Below are positions 1 through 45,111 of a stretch of 45,111 nucleotides of DNA, one piece after another. Source of the DNA: Pseudobdellovibrionaceae bacterium (GTDB taxonomy: Bacteria; Bdellovibrionota; Bdellovibrionia; Bdellovibrionales; JAMPXM01); contig CANHQR010000026.1 of the NCBI GenBank assembly GCA_947462815.1, forward strand, positions 1-45,111, given 5' to 3'. Made by a program: the position numbers and the translations under genes. Each line of letters begins with the position of its first letter. Position 1 is the stretch's first letter. The notes beneath the pieces are model-generated. The model worked only from the letters and a program-made list of their open reading frames with translations, was not told the origin of the DNA and ran no database searches.

Positions 1-1470
1 CGTATGATTCACACCCTCTTGGGCGCTGAGAAGTTTCGCCGAGGCATGGACCTTTACTTTGAACGGCACGATGGCACGGCTGCAACTTGCGACGACTTCG
101 TCAAGGCGATGGCGGATGCGAGTGGACGCGATCTCACCCAATTCAAACTTTGGTACGAACAAGCCGGAACACCCCAACTCTTCGTGAAAGAAGTTTGGCA
201 CGCGGAGCGAGGCGAATTGGAACTCGTGTTCCGTCAGGAACTGCCGCGAACTCCAGAACAAATTGAGGGACAATCGAAACACGCGCAAGTCATCCCCGTG
301 GCGCTAGGACTGATCGGTACCGATGGCCGGGACTTGGGGCCAACCGAAGTGGTCGAGGTGACGGCCTTTGAACAGAGCTGGAAAAAGTCGGGGTTGCGAG
401 AGCGCCCGCGCACGTCTTTGCTTCGTGGATTTTCGGCTCCCGTGAAACTGAATCGCGAGATCTCCGTCGATGATCTTCGCTTCCTCGCTTCGTTCGACTC
501 CGACCCGGTGGCACGATGGGAGACATCGCAAGAGCTGATGCTCCGATTTATGCTGAGCACACTGCGCGGTGATGTCCAGGTCAACGAGCTGCGCGCTGGC
601 GTCCTCGACGCTCTCGCCCAACTGCTCGACCAGACTTCCTCCCTCGATCCCGCGTTTGTGAGTTTCATGTTGCAGTTGCCGGCCGAGGCTTATGTGCAGC
701 AGTTCCTCACGGAAGTGGATCCCGATCAGGTTTTCCAGGTTCACTCCGGCCTACAGCGAGAAATCTCGCGACGTTTCCGCGCAAAGTTCGAAGACATTTA
801 CAATCAACTCAATCAACAGCTCGCGGCCAAAGCGGAACAGGATCCGCGCGCCTCTCGAAGCGGCCGCGCGATGGGCGAACGCGCCTTGCGCAACACCGCA
901 CTGAGCTACTTGTGTTTGTCGGACGATGTGCGCGACCTCGACCGAGCACTTCGTCAGCGACGTGAGGCAAAGGATATGACCACGGAGCTCGGTGCACTCG
1001 AGGCTTTGAACCGCAGCGCTCAAGCTGCCCGTCTGACCGCACTCGAAGAGTTTATTGGGAAGTGGAAGAATGAGCCGCTGGTCGTCAATAAATGGCTCAC
1101 GATTCGCGCCACTTCGCCGGCGCCCCGCACGCTCGACGAAATTCGCGAGCTCATGGACTCGCCCATCTTCGATCGCAATAACCCGAATAAGATCTACTCG
1201 CTGCTACTGGCCTTTGCGCGCTTCAACCAAGTGGGCTTCCACCAGAAGTCGGGAGCGGGTTATCGCTTCATTGCTGATCAAGTGCTGGATATCGACGCGC
1301 GCAATCCGCAGGTGGCCTCGCGTCTCGTCTCGGCGTTCAATTCGTGGCGCACCTACCGGGCCGATCGCCGCGAATTCATGGAATCCGAACTGCGACGAAT
1401 TTTGGCCCAGCCGAGCTTGTCTGCAAATGTGCGGGAGATCGTGGAGAAGGCCTTAGCGCCAAGGGCCTGA
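1..1470 (+). CDS. pepN: Aminopeptidase N, C-terminal part (5' end outside window)
   Basis: This is the C-terminal part of an M1-family zinc aminopeptidase, which removes N-terminal residues from peptides in the cytoplasm. The frame is open from base 1, so the true start and the HExxH zinc site lie upstream of the window. The visible segment begins with MIHTLLG, then the LYFERHDG, ATCDDFV and WYEQAGTP blocks typical of proteobacterial PepN just after the catalytic domain. The remaining ~400 residues match the family's helical C-terminal domain in character and end in VEKALAPRA. The stop is TGA at 1468-1470. It converges on the minus-strand gene ending at 1513, and I saw no clear terminator in the 42-bp gap. 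The family call is firm; only the 5' truncation by the window edge limits it. Confidence 0.93.
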   Translation, partial: RMIHTLLGAEKFRRGMDLYFERHDGTAATCDDFVKAMADASGRDLTQFKLWYEQAGTPQLFVKEVWHAERGELELVFRQELPRTPEQIEGQSKHAQVIPVALGLIGTDGRDLGPTEVVEVTAFEQSWKKSGLRERPRTSLLRGFSAPVKLNREISVDDLRFLASFDSDPVARWETSQELMLRFMLSTLRGDVQVNELRAGVLDALAQLLDQTSSLDPAFVSFMLQLPAEAYVQQFLTEVDPDQVFQVHSGLQREISRRFRAKFEDIYNQLNQQLAAKAEQDPRASRSGRAMGERALRNTALSYLCLSDDVRDLDRALRQRREAKDMTTELGALEALNRSAQAARLTALEEFIGKWKNEPLVVNKWLTIRATSPAPRTLDEIRELMDSPIFDRNNPNKIYSLLLAFARFNQVGFHQKSGAGYRFIADQVLDIDARNPQVASRLVSAFNSWRTYRADRREFMESELRRILAQPSLSANVREIVEKALAPRA

Positions 1471-1512
1471 GCGCATCGCTCTCAAGCTCGCGTCCTGGGG
1501 TGGCGCACGCGC

Positions 1513-2085
1513 TCAACGTGAAACACCCTCGTTCATCGCCCGCCCTTGTTCGGCGGCTTTGCGAATATCATCAGGTGACTCTTCGGGAACGCCTGCGGGA
1601 ACTTGGGGCCCGCGGGTGCGAATTTTTCGAATCAACATTTCTAAATCTACTGAGCGCATCGGCGAATGGCGACACTCGCTCTCGGGATCCGCACGGAATA
1701 TCACCGCTCGCGCCTGCCCTCGTCGATCATCGCGCAAGGAGGTGCGCAGTTCATGAGAAACCGCGAGACTCTGGCGCAGATTGTCTGGCAAGCGTGGCGT
1801 GCAAGCTTGAACTCGTTCCACTTCGAAACCCACCTCGGGAGCGACACCTCGGCGAAAATCCGAAATGCTCAGCAAAAAGAGAGGGCATGCGTGTCGCTGA
1901 CCTTGAGTCGTGACGAAGTCAATGCCAGCACGTCCATTCGTATCGATCCGCCAAGTCCATCGAAGGTCGCGAGCTTGTCCAGAACATCGAATCAACTCGC
2001 GGCCCTGAGCGTCGGCCATGACGAGCAACGAGGCGAGAACCAAAGCCCATCCGAAGCTGTTTCCCGACCTTTTTGACGAAATCAT
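1513..2085 (-). CDS. Small secreted four-cysteine protein, companion of PAD copy 2
   Basis: I do not recognise a named family. The ATG at 2085-2083 overlaps the TGA of the upstream deiminase gene (ATGA), which decides the start and implies translational coupling. The 190-residue product opens with a signal peptide (SFGWALVLASLLVMADAQG) and then has cysteines in the pattern LIRC - HACP - QACTP - ESEC. The protein encoded at 4114-4614 has the same spacing and several shared positions (C-x-L near a DFR/LRD stretch, a C-x-P pair, a conserved VSxE/EFS region, then AxVxF and a final Cys). The two are therefore paralogues, each following a PAD-like gene. The C-terminal ~40 residues (rich in P, E and R) are absent from the other copy. 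It could be a chaperone, inhibitor or substrate adaptor of the deiminase; the sequence does not say which. Confidence 0.75.
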   Translation of the reverse strand: MISSKRSGNSFGWALVLASLLVMADAQGRELIRCSGQARDLRWTWRIDTNGRAGIDFVTTQGQRHACPLFLLSISDFRRGVAPEVGFEVERVQACTPRLPDNLRQSLAVSHELRTSLRDDRRGQARAVIFRADPESECRHSPMRSVDLEMLIRKIRTRGPQVPAGVPEESPDDIRKAAEQGRAMNEGVSR

Positions 2086-3884
2086 CGGCGCCCTCCCTGA
2101 GGTCGAGCTGGTGTACGGGGTCGACAGTATCTCAAGACATTGCTGGAACAATGCAAGTTTCCTTGGACCAAATGCGCATAGGTCATGTCGATATGCTCAG
2201 TCGCGACACCGTGTCCTCGCAAGCGCGTGTCGAGCTCTCTTCGAAAAGACTCGTTGCCTGGATCAGGAAAAATGAATCGTCCGTTGATATTAAGCCCATT
2301 TGTGGGATTGCTGAAGATTCCGAGTGCGTTCGCAGGTCTCGCCTGCGCCCCAGAGCCCTGCATGCGGCCGTGAAACAGATTCGGCACCTCGATGATGGGA
2401 ACATCACAGCCATTGTTGGTCTCGCGGAGTCTTGCGCGAATGGCCTCAACGTTTCGATCCATAATCCCTTGTATGGCCATATTGTAATCGCGGAGAGAGC
2501 TGTCACCATCTCGACTTGGCATATCCATAGCGGCGAGGAGATCCGCGTTGGTCATGTCTTCACAATTCAGCACGGGACGAGCCTGGGGAGTGCGTTCGTT
2601 GGGCGAAGAGGTCGGAGAGTCTTCGTCAGACGGGATTGAAGCGAGATCCGCCTGAGCTTCTCGAAGGGGCCAAAGCCATCTGAAGCCTTGTGTCCGAGTT
2701 CCTCGCGTTCCACCGGGCGACCGCTCCCGCCTCTCCGTACGAGTTTCTTGCCATCGACGGCAGAGATCTCGCCAAGCATCATACATCTGAATCCGTCCTT
2801 GCCGATGCTCGGGAGAGACATCTTGCTGCCAATTGAACATCGGTTGTTGGCGGTTACGTTCCAAGAGTTGCAGTCCCAATCGCGGCGAAGCGACCATCAC
2901 CGCGAAGCCGCAACGGCTTTGGTTGGAAGGCACAATACTGACAATTTCGTCTGTATGACCAACTGTTAGAAACGACGTATCAAGTTGCAAAGGCCGCTGA
3001 CCACCGCAGACCTCGGTCGAATACTGGCTCCATTGTCCCGTCGTCAAATGGTTGGTTCCCAAGACACAGTTGCCGCCAGGTAGGGCTTCAATGTTTCCAC
3101 CGCCATGACCATTTTCGAGTTGTCCCTCTCGCCGCATCGTTGGGCCCGTTGTGACTCCACACTGTGCGGCGGCTTCACGGATCGCAGCTAACGTCGCATC
3201 GGCGTTAAAGCTATGGTTCACGTAGCGATCTGCGCCGCGGATCACAGGTCGACCCGTTTGCGGATCGAAAAAGGGCTGCAAGATATCCTGCTGCCAGTTG
3301 TAGCTCTGAGCGCCCGTGCGGCGAAGCGCCGCCAACCATCGCGCTTGAGTGGCGCGATCCGGAGCTTCGCGACGAATTCGCTCTTCGATCACACGCACGG
3401 ATGACGCATCCATATTGAGAAACAACACTGGCGTATGCCGTCCCGAGGCGCGCAAGATCGTGAGCGCCTTATCGCCAATGACTTGTTGAGGATTGATCCC
3501 CAGCCTTTGACCGAGCTGGGCATCACCACCCAAAATATCATCGGATAAAACGACAGCCGCGGCCGGATAGGTTTCGGGGAGCATGGTGCCCTCAGGAGGA
3601 CACTCGGGAACGTCGGGTCGCTGCGAGGGAGGAATGGGACATTGAGCTGGCGCTCTTCGATTTGCACAAGCGACCTCGTGCGAACCCCAAAAAGATCCGA
3701 TAAAAGTGACGCCGAAAATGAGGCCGCGAATGAGCGCAGATGATTTTTCCGCGAGCGTGATCTTCGCTTCGAACGCCGAAGCTTGTCGAATCAGTCTGTC
3801 GGATCCACGACGGCTCGAACTCACGCCCCACACCTCGACGAAAAAATCGCCCGTGACCTCTTCCCTTATCGGCACAAGACTCAC
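2082..3884 (-). CDS. Secreted protein-arginine deiminase (PAD)-like enzyme, copy 2
   Basis: A 600-residue exported homologue of the catalytic domain of protein-arginine deiminases, which convert peptidyl-arginine to citrulline. Residues about 50-74 form a signal segment ending VACA. Family blocks appear in PAD order: WQQD (D200, matching PAD4 D350), GGGNIEALPG (262-270, matching GNLEVSP), GHTDEIVSIVP (309-319; H310 and D312 match H471 and D473), VASPRLG (331-337), IIEVPNLF (497-504), NGLNINGR (529-536) and NLHCSSN (576-582; C579 matches C645). All four catalytic positions are thus present. A ~100-residue basic, Ser/Pro-rich linker (380-440, with GTRGTRT) is an insertion relative to animal enzymes. 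No PAD N-terminal or middle domain is seen. The start is GTG with only a weak GAAG upstream, so the exact N-terminus is uncertain. Its stop overlaps the companion gene's start. Confidence 0.85.
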   Translation of the reverse strand: MSLVPIREEVTGDFFVEVWGVSSSRRGSDRLIRQASAFEAKITLAEKSSALIRGLIFGVTFIGSFWGSHEVACANRRAPAQCPIPPSQRPDVPECPPEGTMLPETYPAAAVVLSDDILGGDAQLGQRLGINPQQVIGDKALTILRASGRHTPVLFLNMDASSVRVIEERIRREAPDRATQARWLAALRRTGAQSYNWQQDILQPFFDPQTGRPVIRGADRYVNHSFNADATLAAIREAAAQCGVTTGPTMRREGQLENGHGGGNIEALPGGNCVLGTNHLTTGQWSQYSTEVCGGQRPLQLDTSFLTVGHTDEIVSIVPSNQSRCGFAVMVASPRLGLQLLERNRQQPMFNWQQDVSPEHRQGRIQMYDAWRDLCRRWQETRTERRERSPGGTRGTRTQGFRWLWPLREAQADLASIPSDEDSPTSSPNERTPQARPVLNCEDMTNADLLAAMDMPSRDGDSSLRDYNMAIQGIMDRNVEAIRARLRETNNGCDVPIIEVPNLFHGRMQGSGAQARPANALGIFSNPTNGLNINGRFIFPDPGNESFRRELDTRLRGHGVATEHIDMTYAHLVQGNLHCSSNVLRYCRPRTPARPQGGRR

Positions 3885-4113
3885 TGGACTTCAGGCCGGG
3901 CACCCCAACCAATTGATTCGGCGGCGACTTACGCCTAAGTGTCCGACTTCAGATGATATTTACAAAGTGGGCCCCTTAATTGGGCTGCTCCCAATCCTTC
4001 TTCATAGCCCCAATCGGGCCGGCTGAGTTTCGAGTCCATCCTGAAGTGGCTTAAACCATTGAAATAATTTGTTATTTTTGCACCCCAAGCACAATCAACG
4101 GGCCCAGTTAACA

Positions 4114-4614
4114 TCAGTTGCGCCGTTGAATCCGGCCCTCCGCGAGGCGCTTGAAAGCCTCGGGCTTCCACAGCTTGAGCTGACAACCCCAGCTTTCATC
4201 TCGCATGAGAAAGACGACCTCGGCCTTTTCGGTAATCACGGAGTAACTGAACTCAACAGATCGAACAATTTCTTCTTGGAGTTTTTCCGAGATCGCCGGC
4301 GAACACTTCGAATCTCGCGACGCGCGAAATCTCAGAGCCGGAATTTTCTCTCTTGAGGCATCGCGAAGATCCTGAACTTGCAGGCGACAAACACTGCGCT
4401 TTCCTGTTTCATCGTCGACCACGAGATGCGCGTCGCCGACGGCATCGAGCTGAAGAATACTACGACCCTCAAGAGACTTCATGACAGAATTTTTTGGCGC
4501 CTTAAGTTGACACTGCATCACCAGAGATGAAGCCGAGGCCAATGCCAGACTCTCTCCAAAACCCACGATCACCAGACACCAAAAGAAAGTCGCAAACGAA
4601 GCCTTTGCAATCAT
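4114..4614 (-). CDS. Small secreted four-cysteine protein, companion of PAD copy 1
   Basis: Unknown family. The ATG at 4614-4612 overlaps the TGA (4613-4611) of the upstream PAD-like gene, so this start is preferred over any longer reading. The 166-residue product has a signal peptide (MIAKASFATFFWCLVIVGFGESLALA) and cysteines at VMQC, SVCRL, SKCSP and WGCQ. Its pattern around RLQVQDLRDASREKIPALRF and SVEFSYSVITEKAEVVF is alignable by eye with the product encoded at 1513-2085, making the two paralogues. Four conserved cysteines suggest two disulfides in the mature exported protein, which is an inference. Position and coupling indicate it is made together with the deiminase. Roughly 230 bp separate it from the second cassette. 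Confidence 0.78.
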   Translation of the reverse strand: MIAKASFATFFWCLVIVGFGESLALASASSLVMQCQLKAPKNSVMKSLEGRSILQLDAVGDAHLVVDDETGKRSVCRLQVQDLRDASREKIPALRFRASRDSKCSPAISEKLQEEIVRSVEFSYSVITEKAEVVFLMRDESWGCQLKLWKPEAFKRLAEGRIQRRN

Positions 4615-6311
4615 GGCGAACGCGTCCCGGCTCGAGGTCGACAGTAACGAATCACATTCGTCATGCAATGCAAGTTGCCGCCGATGATGTGGCCTCCAAA
4701 AGAATCGGCAAATCGAAACTGAACTCCTGCATCCGTGTAAGCGCGCTGAATGTGCGCTCGGAATGCTGGATTCGCAGGATCCGGGACGAGGGCGCGACCG
4801 CCTGTCAGCATCGCATTCGTCGTACCGGGAAAGAGGCTCACCGCAGAGTGAGGAGCCGGCTGACCGTTGGGTAAAAGTCGTCCGACAAATAGGGCCGGAA
4901 CCTCGATCACGCGGGGCTCGCCACAATGGGGGAGTCTTCGCTTGATCGCACGGACCAAGCCATCCCGGTTTCGGTCTTGAACACCCTGAAGGGCACGATT
5001 GAAGTCCGCCCAGCTTCCGGCGAAGTTACGGCCCGGTGAACGAAGTGTTTCCATGAGGCTTGCGTTGCTCATGCGAGCACAACGTTCAAAGTCGCTCGCG
5101 TGGGCATTTTGCACCAGAGGTTTCGACCACTGAGAACGTGTTCGAGTTCCTCGCGTTCCGCTGCCAACCCCAGCTTCGACCATTTGTTCGCAGAGCATTT
5201 TCCAAGATTCCAGCTCACGAAACCGACGACCCATCACCGCGTCGCCGACATCGCTTTCGTACTGAAAGGCTCTTTGTGAGGGATTTCGCTCTAACAATTC
5301 GAGACCCAGCCGCGGACTCGCCACGACAACAGAGAATGCACAAGGATCCGGCGGGTTCTGCGCTCCACCACGCGGGACGATCGAGACCAATTCATCGACA
5401 TGGCCGGTTCCCAAAAACTGGGTGTCGACCTCTACCAAATTTGTATTGCCGCCGCAGGCGCGATTGGCAAAGCGACGATAATGCCCATAGGAAAAATGAT
5501 CTTCACCCACAGCGCAAACACCGCCGGGAAAGCCTTCGACATTTCCACCGGCTCGACCATTGACACGCGCCAGATCGTCGCCGCCTAGACTCGGGCCAAT
5601 TTCCGCACCGCAGGTATTTTTTGCCGCATCCATGAGTTGTCGAGTGAGACCGTCATACTCGCCACCAAAGTAGCCATCGAGAGCGCGAAGCACCGGACGC
5701 CCCGTCTGCGGATTCACATAGGCCTGCAGCAAATCCTGCTGCCAGGGATAAGACCATGAGAAGCGGGATGGCGGTACCGAGGTTATGGCTCGCATCCAGA
5801 GCGCACGACGGCGAGGATCTTCAATCGCTTGAATGCGTTGTCGAAGTGCCTCGAGAGTGCCGGACTCGACGTTCAGGATCAATTGTGGCGGGCGATCGGG
5901 CTGTGACTCTAAGGCCTGCCAAGCTTGATGGACAGCGTCTCTTTGGGCATCGATGCCCATCGATCGATTGATATTGCCCATGACCATTCGACCTAAGCCA
6001 AATTGCTTAATCCCACCGCCGTCGGAAATCATCACAGCCATGGCTGGATAGTTTTCCGAGAGGATGGTGGTACGACCATCTGCACCCGGAACGGGGCACT
6101 CGGGAACATCTGGAGACTGCGGATTATGATCCTGGCAGATTGGACCCGTCGCTGGATTGGCTGTCGGATTCGCGAAGGCCCACCGGATCGGACAGGCAAG
6201 AAAGATCGCCACACAAATAACCTTCCACGCTTGATCGGAACGTGAGCACCGCTCTCGAAGAGCTTGGTGCTTCCGTACGGTCTGAGCCAGCAGACGCGTG
6301 CATGGGATCAT
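4611..6311 (-). CDS. Secreted protein-arginine deiminase (PAD)-like enzyme, copy 1
   Basis: A 566-residue paralogue of the product encoded at 2082-3884. A signal segment spans about 28-47 (VICVAIFLACPIRWAFA). PAD blocks: PWQQDLLQAY (D193 matching PAD4 D350), GGNVEGFPG (255-263), GHVDELVSIVP (303-313; H304 and D306 matching H471 and D473), VVVASPRLG (328-336), VIEVPALF (468-475), TTNAMLTGGR (497-506) and GNLHCMTN (545-552; C549 matching C645). These are the nucleophile, His and two Asp of the pentein-fold guanidino-modifying mechanism. The linker (about 380-410) again carries GTRGTRT. The ATG at 6311 overlaps the TGA of the transhydrogenase gene and has GGAAGGA about 8 bases upstream, so the start is well supported. 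Calcium-site residues of animal PADs could not be mapped by eye. Predicted to act outside the cytoplasm on arginine-containing proteins or peptides. Confidence 0.87.
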   Translation of the reverse strand: MIPCTRLLAQTVRKHQALRERCSRSDQAWKVICVAIFLACPIRWAFANPTANPATGPICQDHNPQSPDVPECPVPGADGRTTILSENYPAMAVMISDGGGIKQFGLGRMVMGNINRSMGIDAQRDAVHQAWQALESQPDRPPQLILNVESGTLEALRQRIQAIEDPRRRALWMRAITSVPPSRFSWSYPWQQDLLQAYVNPQTGRPVLRALDGYFGGEYDGLTRQLMDAAKNTCGAEIGPSLGGDDLARVNGRAGGNVEGFPGGVCAVGEDHFSYGHYRRFANRACGGNTNLVEVDTQFLGTGHVDELVSIVPRGGAQNPPDPCAFSVVVASPRLGLELLERNPSQRAFQYESDVGDAVMGRRFRELESWKMLCEQMVEAGVGSGTRGTRTRSQWSKPLVQNAHASDFERCARMSNASLMETLRSPGRNFAGSWADFNRALQGVQDRNRDGLVRAIKRRLPHCGEPRVIEVPALFVGRLLPNGQPAPHSAVSLFPGTTNAMLTGGRALVPDPANPAFRAHIQRAYTDAGVQFRFADSFGGHIIGGNLHCMTNVIRYCRPRAGTRSP

Positions 6312-7717
6312 GGAGATGTTCCTTCCAAATCCGTCAGTTGATTTCGCGCATTGTAGGCTGCGACTTTGTAGGCTTCTGCAAGCGTGGGGTAGTTGAAGAC
6401 GTTATCCACCAAGAAATCCACAGTGGCACCAAAGGCCATGCAGAGCTGACCGATGTGCACCAACTCTGTCGCTCCAGTACCAATCACATGCACACCCATA
6501 ATTCGATGTGTTTGCTCGTGAACAATGAGTTTGAGAAATCCGAACTCGTCTTCGATCATTTTTCCCCGTGCAAGCTCGGAATAATTCGCAATACCCACGA
6601 CGAACTTTACCCCACGCGCCCGCAAATCTTCTTCGCGAACTCCGACCGTGGAAATTTCTGGAATTGTATAGATCCCGTATGGGAAGGTCTCAGGAAAGCT
6701 CGCCTCGGCACTCGTGAACATATGCAGGGCCGCCAGTCGACCTTGCTCCGAGGACGATGCCGCTAAAGCGGGCGCACCGATGATATCACCCACAGCGTAG
6801 ATGTTTCCAGAAGGCGCAGCCGTCTTGTAGTTGGCATCTACGTCGAGTGTGCCTCGCTCATCCGACCTCAGACCTACAGATTCAAGATTGAGAAGTTCGA
6901 AATTTCCCGTCCGGCCCTGACAGACCAAAACAGCATCGTACTTTTCCGTCACCACTTCATCTTCACGACTCATCGTCGCGTCGGCCCGCCACGCTCGTCC
7001 CGTCTCGCCGGCGACCGTCTCGATTGAGTGTAGGGTCCATCCCAGCTTGAGACGCATGCCGTTCTTCTCAAACTGCTTCTTAAGAGCTGAGACGATCCCC
7101 GCGTCGATGTTGCGCAGAATATCCGCTTTGGAATCGAACAACGTCACGCGAACTCCCGTCCGCGCAAAGATTGATGCATACTCGACGCCGATGACTCCAG
7201 CTCCGATTACCAGCATCGTGCGCGGCTGAAACTTCATCTGCAGAATCGTATCGGAATCGAAAACCGTGAACCCATCAAAATCAAATTCAGCAGCCCGACG
7301 CGGTCGAGTTCCCGTCGCGATCAGAATGAAGTGACCGTTCAGCCTTTGTGCGATCCCTTCATGCTCGACGATCACGGTGTGAGCGTCTTGAAAGCGACCC
7401 ACACCTCGCACAAACTCGACATCATTCCGAGATAAGCTCTTTTCAATGACGTCACGCTCTTCACGGATGATCCGCCGCGTACGCTCCATAACACCAAGTA
7501 ACGACATATCGCCGGCTTGTGCCATCAAGGCCGACTCGCGCAAAGCTTTTGAGGGAATGGTACCCAGTTGAAGACAGGAGCCACCCAAGAGATCTTTTTC
7601 GACCACGACAACGCGTTTGCCGAGTTTGGCCGCCTGAACGGCCGCGCGCTGACCGCCAGGGCCAGAGCCGATCACAATCAAATCATAAAACGAGGCTTGG
7701 CCTGAAACTTTCGTCAC
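6308..7717 (-). CDS. sthA: Soluble pyridine nucleotide transhydrogenase
   Basis: A 469-residue flavoprotein of the dihydrolipoamide dehydrogenase fold that exchanges reducing equivalents between NADPH and NAD+ in the cytosol. The FAD-binding GSGPGG motif is at 17-22. The redox-site region reads GGSCLQLGTIPSKALR: the first Cys (C48) is kept and the second is Thr (T53), which is the SthA pattern and not the CxxxxC of lipoamide dehydrogenase. A second nucleotide-binding stretch (VIGAGVIGVEYASIFARTG) lies near 173-191. The C-terminal NYPTLAEAYKVAAYNA block and length also fit SthA (about 466 residues). The start is GTG with no obvious ribosome site. It lies 32 bp after the AI-2E-type transporter gene, and its stop overlaps the start of PAD copy 1, so the two may share a transcript. 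Confidence 0.88.
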   Translation of the reverse strand: MTKVSGQASFYDLIVIGSGPGGQRAAVQAAKLGKRVVVVEKDLLGGSCLQLGTIPSKALRESALMAQAGDMSLLGVMERTRRIIREERDVIEKSLSRNDVEFVRGVGRFQDAHTVIVEHEGIAQRLNGHFILIATGTRPRRAAEFDFDGFTVFDSDTILQMKFQPRTMLVIGAGVIGVEYASIFARTGVRVTLFDSKADILRNIDAGIVSALKKQFEKNGMRLKLGWTLHSIETVAGETGRAWRADATMSREDEVVTEKYDAVLVCQGRTGNFELLNLESVGLRSDERGTLDVDANYKTAAPSGNIYAVGDIIGAPALAASSSEQGRLAALHMFTSAEASFPETFPYGIYTIPEISTVGVREEDLRARGVKFVVGIANYSELARGKMIEDEFGFLKLIVHEQTHRIMGVHVIGTGATELVHIGQLCMAFGATVDFLVDNVFNYPTLAEAYKVAAYNARNQLTDLEGTSP

Positions 7718-7749
7718 TTCAAAAGTTTACGCTGTTTCGGGTCCTCTCC

Positions 7750-8868
7750 CTAGGCGTGCGGGGTCGAGGCTGGTCCGCTCGACGTTTTGCGAGGGACCGA
7801 AATCTCGATCAAATAAAGAGCGCCCCCCACGATCACTGGACCTAGAAAGAGTCCATAAAATCCAATGGTCTCAAGACCACCGAAAGCCGCTAAAAATCCA
7901 ACAACCGGGTGAATGCGAGCCGCGCCGCTCATCACGAGAGGACGAATGAGATTGTCTGATAGGCCGGCAACTCCAGCCGCCGCTGCAAAGATGATCGCAG
8001 TTGCGTAGTCCGCCTCGAGGAAACTGGAACCGATCAGGAAGACCGAAACCGGAGCCGTTCCAATCACGGGAATGAAGGAAAGAATGAAGGCCGTCATCAT
8101 GATCAGCAGCACGTGCCCTTGGCCAACAAAGGCTGAGGCCAGACCAAAGATGAGAGACTGCACAACACCTGCGACCACACTCGCCAAAAGCACGGACCTT
8201 GCGAGCGACTGAAGATGTGCGAGAAAACTTTCGCCAGCTTCCATACGCATCGGGAGCAAGCGCAAAACCCATCTTCGAAGGGCCTGTCCCTCAAACAGGA
8301 AAACATAAAGCCCGACGACAATGACAGCATTATCCATGGTCAGTTTCGGCAAATCGGTCACCAAGCCACGCAAAACGTCGAGTGCGGAACGCCCCGCTGC
8401 TCCCAAACCTTGCTGGAGCACGCGTTTCACCTGTTCAATCTCAATGCTGATATATTGGTTCGCCCAATTCAAAATGGTGGAGATCCATCGATCCAAGATC
8501 TGCATTTGAAAGACATCTTCGGGAAGGTCATGAAAGGCCTTTAAACCGGCCTCAGCTGAGAGAAATGCGACGATTCCAACCGGCACGATGAACGTGACGG
8601 CAAACAGACTCGTCAAGAGGCCCGCCCGCAAGCCTGGCCACGGGACCCGCGTTCGCAAACTTGCTTCAAGCGGCGACAGCGTCGCGGCGAAAAGTGCGGC
8701 CATCGCCATGGGTTTGACGAAGCCTCGATTGAACCAGATCACCACGCCCAGGGCGATGAGGACCAAGACGATAGGACGAAGATCTCGGAGGAGTTCGGAA
8801 TTGAGTTTCGCATGGGGTTTGTGACCTCGGGCACGCTCGGCTTTTTCAATAACTGCCTGAGATAACAT
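7750..8868 (-). CDS. AI-2E family transporter (PerM/YdiK type membrane protein)
   Basis: A 372-residue polytopic inner-membrane protein of the UPF0118/AI-2E exporter family. The family name comes from one member linked to autoinducer-2 export; other members are ion antiporters or unassigned, so the substrate here is unknown. About seven or eight hydrophobic segments are visible, with two near 34-65, one at 80-105, and the cluster from 190 to 360 containing VVGLYVFLF, SFIPVIGTAPV, LSDNLIRPLVMSG and FLAAFGGLETIGFYGLFLGPVIVG. The last three are hallmark family blocks. The ATG at 8868 has an excellent AAGGAGGAAACC Shine-Dalgarno directly upstream. The HAD gene lies 69 bp upstream and sthA 32 bp downstream on the same strand. 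Confidence 0.88.
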   Translation of the reverse strand: MLSQAVIEKAERARGHKPHAKLNSELLRDLRPIVLVLIALGVVIWFNRGFVKPMAMAALFAATLSPLEASLRTRVPWPGLRAGLLTSLFAVTFIVPVGIVAFLSAEAGLKAFHDLPEDVFQMQILDRWISTILNWANQYISIEIEQVKRVLQQGLGAAGRSALDVLRGLVTDLPKLTMDNAVIVVGLYVFLFEGQALRRWVLRLLPMRMEAGESFLAHLQSLARSVLLASVVAGVVQSLIFGLASAFVGQGHVLLIMMTAFILSFIPVIGTAPVSVFLIGSSFLEADYATAIIFAAAAGVAGLSDNLIRPLVMSGAARIHPVVGFLAAFGGLETIGFYGLFLGPVIVGGALYLIEISVPRKTSSGPASTPHA

Positions 8869-8937
8869 GGTTTCCTCCTTCGTGCGTGCGTCCGTGCAAA
8901 CTTTATCTCAATCTCGCCGCTGATGATCGGATGTCGA

Positions 8938-9618
8938 TCATTCCGTGTAGAGTCCGAGCCTTCGGAGATCCTGAATCAACATCTCCGCATCGCGAAACCA
9001 ATGTGTATGAAATCCGAGTTCGCGCGCGACTTCTATGTTCGACGACAGATCGTCGATAAACAAGCATTGCTCAGGCTGAAGAGCGTAGCGCTCGCAAAGT
9101 CGCTGATAAAACTCGGGCTGCGGTTTGACCAACCTCTCGTATCCCGAGATCAGCTTGCCATCAAACTCATCAAGGAAGGGAAAACGAGACATCGCGATGG
9201 GAAAGGTTTCGCTGGACCAATTGCTCAGCGCATAGATGCCTTTGAGCTGCCCGCTCTCGCGCAGACCTATCAGCTTACGGAAGACTTGCAGCACATCGAC
9301 CTTGACTCCCTTTAACATACTCGGCCACTCGCGGTGCCAAGCTTGAATCCAATCTTTCCATTCGGGATAACTTTGGATTCGATCCTCGATTGCCGAGGAA
9401 AAGGTTTCGCCGGCATCCATCCGCTGATTCCATGAACTCACCGCGACTTCCGCAAGAAAGCTTTGAATCTTTCTCTCATCATCCGTGAACTTGCGGTAAA
9501 CTTCCCGGGGATCCCAATCCAACAAAACTCCACCGAGATCGAAGACAATGACTTCGACATCGGAAACCATCGAGCGGGGGGATGAAGTCGGGCTTGAGAC
9601 TTTAAAATTTGATTTCAC
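8938..9618 (-). CDS. HAD-superfamily hydrolase (YihX-like phosphatase)
   Basis: A 226-residue cytoplasmic HAD-type phosphohydrolase of the dehalogenase-like subclass IA. Motif I is FDLGGVLLDWDP with nucleophile D27. Motif II is YALSNWSSETF (TxN/SN type), the motif III lysine lies in GYERLVKPQPEFYQ, and motif IV is CLFIDDLSSNIEVARELG. The overall sequence, including the EVYRKFTDDE start and the HWFRDAEMLIQDL end, resembles YihX-type alpha-glucose-1-phosphate or small-metabolite phosphatases; the substrate cannot be read from sequence. The GTG at 9618 has GAGGGGGAT upstream and is preferred over an internal ATG at 9570, which lacks a ribosome site. It is the first gene of the minus-strand run leading to the PAD cassettes and is divergent from the protease at 9954. 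Confidence 0.87.
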   Translation of the reverse strand: MKSNFKVSSPTSSPRSMVSDVEVIVFDLGGVLLDWDPREVYRKFTDDERKIQSFLAEVAVSSWNQRMDAGETFSSAIEDRIQSYPEWKDWIQAWHREWPSMLKGVKVDVLQVFRKLIGLRESGQLKGIYALSNWSSETFPIAMSRFPFLDEFDGKLISGYERLVKPQPEFYQRLCERYALQPEQCLFIDDLSSNIEVARELGFHTHWFRDAEMLIQDLRRLGLYTE

Positions 9619-9953
9619 GCGATCCCCCTCTCACTCGTTCGGAATTCTCCGCTTTGATCCTTTCAGTTTCAACTCCGTTGACAGGGCCTGTCGGAGGAAA
9701 AGAGGTCTCTCGCTTGAACCCGCAAGGCGATCACCCACCTCGACCTTGGGCGCGGGTCGAAAGTCTAAGCTTCGCAAGCCGGCCCCGAGTTTACCATGTG
9801 TTCAAAGTCTGCAATGTTCCTTCCGCAGATTCCAAATATTCGCTCTGCAAATCCAAATATTCGCTCCGCAAATCCAAACATTTGCTCCGCATAATGCAAA
9901 CATTTGCTCCGCATAATGCAAACATTTGCTCCGCAAAATACCGAAGAGAAAGC
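9619..9953. promoter_or_regulatory. Divergent intergenic region with repeat cluster
   Basis: 335 bases between the HAD gene (minus) and the exported protease gene (plus). The plus frame happens to be open through most of it, but the protease signal sequence starts only after 9954. The right half is occupied by the 21/22-bp tandem repeat described separately. No canonical sigma-70 promoter was convincing by eye. Confidence 0.5.
9831..9937. repeat. Five tandem 21/22-bp units upstream of protease gene
   Basis: Five adjacent units: three of 21 bp at 9831, 9852 and 9873 (each beginning TCCAAA), then two of 22 bp at 9894 and 9916 (each beginning ATGCAAACATTTGCTCCGC). A degenerate sixth unit precedes them around 9810-9830 (CAATGTTCCTTCCGCAGA). 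Each unit contains CAAAYATTYG, an imperfect 4+4 palindrome, followed by CTCYGC. The array ends 16 bp before the protease ATG, so it occupies the position of an operator or leader. Confidence 0.9.
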
Positions 9954-11657
9954 ATGAGCAAGGCCTCGGCATGGACGATGAGTTTCAGGTCACTTTGTGA
10001 TCGCGCGCGCCGTTCTATCAGCTTCCTCTTCACCTCGGCGATGCTGATCTCGAACGGAGATGGCGGCGGCTTCGCTTGGGCCGCCTCAGGCTTTATTCAA
10101 TCACCCGAAAGAATCTATAAGGCAAATGCCGATACTGTCGTACGCATCGAAGTGCGACTGCGCAATCAAGTGATCTCGACGGGATCAGGATTCTTCGTGA
10201 GCCGAGATGGCGAGATCATCACGAGCCAACACGTCGTGCGCCCCCTCCTCCACCATACGCAAGCCGAAATCGTGATTCGCTCAAGGGACCTCAAAACGTA
10301 TCGGGACGTGAAGCTTGCCTCATGTAGTTCAGCTGATCTGAACTTCGGCATCGACTTGTGCCATCTGAAAGTCAGCGGCCGACGAGCGACGCCCTACCTC
10401 AAGGCCACCCGACGACAACCAGCACCGGGTGAGGCCGTCGCTGTCATTGGGCATCCACGCGGCCTCGAGTATTCCATCACCACGGGAATCGTGTCGGGCC
10501 TGCGAAAGTCCGCAAATCCCACGATGGGCCAGGCTCTCATGTCGCTCGCGAATGGACAGCCTCAAGGGAGTCAACCCGATGAAATTCAAGCCGATGAAAT
10601 TCAACCCGATGAAATTCAAATTGATGCGGCAATCAACCCCGGAAACTCGGGCGGCCCGATCTTCGGCAAGCACGGCGATCTCATCGGTGTCGTTTATCAA
10701 ACCGAACGCGAGGGTCAGAATATTTCTTTTGGACTCTCCGCAAGTCGGCTCCGATCGTTCATGGCCCGATCGAAGTTGCGTGGCTTTCGAAAGATCCACG
10801 ACGCTCGCCAATACGAACTCAACCAAGTGGCTCAGCAAGCTGATCTTTGGATTTCGAAACAGATCGCGCCACATCTCATCTCCCTCAATGGCTTAAAAAG
10901 CTCCAGCCAAGGAAAGGAATGGCGATGGGCTCGACTTGCTGTTGGCCGCCAGAACGTGCGCGCACTTGTGCCCAAGACTTTCCAAGCTTGCCAGCGTCTT
11001 GAGACACTCTCCGATTCGGGGCACCGCTCAATCGCACCGATTCAAAACGCCGCGATGAACCAAGCATCGGCCTGCGTCTCGTCCGCCGGCGAGTGGCAAC
11101 TTAGCCTACAAAGTCGAACCAAACCCCACTCTGCGGGACTCATGAGCTTTCGCAACCGGCGCATGGTGGAAGCGCGACCCTTACAAATTGTGAGTCAACT
11201 TGAGCTCGAGGGTCGTGGAGAGAACCTCACCACCCAACTCCATCCCGACTTTGTCTCTCGACCGGGCCTCGCCCAATGTTTTGCCATGGAGCTAAAGGCC
11301 AATGGGGAACGACGCTTGCCTCTCGGCGACGCAGCGAACTTAAATTATGTGACTCTTCATCCGCATTCGCTGTGGAAGGACGCTCTTTCTGTTTGTCGAT
11401 TTCTAACCCTCAACGACCAAGAGCCCGGGGCCGTTTCAGCAAGCGTATGGATCGAAACACCTCAAGCTTGGTATGAGGTCAGTGTGTGGTCCGTCCATCC
11501 GGCCCATCATCGACTCGTAGGGCAGATCGCCGACATGATCGCGCGCTCTCTCACCGAAGAGACCCGTCGCGAATCTAATCCGGTCGTTCCGCGCCAAACC
11601 GAAGGTCCGAGCCGACACGACCAGCGACAGTCCGTGGGATTGACGCACGGAAAGTGA
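9954..11657 (+). CDS. Exported trypsin-like (HtrA-type) serine protease
   Basis: A 567-residue protein predicted to be exported. An N-terminal signal segment runs ARRSISFLFTSAMLISN to the AWAA cleavage region near residue 44. A trypsin-like domain follows: ITSQHVV (H93), NFGIDLCHLKV (D134) and INPGNSGGPIFG (S232) form the catalytic triad, with VIGHPRGLEYSITTGIVSG between, as in the HtrA/DegP core. No PDZ domain was recognised after it; the last ~300 residues are an uncharacterised, largely beta-type region. Just before the catalytic serine there is a repeated insert (residues 208-221, PDEIQADEIQPDEIQ). The frame is open further upstream to 9609, but ATG 9954 places the signal peptide correctly and follows GAAGAGAAAGC. 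Substrates are unknown. Confidence 0.85.
   Translation: MSKASAWTMSFRSLCDRARRSISFLFTSAMLISNGDGGGFAWAASGFIQSPERIYKANADTVVRIEVRLRNQVISTGSGFFVSRDGEIITSQHVVRPLLHHTQAEIVIRSRDLKTYRDVKLASCSSADLNFGIDLCHLKVSGRRATPYLKATRRQPAPGEAVAVIGHPRGLEYSITTGIVSGLRKSANPTMGQALMSLANGQPQGSQPDEIQADEIQPDEIQIDAAINPGNSGGPIFGKHGDLIGVVYQTEREGQNISFGLSASRLRSFMARSKLRGFRKIHDARQYELNQVAQQADLWISKQIAPHLISLNGLKSSSQGKEWRWARLAVGRQNVRALVPKTFQACQRLETLSDSGHRSIAPIQNAAMNQASACVSSAGEWQLSLQSRTKPHSAGLMSFRNRRMVEARPLQIVSQLELEGRGENLTTQLHPDFVSRPGLAQCFAMELKANGERRLPLGDAANLNYVTLHPHSLWKDALSVCRFLTLNDQEPGAVSASVWIETPQAWYEVSVWSVHPAHHRLVGQIADMIARSLTEETRRESNPVVPRQTEGPSRHDQRQSVGLTHGK
10574..10620 (+). repeat. Three 15-bp in-frame repeats in protease gene
   Basis: Three near-identical 15-bp copies of CCGATGAAATTCAAS encode PDEIQ-ADEIQ-PDEIQ directly before the IDAAINPGNSGG active-site segment. 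The unit length is a multiple of three, so copy-number change would keep the frame and only lengthen the surface loop. Confidence 0.85.
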
Positions 11658-11740
11658 TCTCGGCCGATACGAAGTTTCCCATTTGAAAACAGATTTCGTT
11701 CAACCGGCTCGATGAGCTCGGAACTCTCCGAGAAAACACC

Positions 11741-12211
11741 TCACCGAAGCGATTTGCGCTGTAGAGCCAGAACAAACTCTTGAGCAGATGGTGCGGGCAA
11801 GGACAGAGTCGCTACCAAGTCCACAGGCCGTTCGCCTTGAGCGTTCTTCAACAATGGATCGGCTCCCGCTGCCATCAAGATCTGGACAGCTTTGAGTTTT
11901 TGTTCGCGCAAAGCCACATGCAGGGCGGTATCTCCTCGGGCATCGCGATCAATGATCTCCGCACCCCAATTCAAAAGTTGGGGCAGCCAAACCTCTAGCC
12001 GAGATTCACTCAAGGCTCGGCAAGCCAAACTCAAAATGCCCTCACCATCTTCCGTCGAAGCATTCAGCAAAGCTCCATCGATGACCAGGCGCTCACAGAG
12101 TTTGAGATCATCGCTCAGCACAGCTCGATGAACAGGACGATAACCACCACAATCTAGGCTATTTAGCGGAGATTCAGCCACAACGATTCTCTCCTCAATT
12201 GAAGGCCTCAT
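11741..12211 (-). CDS. Ankyrin-repeat protein
   Basis: A 156-residue protein with ankyrin repeats: GYRPVHRAVLSDDLKLCERLVIDGA (around residues 23-47), a degenerate DGEGILSLACRALSE repeat, then the best repeat DARGDTALHVALREQK, continuing into LKAVQILMAAGADPLLKNAQGERPVDLV. Such repeats mediate protein-protein contact; no catalytic domain or signal peptide is seen, so a cytoplasmic role is likely. ATG 12211 is chosen; a TTG at 12244 would lengthen it by 11 residues. Either start overlaps the end of truC (stop at 12195), suggesting co-transcription with it. It converges with the protease gene ending at 11657. The binding partner is unknown. Confidence 0.75.
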   Translation of the reverse strand: MRPSIEERIVVAESPLNSLDCGGYRPVHRAVLSDDLKLCERLVIDGALLNASTEDGEGILSLACRALSESRLEVWLPQLLNWGAEIIDRDARGDTALHVALREQKLKAVQILMAAGADPLLKNAQGERPVDLVATLSLPAPSAQEFVLALQRKSLR

Positions 12212-12932
12212 TTTGGCGCAGATCAGGCAGGGAGGGTAGTCCAAGTTGATGGCTCATCTTCGACCATCGCTCATTGGGCGGAGCCACAAATCTTTTTCCG
12301 TCTAATTCAAGCAAAGAGGCCCTCAGCCACAAACCGTCTAACCCAAGCTGATGTCGAAAATATTTATTGTGATGTGAATCACCGTGCTCGCGATCACCCA
12401 CAAGGGGATGATTCGATCGAGAAAAATGTCGGCGAATTTGATGCCATCGACCGGTGAGTGGCTCGACCTCAACCAGGGAAAAACGCGCCGTCGAAAATCG
12501 TTTACCGATTGCAAAAGGGCATTCCGTCCGCCCGAGACAGCGGTACCGAGTTCTCGCATCCGCCAAAGACTGGTTGGAATCGCGTTCCAGAGGAAAATCA
12601 AACTCCCCCGCATCCTCCACCCAGCCGCGAACGACCGCATGATAAATCTTTTTAACGCGACCTTCTTGGAACTCTCGCTGAAGGCGACCCGCCGTGGGAG
12701 AATTCAAGGCCATTGCCAAAACTCCCTCGGTGGCCACATCAAGTCGGTGAATAGGAAAAAGCTTTTGTTCAATTTGCCGGCGCAGAAGAGTCAGGACGAC
12801 GATCTCTCGAGTGACGCGATGACGGGCCTCTTCAGGCTGATGAACGTGATAGCCAGGCGGCTTAACGATCACGACGAGGTCCTCATCGCGATGGAGAATT
12901 TCAAGAGGCTGTGAAGCTTGAAGATGGAGCAC
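12195..12932 (-). CDS. truC: tRNA pseudouridine synthase, TruC-like (RluA family)
   Basis: A 245-residue RluA-family pseudouridine synthase, which isomerises uridine in RNA. The opening LEILHRDEDLVVIVKPPGYHVH, the catalytic HRLDVATEG (D65), KIYHAVVRGW, the ARFSLVEVEPLTGRWHQIRRHF block and HPLVGDREHGD are diagnostic, and their combination and length match E. coli TruC, which modifies U65 in tRNAs. The exact RNA target is inferred from that similarity. The start is GTG at 12932; the only GA-rich stretch is too close to be a good ribosome site, so the N-terminus is slightly uncertain. It lies 62 bp after the disordered 128-residue gene and overlaps the ankyrin gene downstream. Confidence 0.85.
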   Translation of the reverse strand: MLHLQASQPLEILHRDEDLVVIVKPPGYHVHQPEEARHRVTREIVVLTLLRRQIEQKLFPIHRLDVATEGVLAMALNSPTAGRLQREFQEGRVKKIYHAVVRGWVEDAGEFDFPLERDSNQSLADARTRYRCLGRTECPFAIGKRFSTARFSLVEVEPLTGRWHQIRRHFSRSNHPLVGDREHGDSHHNKYFRHQLGLDGLWLRASLLELDGKRFVAPPNERWSKMSHQLGLPSLPDLRQNEAFN

Positions 12933-12994
12933 GCCTCACGGACTAGCTGAGGCGGACTGATTTGTGTAGCGAAAGTTGAAAATCCCGTTGCGGC

Positions 12995-13381
12995 TTATTC
13001 ACCCGAGGCACGTCGCTTACGCTCCAGGCCTTCTGTCGGCGCGCTGGCAATATGGCTTTCTTCTGAGAAGACTTGTCCCGGACGAATGGCATCGTCACCT
13101 CTCGGCCGATGCCCCGACACCGTTAAGTCAAGATCATCAGGTTCAGTCTCCGCCTGTGATGGCATGAACACGCCGTCAGCGCGCGCTTGTTTCTCCTCGA
13201 TCACACGATCTTGAGTCTCCAACTTGCGGGCCGAATTTCGCACCAAGGGATTGGCTTCGCTGACATCGACTTCTTCATCCTGAAAACCATCTGCCGCCGT
13301 TGCGCTGGGCGGCTGGACACGATCCAAGCTGATCGTCGAAGGCGAGGAAGGAGACTGCGGTTTTGCTTTCGAATCGCTCAT
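12995..13381 (-). CDS. Hypothetical polar, probably disordered protein
   Basis: A 128-residue product with no recognised domain, rich in S, P, E, D and R and nearly without hydrophobic stretches, so probably intrinsically disordered and cytoplasmic. It begins ATG at 13381 with only a weak AGAG upstream, 48 bp after the FHA/AgmX gene stop on the same strand. The composition has no signal peptide or membrane segment. Its place at the end of the motor operon may mean it is co-expressed with it, but this is only positional. A spurious reading frame is possible; plus-strand frames here look less protein-like. Confidence 0.5.
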   Translation of the reverse strand: MSDSKAKPQSPSSPSTISLDRVQPPSATAADGFQDEEVDVSEANPLVRNSARKLETQDRVIEEKQARADGVFMPSQAETEPDDLDLTVSGHRPRGDDAIRPGQVFSEESHIASAPTEGLERKRRASGE

Positions 13382-13429
13382 GCTGCACTCTCTAGGTTGT
13401 CGAGATCAAGCGGGTAAATCTTCTCGCTC

Positions 13430-14914
13430 TCAATCCAAAGCCTTAAACAAGAATGGGTAACTGACGCGAACTTGCGTGCCACCTTTCGGCAAGGGGAATT
13501 TCCAGCCCGCGACTCGTCGGAGCACGCAGCCTTCGACCATGGCACTCTTCATGGTGGTCTGACCAATCGAGGGCCCCATGACAGTGCCGTCCGCGCCAAT
13601 GGTAAATTGAACGAGCAGTTTGCCGTAGAGATCAGGGTTCGAGCTCAACTGTCGCTCATAACAGTAGCGAATTTGGCCGAGGTTACGCTTGATCACTTCG
13701 GCGATCACATCTCGATCCAAACCACCTTCGATGACCGTCTCCTCGTCCACCATCGCCACATCGCCAGTACCGATGGTACCACCCGCCAAGGCCGTGCCCT
13801 GAGCGAAACCTTTCGCTCCACCACCGCGACCCGCTGTTGCGACCCCGCCTAATCGGTAGGTTGAACCTGCGGTTGCCGCTTGGCCGCCGCCACCTGAGGT
13901 TGAAGCTCCGGTCGAGAAGAATGCGCGACCCGCGCCTTTCGTATCCGGCGCCACGCCTTGCGTTGCGACAAGGATTCCCGATTTGTTCGCTCGCTTCGCT
14001 ACTTTGTCGACCAGGGAAGAAAGTCCTGCTTTTCTCAAAGAGGTCAAAGCCGCTTGTGCCTTTGGCGATGCCACAGGCGCCTGCGACACATCAGGCTGCA
14101 AGACCGCTGAATTGGTCGGCGCGACGTTCGGCTGACCACCTGACTTAGCTTTGGCGGTTTTCGTTACTTTCTTCGCCTCCACGCGCTTCTCTTGAATCGC
14201 CAGAGCGTTGAAAATCACATCGCGCGATTTTTGATCGAGCACGACCTGCGGCTCGTTGTTCTTCAACATCAAAGACATAGTGAGAATCATGGCGGCCAAT
14301 GCAGCAAAGACAGCTGCTGCGAGAACAAACGGCTTTTTCAATTCACGATCGAAGGTCAAGCCTTCGGACGCCAAGATCTCTTGTTGCGAAACCAGGCGTT
14401 GCCGAATCTGGCGTCCGCCCATCTGCGTGTCCACCCAATTGCCGCTGGTCGGCGGCGGGAGGACGTGTCTTTGATTCCCGTCGTGGTATCGAAAACTCTC
14501 GAGTGCCTCGAGCAGCACCGTTTCGACCACATGCCCGTGGCGAAGCACCACCGCCTGGTGCAAAGTCAGGGTATTCGCTTCGGGTCCACCTTCACGAAAC
14601 AAATCGTGCTGTTCCCTCGCAAAGAGCTCAATCTTGTGTCGGCCAATCTGCAGGGTCGAGCGACCCAAAACCACGGATTCGGAGACCGAGGCTTCATTGA
14701 TGCGAACTCGATCGTCTTCCAAATCGAAGCTTCGAACCACCCAGTTCGGCGACCGATACTCGAGAACAACATGACAGGGATCGAGGTCGGATAACCTCAA
14801 GTCCGCCGAAGGCGAAGAGCCGATCACATAGAGCCCGCGATCAGGTGCCACCCGCACTTTTTTAGAGGGACGCCCCTCTCGAGTCTGCTCAAGGAGCAAT
14901 TCTGGTTTCGCCAT
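13430..14914 (-). CDS. FHA domain / AgmX-PglI C-terminal (GltG-like) envelope protein
   Basis: A 494-residue bitopic inner-membrane protein. Residues about 1-110 form an FHA fold (RGLYVIGSSPSADLRLSD, then CHVVLEY), which binds phosphothreonine. One transmembrane segment lies at about 195-217 (FVLAAAVFAALAAMILTMSLML). A long periplasmic A/T/K/G-rich linker with glycine-rich stretches (320-380) leads to a TonB/AgmX-PglI C-terminal domain at about 393-494 (VIKRNLGQIRYCYERQL, GKLLVQFTIGADGTV, GCVLRRVAGWKFPLPKGG). This FHA-TM-TonB-like layout is that of GltG, part of the Myxococcus gliding/focal-adhesion apparatus, and of Bdellovibrio relatives. It sits last after TolQ-ExbD-ExbD, with which it presumably forms an energised complex. 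ATG 14914 has AAGGAG 7 bases upstream. Confidence 0.85.
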   Translation of the reverse strand: MAKPELLLEQTREGRPSKKVRVAPDRGLYVIGSSPSADLRLSDLDPCHVVLEYRSPNWVVRSFDLEDDRVRINEASVSESVVLGRSTLQIGRHKIELFAREQHDLFREGGPEANTLTLHQAVVLRHGHVVETVLLEALESFRYHDGNQRHVLPPPTSGNWVDTQMGGRQIRQRLVSQQEILASEGLTFDRELKKPFVLAAAVFAALAAMILTMSLMLKNNEPQVVLDQKSRDVIFNALAIQEKRVEAKKVTKTAKAKSGGQPNVAPTNSAVLQPDVSQAPVASPKAQAALTSLRKAGLSSLVDKVAKRANKSGILVATQGVAPDTKGAGRAFFSTGASTSGGGGQAATAGSTYRLGGVATAGRGGGAKGFAQGTALAGGTIGTGDVAMVDEETVIEGGLDRDVIAEVIKRNLGQIRYCYERQLSSNPDLYGKLLVQFTIGADGTVMGPSIGQTTMKSAMVEGCVLRRVAGWKFPLPKGGTQVRVSYPFLFKALD

Positions 14915-14917
14915 AGC

Positions 14918-15442
14918 TTACTCCTTCAACATCACCGCAATTTTGACATCCGAATATCCAGCAAGCATCGAGGTGTACAGCACCTTGCGTAGAATCTCAT
15001 AAGGGAGCGAGCGATCCGCCTGCATGATCACCTTGCCATCGAACTCCAATTCAGAGTTTTGGCTCGCAATATCACGCGACTTCTTCGCTTGCAGATCCAA
15101 AGCCTCGTAGAGCTTTCGAATGAACTGGGTGTCGCTCGCATCGACTTCCGCAACGTCCAACTGACCATCGTTTAGGTCTAAGATTTTTTGGTCTTCAACG
15201 AAGATTCCGGCTTTCGATACAACAAGCTTTAAGTTCTCGGTTGGATCCTTAATCGATGTCGATGCCGGCAGCGTCAAATCGTCAGAGGGCGTCACGTTCA
15301 CGGGACTTGTGGAGTAGCTCTTGAGGAGGAACACCAACAAGATCACGAACATGTCAACCATCGACGTAATCTGAATCTTAAACGTCGAAGGCGATCGGCG
15401 CTCGATATAGGCGGACATGCCGCGCTTCCTTCCAAATCTCAT
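14918..15442 (-). CDS. ExbD/TolR-family proton-channel subunit (second copy)
   Basis: A 174-residue biopolymer-transport protein: an N-terminal cytoplasmic stub, one transmembrane helix (ITSMVDMFVILLVFLL, with the channel aspartate in the SMVDM motif), then a periplasmic domain ending in the conserved IMQADRSLPYEILRKVLYTSMLAGYSDVKIAV region. It should pair with the TolQ/ExbB protein to conduct protons and drive the envelope partner. ATG 15442 is chosen; a TTG at 15448 would overlap the upstream stop. It is separated from the FHA/AgmX gene by only 3 bp. In the Myxococcus AglRQS motor there are likewise two such subunits per TolQ-like protein. Confidence 0.88.
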   Translation of the reverse strand: MRFGRKRGMSAYIERRSPSTFKIQITSMVDMFVILLVFLLKSYSTSPVNVTPSDDLTLPASTSIKDPTENLKLVVSKAGIFVEDQKILDLNDGQLDVAEVDASDTQFIRKLYEALDLQAKKSRDIASQNSELEFDGKVIMQADRSLPYEILRKVLYTSMLAGYSDVKIAVMLKE

Positions 15443-15444
15443 GA

Positions 15445-16011
15445 TCAACCCCCGGCGACGTTGCCAAAGACAACGTCGGGAAACATCAAATCCGTCTCAA
15501 TCGGCTTACCCGAGGTCACATCCGTGAATTGAACCTTGGTTTCATTGCCCTTCAATTTACGAACCTGATCCATGACGACCACGAGGTCTTCGAGGGGCAA
15601 GGACTCGTCAGGATTGAACTCCATTCGGAAAACATCGGGATACTCGCGCTTGATGGCCACAGCCTTTTGGTAAAGAGCTTCCAAGTCGACAACGACTTTC
15701 CCATCAGCCGCAGATGCCGAGAGCTTGCCGGGAACTTCAAACTCCTTGTTCTGACCGCGATCAACGACCGTGATTTTGACGGATCGGTCTTTTGTCACCA
15801 TCATCGAAACCTGAACAAGGTCCTTGTTCTTTTCGTTGGCCGCTGCGACGGCTTGCTCAACCGCCTGGGGGACAGGCGTGTCGACCACCGTGATTCGCAC
15901 AAAGACCACGCTCAAAAGCAACATCGGTACGATGGAGACGATGATGTCCAACATCGGGGCCAAGTTCAGTTCAAATGTTGAGTCATCTGTTCGCGTTCGC
16001 TGCATCCGCAT
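15445..16011 (-). CDS. ExbD/TolR-family proton-channel subunit (first copy)
   Basis: A 188-residue protein with one N-terminal transmembrane helix: FELNLAPMLDIIVSIVPMLLLSVVFV. The LAPMLDIIVSI motif holds the conserved channel Asp. The periplasmic domain includes VDLEALYQKAVAIKREYPD, MEFNPDESLPLEDLVVVMDQVR and a terminal ETDLMFPDVVFGNVAGG. ATG 16011 is preferred over an upstream GTG (16017) because GGGAG sits about 5 bases before it. It is followed, with essentially no gap, by the second ExbD gene and preceded 33 bp upstream by the TolQ-like gene. The divergence between the two ExbD copies suggests a heteromeric stator and not a recent duplication. Confidence 0.88.
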   Translation of the reverse strand: MRMQRTRTDDSTFELNLAPMLDIIVSIVPMLLLSVVFVRITVVDTPVPQAVEQAVAAANEKNKDLVQVSMMVTKDRSVKITVVDRGQNKEFEVPGKLSASAADGKVVVDLEALYQKAVAIKREYPDVFRMEFNPDESLPLEDLVVVMDQVRKLKGNETKVQFTDVTSGKPIETDLMFPDVVFGNVAGG

Positions 16012-16044
16012 AAGCACTCCCGGGTCATACCCGAAGTTTCAACC

Positions 16045-16758
16045 TCACACCGTTTTGATCTGCGAAGTCTTCGACTTGGAGGGTCCAGCCTTTTCAAAAC
16101 CAGCTGCTGCGGGATAGGCAACGCCGAAGGTCGTGAAGTCGCGTGAACGTAAGGACTCAATCAAACGATTGGAGTGCAGATCGATTTCCGAGAACAACTT
16201 CGATTGCCTTGCGTGCAGGAAGGAGTAGACCACCATCACCGGAATAGCGACCAGAAGTCCCGCTGCCGTCGCATGCATCGCCAACGAGATACCATCCGCA
16301 AGCAACGTCTGCTTTTGCGACGGATCGGCAAAGCTCACCGCTTTAAACGACATGATCAAGCCTACGACAGTTCCCAATAGACCGATCAGGGTCACGACGT
16401 TCGACACCATCGAGAGATACGAAAGGTTCTTCGAAATTCCAGGAGCAACTTCAGAAGCTGCGATATCCAGTGACTGCTCAATGGCCGAGTCATCACGGTC
16501 TGCACGCTCGAGAATTCGCTTCACGACCTTGGCGAGGGGCTTCTTCTCATTGGCACCACACAGGGTAATCGCCTCTTCGATTTTGTCCTCTTCGACCAGC
16601 TTCAGGATCTTGCCCATGAATTCCTGAGAATTCATTGAGTAGTCAAAGTACAAAGCTCGGACCCGTTCAAAGATCAGCCCCAAAGCAAACAATCCCATCA
16701 AGCCAATTGTGGCGTCGATCATATAATTGTCGACAGCCCATTTCATCAGTGCGTCCAT
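16045..16758 (-). CDS. MotA/TolQ/ExbB-family proton channel protein (AglR-like)
   Basis: A 237-residue inner-membrane channel subunit with three transmembrane helices: about 10-30 (MIDATIGLMGLFALGLIF), then the pair at about 117-140 (SMVSNVVTLIGLLGTVVGLIMSF) and 150-180 (DGISLAMHATAAGLLVAIPVMVVY), which contain the conserved LLGTVVGLI and AMHATAAGLLVAIP blocks of the TolQ family. A cytoplasmic helical region lies between. The start ATG 16758 follows GGGGGAAAAG, so it is favoured over ATG 16770 and the TTG at 16800. With the two ExbD proteins and the FHA/AgmX protein it forms a four-gene motor operon like AglRQS-GltG. Whether it drives gliding or another envelope process cannot be told from this window. 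Confidence 0.9.
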   Translation of the reverse strand: MDALMKWAVDNYMIDATIGLMGLFALGLIFERVRALYFDYSMNSQEFMGKILKLVEEDKIEEAITLCGANEKKPLAKVVKRILERADRDDSAIEQSLDIAASEVAPGISKNLSYLSMVSNVVTLIGLLGTVVGLIMSFKAVSFADPSQKQTLLADGISLAMHATAAGLLVAIPVMVVYSFLHARQSKLFSEIDLHSNRLIESLRSRDFTTFGVAYPAAAGFEKAGPSKSKTSQIKTV

Positions 16759-16864
16759 CTTTTCCCCCATACGTTCCAACCGTTGCCGGTTTTGTTTCAA
16801 TTTCGTTTTGAATTCGTTTCAATCTTGTTTCGACTTAACTTCGCAAACTCACTTCCAAGCGGAC

Positions 16865-17830
16865 TCATCCACCCGACGCGCGCTTCGTATTCGCTGCAAC
16901 TTGGATCGCAGCGCTCGAATCCCCTAACTTTGCGAAGTAGGCTTGAATCTGGGCCTCGGCCTTCGACTCAAGCTGCACGAACTTCACTCCGTAGAAAACC
17001 GGAGTGCGTGCATCGCGGACAAAAGGGGTGAACTTCTTCGAGACGATTTCGCCTCGAGCTGCAAAGGCTGGAAGTCCATCCACTGCCGAAAAGTGCAAGT
17101 TGACGATCTGTCCGGGCATTAAGGTCGCATTTTGAATCAATAGGCCGCTACCGCCCCGACTGGCTTCGTACATGCGAGCCGGGCTCACCTGGCGCTGATC
17201 ATGAACCAGCACATTGTTTTCCAATCGGATTCGCCGGTGTTGGCGTTTTGCAAAAACCTCGCGAGCTTCTTGACGACGCATCAGCTCTCGCATGGCAACC
17301 GCGTTGAATTCTTCGTGTTCCGCGATTCTCACCCAGCGCTCCATTCCAGCTTTCCAGACATGGTCAAACTCGAAGATCGTTTTCTCTTGGAGAGCGCGTA
17401 CCACACCCAGGTAGGTGAAAGGACCAAAGCGCTGTTGACCACGCATCACGAACCACTCGATCGCATCGGACTCGGCCAGACCGCCAATTGCCGTAACCAC
17501 TTGCACAGCATCTAAATTTAAATTCGTCTGAGCCGAAGCCGTATTTTCTGCCTCTGAAGTTCGGGTCGCCATTCGGGAATCTTCTGAGGACTGTGTCTTG
17601 GGCGCGGGAGCTACGGGCGCCTTCGGCTTGCGCGCCATCAGTAGCGAGGACATTTCAGGACGTTGAGCAAACTGAAGAATCAGAATCCAATCCTGAGCTG
17701 CTGCATCCCAAACGAAGTCCGTCACAGCGAGACTGTTGGTCGCAAGCATCTGTGCGATCTGCTCCAGAGTGAAAGGCCCTAACGTCTCACCACCGCGAGA
17801 CACATGGTACTGGACCGATTGAGCTGACAT
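16865..17830 (-). CDS. Double GYF-domain plus PilZ-domain protein
   Basis: A 321-residue cytoplasmic protein. Two GYF_2-type domains are visible: YHVSRGGETLGPFTLEQIAQML...FVWDAAAQDW (about 8-49) and WFVMRGQQRFGPFTYLGVVRAL...HVWKAGMERWVRI (about 125-170), separated by an A/P/T-rich linker. The C-terminal ~120 residues start RQHRRIRLENNVLV and include SRGGSGLLIQNA and FYGVKFVQLE, the pattern of a PilZ c-di-GMP receptor; however, the usual RxxxR and (D/N)xSxxG motifs are only partly met (QHRRIR; SRGGSG), so ligand binding is uncertain. GGAGGT lies 7 bases before ATG 17830. It precedes the motor operon by about 100 bp. A GYF domain also occurs in the Myxococcus motility protein GltJ/AgmX, which supports a functional link. 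Confidence 0.8.
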   Translation of the reverse strand: MSAQSVQYHVSRGGETLGPFTLEQIAQMLATNSLAVTDFVWDAAAQDWILILQFAQRPEMSSLLMARKPKAPVAPAPKTQSSEDSRMATRTSEAENTASAQTNLNLDAVQVVTAIGGLAESDAIEWFVMRGQQRFGPFTYLGVVRALQEKTIFEFDHVWKAGMERWVRIAEHEEFNAVAMRELMRRQEAREVFAKRQHRRIRLENNVLVHDQRQVSPARMYEASRGGSGLLIQNATLMPGQIVNLHFSAVDGLPAFAARGEIVSKKFTPFVRDARTPVFYGVKFVQLESKAEAQIQAYFAKLGDSSAAIQVAANTKRASGG

Positions 17831-18198
17831 CGTCTGACCTCCGTCGCTCTTTCCCTATCGATCGCGATGACGTTAGTCTTGAGTCGAGGTTTGACCATCG
17901 TCTCAAGTTAGGTCGCCAAATTCCCTAAGTTCCCAAAGTCTTGGGGTTTTACGGAAATGGACTAAGGCATTTCGTCGAACTTATGGCCATCAGGCTGTAG
18001 GGCCGCTTTGCAATCGAACAGGGCCAGGCAGGTCCGGTCATTCACAAACCGGGCGCTAGATGCGCCTTTCAATAAGGCTGAGTACGGGATCAGTTCCAAC
18101 CCGTTGGACGTGGAGGCAATGGCAACGAGTGACGGAGTTGCTCGGGGGCTGCGGCTGGAGGAGGCGAGACGAACGAACTGCAAGACGAATCCGCGACT
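17831..18198. other. Intergenic region, no supported gene
   Basis: 368 bases between the penicillin-binding protein gene and the GYF-PilZ gene, both on the minus strand. It should contain the promoter of the latter and possibly the terminator of the former. A small hairpin CCCAA-AGTC-TTGGG at 17932-17945 is followed by GTTTT on the plus strand but no plus-strand gene precedes it. A 73-codon minus frame here has only a TTG start and no ribosome site, so it is not called. Confidence 0.5.
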
Positions 18199-19710
18199 TC
18201 AGCGACCAGCGTGCGTGGAACTCGGGCGTCGATTCTCCACCGCCGATGAAGTCAATTCGTGGGTAAAGAGTGACTCGGCGAGAGTCGCCGACTTCACGCG
18301 CCACTTCTCTTCGTTCACGGTGAGAGCCGCGACGGCGATCTTTCTTGTGCCGTCGGACATGTAGCCGACGAACCAATCGCACTTTCCTCGGGGATGAAGG
18401 CCGGTCAACGAACCCGTCTTCCCCCCGACTTCGACTTCATCAAATGCCCGACGTCGCAGAGCTTTGCGGAAGGCTTGACGAGACGTGCCTGATTCAACAG
18501 TCGCACGGAAGAGCCGACGCATCGACTTAGCTGTTGTCGCGTCAATGGCGTGAACCGCAAGCCGCGGCTCGGCGCTATAGAGCAAGTTTCCTTGATGATC
18601 GACCACATTCTCAATCATCCATGGCTCCATCATCGCGCCGTCGTTCACCACAGCCGCGGCGATCATTGCGCCCTGCAAGGGAGACATCGTGTTATCCTGC
18701 GTATATCCGGAAGCCGCGCTCACAACGCTCCAGGGGTCTTCCGCAGAGAAGCGTGAATAACCGACATCCACTGGAACATCAGCGCGAATCGGATGATTGA
18801 AATGAAATCTTTCAGCATATTCGCGCAGGACTTCGGGACCAGCGTAGAACAAACCTAGTTTTCCAAAGATCGTATTCACGGATGCTCCGAAAGCCTCTCG
18901 AACCGACATTCGGCGCGTCCAACGATTCTCCTTCTGCGTGATGACGTTGCGCTTGTAGAGCGTGTGATTAGATCCCTGAAAGGGAACCAAAGTGTCGGGC
19001 GTCACTTTCTGGGTATCAAGCACGGCGCCCGCTGTAACGACTTTGAAGATCGATGCGGCCGGAAAACTCGCCTTGAGTGCAAGGTTCTCTTCCGAGGGAC
19101 GCCCGGATCGATGTGAACTCATCGCCAGAATTCGACCCGTGGTCGCATCCATCGCGACGATCACGCCATAATCAGGGCGATAGTTCTTCAGCAGGCGATC
19201 AGAGACACGTTGAAGATCTTCATCAAGAGCGTAATCAATCTTTGCTTGCACGGGGATCGAGGCGATCTCGAGTTGAATATTCTCAGGAAGTTGGTTCTTA
19301 CGAACGGCTTCGCCCAAATGCTTGGACAGTTCTTCTTTGGTGACCAACTGTCGCTGCAACTCACTCGCAAGCTCAGCTTTCGGATTTTCCGCACCAAAGC
19401 TAAACGAAAGTCCTCGTGACGTCCAAACGGCAAAGCTCACCGCCATCAGTCCAGCTGTCACAACCAGCAGGCCCATGCGTGCGGGTTGCGCGATCGTCTG
19501 GCGAACCATACCCCGCGCCAATCTGCGGCTGTAAAAGAAACCGGCGATGCAGAGATTTCTCAGAACCAACAGAGCTCGAAGTAAGACGACAAAGACCCAA
19601 CCCACGACATGGGTCGCAGGCTTCCACCACGCACGCTTTGGATCGACTTGGCGTCGCGGCTCTTTGGAAGAGCGTCGGAATGATTCGGGATTGTAATCTT
19701 TCATCAACAT
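18199..19710 (-). CDS. Penicillin-binding protein, transpeptidase domain
   Basis: A 503-residue membrane-anchored DD-transpeptidase acting in the periplasm on peptidoglycan. There are hydrophobic segments at about 32-60 and 78-97. The penicilloyl-serine transpeptidase motifs are in order: SxxK as ASIFK (S220, K223), SxN as ASVNT (S277-N279) and KTG as GGKTGSLTG (431-433). The sequence between, including the DPWSVVSAASGYTQDNTMSPLQGAMIAAAVVNDG region, is typical of FtsI/PBP2-like transpeptidase domains, but no classical PBP dimerisation domain is present and the N-terminal part is short. It is therefore a compact monofunctional enzyme; a class-D beta-lactamase is less likely given the domain length. 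ATG 19710 has AGGA about 11 bases upstream. No obvious operon partner. Confidence 0.87.
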   Translation of the reverse strand: MLMKDYNPESFRRSSKEPRRQVDPKRAWWKPATHVVGWVFVVLLRALLVLRNLCIAGFFYSRRLARGMVRQTIAQPARMGLLVVTAGLMAVSFAVWTSRGLSFSFGAENPKAELASELQRQLVTKEELSKHLGEAVRKNQLPENIQLEIASIPVQAKIDYALDEDLQRVSDRLLKNYRPDYGVIVAMDATTGRILAMSSHRSGRPSEENLALKASFPAASIFKVVTAGAVLDTQKVTPDTLVPFQGSNHTLYKRNVITQKENRWTRRMSVREAFGASVNTIFGKLGLFYAGPEVLREYAERFHFNHPIRADVPVDVGYSRFSAEDPWSVVSAASGYTQDNTMSPLQGAMIAAAVVNDGAMMEPWMIENVVDHQGNLLYSAEPRLAVHAIDATTAKSMRRLFRATVESGTSRQAFRKALRRRAFDEVEVGGKTGSLTGLHPRGKCDWFVGYMSDGTRKIAVAALTVNEEKWRVKSATLAESLFTHELTSSAVENRRPSSTHAGR

Positions 19711-19913
19711 TTATGGTCGCGATTCCTGTTCAATGCGTCAACCCTAGCTCGACTTTTACGTCTCAATTTCGATCCGCGCCGAGCCTCGCAAATTCTCTCG
19801 GGCGCGAGCTCTGTCAGACGTGCTGTTTAAGGACTGGTCAGTATTCTGGACTTTTTGGATCTTCTACCAACAAGTCACATGATCGATCTGATCAGTGTCA
19901 GACGAAAGGGACT

Positions 19914-21485
19914 TCAATCGAGCAACGAGTTCACTCTAAGCCGCACGTCCGAAAAGTCGAGGCTGCGCGATGAAACCGGTTGCCGATTGCGAAGAATCCA
20001 ACGCGAGCGATTAAACTTTTGCAGCTCGACCACTTCGCTGACGCTGATCTCACCCGCTTGCGTCCGCATTTGCGAGGCAATACTTCGCTGCTCCTCCATG
20101 CCATGGCAGCGAGACGCACAAGGCACGGAATCGCTAGGCCGTGGTGTACGCCACTTGCCGCCCTTGAGTTCAAGCTTTAAGCCATCCGATGAGGGTCGAC
20201 CCAAGACTCGCCATCGTCCCTGACTCGACCAGGCCGCATTTCCAGCAAAGTAAGTTCCGTCACTTCGAAATCGAAACACCCAACTCGCTTCATACTCCTC
20301 TCGCTCATCGCTTTTCAGCTCGCGATCGAGAACTTTAGCAAAGTCCACGGCGCGCCAGGCCTTAACTTCCTCTTGTTCAGGAACCTGAGCACCTCTGAGC
20401 ACGATGGGAGTTGCAATTGCACGTCTGAGCAGTTGCACTTCGGAGATGCGAGCGCGATCTCGAGCCAACGGCTGTTCGGAAGTCCCCGAGTGAACGCCTC
20501 GAAGCGAGAAACTGATTTGACGTGTCTTCACTCCGTTAGCCCAGGGTGAATCTCCTGTAACCAAATCTGCAAAGCGAAAGTCTTGAGCAAAGCGCGTATC
20601 ACGTAACGGTAGAATCAAGCCTCGACTCAGGCCGGGGATCTGCACCTCCACATCATGCGGACGACCACTCGACGGCCAAGCCTCAAGAGGCAATTGGTCT
20701 CCCAACCAGATTCGTAGACCGTCGAACTCGACCTCTTCGGTCAAATTCAACTTGCCGCGATCAGGACCCTCCGCCATCGGCACACCGTCCGCCCACGAAA
20801 CTGTGGAGTCTGAATTGACCCGAACCCATTTCGGCATCTGCAGGGGTGGATCCGTGAGCAGCTCAATCTTTTTCAGACACACGCCTGATGATTCGCGAAA
20901 CGCGAGACTGATACTCTGAACCTTTTCCCCGCTATTTTCGAGCCGCCAGGTCAACTGCGATCGACCGCCCTCGAGAAGTTCCGTCCTACGCAAATGATCC
21001 AGCCACACCTCGGCCGCATCGCTGAAGTCAGCGCCACAGCTTTCAATTTGGATGCGCTTCAATTGCACGCCTCGATCAAACAGATAGATGACTTTGGAGT
21101 GACGTTGCTCTTTGGGGAATTGAATACTCTCACCCCAGAGTGCCCCCCAAGCATCTCCTTGAGATGTGGGTGTCGAATAAGCCAACTCAATCTGCGCCAC
21201 TCGTGCAACATCCGTTGGGACAAGCTTTTCGCGAACCCCTGAATTGGCAGAGCCTCTTGAAAACGAGGTTGAAGCCGGCGCACGCGACTCGGGCTCGAGC
21301 TCTGAAACAATTTGCGACGAAGCGATTTCGATAGATGTTAAAGCAAACATCGTCGCCATCGCAGATCGCAAGGTCCCTGCCGCACCCCGCACTGAAAACG
21401 CCGACCTTCGCGATGGCGCGTTAGGGTTGAGCCGGCCTCTCTGCAGGAAGCTTGGCCTCGCAATAGGGATCCCGAATCGCAACAA
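19914..21485 (-). CDS. Hypothetical exported protein
   Basis: No family recognised. The ~520-residue product has a modest hydrophobic segment near residues 38-58 (RSAMATMFALTSIEIASS) that could be a signal peptide, then mostly beta-type sequence. Two stretches (about 95-220 and 265-360) alternate charged and hydrophobic residues with repeated QISF/ISLAF and LRIWLGD phrases, as in carbohydrate-binding or discoidin-like sandwiches. Near the C-terminus, SWVFRFRSDGTYFAGNAAWSSQGRWRVLG resembles the strand pattern of lipocalin-like or META-like domains. The start is uncertain: GTG or ATG candidates exist between 21485 and 21350, and the longest form overlaps the upstream gene by 65 bases. Together with that gene it forms a two-gene set. 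Confidence 0.7.
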   Translation of the reverse strand: MLRFGIPIARPSFLQRGRLNPNAPSRRSAFSVRGAAGTLRSAMATMFALTSIEIASSQIVSELEPESRAPASTSFSRGSANSGVREKLVPTDVARVAQIELAYSTPTSQGDAWGALWGESIQFPKEQRHSKVIYLFDRGVQLKRIQIESCGADFSDAAEVWLDHLRRTELLEGGRSQLTWRLENSGEKVQSISLAFRESSGVCLKKIELLTDPPLQMPKWVRVNSDSTVSWADGVPMAEGPDRGKLNLTEEVEFDGLRIWLGDQLPLEAWPSSGRPHDVEVQIPGLSRGLILPLRDTRFAQDFRFADLVTGDSPWANGVKTRQISFSLRGVHSGTSEQPLARDRARISEVQLLRRAIATPIVLRGAQVPEQEEVKAWRAVDFAKVLDRELKSDEREEYEASWVFRFRSDGTYFAGNAAWSSQGRWRVLGRPSSDGLKLELKGGKWRTPRPSDSVPCASRCHGMEEQRSIASQMRTQAGEISVSEVVELQKFNRSRWILRNRQPVSSRSLDFSDVRLRVNSLLD

Positions 21486-22629
21486 TGGGCGCTCCTTGCC
21501 GTTTGCGAAATGGCTGCGCGAAGAAGGATAGGACCACTTCCGTGGTGATCACGAACCCTCTCCCACTTTCATCATAAGCTATGGCTTCCTGCTGTTCGAG
21601 AGGAGAAAAGTGAATCACCTTCGATTCATTGAACTCCACTTGATCCGCCTTAGCCTCCAATCGAGTCTCAACGACGGCGCTGTAGGTGAGCAACAAAACT
21701 CGACTTCGGTCCGGAGAAATCGCCATACCGGTAACTAAGCCTGCTAGACCTTTGTCGCGGATCAGATTCGGCACATCGATCTGACCTACATAATGGGCGG
21801 TCGGCCAACCCGGGCCTTCGAGTTTCACGAGTTTTGACTTCGATGTGGGGGGCAGCGACTTTGACGCGTTTGCAGTTTGATCTCGCCAACGGAGGCGATA
21901 GATCTCCGCAGGTTCGGCCAGTTGCTTTTTTCGATCCTGCTGCTTGGTCACAATGAGTCCCTCCGCATCGGACAACACTCGGAACGCCTCGGCGTTTCGA
22001 GCGCCTTTCGGGTACCGAAAGTGAAAGCTCCAAATCGGAGCGATCGCTTCGCTCGTCGACACCTTGGAAGCCTCTTTACGACTTGCTGCCTCGATGTCTT
22101 TCCAAAGAAAAAAATGAATCACGGCCGAAGGGCGTCGTCGACGGTTGTCGCCGATATCTGCGATCGCCACGCAAGTCTCACCTTGGGCGATGCGCCCAGG
22201 GCACGGGGCAACATCCAGATCTTCGGTATCCCAAGGACGGATCTTCAAGGCGACCTCGCGAACGTCGGAGCCATCAAAGCGGCTCAGAAAAATTCGGCCA
22301 TCGTCACCCGAATCGTTGATGATCGCCCATCGGCCATCTGGGGTCCTCGCGAGTCCGCTGGCCTCATCGATCTTCGAACTGGCGAAATGGCCGACAATCT
22401 CGCTGCGGGCCTCACCTTGACGATCCTCCGCCCTCTGACCAAAACCATCTTGAGTGCCACTCGAAACCAGACATGCCGCCCGCGCCATTTCACTGAGTAA
22501 AATGAAGCCTGTGACGAAGAAAAAGCCCAAAAGGCCCCCAAACAGATCTCGCCCACAGAATCTTCGAACTCGATTCCAACCGCCCTGCCGCTCCCGACCT
22601 TTTGCGATGATTTGCACTTGCCGCTCCAT
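21421..22629 (-). CDS. Hypothetical exported beta-propeller-like protein
   Basis: A 402-residue product whose N-terminal hydrophobic segment at about 29-50 (DLFGGLLGFFFVTGFILLSEMARAAC) looks like a signal peptide. The remainder has blade-like phrases typical of propeller proteins: SSKIDEASGLARTPDGRWAIINDSGDDGRIFLSRFDGSDV, DTEDLDVAPCP, CVAIADIGDN, NAEAFRVLSDAEGLIVTKQ, LVTGMAISPDRSRVLLLTYSAVVE and EAIAYDESGRGFVITTE. The pattern of DEASGL, EDLD and NAEA at successive blades suggests a phytase-like or SdiA-regulated-like propeller, though catalytic residues cannot be assigned. Substrate and role are unknown. It starts ATG at 22629 with weak GAGA upstream, and is divergent from the hydrolase at 22986. 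Confidence 0.72.
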   Translation of the reverse strand: MERQVQIIAKGRERQGGWNRVRRFCGRDLFGGLLGFFFVTGFILLSEMARAACLVSSGTQDGFGQRAEDRQGEARSEIVGHFASSKIDEASGLARTPDGRWAIINDSGDDGRIFLSRFDGSDVREVALKIRPWDTEDLDVAPCPGRIAQGETCVAIADIGDNRRRRPSAVIHFFLWKDIEAASRKEASKVSTSEAIAPIWSFHFRYPKGARNAEAFRVLSDAEGLIVTKQQDRKKQLAEPAEIYRLRWRDQTANASKSLPPTSKSKLVKLEGPGWPTAHYVGQIDVPNLIRDKGLAGLVTGMAISPDRSRVLLLTYSAVVETRLEAKADQVEFNESKVIHFSPLEQQEAIAYDESGRGFVITTEVVLSFFAQPFRKRQGAPIVAIRDPYCEAKLPAERPAQP

Positions 22630-22985
22630 CTAAGTCTCTAGGATTGCTCAATTATTAATGAACTCCAAGCCGATTCCTCGCCCTTCACGCCCCCCCCCGG
22701 AGGCGACTCTGTCGATCAAGTCTGCAGGCGCGGTAAAGCTTTCAAGCCCCTCGCCATGCGCCCCCCACTCCCCTAAAATGCCTCCGAGTCGATCGAACCT
22801 CTGATGAAGATGAAAGTGCTGCCCGTGATTCCCGTCCAAGCGGCGCAAGGACCTCGCAACCTGGATTCGCACACAGCCATTCGAGTCAGAAGTTGAATCA
22901 GCTCAGAATCCGAGAGACTGAACTCTCGAGCCCTCGAAAGCTCATTATGCTTGGCCCCTACGACTCGGTAAAGGAGTGCAACAAA
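22630..22985. other. Divergent intergenic region
   Basis: 356 bases between the propeller-like gene (minus) and the hydrolase gene (plus). It must hold both promoters, though no strong -10/-35 pair stands out. It is cytosine-rich near 22690-22760. A possible relic of an HNH-type gene on the minus strand is listed separately. Confidence 0.45.
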
Positions 22986-22991
22986 ATGCAC
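22773..22991 (-). pseudogene. Possible relic of an HNH-endonuclease-family N-terminus
   Basis: A short minus-strand frame reads SLSDSELIQLLTRMAVCESRL (about 22916-22855), which resembles the start of the HNH/DUF222-like proteins common in Bdellovibrio-type genomes (LSxxELLxRLxxLVxxER). It then stops making sense and ends early; continuing similarity would require a frameshift. It overlaps the promoter and first codons of the plus-strand hydrolase gene. This may be chance. Confidence 0.2.
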
Positions 22992-25406
22992 TGGCGCGAA
23001 GTTCGTCGATCTCCATCAAATTGGATTGCTCAGAGTATGTTGCCATTCGGGCCTTCGTCGAAAGCTTCTGCCGAAGCCGCCTTCGACCTGACAACGGTCA
23101 CGCCAAAATCCCTGGCATCGGGAATCATCTGTAGCGCACTCATGGCAGCGTTTGCGTTCTCGGTGGGCACCTTTGTCTTAACAGCAGAAGCTCAAGGGAA
23201 AATTGTGAGCTCGCCGGCCCGCCAACCCAGTCCGCAAATTGGTCCGCAGCTTGGTCTTCCGGGTCTGACACATCCTTGGTCTTCGGCAGCCGCTCCCAGT
23301 ATTGAGGCCGACGGCCCCTACACGACTCAAAATACAGAGTACAAATTGCGAGCCGGCGTTGATGCCGACGTACTTCCCGGTGTGACGACAGAGATCTGGG
23401 CCCGAGTGTTTTGGCCGGAAAACGTGCCAGCTCAGAAGAAGTTGCCCATGCTGTTTTTCCTCCACGGCAATCACTCGACTTGCGGCCGCGGTTCAGCTCC
23501 TCGCAACGACTCATCTTGTGAGTACACACATGAGGGCACCTGCCCAGCAGGTATGGTGGTTGTGCCCAATCACGACGGTTACAACTATGCGGCTCGCCAC
23601 CTCGCGAGCTGGGGATATGTCGTCGTATCGATCAATGCGAATCGCGGGATCACATGCAATGGCGGTGACTCGGAAGACTGGGGACTCGTCCTGGCACGTG
23701 GCCGACTGGTTCTCAAACATCTGCAACTTTGGAATCAGTGGAGTCAGGTCGGTGGTGCGCCGAGTACATTGGCATCGGTTCAACCGCTGTTTTCTCGACT
23801 CGACTTTAGCAATGTCGGTCTGATGGGACACTCGCGAGGCGGCGAAGGGGTTCGCGCCGCCTACAACCTCTACCGAGACCCACAGAGCCCGTGGCCCAAC
23901 AAAATTCCGCAATTGAAAGTGAAAGGTATTTTTGAAATCGGAGCCGTCGATGGACAATCGGATCGCGTTCTCGACGCCAAAGGGACAGCGTGGACACAAC
24001 TGCTACCTCTCTGCGACGGCGACGTGAGCGACTTGCAGGGCCGTATGCCGTATGAGCGCATGGCGAGGGCTCTGTTCGACTCGCAACGCCCCGTCGATGA
24101 GCGCGACGAAGATGTCCGGTCTGCGAAGATCCTGCAGCATGTGTGGGGCGCCAACCACAATTTCTTCAATACGGAATGGCAGAGCAACGAATCCTATGGC
24201 TGCGTGCATGAGCCACAACATCGGCCTCTTTTTGGACAACAACACTTCTCTCTCGAACAGCAGAGCGTCGGCCTGCAAAGCATGTCCGCATTTTTCCGCG
24301 CTCATGTGGGCGAAGACCGACAAGAGGACCTGGCGCAGACCTTTGATCCACAGTTTGGCTTGCCGACCTCGTTGCAAAAGCTCACACGCATCGATCGTGA
24401 CTACATCAGCGCCTTGGATTCGTCTCGCTATCTGATCGTGGACAATTTCACAGCCGCCACGGGACAAAGTTCATCCGGTGCAGCCAATGAAGCCTCGGGC
24501 ATCGAGATTGAGCACAATAACGACGATGAGCCGGCGGCGGCTCGAATCTCTTGGCGACAAGCTTCCGAAAGTAACTTCATGCAGAGTAATTGGACGGCCT
24601 TGGGTCAAGGCAAGGACCTCCGCCATTCGCAGTGGCTTGAACTGCGTGTTGCACGCGATGTCTTCCAAACTCCCTTAGACCTCACGCAGTCGGTGAACTT
24701 CAGCATTCAGCTGGCTGATGCTCAGGGCAGGCTCTCGGGCGCCCTCGAGTTGGCGCAGTTCTCTCAACTGCACGGCCCGGCCAATGATAATGCTCGGGTG
24801 ATGCAAACGGCTCGAATCCCCATGGCGGCGATCGTCGCGGCGACCACAGGACGTCCCTTCGATCTCAGTCAAGTGCGTGGTGTCCGCCTGACCTTCAACA
24901 AAAACACGCCCGGATCGAACGCTGCGACCATCTATGTGACGCAGATTCGCTTTGTCTCGGAGCCAACGTCTGCGACACGGGCGACTGACGTCGCACCACT
25001 TGCTGCGCCGATCTCGATCAGCCCACGAGGCATCACACCTTATCGACTTTCACCTGTCGCACCGATCGGTCCACGGGCTCCCCGTCGCACGGCCAGCTGG
25101 GTGAGCAGTCGTTGGGTCGAAAGTTCGCGATGGCTCCGCGGTGAGGATGCGCTGGAGATCGCCGTACGTGCCGATCAGCGTTTTGATGTCATGAGCGAAA
25201 TCCCAGTTCTGAATCTCGCCAATCAAATGTTCAGGGTGAGTCGTTATCCCAGCTCGGGAAAAACGGATGTGTTGATCTTCAGCATCTCGCGGGAAGAAGC
25301 TCTTCGTCTTCCAAGCCAAGGCGCCGCACAGATTCAGTACGGCGAGCGTAGCGCTTCGCGAATCTGGGTTTTGCCCAACTTCCAGAAGTCTCAATTCGGC
25401 CTTTGA
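22986..25406 (+). CDS. Secreted alpha/beta hydrolase, large multidomain
   Basis: An 806-residue exported protein. ATG 22986 is chosen because AAAGGAG lies 9 bases upstream; a longer frame from 22893 lacks this. The signal segment is set back at about 40-69 (SLASGIICSALMAAFAFSVGTFVLTAEAQ), giving an unusually long n-region. The hydrolase fold follows: PMLFFLHGNHSTCG (about 154-167, oxyanion side), a lid with cysteines, NVGLMGHSRGGEG (nucleophile S283 in GHSRG), then VWGANHNFF with a plausible catalytic His. After about residue 470 comes a beta-sandwich-like region (ESNFMQSNWTALGQGKDLRHSQWLELRV) and a C-terminal P/R-rich and charged tail. The substrate (ester, polymer or polysaccharide) is unknown. 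A strong hairpin terminator follows at 25436. Confidence 0.82.
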   Translation: MHWREVRRSPSNWIAQSMLPFGPSSKASAEAAFDLTTVTPKSLASGIICSALMAAFAFSVGTFVLTAEAQGKIVSSPARQPSPQIGPQLGLPGLTHPWSSAAAPSIEADGPYTTQNTEYKLRAGVDADVLPGVTTEIWARVFWPENVPAQKKLPMLFFLHGNHSTCGRGSAPRNDSSCEYTHEGTCPAGMVVVPNHDGYNYAARHLASWGYVVVSINANRGITCNGGDSEDWGLVLARGRLVLKHLQLWNQWSQVGGAPSTLASVQPLFSRLDFSNVGLMGHSRGGEGVRAAYNLYRDPQSPWPNKIPQLKVKGIFEIGAVDGQSDRVLDAKGTAWTQLLPLCDGDVSDLQGRMPYERMARALFDSQRPVDERDEDVRSAKILQHVWGANHNFFNTEWQSNESYGCVHEPQHRPLFGQQHFSLEQQSVGLQSMSAFFRAHVGEDRQEDLAQTFDPQFGLPTSLQKLTRIDRDYISALDSSRYLIVDNFTAATGQSSSGAANEASGIEIEHNNDDEPAAARISWRQASESNFMQSNWTALGQGKDLRHSQWLELRVARDVFQTPLDLTQSVNFSIQLADAQGRLSGALELAQFSQLHGPANDNARVMQTARIPMAAIVAATTGRPFDLSQVRGVRLTFNKNTPGSNAATIYVTQIRFVSEPTSATRATDVAPLAAPISISPRGITPYRLSPVAPIGPRAPRRTASWVSSRWVESSRWLRGEDALEIAVRADQRFDVMSEIPVLNLANQMFRVSRYPSSGKTDVLIFSISREEALRLPSQGAAQIQYGERSASRIWVLPNFQKSQFGL

Positions 25407-25435
25407 TTGCATCTCCTTTATTTTTCATTTCAGTA

Positions 25436-25470
25436 CCTGCGTCTCGAGATGAGACGCAGGCATCTCTTTT
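25436..25470 (+). terminator. Rho-independent terminator after the alpha/beta hydrolase gene
   Basis: A perfect 10-bp stem CCTGCGTCTC / GAGACGCAGG with a 5-base loop GAGAT, followed by CATCTCTTTT. It lies 30 bp after the hydrolase stop and before the carbonic anhydrase gene, so the two genes are probably separate transcription units. Confidence 0.8.
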
Positions 25471-25582
25471 GGTCCTGTAAACCATGAAATCCATCTCACA
25501 AACTCGACCCGACCTGCCGATGAGAGGGGGGCAGTCACTTCAGAAGATTCGAGCCAAAGAGTTTGTGATCAAGGAGTTCAGG

Positions 25583-26698
25583 GTGCCTTTCTTGAGCCGC
25601 GTACGACAGCTGCATTTCACAACGCTTCTGACCATCGCCAGTATCGCGCTCAGTCTGCAGTTCATCAGTCCTCTAACGGCAGTAGCATCGGAGAAGCTTT
25701 GGGCAATGGGCGCACGCGGAGGCAGCTCGCAACTGCGTCGAGCCGTCGCGTCGGAGTCGATTGAGAAGATTTCTTCAGCCTCCGACCAAGCCAGCGGAGC
25801 AAAAAATAACGCCGTCGAAGTCATGCTCGTCGATGCCGAAGTTCCCTCTGAAGATGTTGAGGTCGCGGCCCCAACCGATTCCGAATCGAACCTCAGTCCC
25901 GACGCTTCCGCGGAACCTGCGTTGGATCTCCAAGCCTTAGAAGCTTTACCTGCCATTCCTGGGGGGCGCGTACAAGTCACCTCCGCGCCGGGTGCGCCTC
26001 GAATTCCAGCCTCTCAAGAGGTGGCTCCGACCTCGATCACCGCTCCTGATCCAACTCATGAACACGGCTCTCAGTTTCAGACCAAGTCACACGCCTCTCC
26101 CAGAGGGCCCGAAGCCGCCAAAGTGTTGGGATGGTTGAAAAACGGCAATAAACGCTTCACAAAGCAGACACAGAGACGCGATGGCAGAAGCGCGCAGGAT
26201 CGAGAGCGCTTGACCACAGGACAAAAACCTCACGCGATTGTGTTGTCATGTAGCGACTCGCGCGTGCCACCTGAACTTGTTTTCGACCAAGCATTGGGTG
26301 AAATCTTCGTGATCCGCTCAGCAGGCGCAAGTGTTGACGATACGACTCTCGCGAGCCTCGAGTATGCCGTTGAACATCTCGGTCCGACCCTTCTTGTTGT
26401 GATGGGACACACAAGCTGCGGAGCCGTTCGTGCGGCCGTCGAAACCAAAGCCGGCGAAACAGCGGGAAGTCCGCATTTGGACCGCCTCCTTGCGAACATC
26501 CGCCAAGGAATTCCCACTCGCAGTCCGGCCGCGGAACATTCCAAAGATTTCGCATTTGAGGGGAAAGCCCACACACAGCATATCGCTTCTGATCTCGTGA
26601 AACGATCTTCGATTCTGAAAGTACGCGTCGAGAAGGGCGATCTCAGGATCCAGCCGGCCCTGTACGATCTCCGATCTGGAGTTGTGCATTTCGACTAA
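25583..26698 (+). CDS. Exported beta-class carbonic anhydrase with low-complexity N-terminal region
   Basis: A 371-residue protein that should hydrate CO2 to bicarbonate outside the cytoplasm. GTG 25583 is the best start: AAGGAG lies 6 bases before it and it yields a clean signal peptide (FTTLLTIASIALSLQFISPLTAVASE) at about 12-37. Earlier in-frame ATGs at 25484 and 25520 would bury that peptide. About 140 residues of A/S/P/E-rich, probably disordered sequence follow. The carbonic anhydrase domain starts near 178 (VLGWLKNGNKRF): zinc ligands C223 (SCSDSR with the D225/R227 dyad), H276 and C279 (GHTSCGAV) are all present. The domain ends VVHFD, with normal length. Most beta-enzymes are cytoplasmic, so the signal plus long linker is notable; periplasmic members do exist. 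Confidence 0.88.
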   Translation: MPFLSRVRQLHFTTLLTIASIALSLQFISPLTAVASEKLWAMGARGGSSQLRRAVASESIEKISSASDQASGAKNNAVEVMLVDAEVPSEDVEVAAPTDSESNLSPDASAEPALDLQALEALPAIPGGRVQVTSAPGAPRIPASQEVAPTSITAPDPTHEHGSQFQTKSHASPRGPEAAKVLGWLKNGNKRFTKQTQRRDGRSAQDRERLTTGQKPHAIVLSCSDSRVPPELVFDQALGEIFVIRSAGASVDDTTLASLEYAVEHLGPTLLVVMGHTSCGAVRAAVETKAGETAGSPHLDRLLANIRQGIPTRSPAAEHSKDFAFEGKAHTQHIASDLVKRSSILKVRVEKGDLRIQPALYDLRSGVVHFD

Positions 26699-26877
26699 GT
26701 CCGAAACTCGAAGCGGTCCCACCCTGCAATTTTCCAGCGCGACCTTTGTCGAAGAAGGGTCAACTCTCTCATTTATCCGCGCCCAACTTTTCGACCTTTA
26801 GACTTTAGACGTGAACCCACTGAGCTGGTCCTGACACCGATCAGGAAGCCGAGAAAACTGTCAGCTGGAGGCACCGC

Positions 26878-27339
26878 ATGTCGATCACCGCACACCGCGC
26901 GCCGCGCGCATCTCTCGAGGATCATGTCGAGCTCTCGCAGTTCGAACTGCATCCACCGAGTATTCGTCTCTTGCCCCAGCAGTTCTGCATCAAAAATCAA
27001 GTGATCATTCTCGATCAAGTCGATACAGCGGCTGCCGCGACTTCACCCATTCTTGTCGCCATGCTGAGGAAAGATGACCTCAACTTGATCGATCAGGTGC
27101 GCCTGCACCTCAAACGGGAAATTGAACCCGTCCAGCTCTCAAGTTTTGAAATTCGCAAAGCTCTTTCGATCGCCTTTGGTGACGAAACCTCTCCCTCGAA
27201 AAGCTCGGCCTCTCAGACTCTTCAAGTGAAGCCAACGTCCCTGTTTGAAACTGCCGCCGAGCGAGCCGCTTCGGGCGAGACCTCGGTCGAGGAAGTGTGT
27301 CACGTGATTCCCTACCGTAGTTTGCAAATTGCTCGCTAA
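26878..27339 (+). CDS. Stand-alone MshEN/GspE-N-like domain protein
   Basis: A 153-residue cytoplasmic protein. Residues about 10-100 follow the MshEN (GspE/PilB N-terminal) pattern: IRLLPQQFCIKNQVIILDQVD, then SPILVAMLRKDDLNLIDQVRLHLKREIEPVQLSSFEIRKALSIAFG. This corresponds to the family's xLLPxxxARxxxxxPL, LxVAMxDPxDLxxxDxLR and xVxPVxAxxxEIxxAI phrases. In secretion ATPases this domain precedes the motor and in some binds c-di-GMP; here no ATPase follows. The C-terminal ~50 residues are S/T/E-rich. GGAGG lies 7 bases before ATG 26878. The next gene starts 18 bp downstream, making a two-gene operon. Function is an inference. Confidence 0.68.
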   Translation: MSITAHRAPRASLEDHVELSQFELHPPSIRLLPQQFCIKNQVIILDQVDTAAAATSPILVAMLRKDDLNLIDQVRLHLKREIEPVQLSSFEIRKALSIAFGDETSPSKSSASQTLQVKPTSLFETAAERAASGETSVEEVCHVIPYRSLQIAR

Positions 27340-27357
27340 GGCGCAGGAGGAGGCTGT

Positions 27358-27687
27358 ATGATTTCAAATGAAGAGCTCACACGGCGGGTGAGCGCCCAAC
27401 ACCCCGTTCAGATTCTCGATCGACTCGCTAAAATCGCCGCTCTCGCTGCCCAGGGAAAAGGCAATAATCCACGCATTCAAGTGTACTTGCGTCTCGGGCA
27501 CTCCGTCCGAGGCTACCTTCTCCACGCGGCTTACCCCGATGCCGATTCCGCGACTCGCTATTATGTTCTGAGCCTAGAGATCGAGCGCGATACGGATGGA
27601 GGTCGAGATCTGGTGTACTTCAGCGGCGCCGATGTGGCATCCGTCATTGTCTACGATGTCGACGACATGCTCGATCAACTCAAGTAA
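27358..27687 (+). CDS. Small hypothetical protein, partner of the MshEN-like gene
   Basis: A 109-residue protein of unknown family, probably cytoplasmic. An N-terminal helix (about 1-32) is followed by strands in the order IQVYLRLGHSVRGYLLHA, RYYVLSLEIE and DLVYFSGADVASVIVYDVD. This recalls an Sm-like or small beta-barrel fold (a GhSVxGxL turn, then a buried strand and VIVYD edge strand), but it lacks a signature that would fix the family. It starts with a very strong GGAGGAGG ribosome site, 18 bp after the MshEN-like gene, so the two are surely co-expressed. A partner or regulator of that protein is the simplest guess. Confidence 0.7.
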   Translation: MISNEELTRRVSAQHPVQILDRLAKIAALAAQGKGNNPRIQVYLRLGHSVRGYLLHAAYPDADSATRYYVLSLEIERDTDGGRDLVYFSGADVASVIVYDVDDMLDQLK

Positions 27688-28737
27688 CGAAGCGAAAAAT
27701 GGCCATCACAAACACTCCGAAAGTCGTCTAGGGACTCAGCGATCTCAAGAACGTTAACTCGATCTGGGAAAGAACCATAAAAGCCGTTGTGCCCATCGCA
27801 GTCGTCGGAGGATTTGTATCGGATGTGCCCAGCCCATTTGGCCCATTTCTGACATACTTGTCTATCTTCGCGCGCGAGATCTGTGCGGTGAGTGCTGTCT
27901 TTTGGTTTGGGGTCAAAAAGCGCCAGCTTCCTTCCGCGCTATCGATCAGCGAGAGTGCGAGTCGATTGTTTAATCCGATCGATGGTCGGTGGGCTTCTCC
28001 TTCGGACATTGTTGCCAATGTGGTGAAGGATATCTTTCTCGTCGACCAACGGGTTTGGGCCGATTCGGAACGCGATGGCCTTCCCCTATTTCAACGCTGC
28101 ACTGAATGCCGCGCCCACGGATCGCGAGGTCGCTGAAATCTGTCAGCATGATTACATGGTCAGCACGCTCAGCATTGCTCTTTCAGCATGGGATCCATCA
28201 CCCCCCGATTTGGCGGCAGTCCGAAAGGTGACTTTCAAAACTTGCTGGAAAGACCTCAGCCAGAGCCAAGAGCGCCTGCAATAACTGATCTCCGAGACAC
28301 TCAACTCCGATCGAGGTTTGCAAAACGCGCGTGGCAAACTGCTCCAGCTCAACATTCTGCAAGGGGCTCGAGCGAACAAATGTCAGTGTATCGCGAAAGC
28401 TCAAACCTGAAGATCTCAGCGAGGAGGCACCTGTCTCTTGGTCAGCAGGCCGCCTTTCTCGATCTTCCAGCGGCCTTGCGCCAAAAAACGCAAGGCCATC
28501 GAAAATGGGGTTAGGAGTGCTGAGGAGACCCGCTTTTGTCGGTCCTGTCGATTTCCTAGACATTCAATCTGTGTCCAGCTCTCACCTAAAGACTCTTCCC
28601 CCGAGGGCTCTCGGCACAGTTGATGAATCCGTCATCAAAGCTTGCTGTTGGAAAGTCGGCAATGGCTTACGGTAGAGGGAGTTGAGCCCTCGAGGACGTG
28701 TGCCTTTTATCGCACGTGATTTGAGGAATAGATCATC
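27688..28737. other. 1.05-kb stretch without a convincing gene
   Basis: Several medium frames compete here: plus 27789-28136 (hydrophobic start, ends in a Cys/His/Arg tail), plus 28075-28284 in another frame, and minus 28198-28563. None has a recognisable ribosome site or domain. The two plus frames overlap such that one frameshift near 28080 would join them into about 160 residues, and the minus frame contains a helical-looking stretch (VELEQFATRVLQTS). The stretch may hold a decayed gene or small lineage-specific genes. No RNA gene was recognised. Confidence 0.4.
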
Positions 28738-29775
28738 ATGTTCAACACCAAAATGCTTCACCTCATCGCGAATCTCATCCTCGATTTCACTCCTCGACTC
28801 CACAACTTGAGGCAGCTCACAATCGCAGCGATTTTCGCCATCGGATCAAGCGCCACAATCCCTGCAAACCCTGCAATGGCCGAGCAATGCGCGCAAATCT
28901 TTTTTGCTTCGCCGCAAAACATCACGATACCCAGTCGACTCGTTGAGCACATATATCGCGAAGGAGAGTATCGACAAGGGATCGAACTGCTGGGCCAAGA
29001 GTTGCAAGCCCTGTCAGCCCCCCAACGCGAGGCTCTCAGCGCGGAAATCGCGGCCCATCTCCGCCGCGCACCCAAACTACCAACCCACTTTGTCTATCAA
29101 AAGCTGGGGCCTAAGCGCGCGATGGTCCGACTGCTCAGCGTCATGAACTCATGGTCCGAAAATTTATCTCACGAGGCCCAAACTCATCCCCATCGTGCCT
29201 TTGAGAATCACCTTCAACGGGTTTTGCAAATGATGCGTCGAGGAGATCCCGAACTCGGCGCCTACACTCCGACTCTCGTTCGCGACGTCATTGAGTTGAT
29301 CGCTGCCGAGTATCGACTCACTCAACTGAATTACGAAGTTCGAATCGGTGGAAGTTTTGTGAATGGTTATGCACATCTTCGCACCTCAGACCTCGACATT
29401 ATCGAGCCACTCCGAGACCTCTCGGCGAGCGACTTGGCTCACGGCGGGTCGAGTTCACAAAAACCGGCCGCTTCGCCGCTATCAGCGCAGCTCGCAGGCC
29501 CGGCTTTTAAAGCGCGACTTCGCGAAGTACTTCGACGGCATCAAATTGTCGATCCCGCGATTTCGATGAATGTGGAAAATACGCTGATGCACTTTGCCCC
29601 TCGTGCGGGCGAAACGCCTGCGACACATGCCGATCGCGTCAGTCAATTTGTGGGACAGATCTCTCCCGTGCAGATTGTCATTCGCCGACAGGATGCGAAT
29701 GTCGTTGTCGAACTCGAGGTCCACCGTCACGAGGAAAGTGGCGAACACTTTGTTCAGCGCTTCTTGTTGAATTAG
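28738..29775 (+). CDS. Exported protein with nucleotidyltransferase-like motif
   Basis: A 345-residue protein. The N-terminal hydrophobic stretch at about 25-48 (LTIAAIFAIGSSATIPANPAMA) reads as a signal peptide with AMA cleavage. A helical region follows to about 195. Then VRIGGSFVNGYAHLRTSDLDI (201-221) fits the polymerase-beta nucleotidyltransferase signature hG[GS]x(9-13)[DE]h[DE]: G205-S206 and D218/D220. A later strand VVVELEV (E325 or E327) could supply the third acidic residue. This family transfers nucleotides to RNA, drugs or proteins in the cytoplasm, so an exported member is unexpected; an exported effector or toxin is a possibility. ATG 28738 has GAGG about 11 bases upstream. It overlaps the convergent gene by 4 bases. 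Confidence 0.68.
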   Translation: MFNTKMLHLIANLILDFTPRLHNLRQLTIAAIFAIGSSATIPANPAMAEQCAQIFFASPQNITIPSRLVEHIYREGEYRQGIELLGQELQALSAPQREALSAEIAAHLRRAPKLPTHFVYQKLGPKRAMVRLLSVMNSWSENLSHEAQTHPHRAFENHLQRVLQMMRRGDPELGAYTPTLVRDVIELIAAEYRLTQLNYEVRIGGSFVNGYAHLRTSDLDIIEPLRDLSASDLAHGGSSSQKPAASPLSAQLAGPAFKARLREVLRRHQIVDPAISMNVENTLMHFAPRAGETPATHADRVSQFVGQISPVQIVIRRQDANVVVELEVHRHEESGEHFVQRFLLN

Positions 29776-30524
29776 GATTCGGGCGAAATCTGAGGCGTGG
29801 CGTAACGAACACGGACGAGCTTCACGAAGGCTTTCATCGCTTCACCTTCGGAGGGTCGGTAGATCGCTTCTCCCGTGACACCCCAACTCAGATTCAGGAT
29901 TTCGCGATGGAGAATCTCAGATTCTCGCCGCCAAACAATCTCCACTTTTTGTGTCCCCGAAAGCGCTCCAACGAGCGAAGTTCGAGATCGGTCAGAACGA
30001 TCAGCGCTGCCCTCCGGGTTTTCGACGTTTGACCGTGAAGACTCGCCCAAATACCGAACTTCAACAATCCATCGTTCAGGTCTTTGCATGGCATTGACGC
30101 GCGTGACAGCCGCCAGCTGATGCATAGGCCACGATGGCTTGCCTCCAAACGTGTTGGCCTGTAGAGATTCAATCCATCGACCCGACCATCGGCCACGCCC
30201 AGCGGACCGCTCCGAACCCTCGACGGAATCACTCGTCTCCAGAACAGCACCCAGAATCAGACCCTCTTGAATCTCGGGCACCGACCCTCGCTGAAAGACG
30301 GCCTGCAAGGTTTCTCGCCACACTTGTGTCGAAGGGGCCGCGAGCGCTTCGCTCTCCCCAGCGAACTCCACCAAACACATCGATAGACAGATCTGCCCAC
30401 ACAGCCGAAGCGAGACCTGAAGAGGTTTCTTGATGAACATGCCCCGACTCGACGTGGCCGCAGACGTCGAGCCGACCTGGTGTTCAAAATTCTGAAAATT
30501 TACGCGCAACGAGATCGGCCCCAT
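29772..30524 (-). CDS. Hypothetical exported protein
   Basis: No family recognised. ATG 30524 is preceded by GGAGGAGAAGAA, a strong ribosome site, giving 250 residues; ATG 30440 inside would start closer to the signal peptide (FIKKPLQVSLRLCGQICLSMCLVEFAG, then ALAA) but has no good site. The mature part (about 60-250) is basic and soluble, with RWIVEVRYLG and QKVEIVWRRESEILHREILNLSWGV suggesting beta strands. The phrasing (an R/S-rich region, then two strand pairs) recalls the chaperone-like flagellar P-ring/basal-body FlgA class only superficially. It is divergent from the TetR gene (151 bp) and convergent with the nucleotidyltransferase-like gene, with a 4-base overlap. Confidence 0.65.
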   Translation of the reverse strand: MGPISLRVNFQNFEHQVGSTSAATSSRGMFIKKPLQVSLRLCGQICLSMCLVEFAGESEALAAPSTQVWRETLQAVFQRGSVPEIQEGLILGAVLETSDSVEGSERSAGRGRWSGRWIESLQANTFGGKPSWPMHQLAAVTRVNAMQRPERWIVEVRYLGESSRSNVENPEGSADRSDRSRTSLVGALSGTQKVEIVWRRESEILHREILNLSWGVTGEAIYRPSEGEAMKAFVKLVRVRYATPQISPES

Positions 30525-30675
30525 TTCTTCTCCTCCGAGGCCCAAATCCCAACAAAGCTGGACTCAGTTGGCAAGCGCCTCACTTCGAGGCAATTCAGCT
30601 CGGACCGCGTTCGAAATCAGTCGAACCGATTCAAATCCCTAGCTGTCGAACGAACGGTCGTGCTATTTTAAAAAC

Positions 30676-31482
30676 ATGAGTCTAAGAGTGGCACCTGAGA
30701 CACCAAAGGGGCGCACAACTCGATCGCAAATTCTCGAGGCAGCGGTGCGTATTGCGAGTCGTGAGGGCTTGGCCGGGCTGACGATTGGCGAACTGGCAAA
30801 GGCCGTCGGCATGTCGAAAAGCGGGATATTTGCTCACTTTAAGGGAAAAGACACTTTGCAACTCGAAGTGCTCCAAGCTGCTGTCGAGCGCTTCATCGAT
30901 GCCGTCATGCGACCTGCCTTTCAAGAGGCCCCTGGAGAACCCCGGCTCATGGCGCTTCTCAATCGTTGGCTCAAGTTCATCGATGGGTCAGATTCTCAGC
31001 CTGGGGGCAGTATTCTGATCGCTGCGTCCATCGAACTCGACGACCGTCCAGGTCCTCTGCGGGATTTTGTTAAGCGAGCCCAACAAGAATTGATTACCAA
31101 CGTCGAAAAAGCAGCGAGAATAGCCGTGGAGCAAAAGCACTTCCGAGCGGATCTCGACTGCGAGCAGTTCGCTTGGTCGCTTTACTCATTCGTCTTGGGC
31201 TACCACCACTTCTCGCGAATGCTGGAGGACCCCGAAGCTGAACGAAGACTGAGAAAGTCGGTCTCGGGCTTGCTCAAGATCGCCCGTGGGCAGGAGGACA
31301 AGGATCGTGGTGCGCGAAGAAAGTCCTCATCATTGCGATCGAAAGTGCGATCGAAAGTGCGATCGAAAGTGCGATCGAAAGTGCGATCGAAAGTGCGATC
31401 GAAAATGCGACCGAACTCGAAGCGCGAGTCTTCTCGGACTCTACGCGTGACGAACCGTCGAGCGCCAAGACGCCGAACGTGA
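30676..31482 (+). CDS. TetR-family transcriptional regulator with repeat-encoded basic tail
   Basis: A 268-residue DNA-binding regulator. The N-terminal helix-turn-helix is RSQILEAAVRIASREGLAGLTIGELAKAVGMSKSGIFAHFKGKDTLQLEVL (about 16-67), a textbook TetR signature. The ligand-binding domain continues to about residue 200 (SILIAASIELDDRPGPLRDFV is the YjdC/TetR_C-like phrase). A ~65-residue strongly basic tail follows, containing RSKV repeated five times and once more as RSKM, encoded by a 12-bp tandem DNA repeat. Such a tail is not usual in the family and may add non-specific DNA or RNA binding. It lies 124 bp before fadE on the same strand, which suggests control of fatty-acid breakdown. 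The leader (TATTTTAAAAACATG) lacks a ribosome site. Confidence 0.85.
   Translation: MSLRVAPETPKGRTTRSQILEAAVRIASREGLAGLTIGELAKAVGMSKSGIFAHFKGKDTLQLEVLQAAVERFIDAVMRPAFQEAPGEPRLMALLNRWLKFIDGSDSQPGGSILIAASIELDDRPGPLRDFVKRAQQELITNVEKAARIAVEQKHFRADLDCEQFAWSLYSFVLGYHHFSRMLEDPEAERRLRKSVSGLLKIARGQEDKDRGARRKSSSLRSKVRSKVRSKVRSKVRSKVRSKMRPNSKRESSRTLRVTNRRAPRRRT
31334..31405 (+). repeat. Six tandem 12-bp repeats in the TetR gene
   Basis: Six copies of TGCGATCGAAAG, the last ending AAAA, followed by a seventh diverged unit (TGCGACCGAACT). The unit is a multiple of three, encodes RSKV on the plus strand, and contains the palindrome CGATCG. Confidence 0.95.
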
Positions 31483-31606
31483 CCTGAAGTGCGGATTAAA
31501 ATGGGATTCGGATTGAGAATTGGATTGTGAATCGAAGTGAACTGAAAACCTGATCGCCGCGGCCAATGAGAGTTCGACGCGGATCTCATCAGGAGAAGGG
31601 AAAGTT

Positions 31607-34081
31607 GTGGAGCTACATGGAGTATTCTTGCAATCGTCGACGGCGGTTTGGGCCGTAGGCGCTTTGGGTCTCACGCTGGCGCTAGGATTTCTCGGCGTAC
31701 CATTCATTGTATGGACGTTGGCGATCCTCGGCATGGGATTTGGTTTTGGACTTCCCTTGCCCGCCCTGATCGGCCTGGCCGTCGTTTTGGCGATTTTTAA
31801 TATCCCGGCGATTCGCGCTCCCCTTGTCTCCAAAGTGGTGATGAATGTCCTCCGAGGGATCATGCCACAGATTTCGGAAACCGAGCGCGTCGCCCTCGAG
31901 GCCGGCGTGGTCTGGGCCGAAGGCGAGCTCTTTAGCGGCAAGCCAGACTTTGGCAAACTCATGAACGAGCCCTATCCCGAAATGACAGCCGAAGAGAAAG
32001 CCTTCATGGAAGGCCCTGTCGAGCGACTCTGCGAAAGCATCGATGATTGGGAGATTTGGGAGACTCGTGATATCTCCGCAAAGTCTTGGGAAATCATTAA
32101 GAAGGAAAAGTTCCTCGGCATGATCATTCCCAAAGAATACGGAGGCCTTGGATTCTCGGCCCTCGCCCACTCCGAAGTGATCAAGAAACTTTCATCACGC
32201 TCCATTCCGGCCTGCATCACGGTTATGGTGCCGAACTCCTTGGGGCCCGCTGAACTTCTTATTCACTACGGAACCGATGAACAAAAGAAGCGCCTGCTAC
32301 CGAGACTCGCAACAGGTGAAGAGATTCCTTGTTTTGCGCTGACTGAGCCAGGAGCAGGGTCTGACGCGGGCTCGATCACCAGCGATGGCGTACTCTTTAA
32401 GGGTGATGACGGAAAGTTGTATATCCGACTGAATTGGAACAAGCGATGGATCACCCTCGCTCACATTTCCACCGTTCTCGGTCTCGCGTTTCGCTTGCGT
32501 GATCCCGAAAAACTCCTGGGCCGAGGCGAAGATATCGGCATCACTTGCGCGCTGATTCCGACCAACACTCCGGGAGTCGACGTTTCAAAGCGACATGATC
32601 CTTTGCATACGCCCTTCTACAACTGCCCCACCTTCGGCAAAGACGTCATCGTCAGCGTCGACACCATCGTGGGCGGCTTGGATGGCGCTGGAAAAGGCTG
32701 GCTAATGTTGATGGAGTGCTTGGCGGCTGGCCGAGGTGTTTCGCTTCCCGCCCAATCGGCAGGCGGCACATCCATGGTCACACGAGTCATCAGCGCTCAC
32801 GCCTCGATTCGCAAACAGTTCGGATTCCCGATCGGCATGATGGAAGGCGTAGAGGAGCCCATCGCACGAATCGCCGGGATCAACTACATGCTCGAGTCCA
32901 TGCGCAAATACACACTCGGCGCACTCGACAAGGGCATCAAGCCTCCTGTCATCACGGCGATGGCGAAGTACAACGCCACAGAGCTTGCTCGCAAAGTCAT
33001 TAACGATGGCATGGATGTGATGGGTGGTGCCGCGATTTCGCGAGGACCGAAGAATTTGCTGGCGCATCTCTATATGGCCACGCCGATCGGGATCACCGTC
33101 GAAGGTGCCAATATCCTTACGCGCACTTTGATCATCTTTGGACAGGGCGCACTTCGCGCGCATCCTTTCGCCTTCAAGGAAGTGGATGCCATCGGCCGCA
33201 ACGATCTCGGCGCCTTTGATCGTGCGTTCTGGGGTCACATCGGTCACGTCGTTCGCAACCTCAGCCGCGCGGTGATCCTCTCGGTGACACGCGGTCACTT
33301 GGCCTCAAGCCCGGTGGGTGGTTCGACGGCTCGTTATTACCGAAAGTTGGCGTGGGCCTCGGCCACATTCGCCATCATGTCGGACATTGCCATGGGCTCG
33401 CTCGGCGGTTCATTGAAGTCTCGGCAGAAAATCACAGGTCGGTTTGCAGATGTTCTCTCATGGATGTACATCGGCACTTCGGTTTTGAGACGCTTCGAGG
33501 CCGAAGGCCGCCGCAAAGAGGACTTGCCCTTTGTTCACTTCTCGCTCAACCACTGTTTGAATGAGATGCAAAAGGCCTTTGACGGAATTTTCGCCAACCT
33601 CAATCCTCCGGGTCTAGGTTGGTTCTTTGCGGGACCGATTCGCTGGTGGTCAAACTTGAATGCTTTGGCGGGTGAGCACAATGATCAGCACACTCACAAG
33701 ATCGCTTCAATGATCCTTGCTGACACCGATCAGCGAAAGCGCCACACGTCAGGAATCTTCGTGCCACAGAATACGATCGAGCAGCTGGGTAAACTCGAAG
33801 CGACTTTCTCAGTGATCAAGCGGGCCGAAGCAACCGAGCGAAAGATGCGCAAGGCCGTAAAGGAGAAGCAGGTTCCGAAGGCCAAGGGCAAAGCCTTGAT
33901 CGAAAGCTGTCTCGCCAAAGGCGTGATCACGCAAGATGAGTACAAAGAGATGATCAAGGCTGAGGAGATGCGCTGGGAAGCGATCCAAGTGGATTCGTTC
34001 ACGCGCGATGAATACTTTGGTCACAAGTCCAAAGGCACGGCCGCTCAGGCGTATTCAAGCGGAAGTCAGGTTCGCGCCTAA
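31607..34081 (+). CDS. fadE: Acyl-CoA dehydrogenase, FadE type
   Basis: An 824-residue FAD-dependent acyl-CoA dehydrogenase that introduces the trans-2 double bond in the first step of fatty-acid beta-oxidation. Length (E. coli FadE is 814) and layout match FadE: an N-terminal pair of membrane segments (about 12-65), then the FadE-type dehydrogenase. Family blocks include FLGMIIPKEYGGLGFSALAHSEVI, CFALTEPGAGSDAGSI, GKGWLMLMECLAAGRGVSLPA, VMGGAAISRGPKNLLAHLY and ITVEGANILTRTLIIFGQGA. The C-terminal ~300 residues are the FadE-specific domain. The GTG at 31607 has AGGAGAAGGG just upstream. A TetR regulator gene lies directly before it, and a strong terminator follows. A very high-confidence assignment. 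Confidence 0.93.
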   Translation: MELHGVFLQSSTAVWAVGALGLTLALGFLGVPFIVWTLAILGMGFGFGLPLPALIGLAVVLAIFNIPAIRAPLVSKVVMNVLRGIMPQISETERVALEAGVVWAEGELFSGKPDFGKLMNEPYPEMTAEEKAFMEGPVERLCESIDDWEIWETRDISAKSWEIIKKEKFLGMIIPKEYGGLGFSALAHSEVIKKLSSRSIPACITVMVPNSLGPAELLIHYGTDEQKKRLLPRLATGEEIPCFALTEPGAGSDAGSITSDGVLFKGDDGKLYIRLNWNKRWITLAHISTVLGLAFRLRDPEKLLGRGEDIGITCALIPTNTPGVDVSKRHDPLHTPFYNCPTFGKDVIVSVDTIVGGLDGAGKGWLMLMECLAAGRGVSLPAQSAGGTSMVTRVISAHASIRKQFGFPIGMMEGVEEPIARIAGINYMLESMRKYTLGALDKGIKPPVITAMAKYNATELARKVINDGMDVMGGAAISRGPKNLLAHLYMATPIGITVEGANILTRTLIIFGQGALRAHPFAFKEVDAIGRNDLGAFDRAFWGHIGHVVRNLSRAVILSVTRGHLASSPVGGSTARYYRKLAWASATFAIMSDIAMGSLGGSLKSRQKITGRFADVLSWMYIGTSVLRRFEAEGRRKEDLPFVHFSLNHCLNEMQKAFDGIFANLNPPGLGWFFAGPIRWWSNLNALAGEHNDQHTHKIASMILADTDQRKRHTSGIFVPQNTIEQLGKLEATFSVIKRAEATERKMRKAVKEKQVPKAKGKALIESCLAKGVITQDEYKEMIKAEEMRWEAIQVDSFTRDEYFGHKSKGTAAQAYSSGSQVRA

Positions 34082-34111
34082 GAACCGACGACCAGAGCCC
34101 CCGAGGCCCGA

Positions 34112-34144
34112 AGGCCCGACCCCCTGGGGTAGGGCTTATTTTTT
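34112..34144 (+). terminator. Rho-independent terminator after fadE
   Basis: AGGCCCGACCCC pairs with GGGGTAGGGCTT (11 of 12 positions counting one G-T; a single G-A mismatch) around a very small loop, followed by ATTTTTT. It begins 30 bases after the fadE stop; the TAA of the convergent metallo-hydrolase gene (34138-34136) lies inside the tail. Confidence 0.8.
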
Positions 34145-35440
34145 GCCGGGTTTATTGGGGCGATGACTGGAGCCTCGCTCCACGCGGCGAGTTTCACCCT
34201 CTTTCAGTCGCCAGAAGTTTTCATCAAGAAAGCGAGGAGCTGAGGTCGACTGATCCTGCAGCGCCTTGCGCAGGTCGATCTCCGGCTGTTCCATCGACTC
34301 ATCGGTCAACTGAAAACATCGGTAGTGAATCGCGAGAACCCGATGTGCTTGCAAGTCGATAGCCGCTCGGACGGCATCGCTCGGATTCATATGCGCAGCT
34401 TGCATGAACCAACGCGGCTCATAGGCACCGACCGGCAAAATCGCCAGATCCGGAACTCCCCACACTTCGCGCAATTCGGTAAAGTGCGGCGAATATCCCG
34501 TATCTCCCGCAAAGAACACCTTCGTCTCCGCGTCTCCCACTTGAAACTTGATCGCAAAGCCGCCCCAAAGCGACCTGAGTCGATCCGAAATGCCTCGAGC
34601 CGACCAATGATGAGCAGGAACAAACTGGGCCTCAAGTCGCGTCTTGCCCTGCGAATGAGAGGCTGACGCTTCAGGAGTGGTCCATTCAAAATCCTCACTT
34701 TCCCACCAATCCATTTCGCGAACTCGCTGAAGGCCGCTCTCACGCAACAGCTCCGCATCTCCAAGCGGCACGAGAAACTGCGGTCGATCGCGCTCGTTCA
34801 GCCGCTGCAGTGTTGGCAAATCAAAGTGGTCGTAGTGATTGTGGCTGACGACCACGAGATCAATTTTGGGCAGCTGATCCCAGGGAATTCCTGGCGGGCG
34901 CACGCGCGCAGGACCCACAAGACTCACGGGGCTCGCGCGATGCGACCAAATCGGATCCGTAAGGACGCGAAACTCTCCGGATTCAGATGCGGGCGTGCCT
35001 GCGGAATCGCCAAGGCCAAAGCGGATCAAAACCGTCGCATGATTGACAAAGGTCACATCGACTTCGCCGCGAGCTAACTTGGGCAGGCCTTTGAACTCAA
35101 ACTCTGAACCGACCCATTCGGGCCACTTCGCCTTGGGATGCGTGAAGAGCCGCTGCCACTGCCACCTCAGAAAGGTACCAAAAGTCTTTTCCGGCGATCC
35201 AAACGGCGAAACGAACTTGCCATCTTTAAATATGGCGCGTGAGCGAGGCTGATCGAGTTTCATATTTGCTCCAGTGTTCGTGGAGTCCGGCTTTTGAGTT
35301 TCGAGCTGATGAGAGGGAGATGGACGCAACTCGTGAGCCCTCGCCAGTCCTCCATGTCGCGGCTCGAGGCCACTCACCAGAATAAGTGCAATCACCAGCC
35401 AAAACCGACGACGTAAAATAGGATTTGCCCACTGACTCAT
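34136..35440 (-). CDS. Metallo-beta-lactamase-fold hydrolase, NAPE-PLD-like
   Basis: A 434-residue protein with a signal/anchor segment at about 10-35 (RRRFWLVIALILVSG...LARA). The metallo-beta-lactamase domain follows: VTFVNHATVLIRF, VLTDPIWSHRASP, SHNHYDHFD (H200, H202, D204, H205), FAGDTGYS and RVLAIHYRCFQL. The combination, including GPARVRPPGIPWDQLPKID and EPRWFMQAAHMNPSDAV, is that of NAPE-hydrolysing phospholipase D and UlaG-like relatives, which use two zinc ions. A lipid substrate is plausible but not shown. ATG 35440 is chosen because it places the hydrophobic segment properly; a 14-bp tandem duplication copies this start, and longer frames up to 35548 are possible. The opposite-strand fadE terminator overlaps its 3' end. 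Confidence 0.82.
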   Translation of the reverse strand: MSQWANPILRRRFWLVIALILVSGLEPRHGGLARAHELRPSPSHQLETQKPDSTNTGANMKLDQPRSRAIFKDGKFVSPFGSPEKTFGTFLRWQWQRLFTHPKAKWPEWVGSEFEFKGLPKLARGEVDVTFVNHATVLIRFGLGDSAGTPASESGEFRVLTDPIWSHRASPVSLVGPARVRPPGIPWDQLPKIDLVVVSHNHYDHFDLPTLQRLNERDRPQFLVPLGDAELLRESGLQRVREMDWWESEDFEWTTPEASASHSQGKTRLEAQFVPAHHWSARGISDRLRSLWGGFAIKFQVGDAETKVFFAGDTGYSPHFTELREVWGVPDLAILPVGAYEPRWFMQAAHMNPSDAVRAAIDLQAHRVLAIHYRCFQLTDESMEQPEIDLRKALQDQSTSAPRFLDENFWRLKEGETRRVERGSSHRPNKPGKK

Positions 35441-35454
35441 GCCCACTGACTCAT
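35427..35454. repeat. 14-bp tandem duplication over the start codon
   Basis: GCCCACTGACTCAT occurs twice in direct succession (35427-35440 and 35441-35454). Each copy contains the reverse complement of an ATG at its right end. Because 14 is not a multiple of three, the two ATGs lie in different frames. Confidence 0.9.
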
Positions 35455-35600
35455 GCCCCCAACCCCATGCCTCCAATTGGCCTGAGCATGCTGATTTTGT
35501 CGAGACCAAAACGAAATGTGGCCCCTTGCGGAGCCACATTGAGTTCAAGAAATTGAATTTCGACAGTTCTGAAGTCCTCGTTGGTCAGGCTGACTTCAAA

Positions 35601-36335
35601 TCACTCAAAGCATGATCGCTTCACAAAGCCTTCACGGCCTTCACGATTGACGACCTTGAAGTAGTTCGGATTTCCCGCATCTTGAACCCATAGTTTTCGC
35701 GGGAACTTAGTGACGCCGATGTTTTCTTTGGCACCCGGAGCCACCTGCAACGGGCAGGCTTTCTTCGTTGTTGCAAAGCTTGAAGCCGATGCGGGAGCCC
35801 GGCTGTTGCCCTTGCTCTTCGTCGAGCTCAAACTTTTGCTCGTCCCGGTGCTCCGTTCTGACTTCAACTTTGACGCCGACTTTCCCGATGTCGTCGAAGA
35901 GAGCGCCGCGAGGTCTTGGCCCGAACTCTTCTCAGACTTTTTCACCGTCTTCACTTTTGTCTTTGCCGACGAGGCGACTGAGTTGGGGCTGGCGACCTGG
36001 GGTGAAATCGACGAAGTGTACTTTTTATCTTTGGCCTTTGGCGCCGTGGCTACGGCTTGAGCCGAGCTTCGCTTTTGAAGGCTCTTCGCGATGGCCTTCG
36101 CTTGTTTTTCTGTCAACGCCTTTCGCTTTTCACTCCAAGCGGCCTTCGACTGTGATTTTCGCGGCTTGCCCGCTTCTACGGAGGACTGAGCCTTCGGCGA
36201 CGCCGTCACCGAATCTGTCACACCCGCGCCGCCGGATTCATCTCCCTCATCTAGAAACATTTGCGCCTCGGCAACTGAAGAAAACACCCCGAAGGCGAGA
36301 GCGAAGCTCAGAAGCCTTTGGATCCATGTCTTCAT
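35601..36335 (-). CDS. Secreted K/S/A-rich protein with C-terminal SH3-like segment
   Basis: A 244-residue exported protein. ATG 36335 gives a textbook signal peptide (MKTWIQRLLSFALAFGVFSSVAEA, cut before QMF); the frame runs open to 36455 but without benefit. Residues about 50-180 are low-complexity, rich in lysine, serine, alanine and threonine, probably disordered and basic. The last ~60 residues (ACPLQVAPGAKENIGVTKFPRKLWVQDAGNPNYFKVVNREGREGFVKRSCFE) contain two cysteines and the WVQ - NYFKVVNREGREGFV pattern of bacterial SH3-like domains, which often bind peptidoglycan. It follows the MtgA glycosyltransferase gene (208-bp gap) on the same strand. Function is a guess: envelope or cell-wall binding. 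Confidence 0.68.
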   Translation of the reverse strand: MKTWIQRLLSFALAFGVFSSVAEAQMFLDEGDESGGAGVTDSVTASPKAQSSVEAGKPRKSQSKAAWSEKRKALTEKQAKAIAKSLQKRSSAQAVATAPKAKDKKYTSSISPQVASPNSVASSAKTKVKTVKKSEKSSGQDLAALSSTTSGKSASKLKSERSTGTSKSLSSTKSKGNSRAPASASSFATTKKACPLQVAPGAKENIGVTKFPRKLWVQDAGNPNYFKVVNREGREGFVKRSCFE

Positions 36336-36542
36336 CCCGATAAGACTTGTGATCGCTTTTTTACTTGCAGAGCGAGCCGGTGCTTTGCGGTCTGTTGGAC
36401 ATTCCGCTACTCGACGTTCCGTTTTTTGGCCTACCGTGCGCATGCCGACCTCCAAGCTGCATTTCGGCTTAAACTTGAAGTTTCCGAAGCTCGGGTGGCG
36501 TCAATTTCGACAGATTCGCTCAAATCCCCGACTAAAGCCTGA

Positions 36543-37487
36543 TCAAGGATTCAGGAGCGGTCGAAGACGAATTCCATTGGACTCCGAGGGCGTCTCAATC
36601 CGAGACATTCTTCTCAAAATCGCTCCCTGTCGCCGCAGCACATAGCCACTGGGACGATCCACTCGCAAGCGCCGAGGATTCGGCAACACAGCGGCCAATC
36701 GTGCCGCCTCCCCTCGACTCAACTGGTGTGCACTCTTTTTAAAGTAAACTCGGCTCGCCGCCTCGGCACCATAGACGTTTGGGCCGAACTCGATGACGTT
36801 CAAATAGACATCGAGGATTCGCTCTTTGGGCCACAGGATTTCGATCCAAATTGTGAGCCAGGCCTCCAAGGCTTTACGCACCCAAGAGCGCTGAGGCCAC
36901 AAAAAGACGTTTTTGGCCGTTTGCTGGGTGATCGTCGAGCCACCGCGAATTCTTTGACGAACTTGCGGTTGGCCATTCGCTTTGAGTTTCTGGACGCGAT
37001 TGTGTTGCCAAGCTTGCGCAATGGCATCGAAGTCAAAGCCGTAATGCTCGAAGAACTTATCGTCTTCGGCAGCCAGAACCGCTCGTACAAGATGCCTTTG
37101 CTGCGACAATTTGCCGCGCCAAATTTGCTGAGGCCATTGGCCCTTGCCGTCGACGAAGGACTCAAAGGTCCGCAGGCTCATTAAGGGCGTCCACGTGATC
37201 GGCACCCAACCCGCAATTGCAACGCCCACAACGGAGATCAAGGCGGTTGCGAAAATCCATTGGACAGCAATCTGCACCCAAGATCCGACGAAGAGAGCGA
37301 AGCCCCCCAACCCTCCACGAAAGGTCCATCGCGAGCGGACCCCAAGTGATTCATTCTGAATCGACATCGCCTCGACGGCCTCAGCTCGACTGTGGATGGG
37401 CAGGCCGATTGAGCTTGCGCCGCGGGGCCCAAACTCTGCTCCAAATCCTACTTTATGTTTTTCATGTTCGTCCGGGATGGAGGCCAT
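36543..37487 (-). CDS. mtgA: Monofunctional peptidoglycan glycosyltransferase
   Basis: A 314-residue GT51 enzyme that polymerises lipid II into glycan strands at the periplasmic face. One transmembrane segment lies at about 75-97 (VQWIFATALISVVGVAIAGWV). GT51 motifs are all present: the catalytic-Glu block VRAVLAAEDDKFFEHYGFDF, then RGGSTITQQTAKNVFLWP, RKALEAWLTIWIEILWPKERILDVYLNVIEFGPNVYGAEAASRVYF and LSRGEAARLAAVLPNPRR. The lack of a transpeptidase domain and the length fit MtgA. ATG 37487 has ACAAGGG upstream; the ~60-residue cytoplasmic leader is longer than usual, and ATG 37367 is an alternative. It is divergent from the gene starting at 37705. Confidence 0.9.
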   Translation of the reverse strand: MASIPDEHEKHKVGFGAEFGPRGASSIGLPIHSRAEAVEAMSIQNESLGVRSRWTFRGGLGGFALFVGSWVQIAVQWIFATALISVVGVAIAGWVPITWTPLMSLRTFESFVDGKGQWPQQIWRGKLSQQRHLVRAVLAAEDDKFFEHYGFDFDAIAQAWQHNRVQKLKANGQPQVRQRIRGGSTITQQTAKNVFLWPQRSWVRKALEAWLTIWIEILWPKERILDVYLNVIEFGPNVYGAEAASRVYFKKSAHQLSRGEAARLAAVLPNPRRLRVDRPSGYVLRRQGAILRRMSRIETPSESNGIRLRPLLNP

Positions 37488-37704
37488 AGGCCCTTGTAAG
37501 CCCCATCGCCCCGAAGCTCAACGCTAAGCCCCTCCTTCCGCGCTCTCAAGGTGGCCGGAAGCCCTGTCTGGGAGCGAATCTCCCGGGATATGAAATTTGT
37601 CGCAGGAAAGGCATTTAAGGCTTTGAAAAGCTCAGGTTTGACCTTAACCTGACAGAGTTCTGACTTGACACCAAGTTGAGCCAGAAACTGGAGGATCTAA
37701 GGCG

Positions 37705-39480
37705 TTGACATCCATCCGCATGAAGCTCATGTCTTTTTCGCCGCGCTGGGCTGCTTCTCGCGTGCTCTCCGTGGTGAGCTCAGAATCGCTTCGGACTGAT
37801 TCCCTACGTTCCGAGACCCTGCGGCCCGATCTCAAGACCGCCTCGACTCCCTTCGACCTTAATTCTCCGCCCAACATCCTGCTCAACCAGGTCAATCGTC
37901 ACGATCACCACAATTTCGAAATCAAAAGTGCGATCGAGTTACACCCGAAGTCGGGCGCCGAAATTGGCCGTGTGGAGACCAATTATTGGCTGTTTGTGCC
38001 CAAGTCTTTCGACCTTGCAGCCACAGGTCTCCAAGAGCTGACACGCGACTGGCGCACAAAATATCGAATTTCAGTTCCTCTCAAAGATCTGCACGCGGAC
38101 CAAGATTTCGAGAGTGCTCTCGCGGCCCTGCATGCGCACGGAAGAATGTTGCAAGAGCTCGCTCGGCAGGGCTCTCTCTCTGCGCATTTGAAAGAGCACT
38201 CCATTGAAGCTCTCCGCGACCTGGCCGCCATGCTGACGGAGCGCCTGAAACGACACTCGACGGAGCACTCTCGCCAGTTCTTTTTATCGCAAAGTGTCTG
38301 GGCTACGGATCGGTCACGCTCGACGGGAGTGGAGAACTTCGAGAAATCTCTGCAGTCCGTGCGTCGAAAGATCGACCGACTTCGCGACGCGCTCGGCATG
38401 TTCGCACCTGACCATGAACTGCGCACTTTCTGCTGCTATGTCGACGAGCATGTCAGCCAAGCTTACGTGCAGTACCTCAGCGCGACTTCGTCAGAGTTCG
38501 ATCAAATGCACGATGGCCCAAATCCCGCGACTCTTGATTCTCCCCGAACAGCCTCGGAACACGGCTCGGTGATGGACCCTCAGGGAGCTCGGCATTTTCA
38601 AGTCAATCGCACACGGCGATTACTTAAAGCTTTGCAAGAAGATGAGGCGACTTATCGCCGCGCCAAAGGATATTCCTTCGAATGTGAAGACGAAGCTCAA
38701 CGCGAAGCTCATCTCATGCGACTCAGCCAGTTCAAAAAGTTCTTCCAGGCGAAGAGCTTTATCGAAGTTGGCAAAGTTCAAACGGCCAAACGGATCAACG
38801 AATCGGCAGCTCTCGTCGGCACGGCCACAGCGGGCGTGATTGCTGCCGGCCTCGAGCAGTTCGGGATCCGCAACTTGTCGCAGATGGCCTCACAGGGTCT
38901 TCTCTTGGTGAGCTTTGGTGTTCTGCTTTACGTTCTGCGCGATCGCCTCAAGGACTGGTCGCGTGACGTTTTGCGAGAAAAGGCCAAGAACTGGATTCCC
39001 GACTTTCAAGTTAAGCTGAGCGCTGAAGGTCGCGAGTTCGGTCTTGTACAAGAGACCTTCCGCTTGCAGAAATCCAAGAGCAAAGAATTGTCCGCCGAGG
39101 CCCTTGCCCTTCGTCATTCTCCCCAGGATCTCGAAGGCAAGCTGCAGATTGGTGAAGATGTCCTCGCCTTGCAAAAAATGTTGCGATTTGACCAACGAGG
39201 TAGCTCGGCCACTCAGGCACGTACACTTCACGAAAATATTCGCGTGAATCTTGAGCGACATCTCAAATTTCTCGATGATCCCTTTAAAGAAATCTCCGAA
39301 CTCGGGGACGACGGATCCTGGACCGTGTCAAAGTCCCGCCGCGTGTACCACCTCTACTTCGTTTCGAAGTCCACTGTGTATTCAACCGATCAACAGAAGC
39401 TCACCGAGCTCACACAGTCGCATCGAATCGTCGTAGATAAATCTGGTATTTTGCGAGTCGAAAGCGTGGCGACTCGATAA
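37705..39480 (+). CDS. Hypothetical protein with helical region and membrane hairpin
   Basis: A 591-residue protein of no recognised family. Residues about 50-115 are beta-rich (NFEIKSAIELHPKSGAEIGRVETNYWLFVPKSF). A long charged helical region runs from about 115 to 360 with many heptad-like stretches (LQSVRRKIDRLRDALGMF). A membrane hairpin follows at about 366-415 (AALVGTATAGVIAAGLEQFG and LLLVSFGVLLYVL), after which a basic segment and a mixed domain run to the end. This suggests a peripheral or integral inner-membrane protein with most of its mass in the cytoplasm. The start is TTG 37705 (GGAGG 10 bases upstream) or ATG 37720. A hairpin terminator follows directly. Confidence 0.75.
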   Translation: MTSIRMKLMSFSPRWAASRVLSVVSSESLRTDSLRSETLRPDLKTASTPFDLNSPPNILLNQVNRHDHHNFEIKSAIELHPKSGAEIGRVETNYWLFVPKSFDLAATGLQELTRDWRTKYRISVPLKDLHADQDFESALAALHAHGRMLQELARQGSLSAHLKEHSIEALRDLAAMLTERLKRHSTEHSRQFFLSQSVWATDRSRSTGVENFEKSLQSVRRKIDRLRDALGMFAPDHELRTFCCYVDEHVSQAYVQYLSATSSEFDQMHDGPNPATLDSPRTASEHGSVMDPQGARHFQVNRTRRLLKALQEDEATYRRAKGYSFECEDEAQREAHLMRLSQFKKFFQAKSFIEVGKVQTAKRINESAALVGTATAGVIAAGLEQFGIRNLSQMASQGLLLVSFGVLLYVLRDRLKDWSRDVLREKAKNWIPDFQVKLSAEGREFGLVQETFRLQKSKSKELSAEALALRHSPQDLEGKLQIGEDVLALQKMLRFDQRGSSATQARTLHENIRVNLERHLKFLDDPFKEISELGDDGSWTVSKSRRVYHLYFVSKSTVYSTDQQKLTELTQSHRIVVDKSGILRVESVATR

Positions 39481-39502
39481 GTCCGATCAGAGTCGCCCTT
39501 TT
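39468..39502 (+). terminator. Hairpin terminator at the end of the 37705-39480 gene
   Basis: GGCGACTC (39468-39475) pairs with GAGTCGCC (39490-39497) around a 14-base loop that can itself form a short GAT/ATC extension, followed by CTTTT. The stem overlaps the last codons and stop of the gene. Confidence 0.7.
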
Positions 39503-39536
39503 GGATACCGAATATCACCACCGTCACTCTTGCATT

Positions 39537-39627
39537 CAGTCAGTCAGTCAGTCAGTCAGTCAGCAGGATTTTGGGCAGGATTTCGGCCAGGAATTCGGGC
39601 ATGTTCTCAGTTATTTTCTCAGTTATT
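39537..39627. repeat. Cluster of simple sequence repeats
   Basis: CAGT is repeated six times plus a partial CAG (39537-39563), then three imperfect copies of CAGGATTTYGGG-type 12-mers (about 39563-39600), then two copies of TTCTCAGTTATT (39604-39627) followed by TTCTC. The last block forms the 3' end of the histidine phosphatase gene: the stop TGA (39621-39619) lies within the second copy. The cluster fills the space between the convergent genes. Confidence 0.9.
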
Positions 39628-40278
39628 TTCTCGGGGGCGTGGAACAAAGCGGGGCTCAATTTCAGCCTGCCAACCCCGCGTCACATCCCATTTCAGGACA
39701 TAGAGGGCGGCATTCGGTACCGATATGCGAGTCGCCTGATCTGGATGGAAGTGCATGATCAAACGTCGTAACAATCCACCATGCGTGGAGATCGCGACGC
39801 GCGCCGAGCTTGCGGAACCTTCTTTCACCGAGGGCGAAGCTTCGAGGATCTCGCGCCGCAAGGCTTCGAGCGCCATCAAGCTGCGATCTCGAACCTGGGC
39901 GCGAGACTCTCCTCCGACAAAACTCGCCGACCAGGAGTTCTGACTCAGATCGGCCCATTGATCCCAAGACTCGGCACCAAGCCGACGGACGATTTCATCT
40001 CGTGTCAGACCTTCAGCAACTCCCAAATGCGTCTCAACCCAAGCCTCATCCAAGCGCCATGCGAGATCAGGCAAAGCCAGTCTCGCCGTTTGCTGGGCTC
40101 GACCTAAGGTGGAGCTCACGCCTTTCAGGAAGCTCGCCGCATGGGGCTTCAAGAAATCTCGAAGCTCAGCAACCTGCTCGAGTCCTTTCGAATTCAAGGG
40201 GATTTCAGTGCGACCCTGCAGGCGACCCGCGCGATTCCAATCCGTTTCGCCGTGACGAAATAGCCAAAATTCGATCAT
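39619..40278 (-). CDS. Histidine phosphatase family protein (phosphoglycerate-mutase-like)
   Basis: A 219-residue cytoplasmic enzyme of the branch-1 histidine phosphatase superfamily. The signature LFRHGETDWN places R8, H9 (phosphorylated), G10 and E11; RLQGRTEIPLNSKGLEQ follows, then STLGRAQQTARLAL, the acid residue in ETHLGVAEGLTRDEI, and STHGGLLRRLI with the second catalytic His. This covers phosphoglycerate mutases, CobC-like and broad-specificity phosphatases, so the substrate is open. ATG 40278 overlaps the TGA of the lipoprotein gene (ATGA), so the two are translationally coupled. The 3' end runs into a cluster of simple repeats, so the C-terminal residues may vary among strains. Confidence 0.88.
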   Translation of the reverse strand: MIEFWLFRHGETDWNRAGRLQGRTEIPLNSKGLEQVAELRDFLKPHAASFLKGVSSTLGRAQQTARLALPDLAWRLDEAWVETHLGVAEGLTRDEIVRRLGAESWDQWADLSQNSWSASFVGGESRAQVRDRSLMALEALRREILEASPSVKEGSASSARVAISTHGGLLRRLIMHFHPDQATRISVPNAALYVLKWDVTRGWQAEIEPRFVPRPRENN

Positions 40279-40781
40279 CGTAATTTCACATCGCCACCGT
40301 TCTCAAACGGCAATTCGAAAATTCCAAGACGTGCCGATCCCGTGACCTTGTAAGCGGCCGTCCCTTTCTGCATCAAATCCAATATAGACTGAAAAACTTG
40401 ATTGTAGAGAAAAGGCACAGGGATCTCCACACGCGAGGTCGACTTTGCCTCCAAAGCCACAGCTCGATCCATCTTGGCGCGGGCCACTTCACGGCCTGCC
40501 AATTCGAGACGGTATTGAACCTCATCAAGCTGAAGGCCTACGCCGTTCGGATTGTATACATCCAGTCCGATGACAGCCGTCGCTCCCTCGGTCGTGGCCT
40601 CACGAATGGAAAGGCCTTGAAACTTGACCTCGGGCTTTTCGAGAACCTGTGAGATCACGCTGGCACAACCCACGAGACTCGACGTGAAGATCATCACCAA
40701 CCCCGTCGCGCAAACTCCCCACACACGAGTTTGCAAGTTTCGAAAACAGATCCCGCGCCACAGGCGATTCGATACCGGCAT
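40275..40781 (-). CDS. LEA-type-2 family lipoprotein
   Basis: A 168-residue envelope lipoprotein: an N-terminal hydrophobic segment ends in SSLVGCAS, where C39 fits a lipobox (LVGC). The rest is an LEA_2/WHy-type domain: ATAVIGLDVYNPNGVGLQLDEVQYRLELAGREVA, a T/S-rich strand (VALEAKSTSRVEIPVPF) and AYKVTGSARLGIFELPF near the end. Such domains occur in envelope proteins of Gram-negative bacteria and in stress proteins; the molecular role is unknown. The strong site GGGAGGGAGC lies just before ATG 40781. Its TGA overlaps the histidine phosphatase ATG, so they are co-translated. Confidence 0.85.
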   Translation of the reverse strand: MPVSNRLWRGICFRNLQTRVWGVCATGLVMIFTSSLVGCASVISQVLEKPEVKFQGLSIREATTEGATAVIGLDVYNPNGVGLQLDEVQYRLELAGREVARAKMDRAVALEAKSTSRVEIPVPFLYNQVFQSILDLMQKGTAAYKVTGSARLGIFELPFENGGDVKLR

Positions 40782-41361
40782 GAAAGCTCCCTCCCTTCGA
40801 AACAGCGATAGTGTTGATCTAGCAGGAGTCTTTGTCAGGCCTCGACACCTTGCTCAGTGCGGTGAACGTCATCTGAAGTGAAGCGCCCCCACCATCACCA
40901 CACCCCCTCCAAACTCCGGCGGCTCGGAGTCGACAAACTGCCCAATTTCGGCACATTTCGAAGAGTGTGTGGGGAAAATCTTCCTGTCCAAGATCTGGTC
41001 ACCGAGGATCCGAGAGGACTCTCCCCCTTGCGCGCACCCCTCTACCCGACGCGGCCGGCTCACCTTCATTGAGCAAATCAGAGCGAATACGAGCAAAAAA
41101 GGGGGTTTCTCTCGAGTTTCCCCGGAAGACCTAGGCTCCAGATGCGGTCTTAAATGCCTCCTCAAATGGGTCCTCGAACAGGGCCTCGAGATTGCTAGCT
41201 CAGCCTCTTGCTAAGGACTCAATTGCCGCTTCTCTGAAAACGCGGCGGCCATCGAGTGCACATCGAATCATGCTGGGAATTGAAGAGTACGAAGCTCTGT
41301 CGCGCACTTGAGATGAGCTTAAGACGCAAAGTGTAGTTCACCACTGTTTTGGAGGTAGGAA
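40782..41361. other. 580-bp intergenic region, no supported gene
   Basis: Lies between the lipoprotein gene (minus) and the small envelope-protein gene (plus), so divergent promoters are expected. A 98-codon minus frame (40869-41165) and short plus frames exist but have no ribosome site, domain or natural start. No tandem repeat, RNA gene or clear promoter was found by eye. Confidence 0.4.
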
Positions 41362-42021
41362 ATGAAAAAAGTCATGGAAAACTCGGCAGCTCCGTCAGGT
41401 CGACTGTTGGGCGCCAAAACCATCAGCAAATTCGTTTTGGCGATCGCAGCGATCAGCTCACTCGCACAGACCAGTTGTACGGATCGCGAAGTCGCGGCCG
41501 GCATGGCCGGTGCCGCGGTTGGCGCGATCATCGTGGGTTCAGCTCACTCGCATCACGCGCCAGCTCCTCGCTGCGGAACCACTCGTCGCGAAATCTGCTC
41601 TTCGCATCGCGACTACTGGGGAGTTTATCACCGCACTTGTCGATGGGAAGTCTACGACTCATGTCATGGCGGTTACCGACGCTACCTGTTGAGCGGTGTC
41701 GCCAAAGCGGCCGACTTGAACGCCAACGAAATCGCCTCGAGATACTCGATGAGCTTCGAATCCGCGGAACTCTTGGTTTCTGCCCTCGCGAAGTCCGAAT
41801 CGGGCGACCCCGCAGGACTCTCGGCACTCGGTCTCGAGCGCAACGACGTGGAGCGCTTGGCAAAGTTCGAACTGCCCGAGTCCAACGGCATTGACCGTAT
41901 GGCTCGCGCGTTGAACCAAGCTCCTGAAGCCACCAAGGCCATGCTGGAACAGCTCGTCGCCATTGCTCAGGCTCAAGATGCGGCTCGCCGTGAGGCGGAT
42001 CGCGCGGCGCAGATGAACTGA
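41362..42021 (+). CDS. Hypothetical envelope protein (possible lipoprotein)
   Basis: A 219-residue protein of no recognised family. ATG 41362 is preceded by GGAGGTAGGAA, an excellent site. The N-terminus is basic then hydrophobic (KFVLAIAAISSLAQTSC); C39 could be lipidated, though QTSC is not a canonical lipobox. A glycine-rich membrane-like stretch (AGMAGAAVGAIIVGSA) follows at about 46-61, then a segment with His and five Cys (CGTTRREICSSHRDYWGVYHRTCRWEVYDSC) that may bind metal or form disulfides. The C-terminal half is helical and charged. It is monocistronic, ending in the strongest terminator of the window. Confidence 0.72.
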   Translation: MKKVMENSAAPSGRLLGAKTISKFVLAIAAISSLAQTSCTDREVAAGMAGAAVGAIIVGSAHSHHAPAPRCGTTRREICSSHRDYWGVYHRTCRWEVYDSCHGGYRRYLLSGVAKAADLNANEIASRYSMSFESAELLVSALAKSESGDPAGLSALGLERNDVERLAKFELPESNGIDRMARALNQAPEATKAMLEQLVAIAQAQDAARREADRAAQMN

Positions 42022-42080
42022 AGCCGACCACTCGGAACCAGCGATCGGGGCCGTGAGAGCTTGAAAGCCAATCCCTCGAT

Positions 42081-42116
42081 AAATGAAAAGGCCCGCTTCG
42101 GCGGGCCTTTTCATTT
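42081..42116. terminator. Strong bidirectional Rho-independent terminator
   Basis: A perfect 16-bp stem AAATGAAAAGGCCCGC / GCGGGCCTTTTCATTT with a TTCG tetraloop. The flanking A and T runs let it work in both directions, serving the plus-strand gene ending at 42021 and the minus-strand carotenoid operon ending at 42191. Confidence 0.92.
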
Positions 42117-42190
42117 GAGAAAATCTCCACAATGAACCGTGGACCCGCAAAAGGCCGCATCTCCCCCATTGGCCCAGGGACCGAGATCTC

Positions 42191-42637
42191 TCACGGAAAA
42201 AACAATCCGTAAGGACCCACGCCCACTTTGGAAACGTCATTATGATGAGCGCGGTGAGCATCGCGAATACGCACAACCCAAGCCCAGTTCAAATCAAGGG
42301 GAAAGAATCGTCGATGCGTGACCGCATCATGAACTACAAAATAAATCGTGCCATAGAGCGTGATGCCGAAACCGATCCACCACGTCGGAGGCCAAGCGAA
42401 AGCTGCGACCGCAAACGCTGCGAAAAGAAAGGAAAACAAATCGTTTGTCTCGAGGTGCCAGGGTGCACGGCCCCAGCGCCCCACCTTCGCGATATGATGC
42501 GACTGATGGATGCGCCAAAGCACGCCGTGAAACAAGTAGCGATGAAGGACATAAGATAAGCCTTCCATCGCCAAGAACGTAAAACCGACAACTAGAAAGG
42601 GAATCATAAAGATCATCAGCGGTGTCTCGAAAATCAT
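42191..42637 (-). CDS. crtZ: Beta-carotene hydroxylase (CrtZ type)
   Basis: A 148-residue integral-membrane diiron hydroxylase that adds 3-hydroxyl groups to beta-ionone rings, giving zeaxanthin or, with ketolase, astaxanthin. The histidine pattern is complete: HRYLFH (H32, H37), HQSHH (H44, H47, H48), then HDAVTHRRF and HRAHHND. About four hydrophobic segments surround them. ATG 42637 overlaps the TGA of crtW (ATGA), and this start is chosen over a longer frame reaching 42757 because it gives normal CrtZ length. It is the last gene of a three-gene minus-strand operon with crtW and a glycosyltransferase. The strong terminator at 42081 lies downstream. Confidence 0.88.
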   Translation of the reverse strand: MIFETPLMIFMIPFLVVGFTFLAMEGLSYVLHRYLFHGVLWRIHQSHHIAKVGRWGRAPWHLETNDLFSFLFAAFAVAAFAWPPTWWIGFGITLYGTIYFVVHDAVTHRRFFPLDLNWAWVVRIRDAHRAHHNDVSKVGVGPYGLFFP

Positions 42638-43455
42638 TTGCTCTCTCCGGAGGCGAGACCTTCTCGGCCGAGAGCGAGGCGACGTGCCTGAGGTAAAGCC
42701 CACCAAGGTACATCGGGCCGACGATGGTGCTCTTCGTGATATCCAAAGTGATAACAAGTGATGAAGGACAGCCAGACGGAAAAGTCGTCACTGCGAGCGC
42801 GGACCTTCTCGCCCTGAAGGCGATCCAACTCATCAGCGCATCGATGCGGCCGATAAGTCCCGAAGTAAAATAGCTGCAGGGTACTTAAGAGTGAGGGTAA
42901 TGCCCAGATAAAGAAGTAGGCCGACCACTCCCCGCCTAAAAACTGATTGACCACACCAACCGTCGCAAAGAAGGCCAACGGGCGCCAACTTCGATAGTTC
43001 CACATAAACTTTCCCCACCAAAACCAGAAGGGGGGATCCTCGCCGAGTTGACCGCCATGATAGTCCGGATCTTCGGAGGATGCGGGTCGCGCATGATGAC
43101 GATGATGCTCGCGATTCAATTGCTCAAACGGGAAACCCGCATAGAGCCACAAGGCGGCCTGACCCCACAGGCGATTGGCGCGGGCCGAACTCGGATCAAC
43201 TAATCCATGCATCGAATCGTGGGCCGTGATGAAAAGGCCGGTGTACAGAAAACTCATCAAGGGTACCGCCAGCATCTTCGCCCCGAAAGGTAAGTGTGGC
43301 CAAGTCCACCACAGTACAGCACCTGAGCTCAACCAACCCAATATCACGGCCAGAGCGATCCAAGGGCCACGCCTCGAGGTCAACTCACGAAGCTGGCGCA
43401 TATCGCCCCCCAAATCACTTGATGAATCACCTGAAACTGTCCGGACTGACTTCAT
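42634..43455 (-). CDS. crtW: Beta-carotene ketolase (CrtW type)
   Basis: A 273-residue integral-membrane diiron enzyme of the fatty-acid-desaturase superfamily that puts 4-keto groups on beta-carotene rings. Histidine clusters are HDSMH (79-83), HHRHH (117-121) and HEEHH near 240, with FLYTGLFITAHDSMHG and REHHRHHARPASSEDPDYH the CrtW-specific blocks; four hydrophobic stretches flank them. The ATG at 43455 shares an A with the glycosyltransferase stop (TGATG) and has CAGGTG about 7 bases before it; an upstream in-frame ATG at 43470 has no site. With crtZ it should lead toward astaxanthin-type products. The upstream genes for the carotene core (crtE/B/I/Y) are not in the window. Confidence 0.88.
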   Translation of the reverse strand: MKSVRTVSGDSSSDLGGDMRQLRELTSRRGPWIALAVILGWLSSGAVLWWTWPHLPFGAKMLAVPLMSFLYTGLFITAHDSMHGLVDPSSARANRLWGQAALWLYAGFPFEQLNREHHRHHARPASSEDPDYHGGQLGEDPPFWFWWGKFMWNYRSWRPLAFFATVGVVNQFLGGEWSAYFFIWALPSLLSTLQLFYFGTYRPHRCADELDRLQGEKVRARSDDFSVWLSFITCYHFGYHEEHHRRPDVPWWALPQARRLALGREGLASGESK

Positions 43456-44564
43456 CAGCGCACCTGCCATGAATAGCTACGACCCCGCCAAACAAAGTCT
43501 CGACGCAAAATTTGATCGAAGATCGCCACCATCGTCAGAACGACAAAGAGAAGCAAAGTGGCCGGGAATGCCAAAACTCCGAGGAGGCTGAAATCACCCC
43601 ATCGCCGTTGAATTCCGAAGACCGCCAACCAGCCACCGAACGCCAGAGCCCAGATCGCGGCGTGGGCCTCGCCGGGATTGAAACCCAAACTGAGATTGGC
43701 GATTGCGAGATAGACAGCTAAGCCTCCCCAGAACGTTGAACGCCTCAAACCCAAGCGCATCAAGCGTCTCCAGCCTGACCAGAACTTGGCGAAGCTGTCA
43801 TACATGCGGACCTTGAAGACCTGACCACTCAGATCCGACCATACGCCGTGATCTAACTCGCCCCGCGACTGAGCTTCACGAACAAGATGCGCCAATTCCA
43901 AATCTTCACAGATGGTTTCACGCACTTTTTCATGACCACCCAACTTCTCATAGACTTCGCGACGGAACATGAGGAACTGACCAATCGCGTAGCGAGATCC
44001 GCCGTCCCATGCGCAACCCAAAAGCACAAGAATCTGGAAGGGGCCCATCAGCTTTTCCCACCAGCTTGGATTGAGGTGATACGGGGCCGCAGAAACCAAA
44101 CTCGCCACTTGCAGTCGAGGGAGAAGGCCCTCGATCGACCGTGGATCTTGAATCGTATCAGCATCAATGAAGAGGAGGACATCCCGAGTTGTCGACTGAG
44201 CTCCGACATGGCAAGCCCAAGACTTTCCCGTCCATCCAGCGGGCCTTTGCCCCGCCCAAACAACTCTCGCCCCTAGCTCGGCCGCCACCCGTGCCGTCGC
44301 ATCCGTACTATGATCATCAACCACAAGAACCTCAAAGTCGGCACCCGCGTCGCGACGAAGTGAGGGCAACAATTGACGTAAATTCTCAGCCTCATTTCGA
44401 GCCGGAATAATCACGCTCACATTTTGAGCGGTGAGACGCTGTGGGTTAGCTACGTCTGTCACGGCCAAGGCCTTACCTGTCCGAAAATACAGGGCCCAAA
44501 GTGCGGCAAAACCAGCCACACTCTGCAACACCGACCCAAATAGAGCTTCCCACCCGCTTGGCAT
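43455..44564 (-). CDS. Family-2 glycosyltransferase, probable carotenoid-operon member
   Basis: A 369-residue membrane-associated GT2 enzyme. The GT-A domain has VSVIIPARNEAENLRQLLPSL, the first Asp pair in VLVVDDHSTDATARVA, LLFIDADT (metal-binding DAD) and CEDLELAHLVREAQ (ED motif), followed by a C-terminal pair of hydrophobic segments (ALAFGGWLAVF, LLGVLAFPATLLLFVVLTMVAIF). This layout is seen in CrtQ-type carotenoid glycosyltransferases and in HpnB-like hopanoid-associated enzymes. Given its place directly before crtW and crtZ, with overlapping stop/start, a role in glycosylating a carotenoid is the simplest inference. The ATG at 44564 lacks a Shine-Dalgarno and is preceded by AT-rich sequence with a weak TTGCCT-17-TTAATT, which would give an almost leaderless transcript. 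Confidence 0.82.
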   Translation of the reverse strand: MPSGWEALFGSVLQSVAGFAALWALYFRTGKALAVTDVANPQRLTAQNVSVIIPARNEAENLRQLLPSLRRDAGADFEVLVVDDHSTDATARVAAELGARVVWAGQRPAGWTGKSWACHVGAQSTTRDVLLFIDADTIQDPRSIEGLLPRLQVASLVSAAPYHLNPSWWEKLMGPFQILVLLGCAWDGGSRYAIGQFLMFRREVYEKLGGHEKVRETICEDLELAHLVREAQSRGELDHGVWSDLSGQVFKVRMYDSFAKFWSGWRRLMRLGLRRSTFWGGLAVYLAIANLSLGFNPGEAHAAIWALAFGGWLAVFGIQRRWGDFSLLGVLAFPATLLLFVVLTMVAIFDQILRRDFVWRGRSYSWQVR

Positions 44565-44675
44565 AAAGAAAAATTAAGCCAAGACCCTGAGAAAAGGCAA
44601 AGCCTAGCCTCGGAAGTGGAGCTCTCGATATACAGTTCAAAACAAGTTCAATGCCTGACTTTGGCCATCCTGGCC

Positions 44676-45092
44676 TCAAGGGGCTGAATTTGATTTAAGA
44701 AGCTGAGCCAAGGTTCGTCGCAAAAGGCCGAGATCAAAGGGCTTCGGCAAGAGTGCCTGCCCGCCCATCGCCAAAGTTTGTTCGGCATTAAGATCCGCAA
44801 AACCAGAAAGCAAAAACATGTACGGGGGCGTGGTCGGAAACCGACGTCGGACTTCCCGTAATAATTCCACCCCATCCATGCCCGGCATTCGCACATCAGA
44901 AAGGATCACCGTCACGGATGCACGATGGAGGACTTCGAGGGCCTGTTGAGCACTCGATGCGGCAAACACCTCCGCTCCATATTGCGAAAAATCTTCGGCC
45001 AAGATCTCCACCAAATCGGCTTCGTCGTCGACGACGAGGATTTTTAGGCCTTCAAATAGGCGGCGAGACGGCGGAGGCATGCCTGAGATCAT
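44676..45092 (-). CDS. Single-domain response regulator (CheY-like receiver)
   Basis: A 138-residue receiver domain alone. Acidic pair D22-D23 (VVDDEAD), phosphoacceptor D66 (ILSDVRMPGMDG), switch Ser at S96 (LLSGF) and Lys K117 (LLPKPFD) are all in place; no output domain follows, and the C-terminus is the usual short helix end. Its partner histidine kinase is not in the window. ATG 45092 follows GGGGGTTTGCT, so this start is supported; ATG 45080 is less likely. It would relay phosphorylation in a multi-step system or act on a protein partner, as CheY or Spo0F do. It lies 111 bp upstream of the glycosyltransferase gene in transcription order. Confidence 0.9.
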   Translation of the reverse strand: MISGMPPPSRRLFEGLKILVVDDEADLVEILAEDFSQYGAEVFAASSAQQALEVLHRASVTVILSDVRMPGMDGVELLREVRRRFPTTPPYMFLLSGFADLNAEQTLAMGGQALLPKPFDLGLLRRTLAQLLKSNSAP

Positions 45093-45111
45093 AGCAAACC
45101 CCCGACCACCA

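Follow-up and report, generated by a model that had tools for sequence, protein, structure and literature searches.

The minus strand of positions 1513-6311 of the window, the whole 45,111-nucleotide stretch of Pseudobdellovibrionaceae DNA that was analyzed, carries two head-to-tail copies of a unit made up of a gene for a protein-arginine deiminase (PAD) homologue and a gene for a small, exported-type protein. In the first pair, PAD-B (4611..6311, minus strand), recognized from its open reading frame, a PF03068 match, and a structural model, is a putative exported single-domain PAD homologue of 566 aa with predicted catalytic residues D193, H304, D306, and C549. It is ATGA-coupled to companion B (4114..4614, minus strand), a small basic four-cysteine protein of 166 aa that is predicted to be exported. 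The second putative exported homologue, PAD-A (2082..3884, minus strand; predicted catalytic residues D200, H310, D312, and C579), has a length of 600 aa when counted from a GTG codon, its true start being uncertain, and is ATGA-coupled in the same way to companion A (1513..2085, minus strand), a small basic four-cysteine protein of 190 aa, also predicted to be exported. The open reading frames, strands, and coordinates all agree with the tandem two-gene unit of the preliminary description, and the ATGA overlap that it reported between the PAD gene and the small gene is real in both copies. A spacer of 229 bases (3885..4113, minus strand) separates the pairs; a promoter and terminator scan found no sigma-70-like promoter in it, and its terminator-like matches were at chance level. 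A third ATGA junction (6308-6311) lies upstream, where the TGA of a Pyr_redox_2 (lipoamide dehydrogenase-like) gene (6308..7717, minus strand) overlaps the ATG of PAD-B, and the first pair is therefore probably cotranscribed with this gene. The oxidoreductase, PAD-B, and companion B also look translationally coupled. On the other side, the C-terminal part of an M1-type aminopeptidase with DUF3458 domains, truncated by the contig end (about 1-1470, plus strand), is convergent with the module, as it is in a genome of the same family, G010.

Aligned over 535 columns, PAD-A and PAD-B share 36% identity (E 4e-95), which makes the duplication an old one, and the two companions are recognizably related (E 7e-6). 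The whole genome of the window organism holds two PADs and two companions and no others, and among the surveyed genomes it is the only one with two close PADs. In G010 there is a single pair; the aminopeptidase again lies downstream of it, and the dehydrogenase is found two genes upstream. The G010 PAD is sister to both window copies in the tree (97/87), and the window copies group together weakly (82/24). This arrangement is most simply read as a duplication in place, with loss in G010 as a less likely alternative. The preliminary description had offered the doubled pair as a candidate new system; the tandem copy is indeed special to this genome, whereas the pair itself is not peculiar to it and occurs in Bdellovibrio bacteriovorus.

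Both large proteins matched PF03068, the family that had been expected for them, with scores of 53.8 and 52 bits, well over the cut-off of 25 bits (Pfam E ~1e-14). It was their sole significant family, and the profile of the PPAD/agmatine-deiminase family was not matched. A profile of the window PAD family retrieves human PAD1-4 and PAD6 among PDB sequences, and in a wider phylum profile the WQQD, GGN.E, GHVDE, and G.HC blocks align with the Asp350, Glu411, His471/Asp473, and Cys645 sites of PAD4 (residue roles and calcium site list from PMC13023937). By profile alignment, the equivalents of catalytic Asp350, His471, Asp473, and Cys645 are kept as D/H/D/C in both window copies, and the residue numbers given earlier for the two proteins proved exact. 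The proposed structural overlay gave a Z of about 30, with the PAD-B model (pLDDT 78.8, pTM 0.85) superposing on the catalytic domain of human PAD3 (Z 30.1, rmsd 3.1 over 327 residues) and PAD4 (Z 29.6). From profiles and model together, the assignment of the large proteins to the PAD catalytic-domain family is well supported, and both window PADs would be expected to be catalytically active. Model residues 27-518 cover PAD3/4 residues 294-661, with about 26 mature residues ahead of the catalytic domain. Given that the model aligns only to this part of PAD3/4, PAD_N and PAD_M appear to be absent, and the window PADs seem to represent a one-domain form of the enzyme that lacks both PAD_N and the calcium-sensing PAD_M. 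The Ca1 ligands equivalent to Gln349 and Glu411 are retained, and Glu353 is changed to Gln in both copies; at Ca2, Glu351 is replaced by Leu/Ile, and no Ca2-type site was found in the window PADs. The Ca3-Ca5 ligands belong to the N-terminal domains that are absent here, and these sites were likewise not found. The N-termini of the PADs are signal-like as judged by eye, and the close PADs have about ten invariant cysteines in common. Both window PADs also contain a low-confidence arginine-rich insert sharing GTRGTRT (window 2691-2711 and 5139-5159), possibly a self-citrullination or binding loop.

The companions have four invariant cysteines, in keeping with the conserved four-cysteine pattern previously noted in a small predicted-exported protein, along with about 110-170 mature residues and N-termini that are signal-like by eye. 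Searches of Pfam, NCBIfam, PHROG, PADLOC, and PDB sequences turned up no relative of the companions. The 25 companions scanned had no shared Pfam family, and there was no sequence-profile match to MliC/PliC or lipocalin-type inhibitor families; scattered single-member Pfam, NCBIfam, and PDB matches were treated as chance. Judged by sequence comparison, the companions are a new protein family, undescribed in the searched literature. By profile comparison, the four-cysteine companions found inside the order are homologous to those found outside it (hhalign 75.7 versus a shuffled maximum of 14.8 in 50 shuffles), and the score of the two-cysteine companions of divergent PADs against the four-cysteine family (21.7 versus a shuffled maximum of 15.7) is only suggestive of homology. 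The pI of the companions exceeds 8 in 31/34 (median, 9.3), whereas 56 other small open reading frames of exported-like type in the same neighborhoods have a median pI of 6.4 (p 5e-9, by a statistic that ignores relatedness). In 300/300 pairs, the companions show lower conservation than their PADs. Several terminate in arginine-rich tails, with arginines that are not conserved. The model of companion B (pLDDT 72.6, pTM 0.70) shows a small barrel, rich in beta structure, and two short helices, and its best structural neighbors, a lipocalin-like protein (Z 5.8), 1y9l (Z 5.5), and PliC (Z 4.9), lie at background level and are leads only. PliC was also the Foldseek rank 1, at a nonsignificant E of 0.21. 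Fold matches to 1y9l (a "secretion system protein"), Gid4, and designed barrels were set aside as within background.

We surveyed 141 genomes of the order for full-length close PADs (E below 1e-100) and a further sample of the phylum for close PADs (E below 1e-80). The companion was adjacent in 15/16 cases in the order and 11/11 in the further sample, so that pooled over the sampled Bdellovibrionota it stands next door to 26 of 27 close PAD homologues. Conversely, a companion profile run over the 141 genomes found 15 intact loci, 14 of them beside a PAD; weak matches in G021 and G031 had internal stops and were dismissed as noise. The remaining locus is an intact orphan companion in G009 (L090 1085-1589), a genome 84% complete in which no PAD was found. 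Two genomes that are not sisters have the reverse gene order, in which the companion precedes the PAD: G131, which belongs to the 27, and G195, whose PAD is a more distant match (E 6e-65). The linkage thus outlasts two gene-order changes and the turnover of every other neighbor at a median PAD identity of 29%, and the operon neighbors of the pair differ between genera. Divergent PADs in G218, G228, G295, G302, and G311 have a two-cysteine exported-type protein at the same tightly coupled place; a similar fragment downstream of the PAD in G242 was left out of the companion counts. PADs are frequent in the phylum, and divergent, often membrane-anchored ones occur without a companion. Homologues that regularly lack the small gene, which the preliminary description had held would count against it, are therefore found among these divergent PADs but not inside the close subfamily, where the co-occurrence that it proposed surveying holds. 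No relative of the module was found in viral contigs, phages, or plasmids, which gives no sign of phage or plasmid cargo, and defense-system and phage-protein libraries yielded no meaningful match. The PAD-companion pair is a real conserved module, the partnership is well supported, and its lasting adjacency across the phylum suggests that the companion is a dedicated partner of the PAD. Two divergent cases were observed in passing: a PAD homologue in G121 (L101) has D/M/N/S instead of D/H/D/C and is apparently a catalytically dead, lipoprotein-like paralogue, and G313 (L140-L144) has five divergent unlinked PADs, 4/5 of them with WxRD, in which Arg replaces the calcium ligand Gln349.

The sole close PAD without a companion, that of G019 (L027), has WQKD in place of WQQD and AGNIG in place of GGNIE and has thus lost two Ca1 ligands (Gln349 to Lys and Glu411 to Gly, in PAD4 numbers). 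The lysine at the Gln349 position might replace the calcium ion. We compared 66 PADs, 33 with and 33 without a companion; the automatic lipobox test was poor, and the membrane-anchored class was assigned by eye. None of the 33 companion-bearing PADs was anchored or without the Ca1 ligands Q349/E411, compared with 24/33 companion-less PADs that lacked the Ca1 ligands, were anchored, or both (Fisher p 1e-10). On the tree, this reduces to five or six independent contrasts, in which all differing ones point in the same direction and the result is not significant. Nine soluble, apparently intact PADs are without a companion, including that of G242; PADs of this kind occur in G059, G106, and G232, among others. 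The comparison hints that companions accompany soluble PADs with a competent calcium site, as a tendency and not as a rule.

A single PAD-companion pair also lies directly before bd1934 in G039. The gene 3' of the companion contains exact matches to the RT-PCR primers published for bd1934 (PMC3593177), and G039 is thereby identified as B. bacteriovorus HD100 or a strain very close to it. The bd1934 product is an exported nuclease of the staphylococcal type, and the gene is expressed early, with a peak 15-45 min after prey contact (PMC2797640, PMC3593177, PMC7925074). A cysteine desulphurase-type gene sits divergently upstream in G039, and Bd1938 is a cysteine desulphurase; with bd1934 and Bd1938 flanking three genes, these are by gene count Bd1937, Bd1936 (the PAD), and Bd1935 (the companion). 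Bd1937, so identified, lies 2 bases before the PAD; it has been described as a RomR partner that localizes to the invasive pole (PMC11025332) and is listed as required for predation (PMC6561027). The HD100 pair sits in a probable prey-invasion operon. No account of Bd1935 or Bd1936 was found in the searched literature. Not every relative conserves the nuclease, and its linkage is absent in G072.

Collectively, these observations led us to a model in which the PAD would be a soluble, Sec-exported, single-domain enzyme that would deiminate arginines of envelope or prey proteins, and the companion an exported, basic, disulfide-stabilized beta-barrel that would hold the PAD in check in trans as a cognate inhibitor or safety protein. 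Such restraint would last until the PAD has left the predator's own periplasm, and trans control by the partner would replace the missing cis calcium switch (PAD_M). The companion is probably an inhibitor. We infer that it would bind the PAD directly and inhibit it and that the enzyme would be used against prey, a use that the HD100 neighborhood makes plausible. In animal PADs, a middle domain that senses calcium gates the enzyme in cis, and we favor inhibition or containment given that the PAD here is without such a switch and that the companion is small, cysteine-paired, fast-evolving, and basic, the substrate of PADs being cationic. An enzyme with a small beta-barrel inhibitor encoded alongside is, moreover, a known pattern, as in staphopain/staphostatin and AprA/AprI, and MliC/PliC are periplasmic barrel inhibitors; the weak fold resemblance of the companion model to PliC, a periplasmic lysozyme inhibitor, was also counted for inhibition. 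Against this reading stand the orphan companion of G009, the soluble, apparently intact PADs without a companion (G059, G106, G232, and others), and companion fold matches that fall short of significance (Foldseek E 0.21; Z under 6). The Ca1 and localization correlations, moreover, involve few independent changes and lose significance when tested on the tree, the identities of Bd1935, Bd1936, and Bd1937 depend on gene count, and the nuclease linkage is absent in G072. We hold the whole reading, an exported deiminase kept in check by a cognate partner and used in predation, at slightly under an even chance. Its strongest form, in which predators carry a dedicated citrullination weapon, a PAD without the calcium-sensing domain released into prey during invasion while a cognate periplasmic inhibitor protects the predator, is possible but rather doubtful.

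The main rival, which we consider unlikely, is that the companion serves the PAD in the periplasm as a chaperone, an activator, or a secretion pilot, helping to fold the disulfide-rich enzyme or carrying it across the outer membrane. An obligate complex would suit the ATGA coupling and the near one-to-one linkage, about ten invariant cysteines in the close PADs would suit a chaperone, and membrane-anchored PADs, which need no outer-membrane step, are without a companion; the companion model also resembles the secretion system protein 1y9l, at Z 5.5 level with other barrels. However, neither the orphan companion of G009 nor the soluble companion-less PADs of G019, G066, and G059 fit this role, and the fold match is not significant. 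The companions are basic, and several have arginine-rich tails, as might be expected if the companion were a dedicated substrate or scaffold whose citrullination altered, for example, the charge of a surface or matrix protein; yet conservation lies in the cysteines and not in the arginines, and the G174 and G290 companions have 0-2 arginines in the mature part, which leaves this role improbable. More improbable still is an ordinary hydrolytic or catabolic enzyme with a hitchhiking neighbor, linked by shared descent only. PADs are frequent in the phylum, some are companion-less, and the operon neighbors vary by genus, but the persistence of the linkage through both order flips and all other neighbor changes, at so low a PAD identity, argues otherwise. 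Finally, the PAD could act on the cell's own surface or biofilm proteins and have no predatory role, which would be compatible with any role of the companion and seems to us somewhat unlikely. The bd1934 nuclease mutants have an altered prey-biofilm phenotype and no planktonic predation defect (PMC3593177), in line with such a role; the HD100 pair nevertheless has the gene for a prey-induced nuclease on one side and, by gene count, that for an invasive-pole protein on the other.

In summary, the PAD catalytic family is known, and the searched literature describes neither the companion family nor the module. No description of the pair was found in work on Bdellovibrio with deiminase or citrulline, on Bd1935-Bd1936, or on PF03068, and the earlier statement that a bacterial PAD with a coupled secreted companion had not been described held for the searchable literature. 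The PADs described here are common in one mostly predatory phylum, predicted to be exported, stripped of the calcium-sensing domains, and placed beside a new protein family. Since HD100 is genetically tractable and has one copy beside a prey-induced nuclease, the role of a bacterial PAD and its control without PAD_M are directly testable. If the companion inhibits, it would be a natural PAD-binding protein of interest to the PAD-inhibitor field, and control of citrullination in trans by a partner would, if true, represent both a new form of PAD regulation and a new posttranslational tool in bacterial predation.

The window PADs resemble the animal and cyanobacterial PADIs (human PAD1-4 and cyanoPADI of Cyanothece) in catalytic fold, in the Asp/His/Asp/Cys set, and in the Q349- and E411-type Ca1 ligands, but differ in the absence of PAD_N and PAD_M, the replaced Ca2-type ligand, the predicted export, the many cysteines, and the coupled companion. 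Three-domain PADs occur in animals and cyanobacteria and two-domain PADs in fungi and other bacteria (PMC8826395). Like the two-domain actinobacterial and fungal PADIs, the window proteins belong to a bacterial PAD_C family outside the animal/cyanobacterial clade; those enzymes are reported to keep a divergent PAD_M (PMC8826395) and have no reported companion, whereas the window model has no room for PAD_M. Porphyromonas gingivalis PPAD is an exported bacterial arginine deiminase of the same overall superfamily, but it is of the extended agmatine-deiminase type and phyletically distinct (PMC8826395), and the window proteins match PF03068 only. A further parallel is the bd1934-bd1938 locus of B. 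bacteriovorus HD100, with an orthologous PAD-companion pair (Bd1936/Bd1935 by gene count); that locus holds a single pair, and its partners are Bd1937 and the nuclease instead of the lipoamide dehydrogenase-like gene of the window. The module differs from staphopain/staphostatin, AprA/AprI, and MliC/PliC in that no sequence relation was found, its target would be a deiminase, and inhibition is hypothetical. It resembles the first two in placing an exported-type enzyme and a small barrel-model protein side by side, and MliC/PliC as periplasmic barrel inhibitors, and the conserved enzyme-partner linkage of enzyme-inhibitor (toxin-immunity-like) pairs is found here in 26/27 close PADs.
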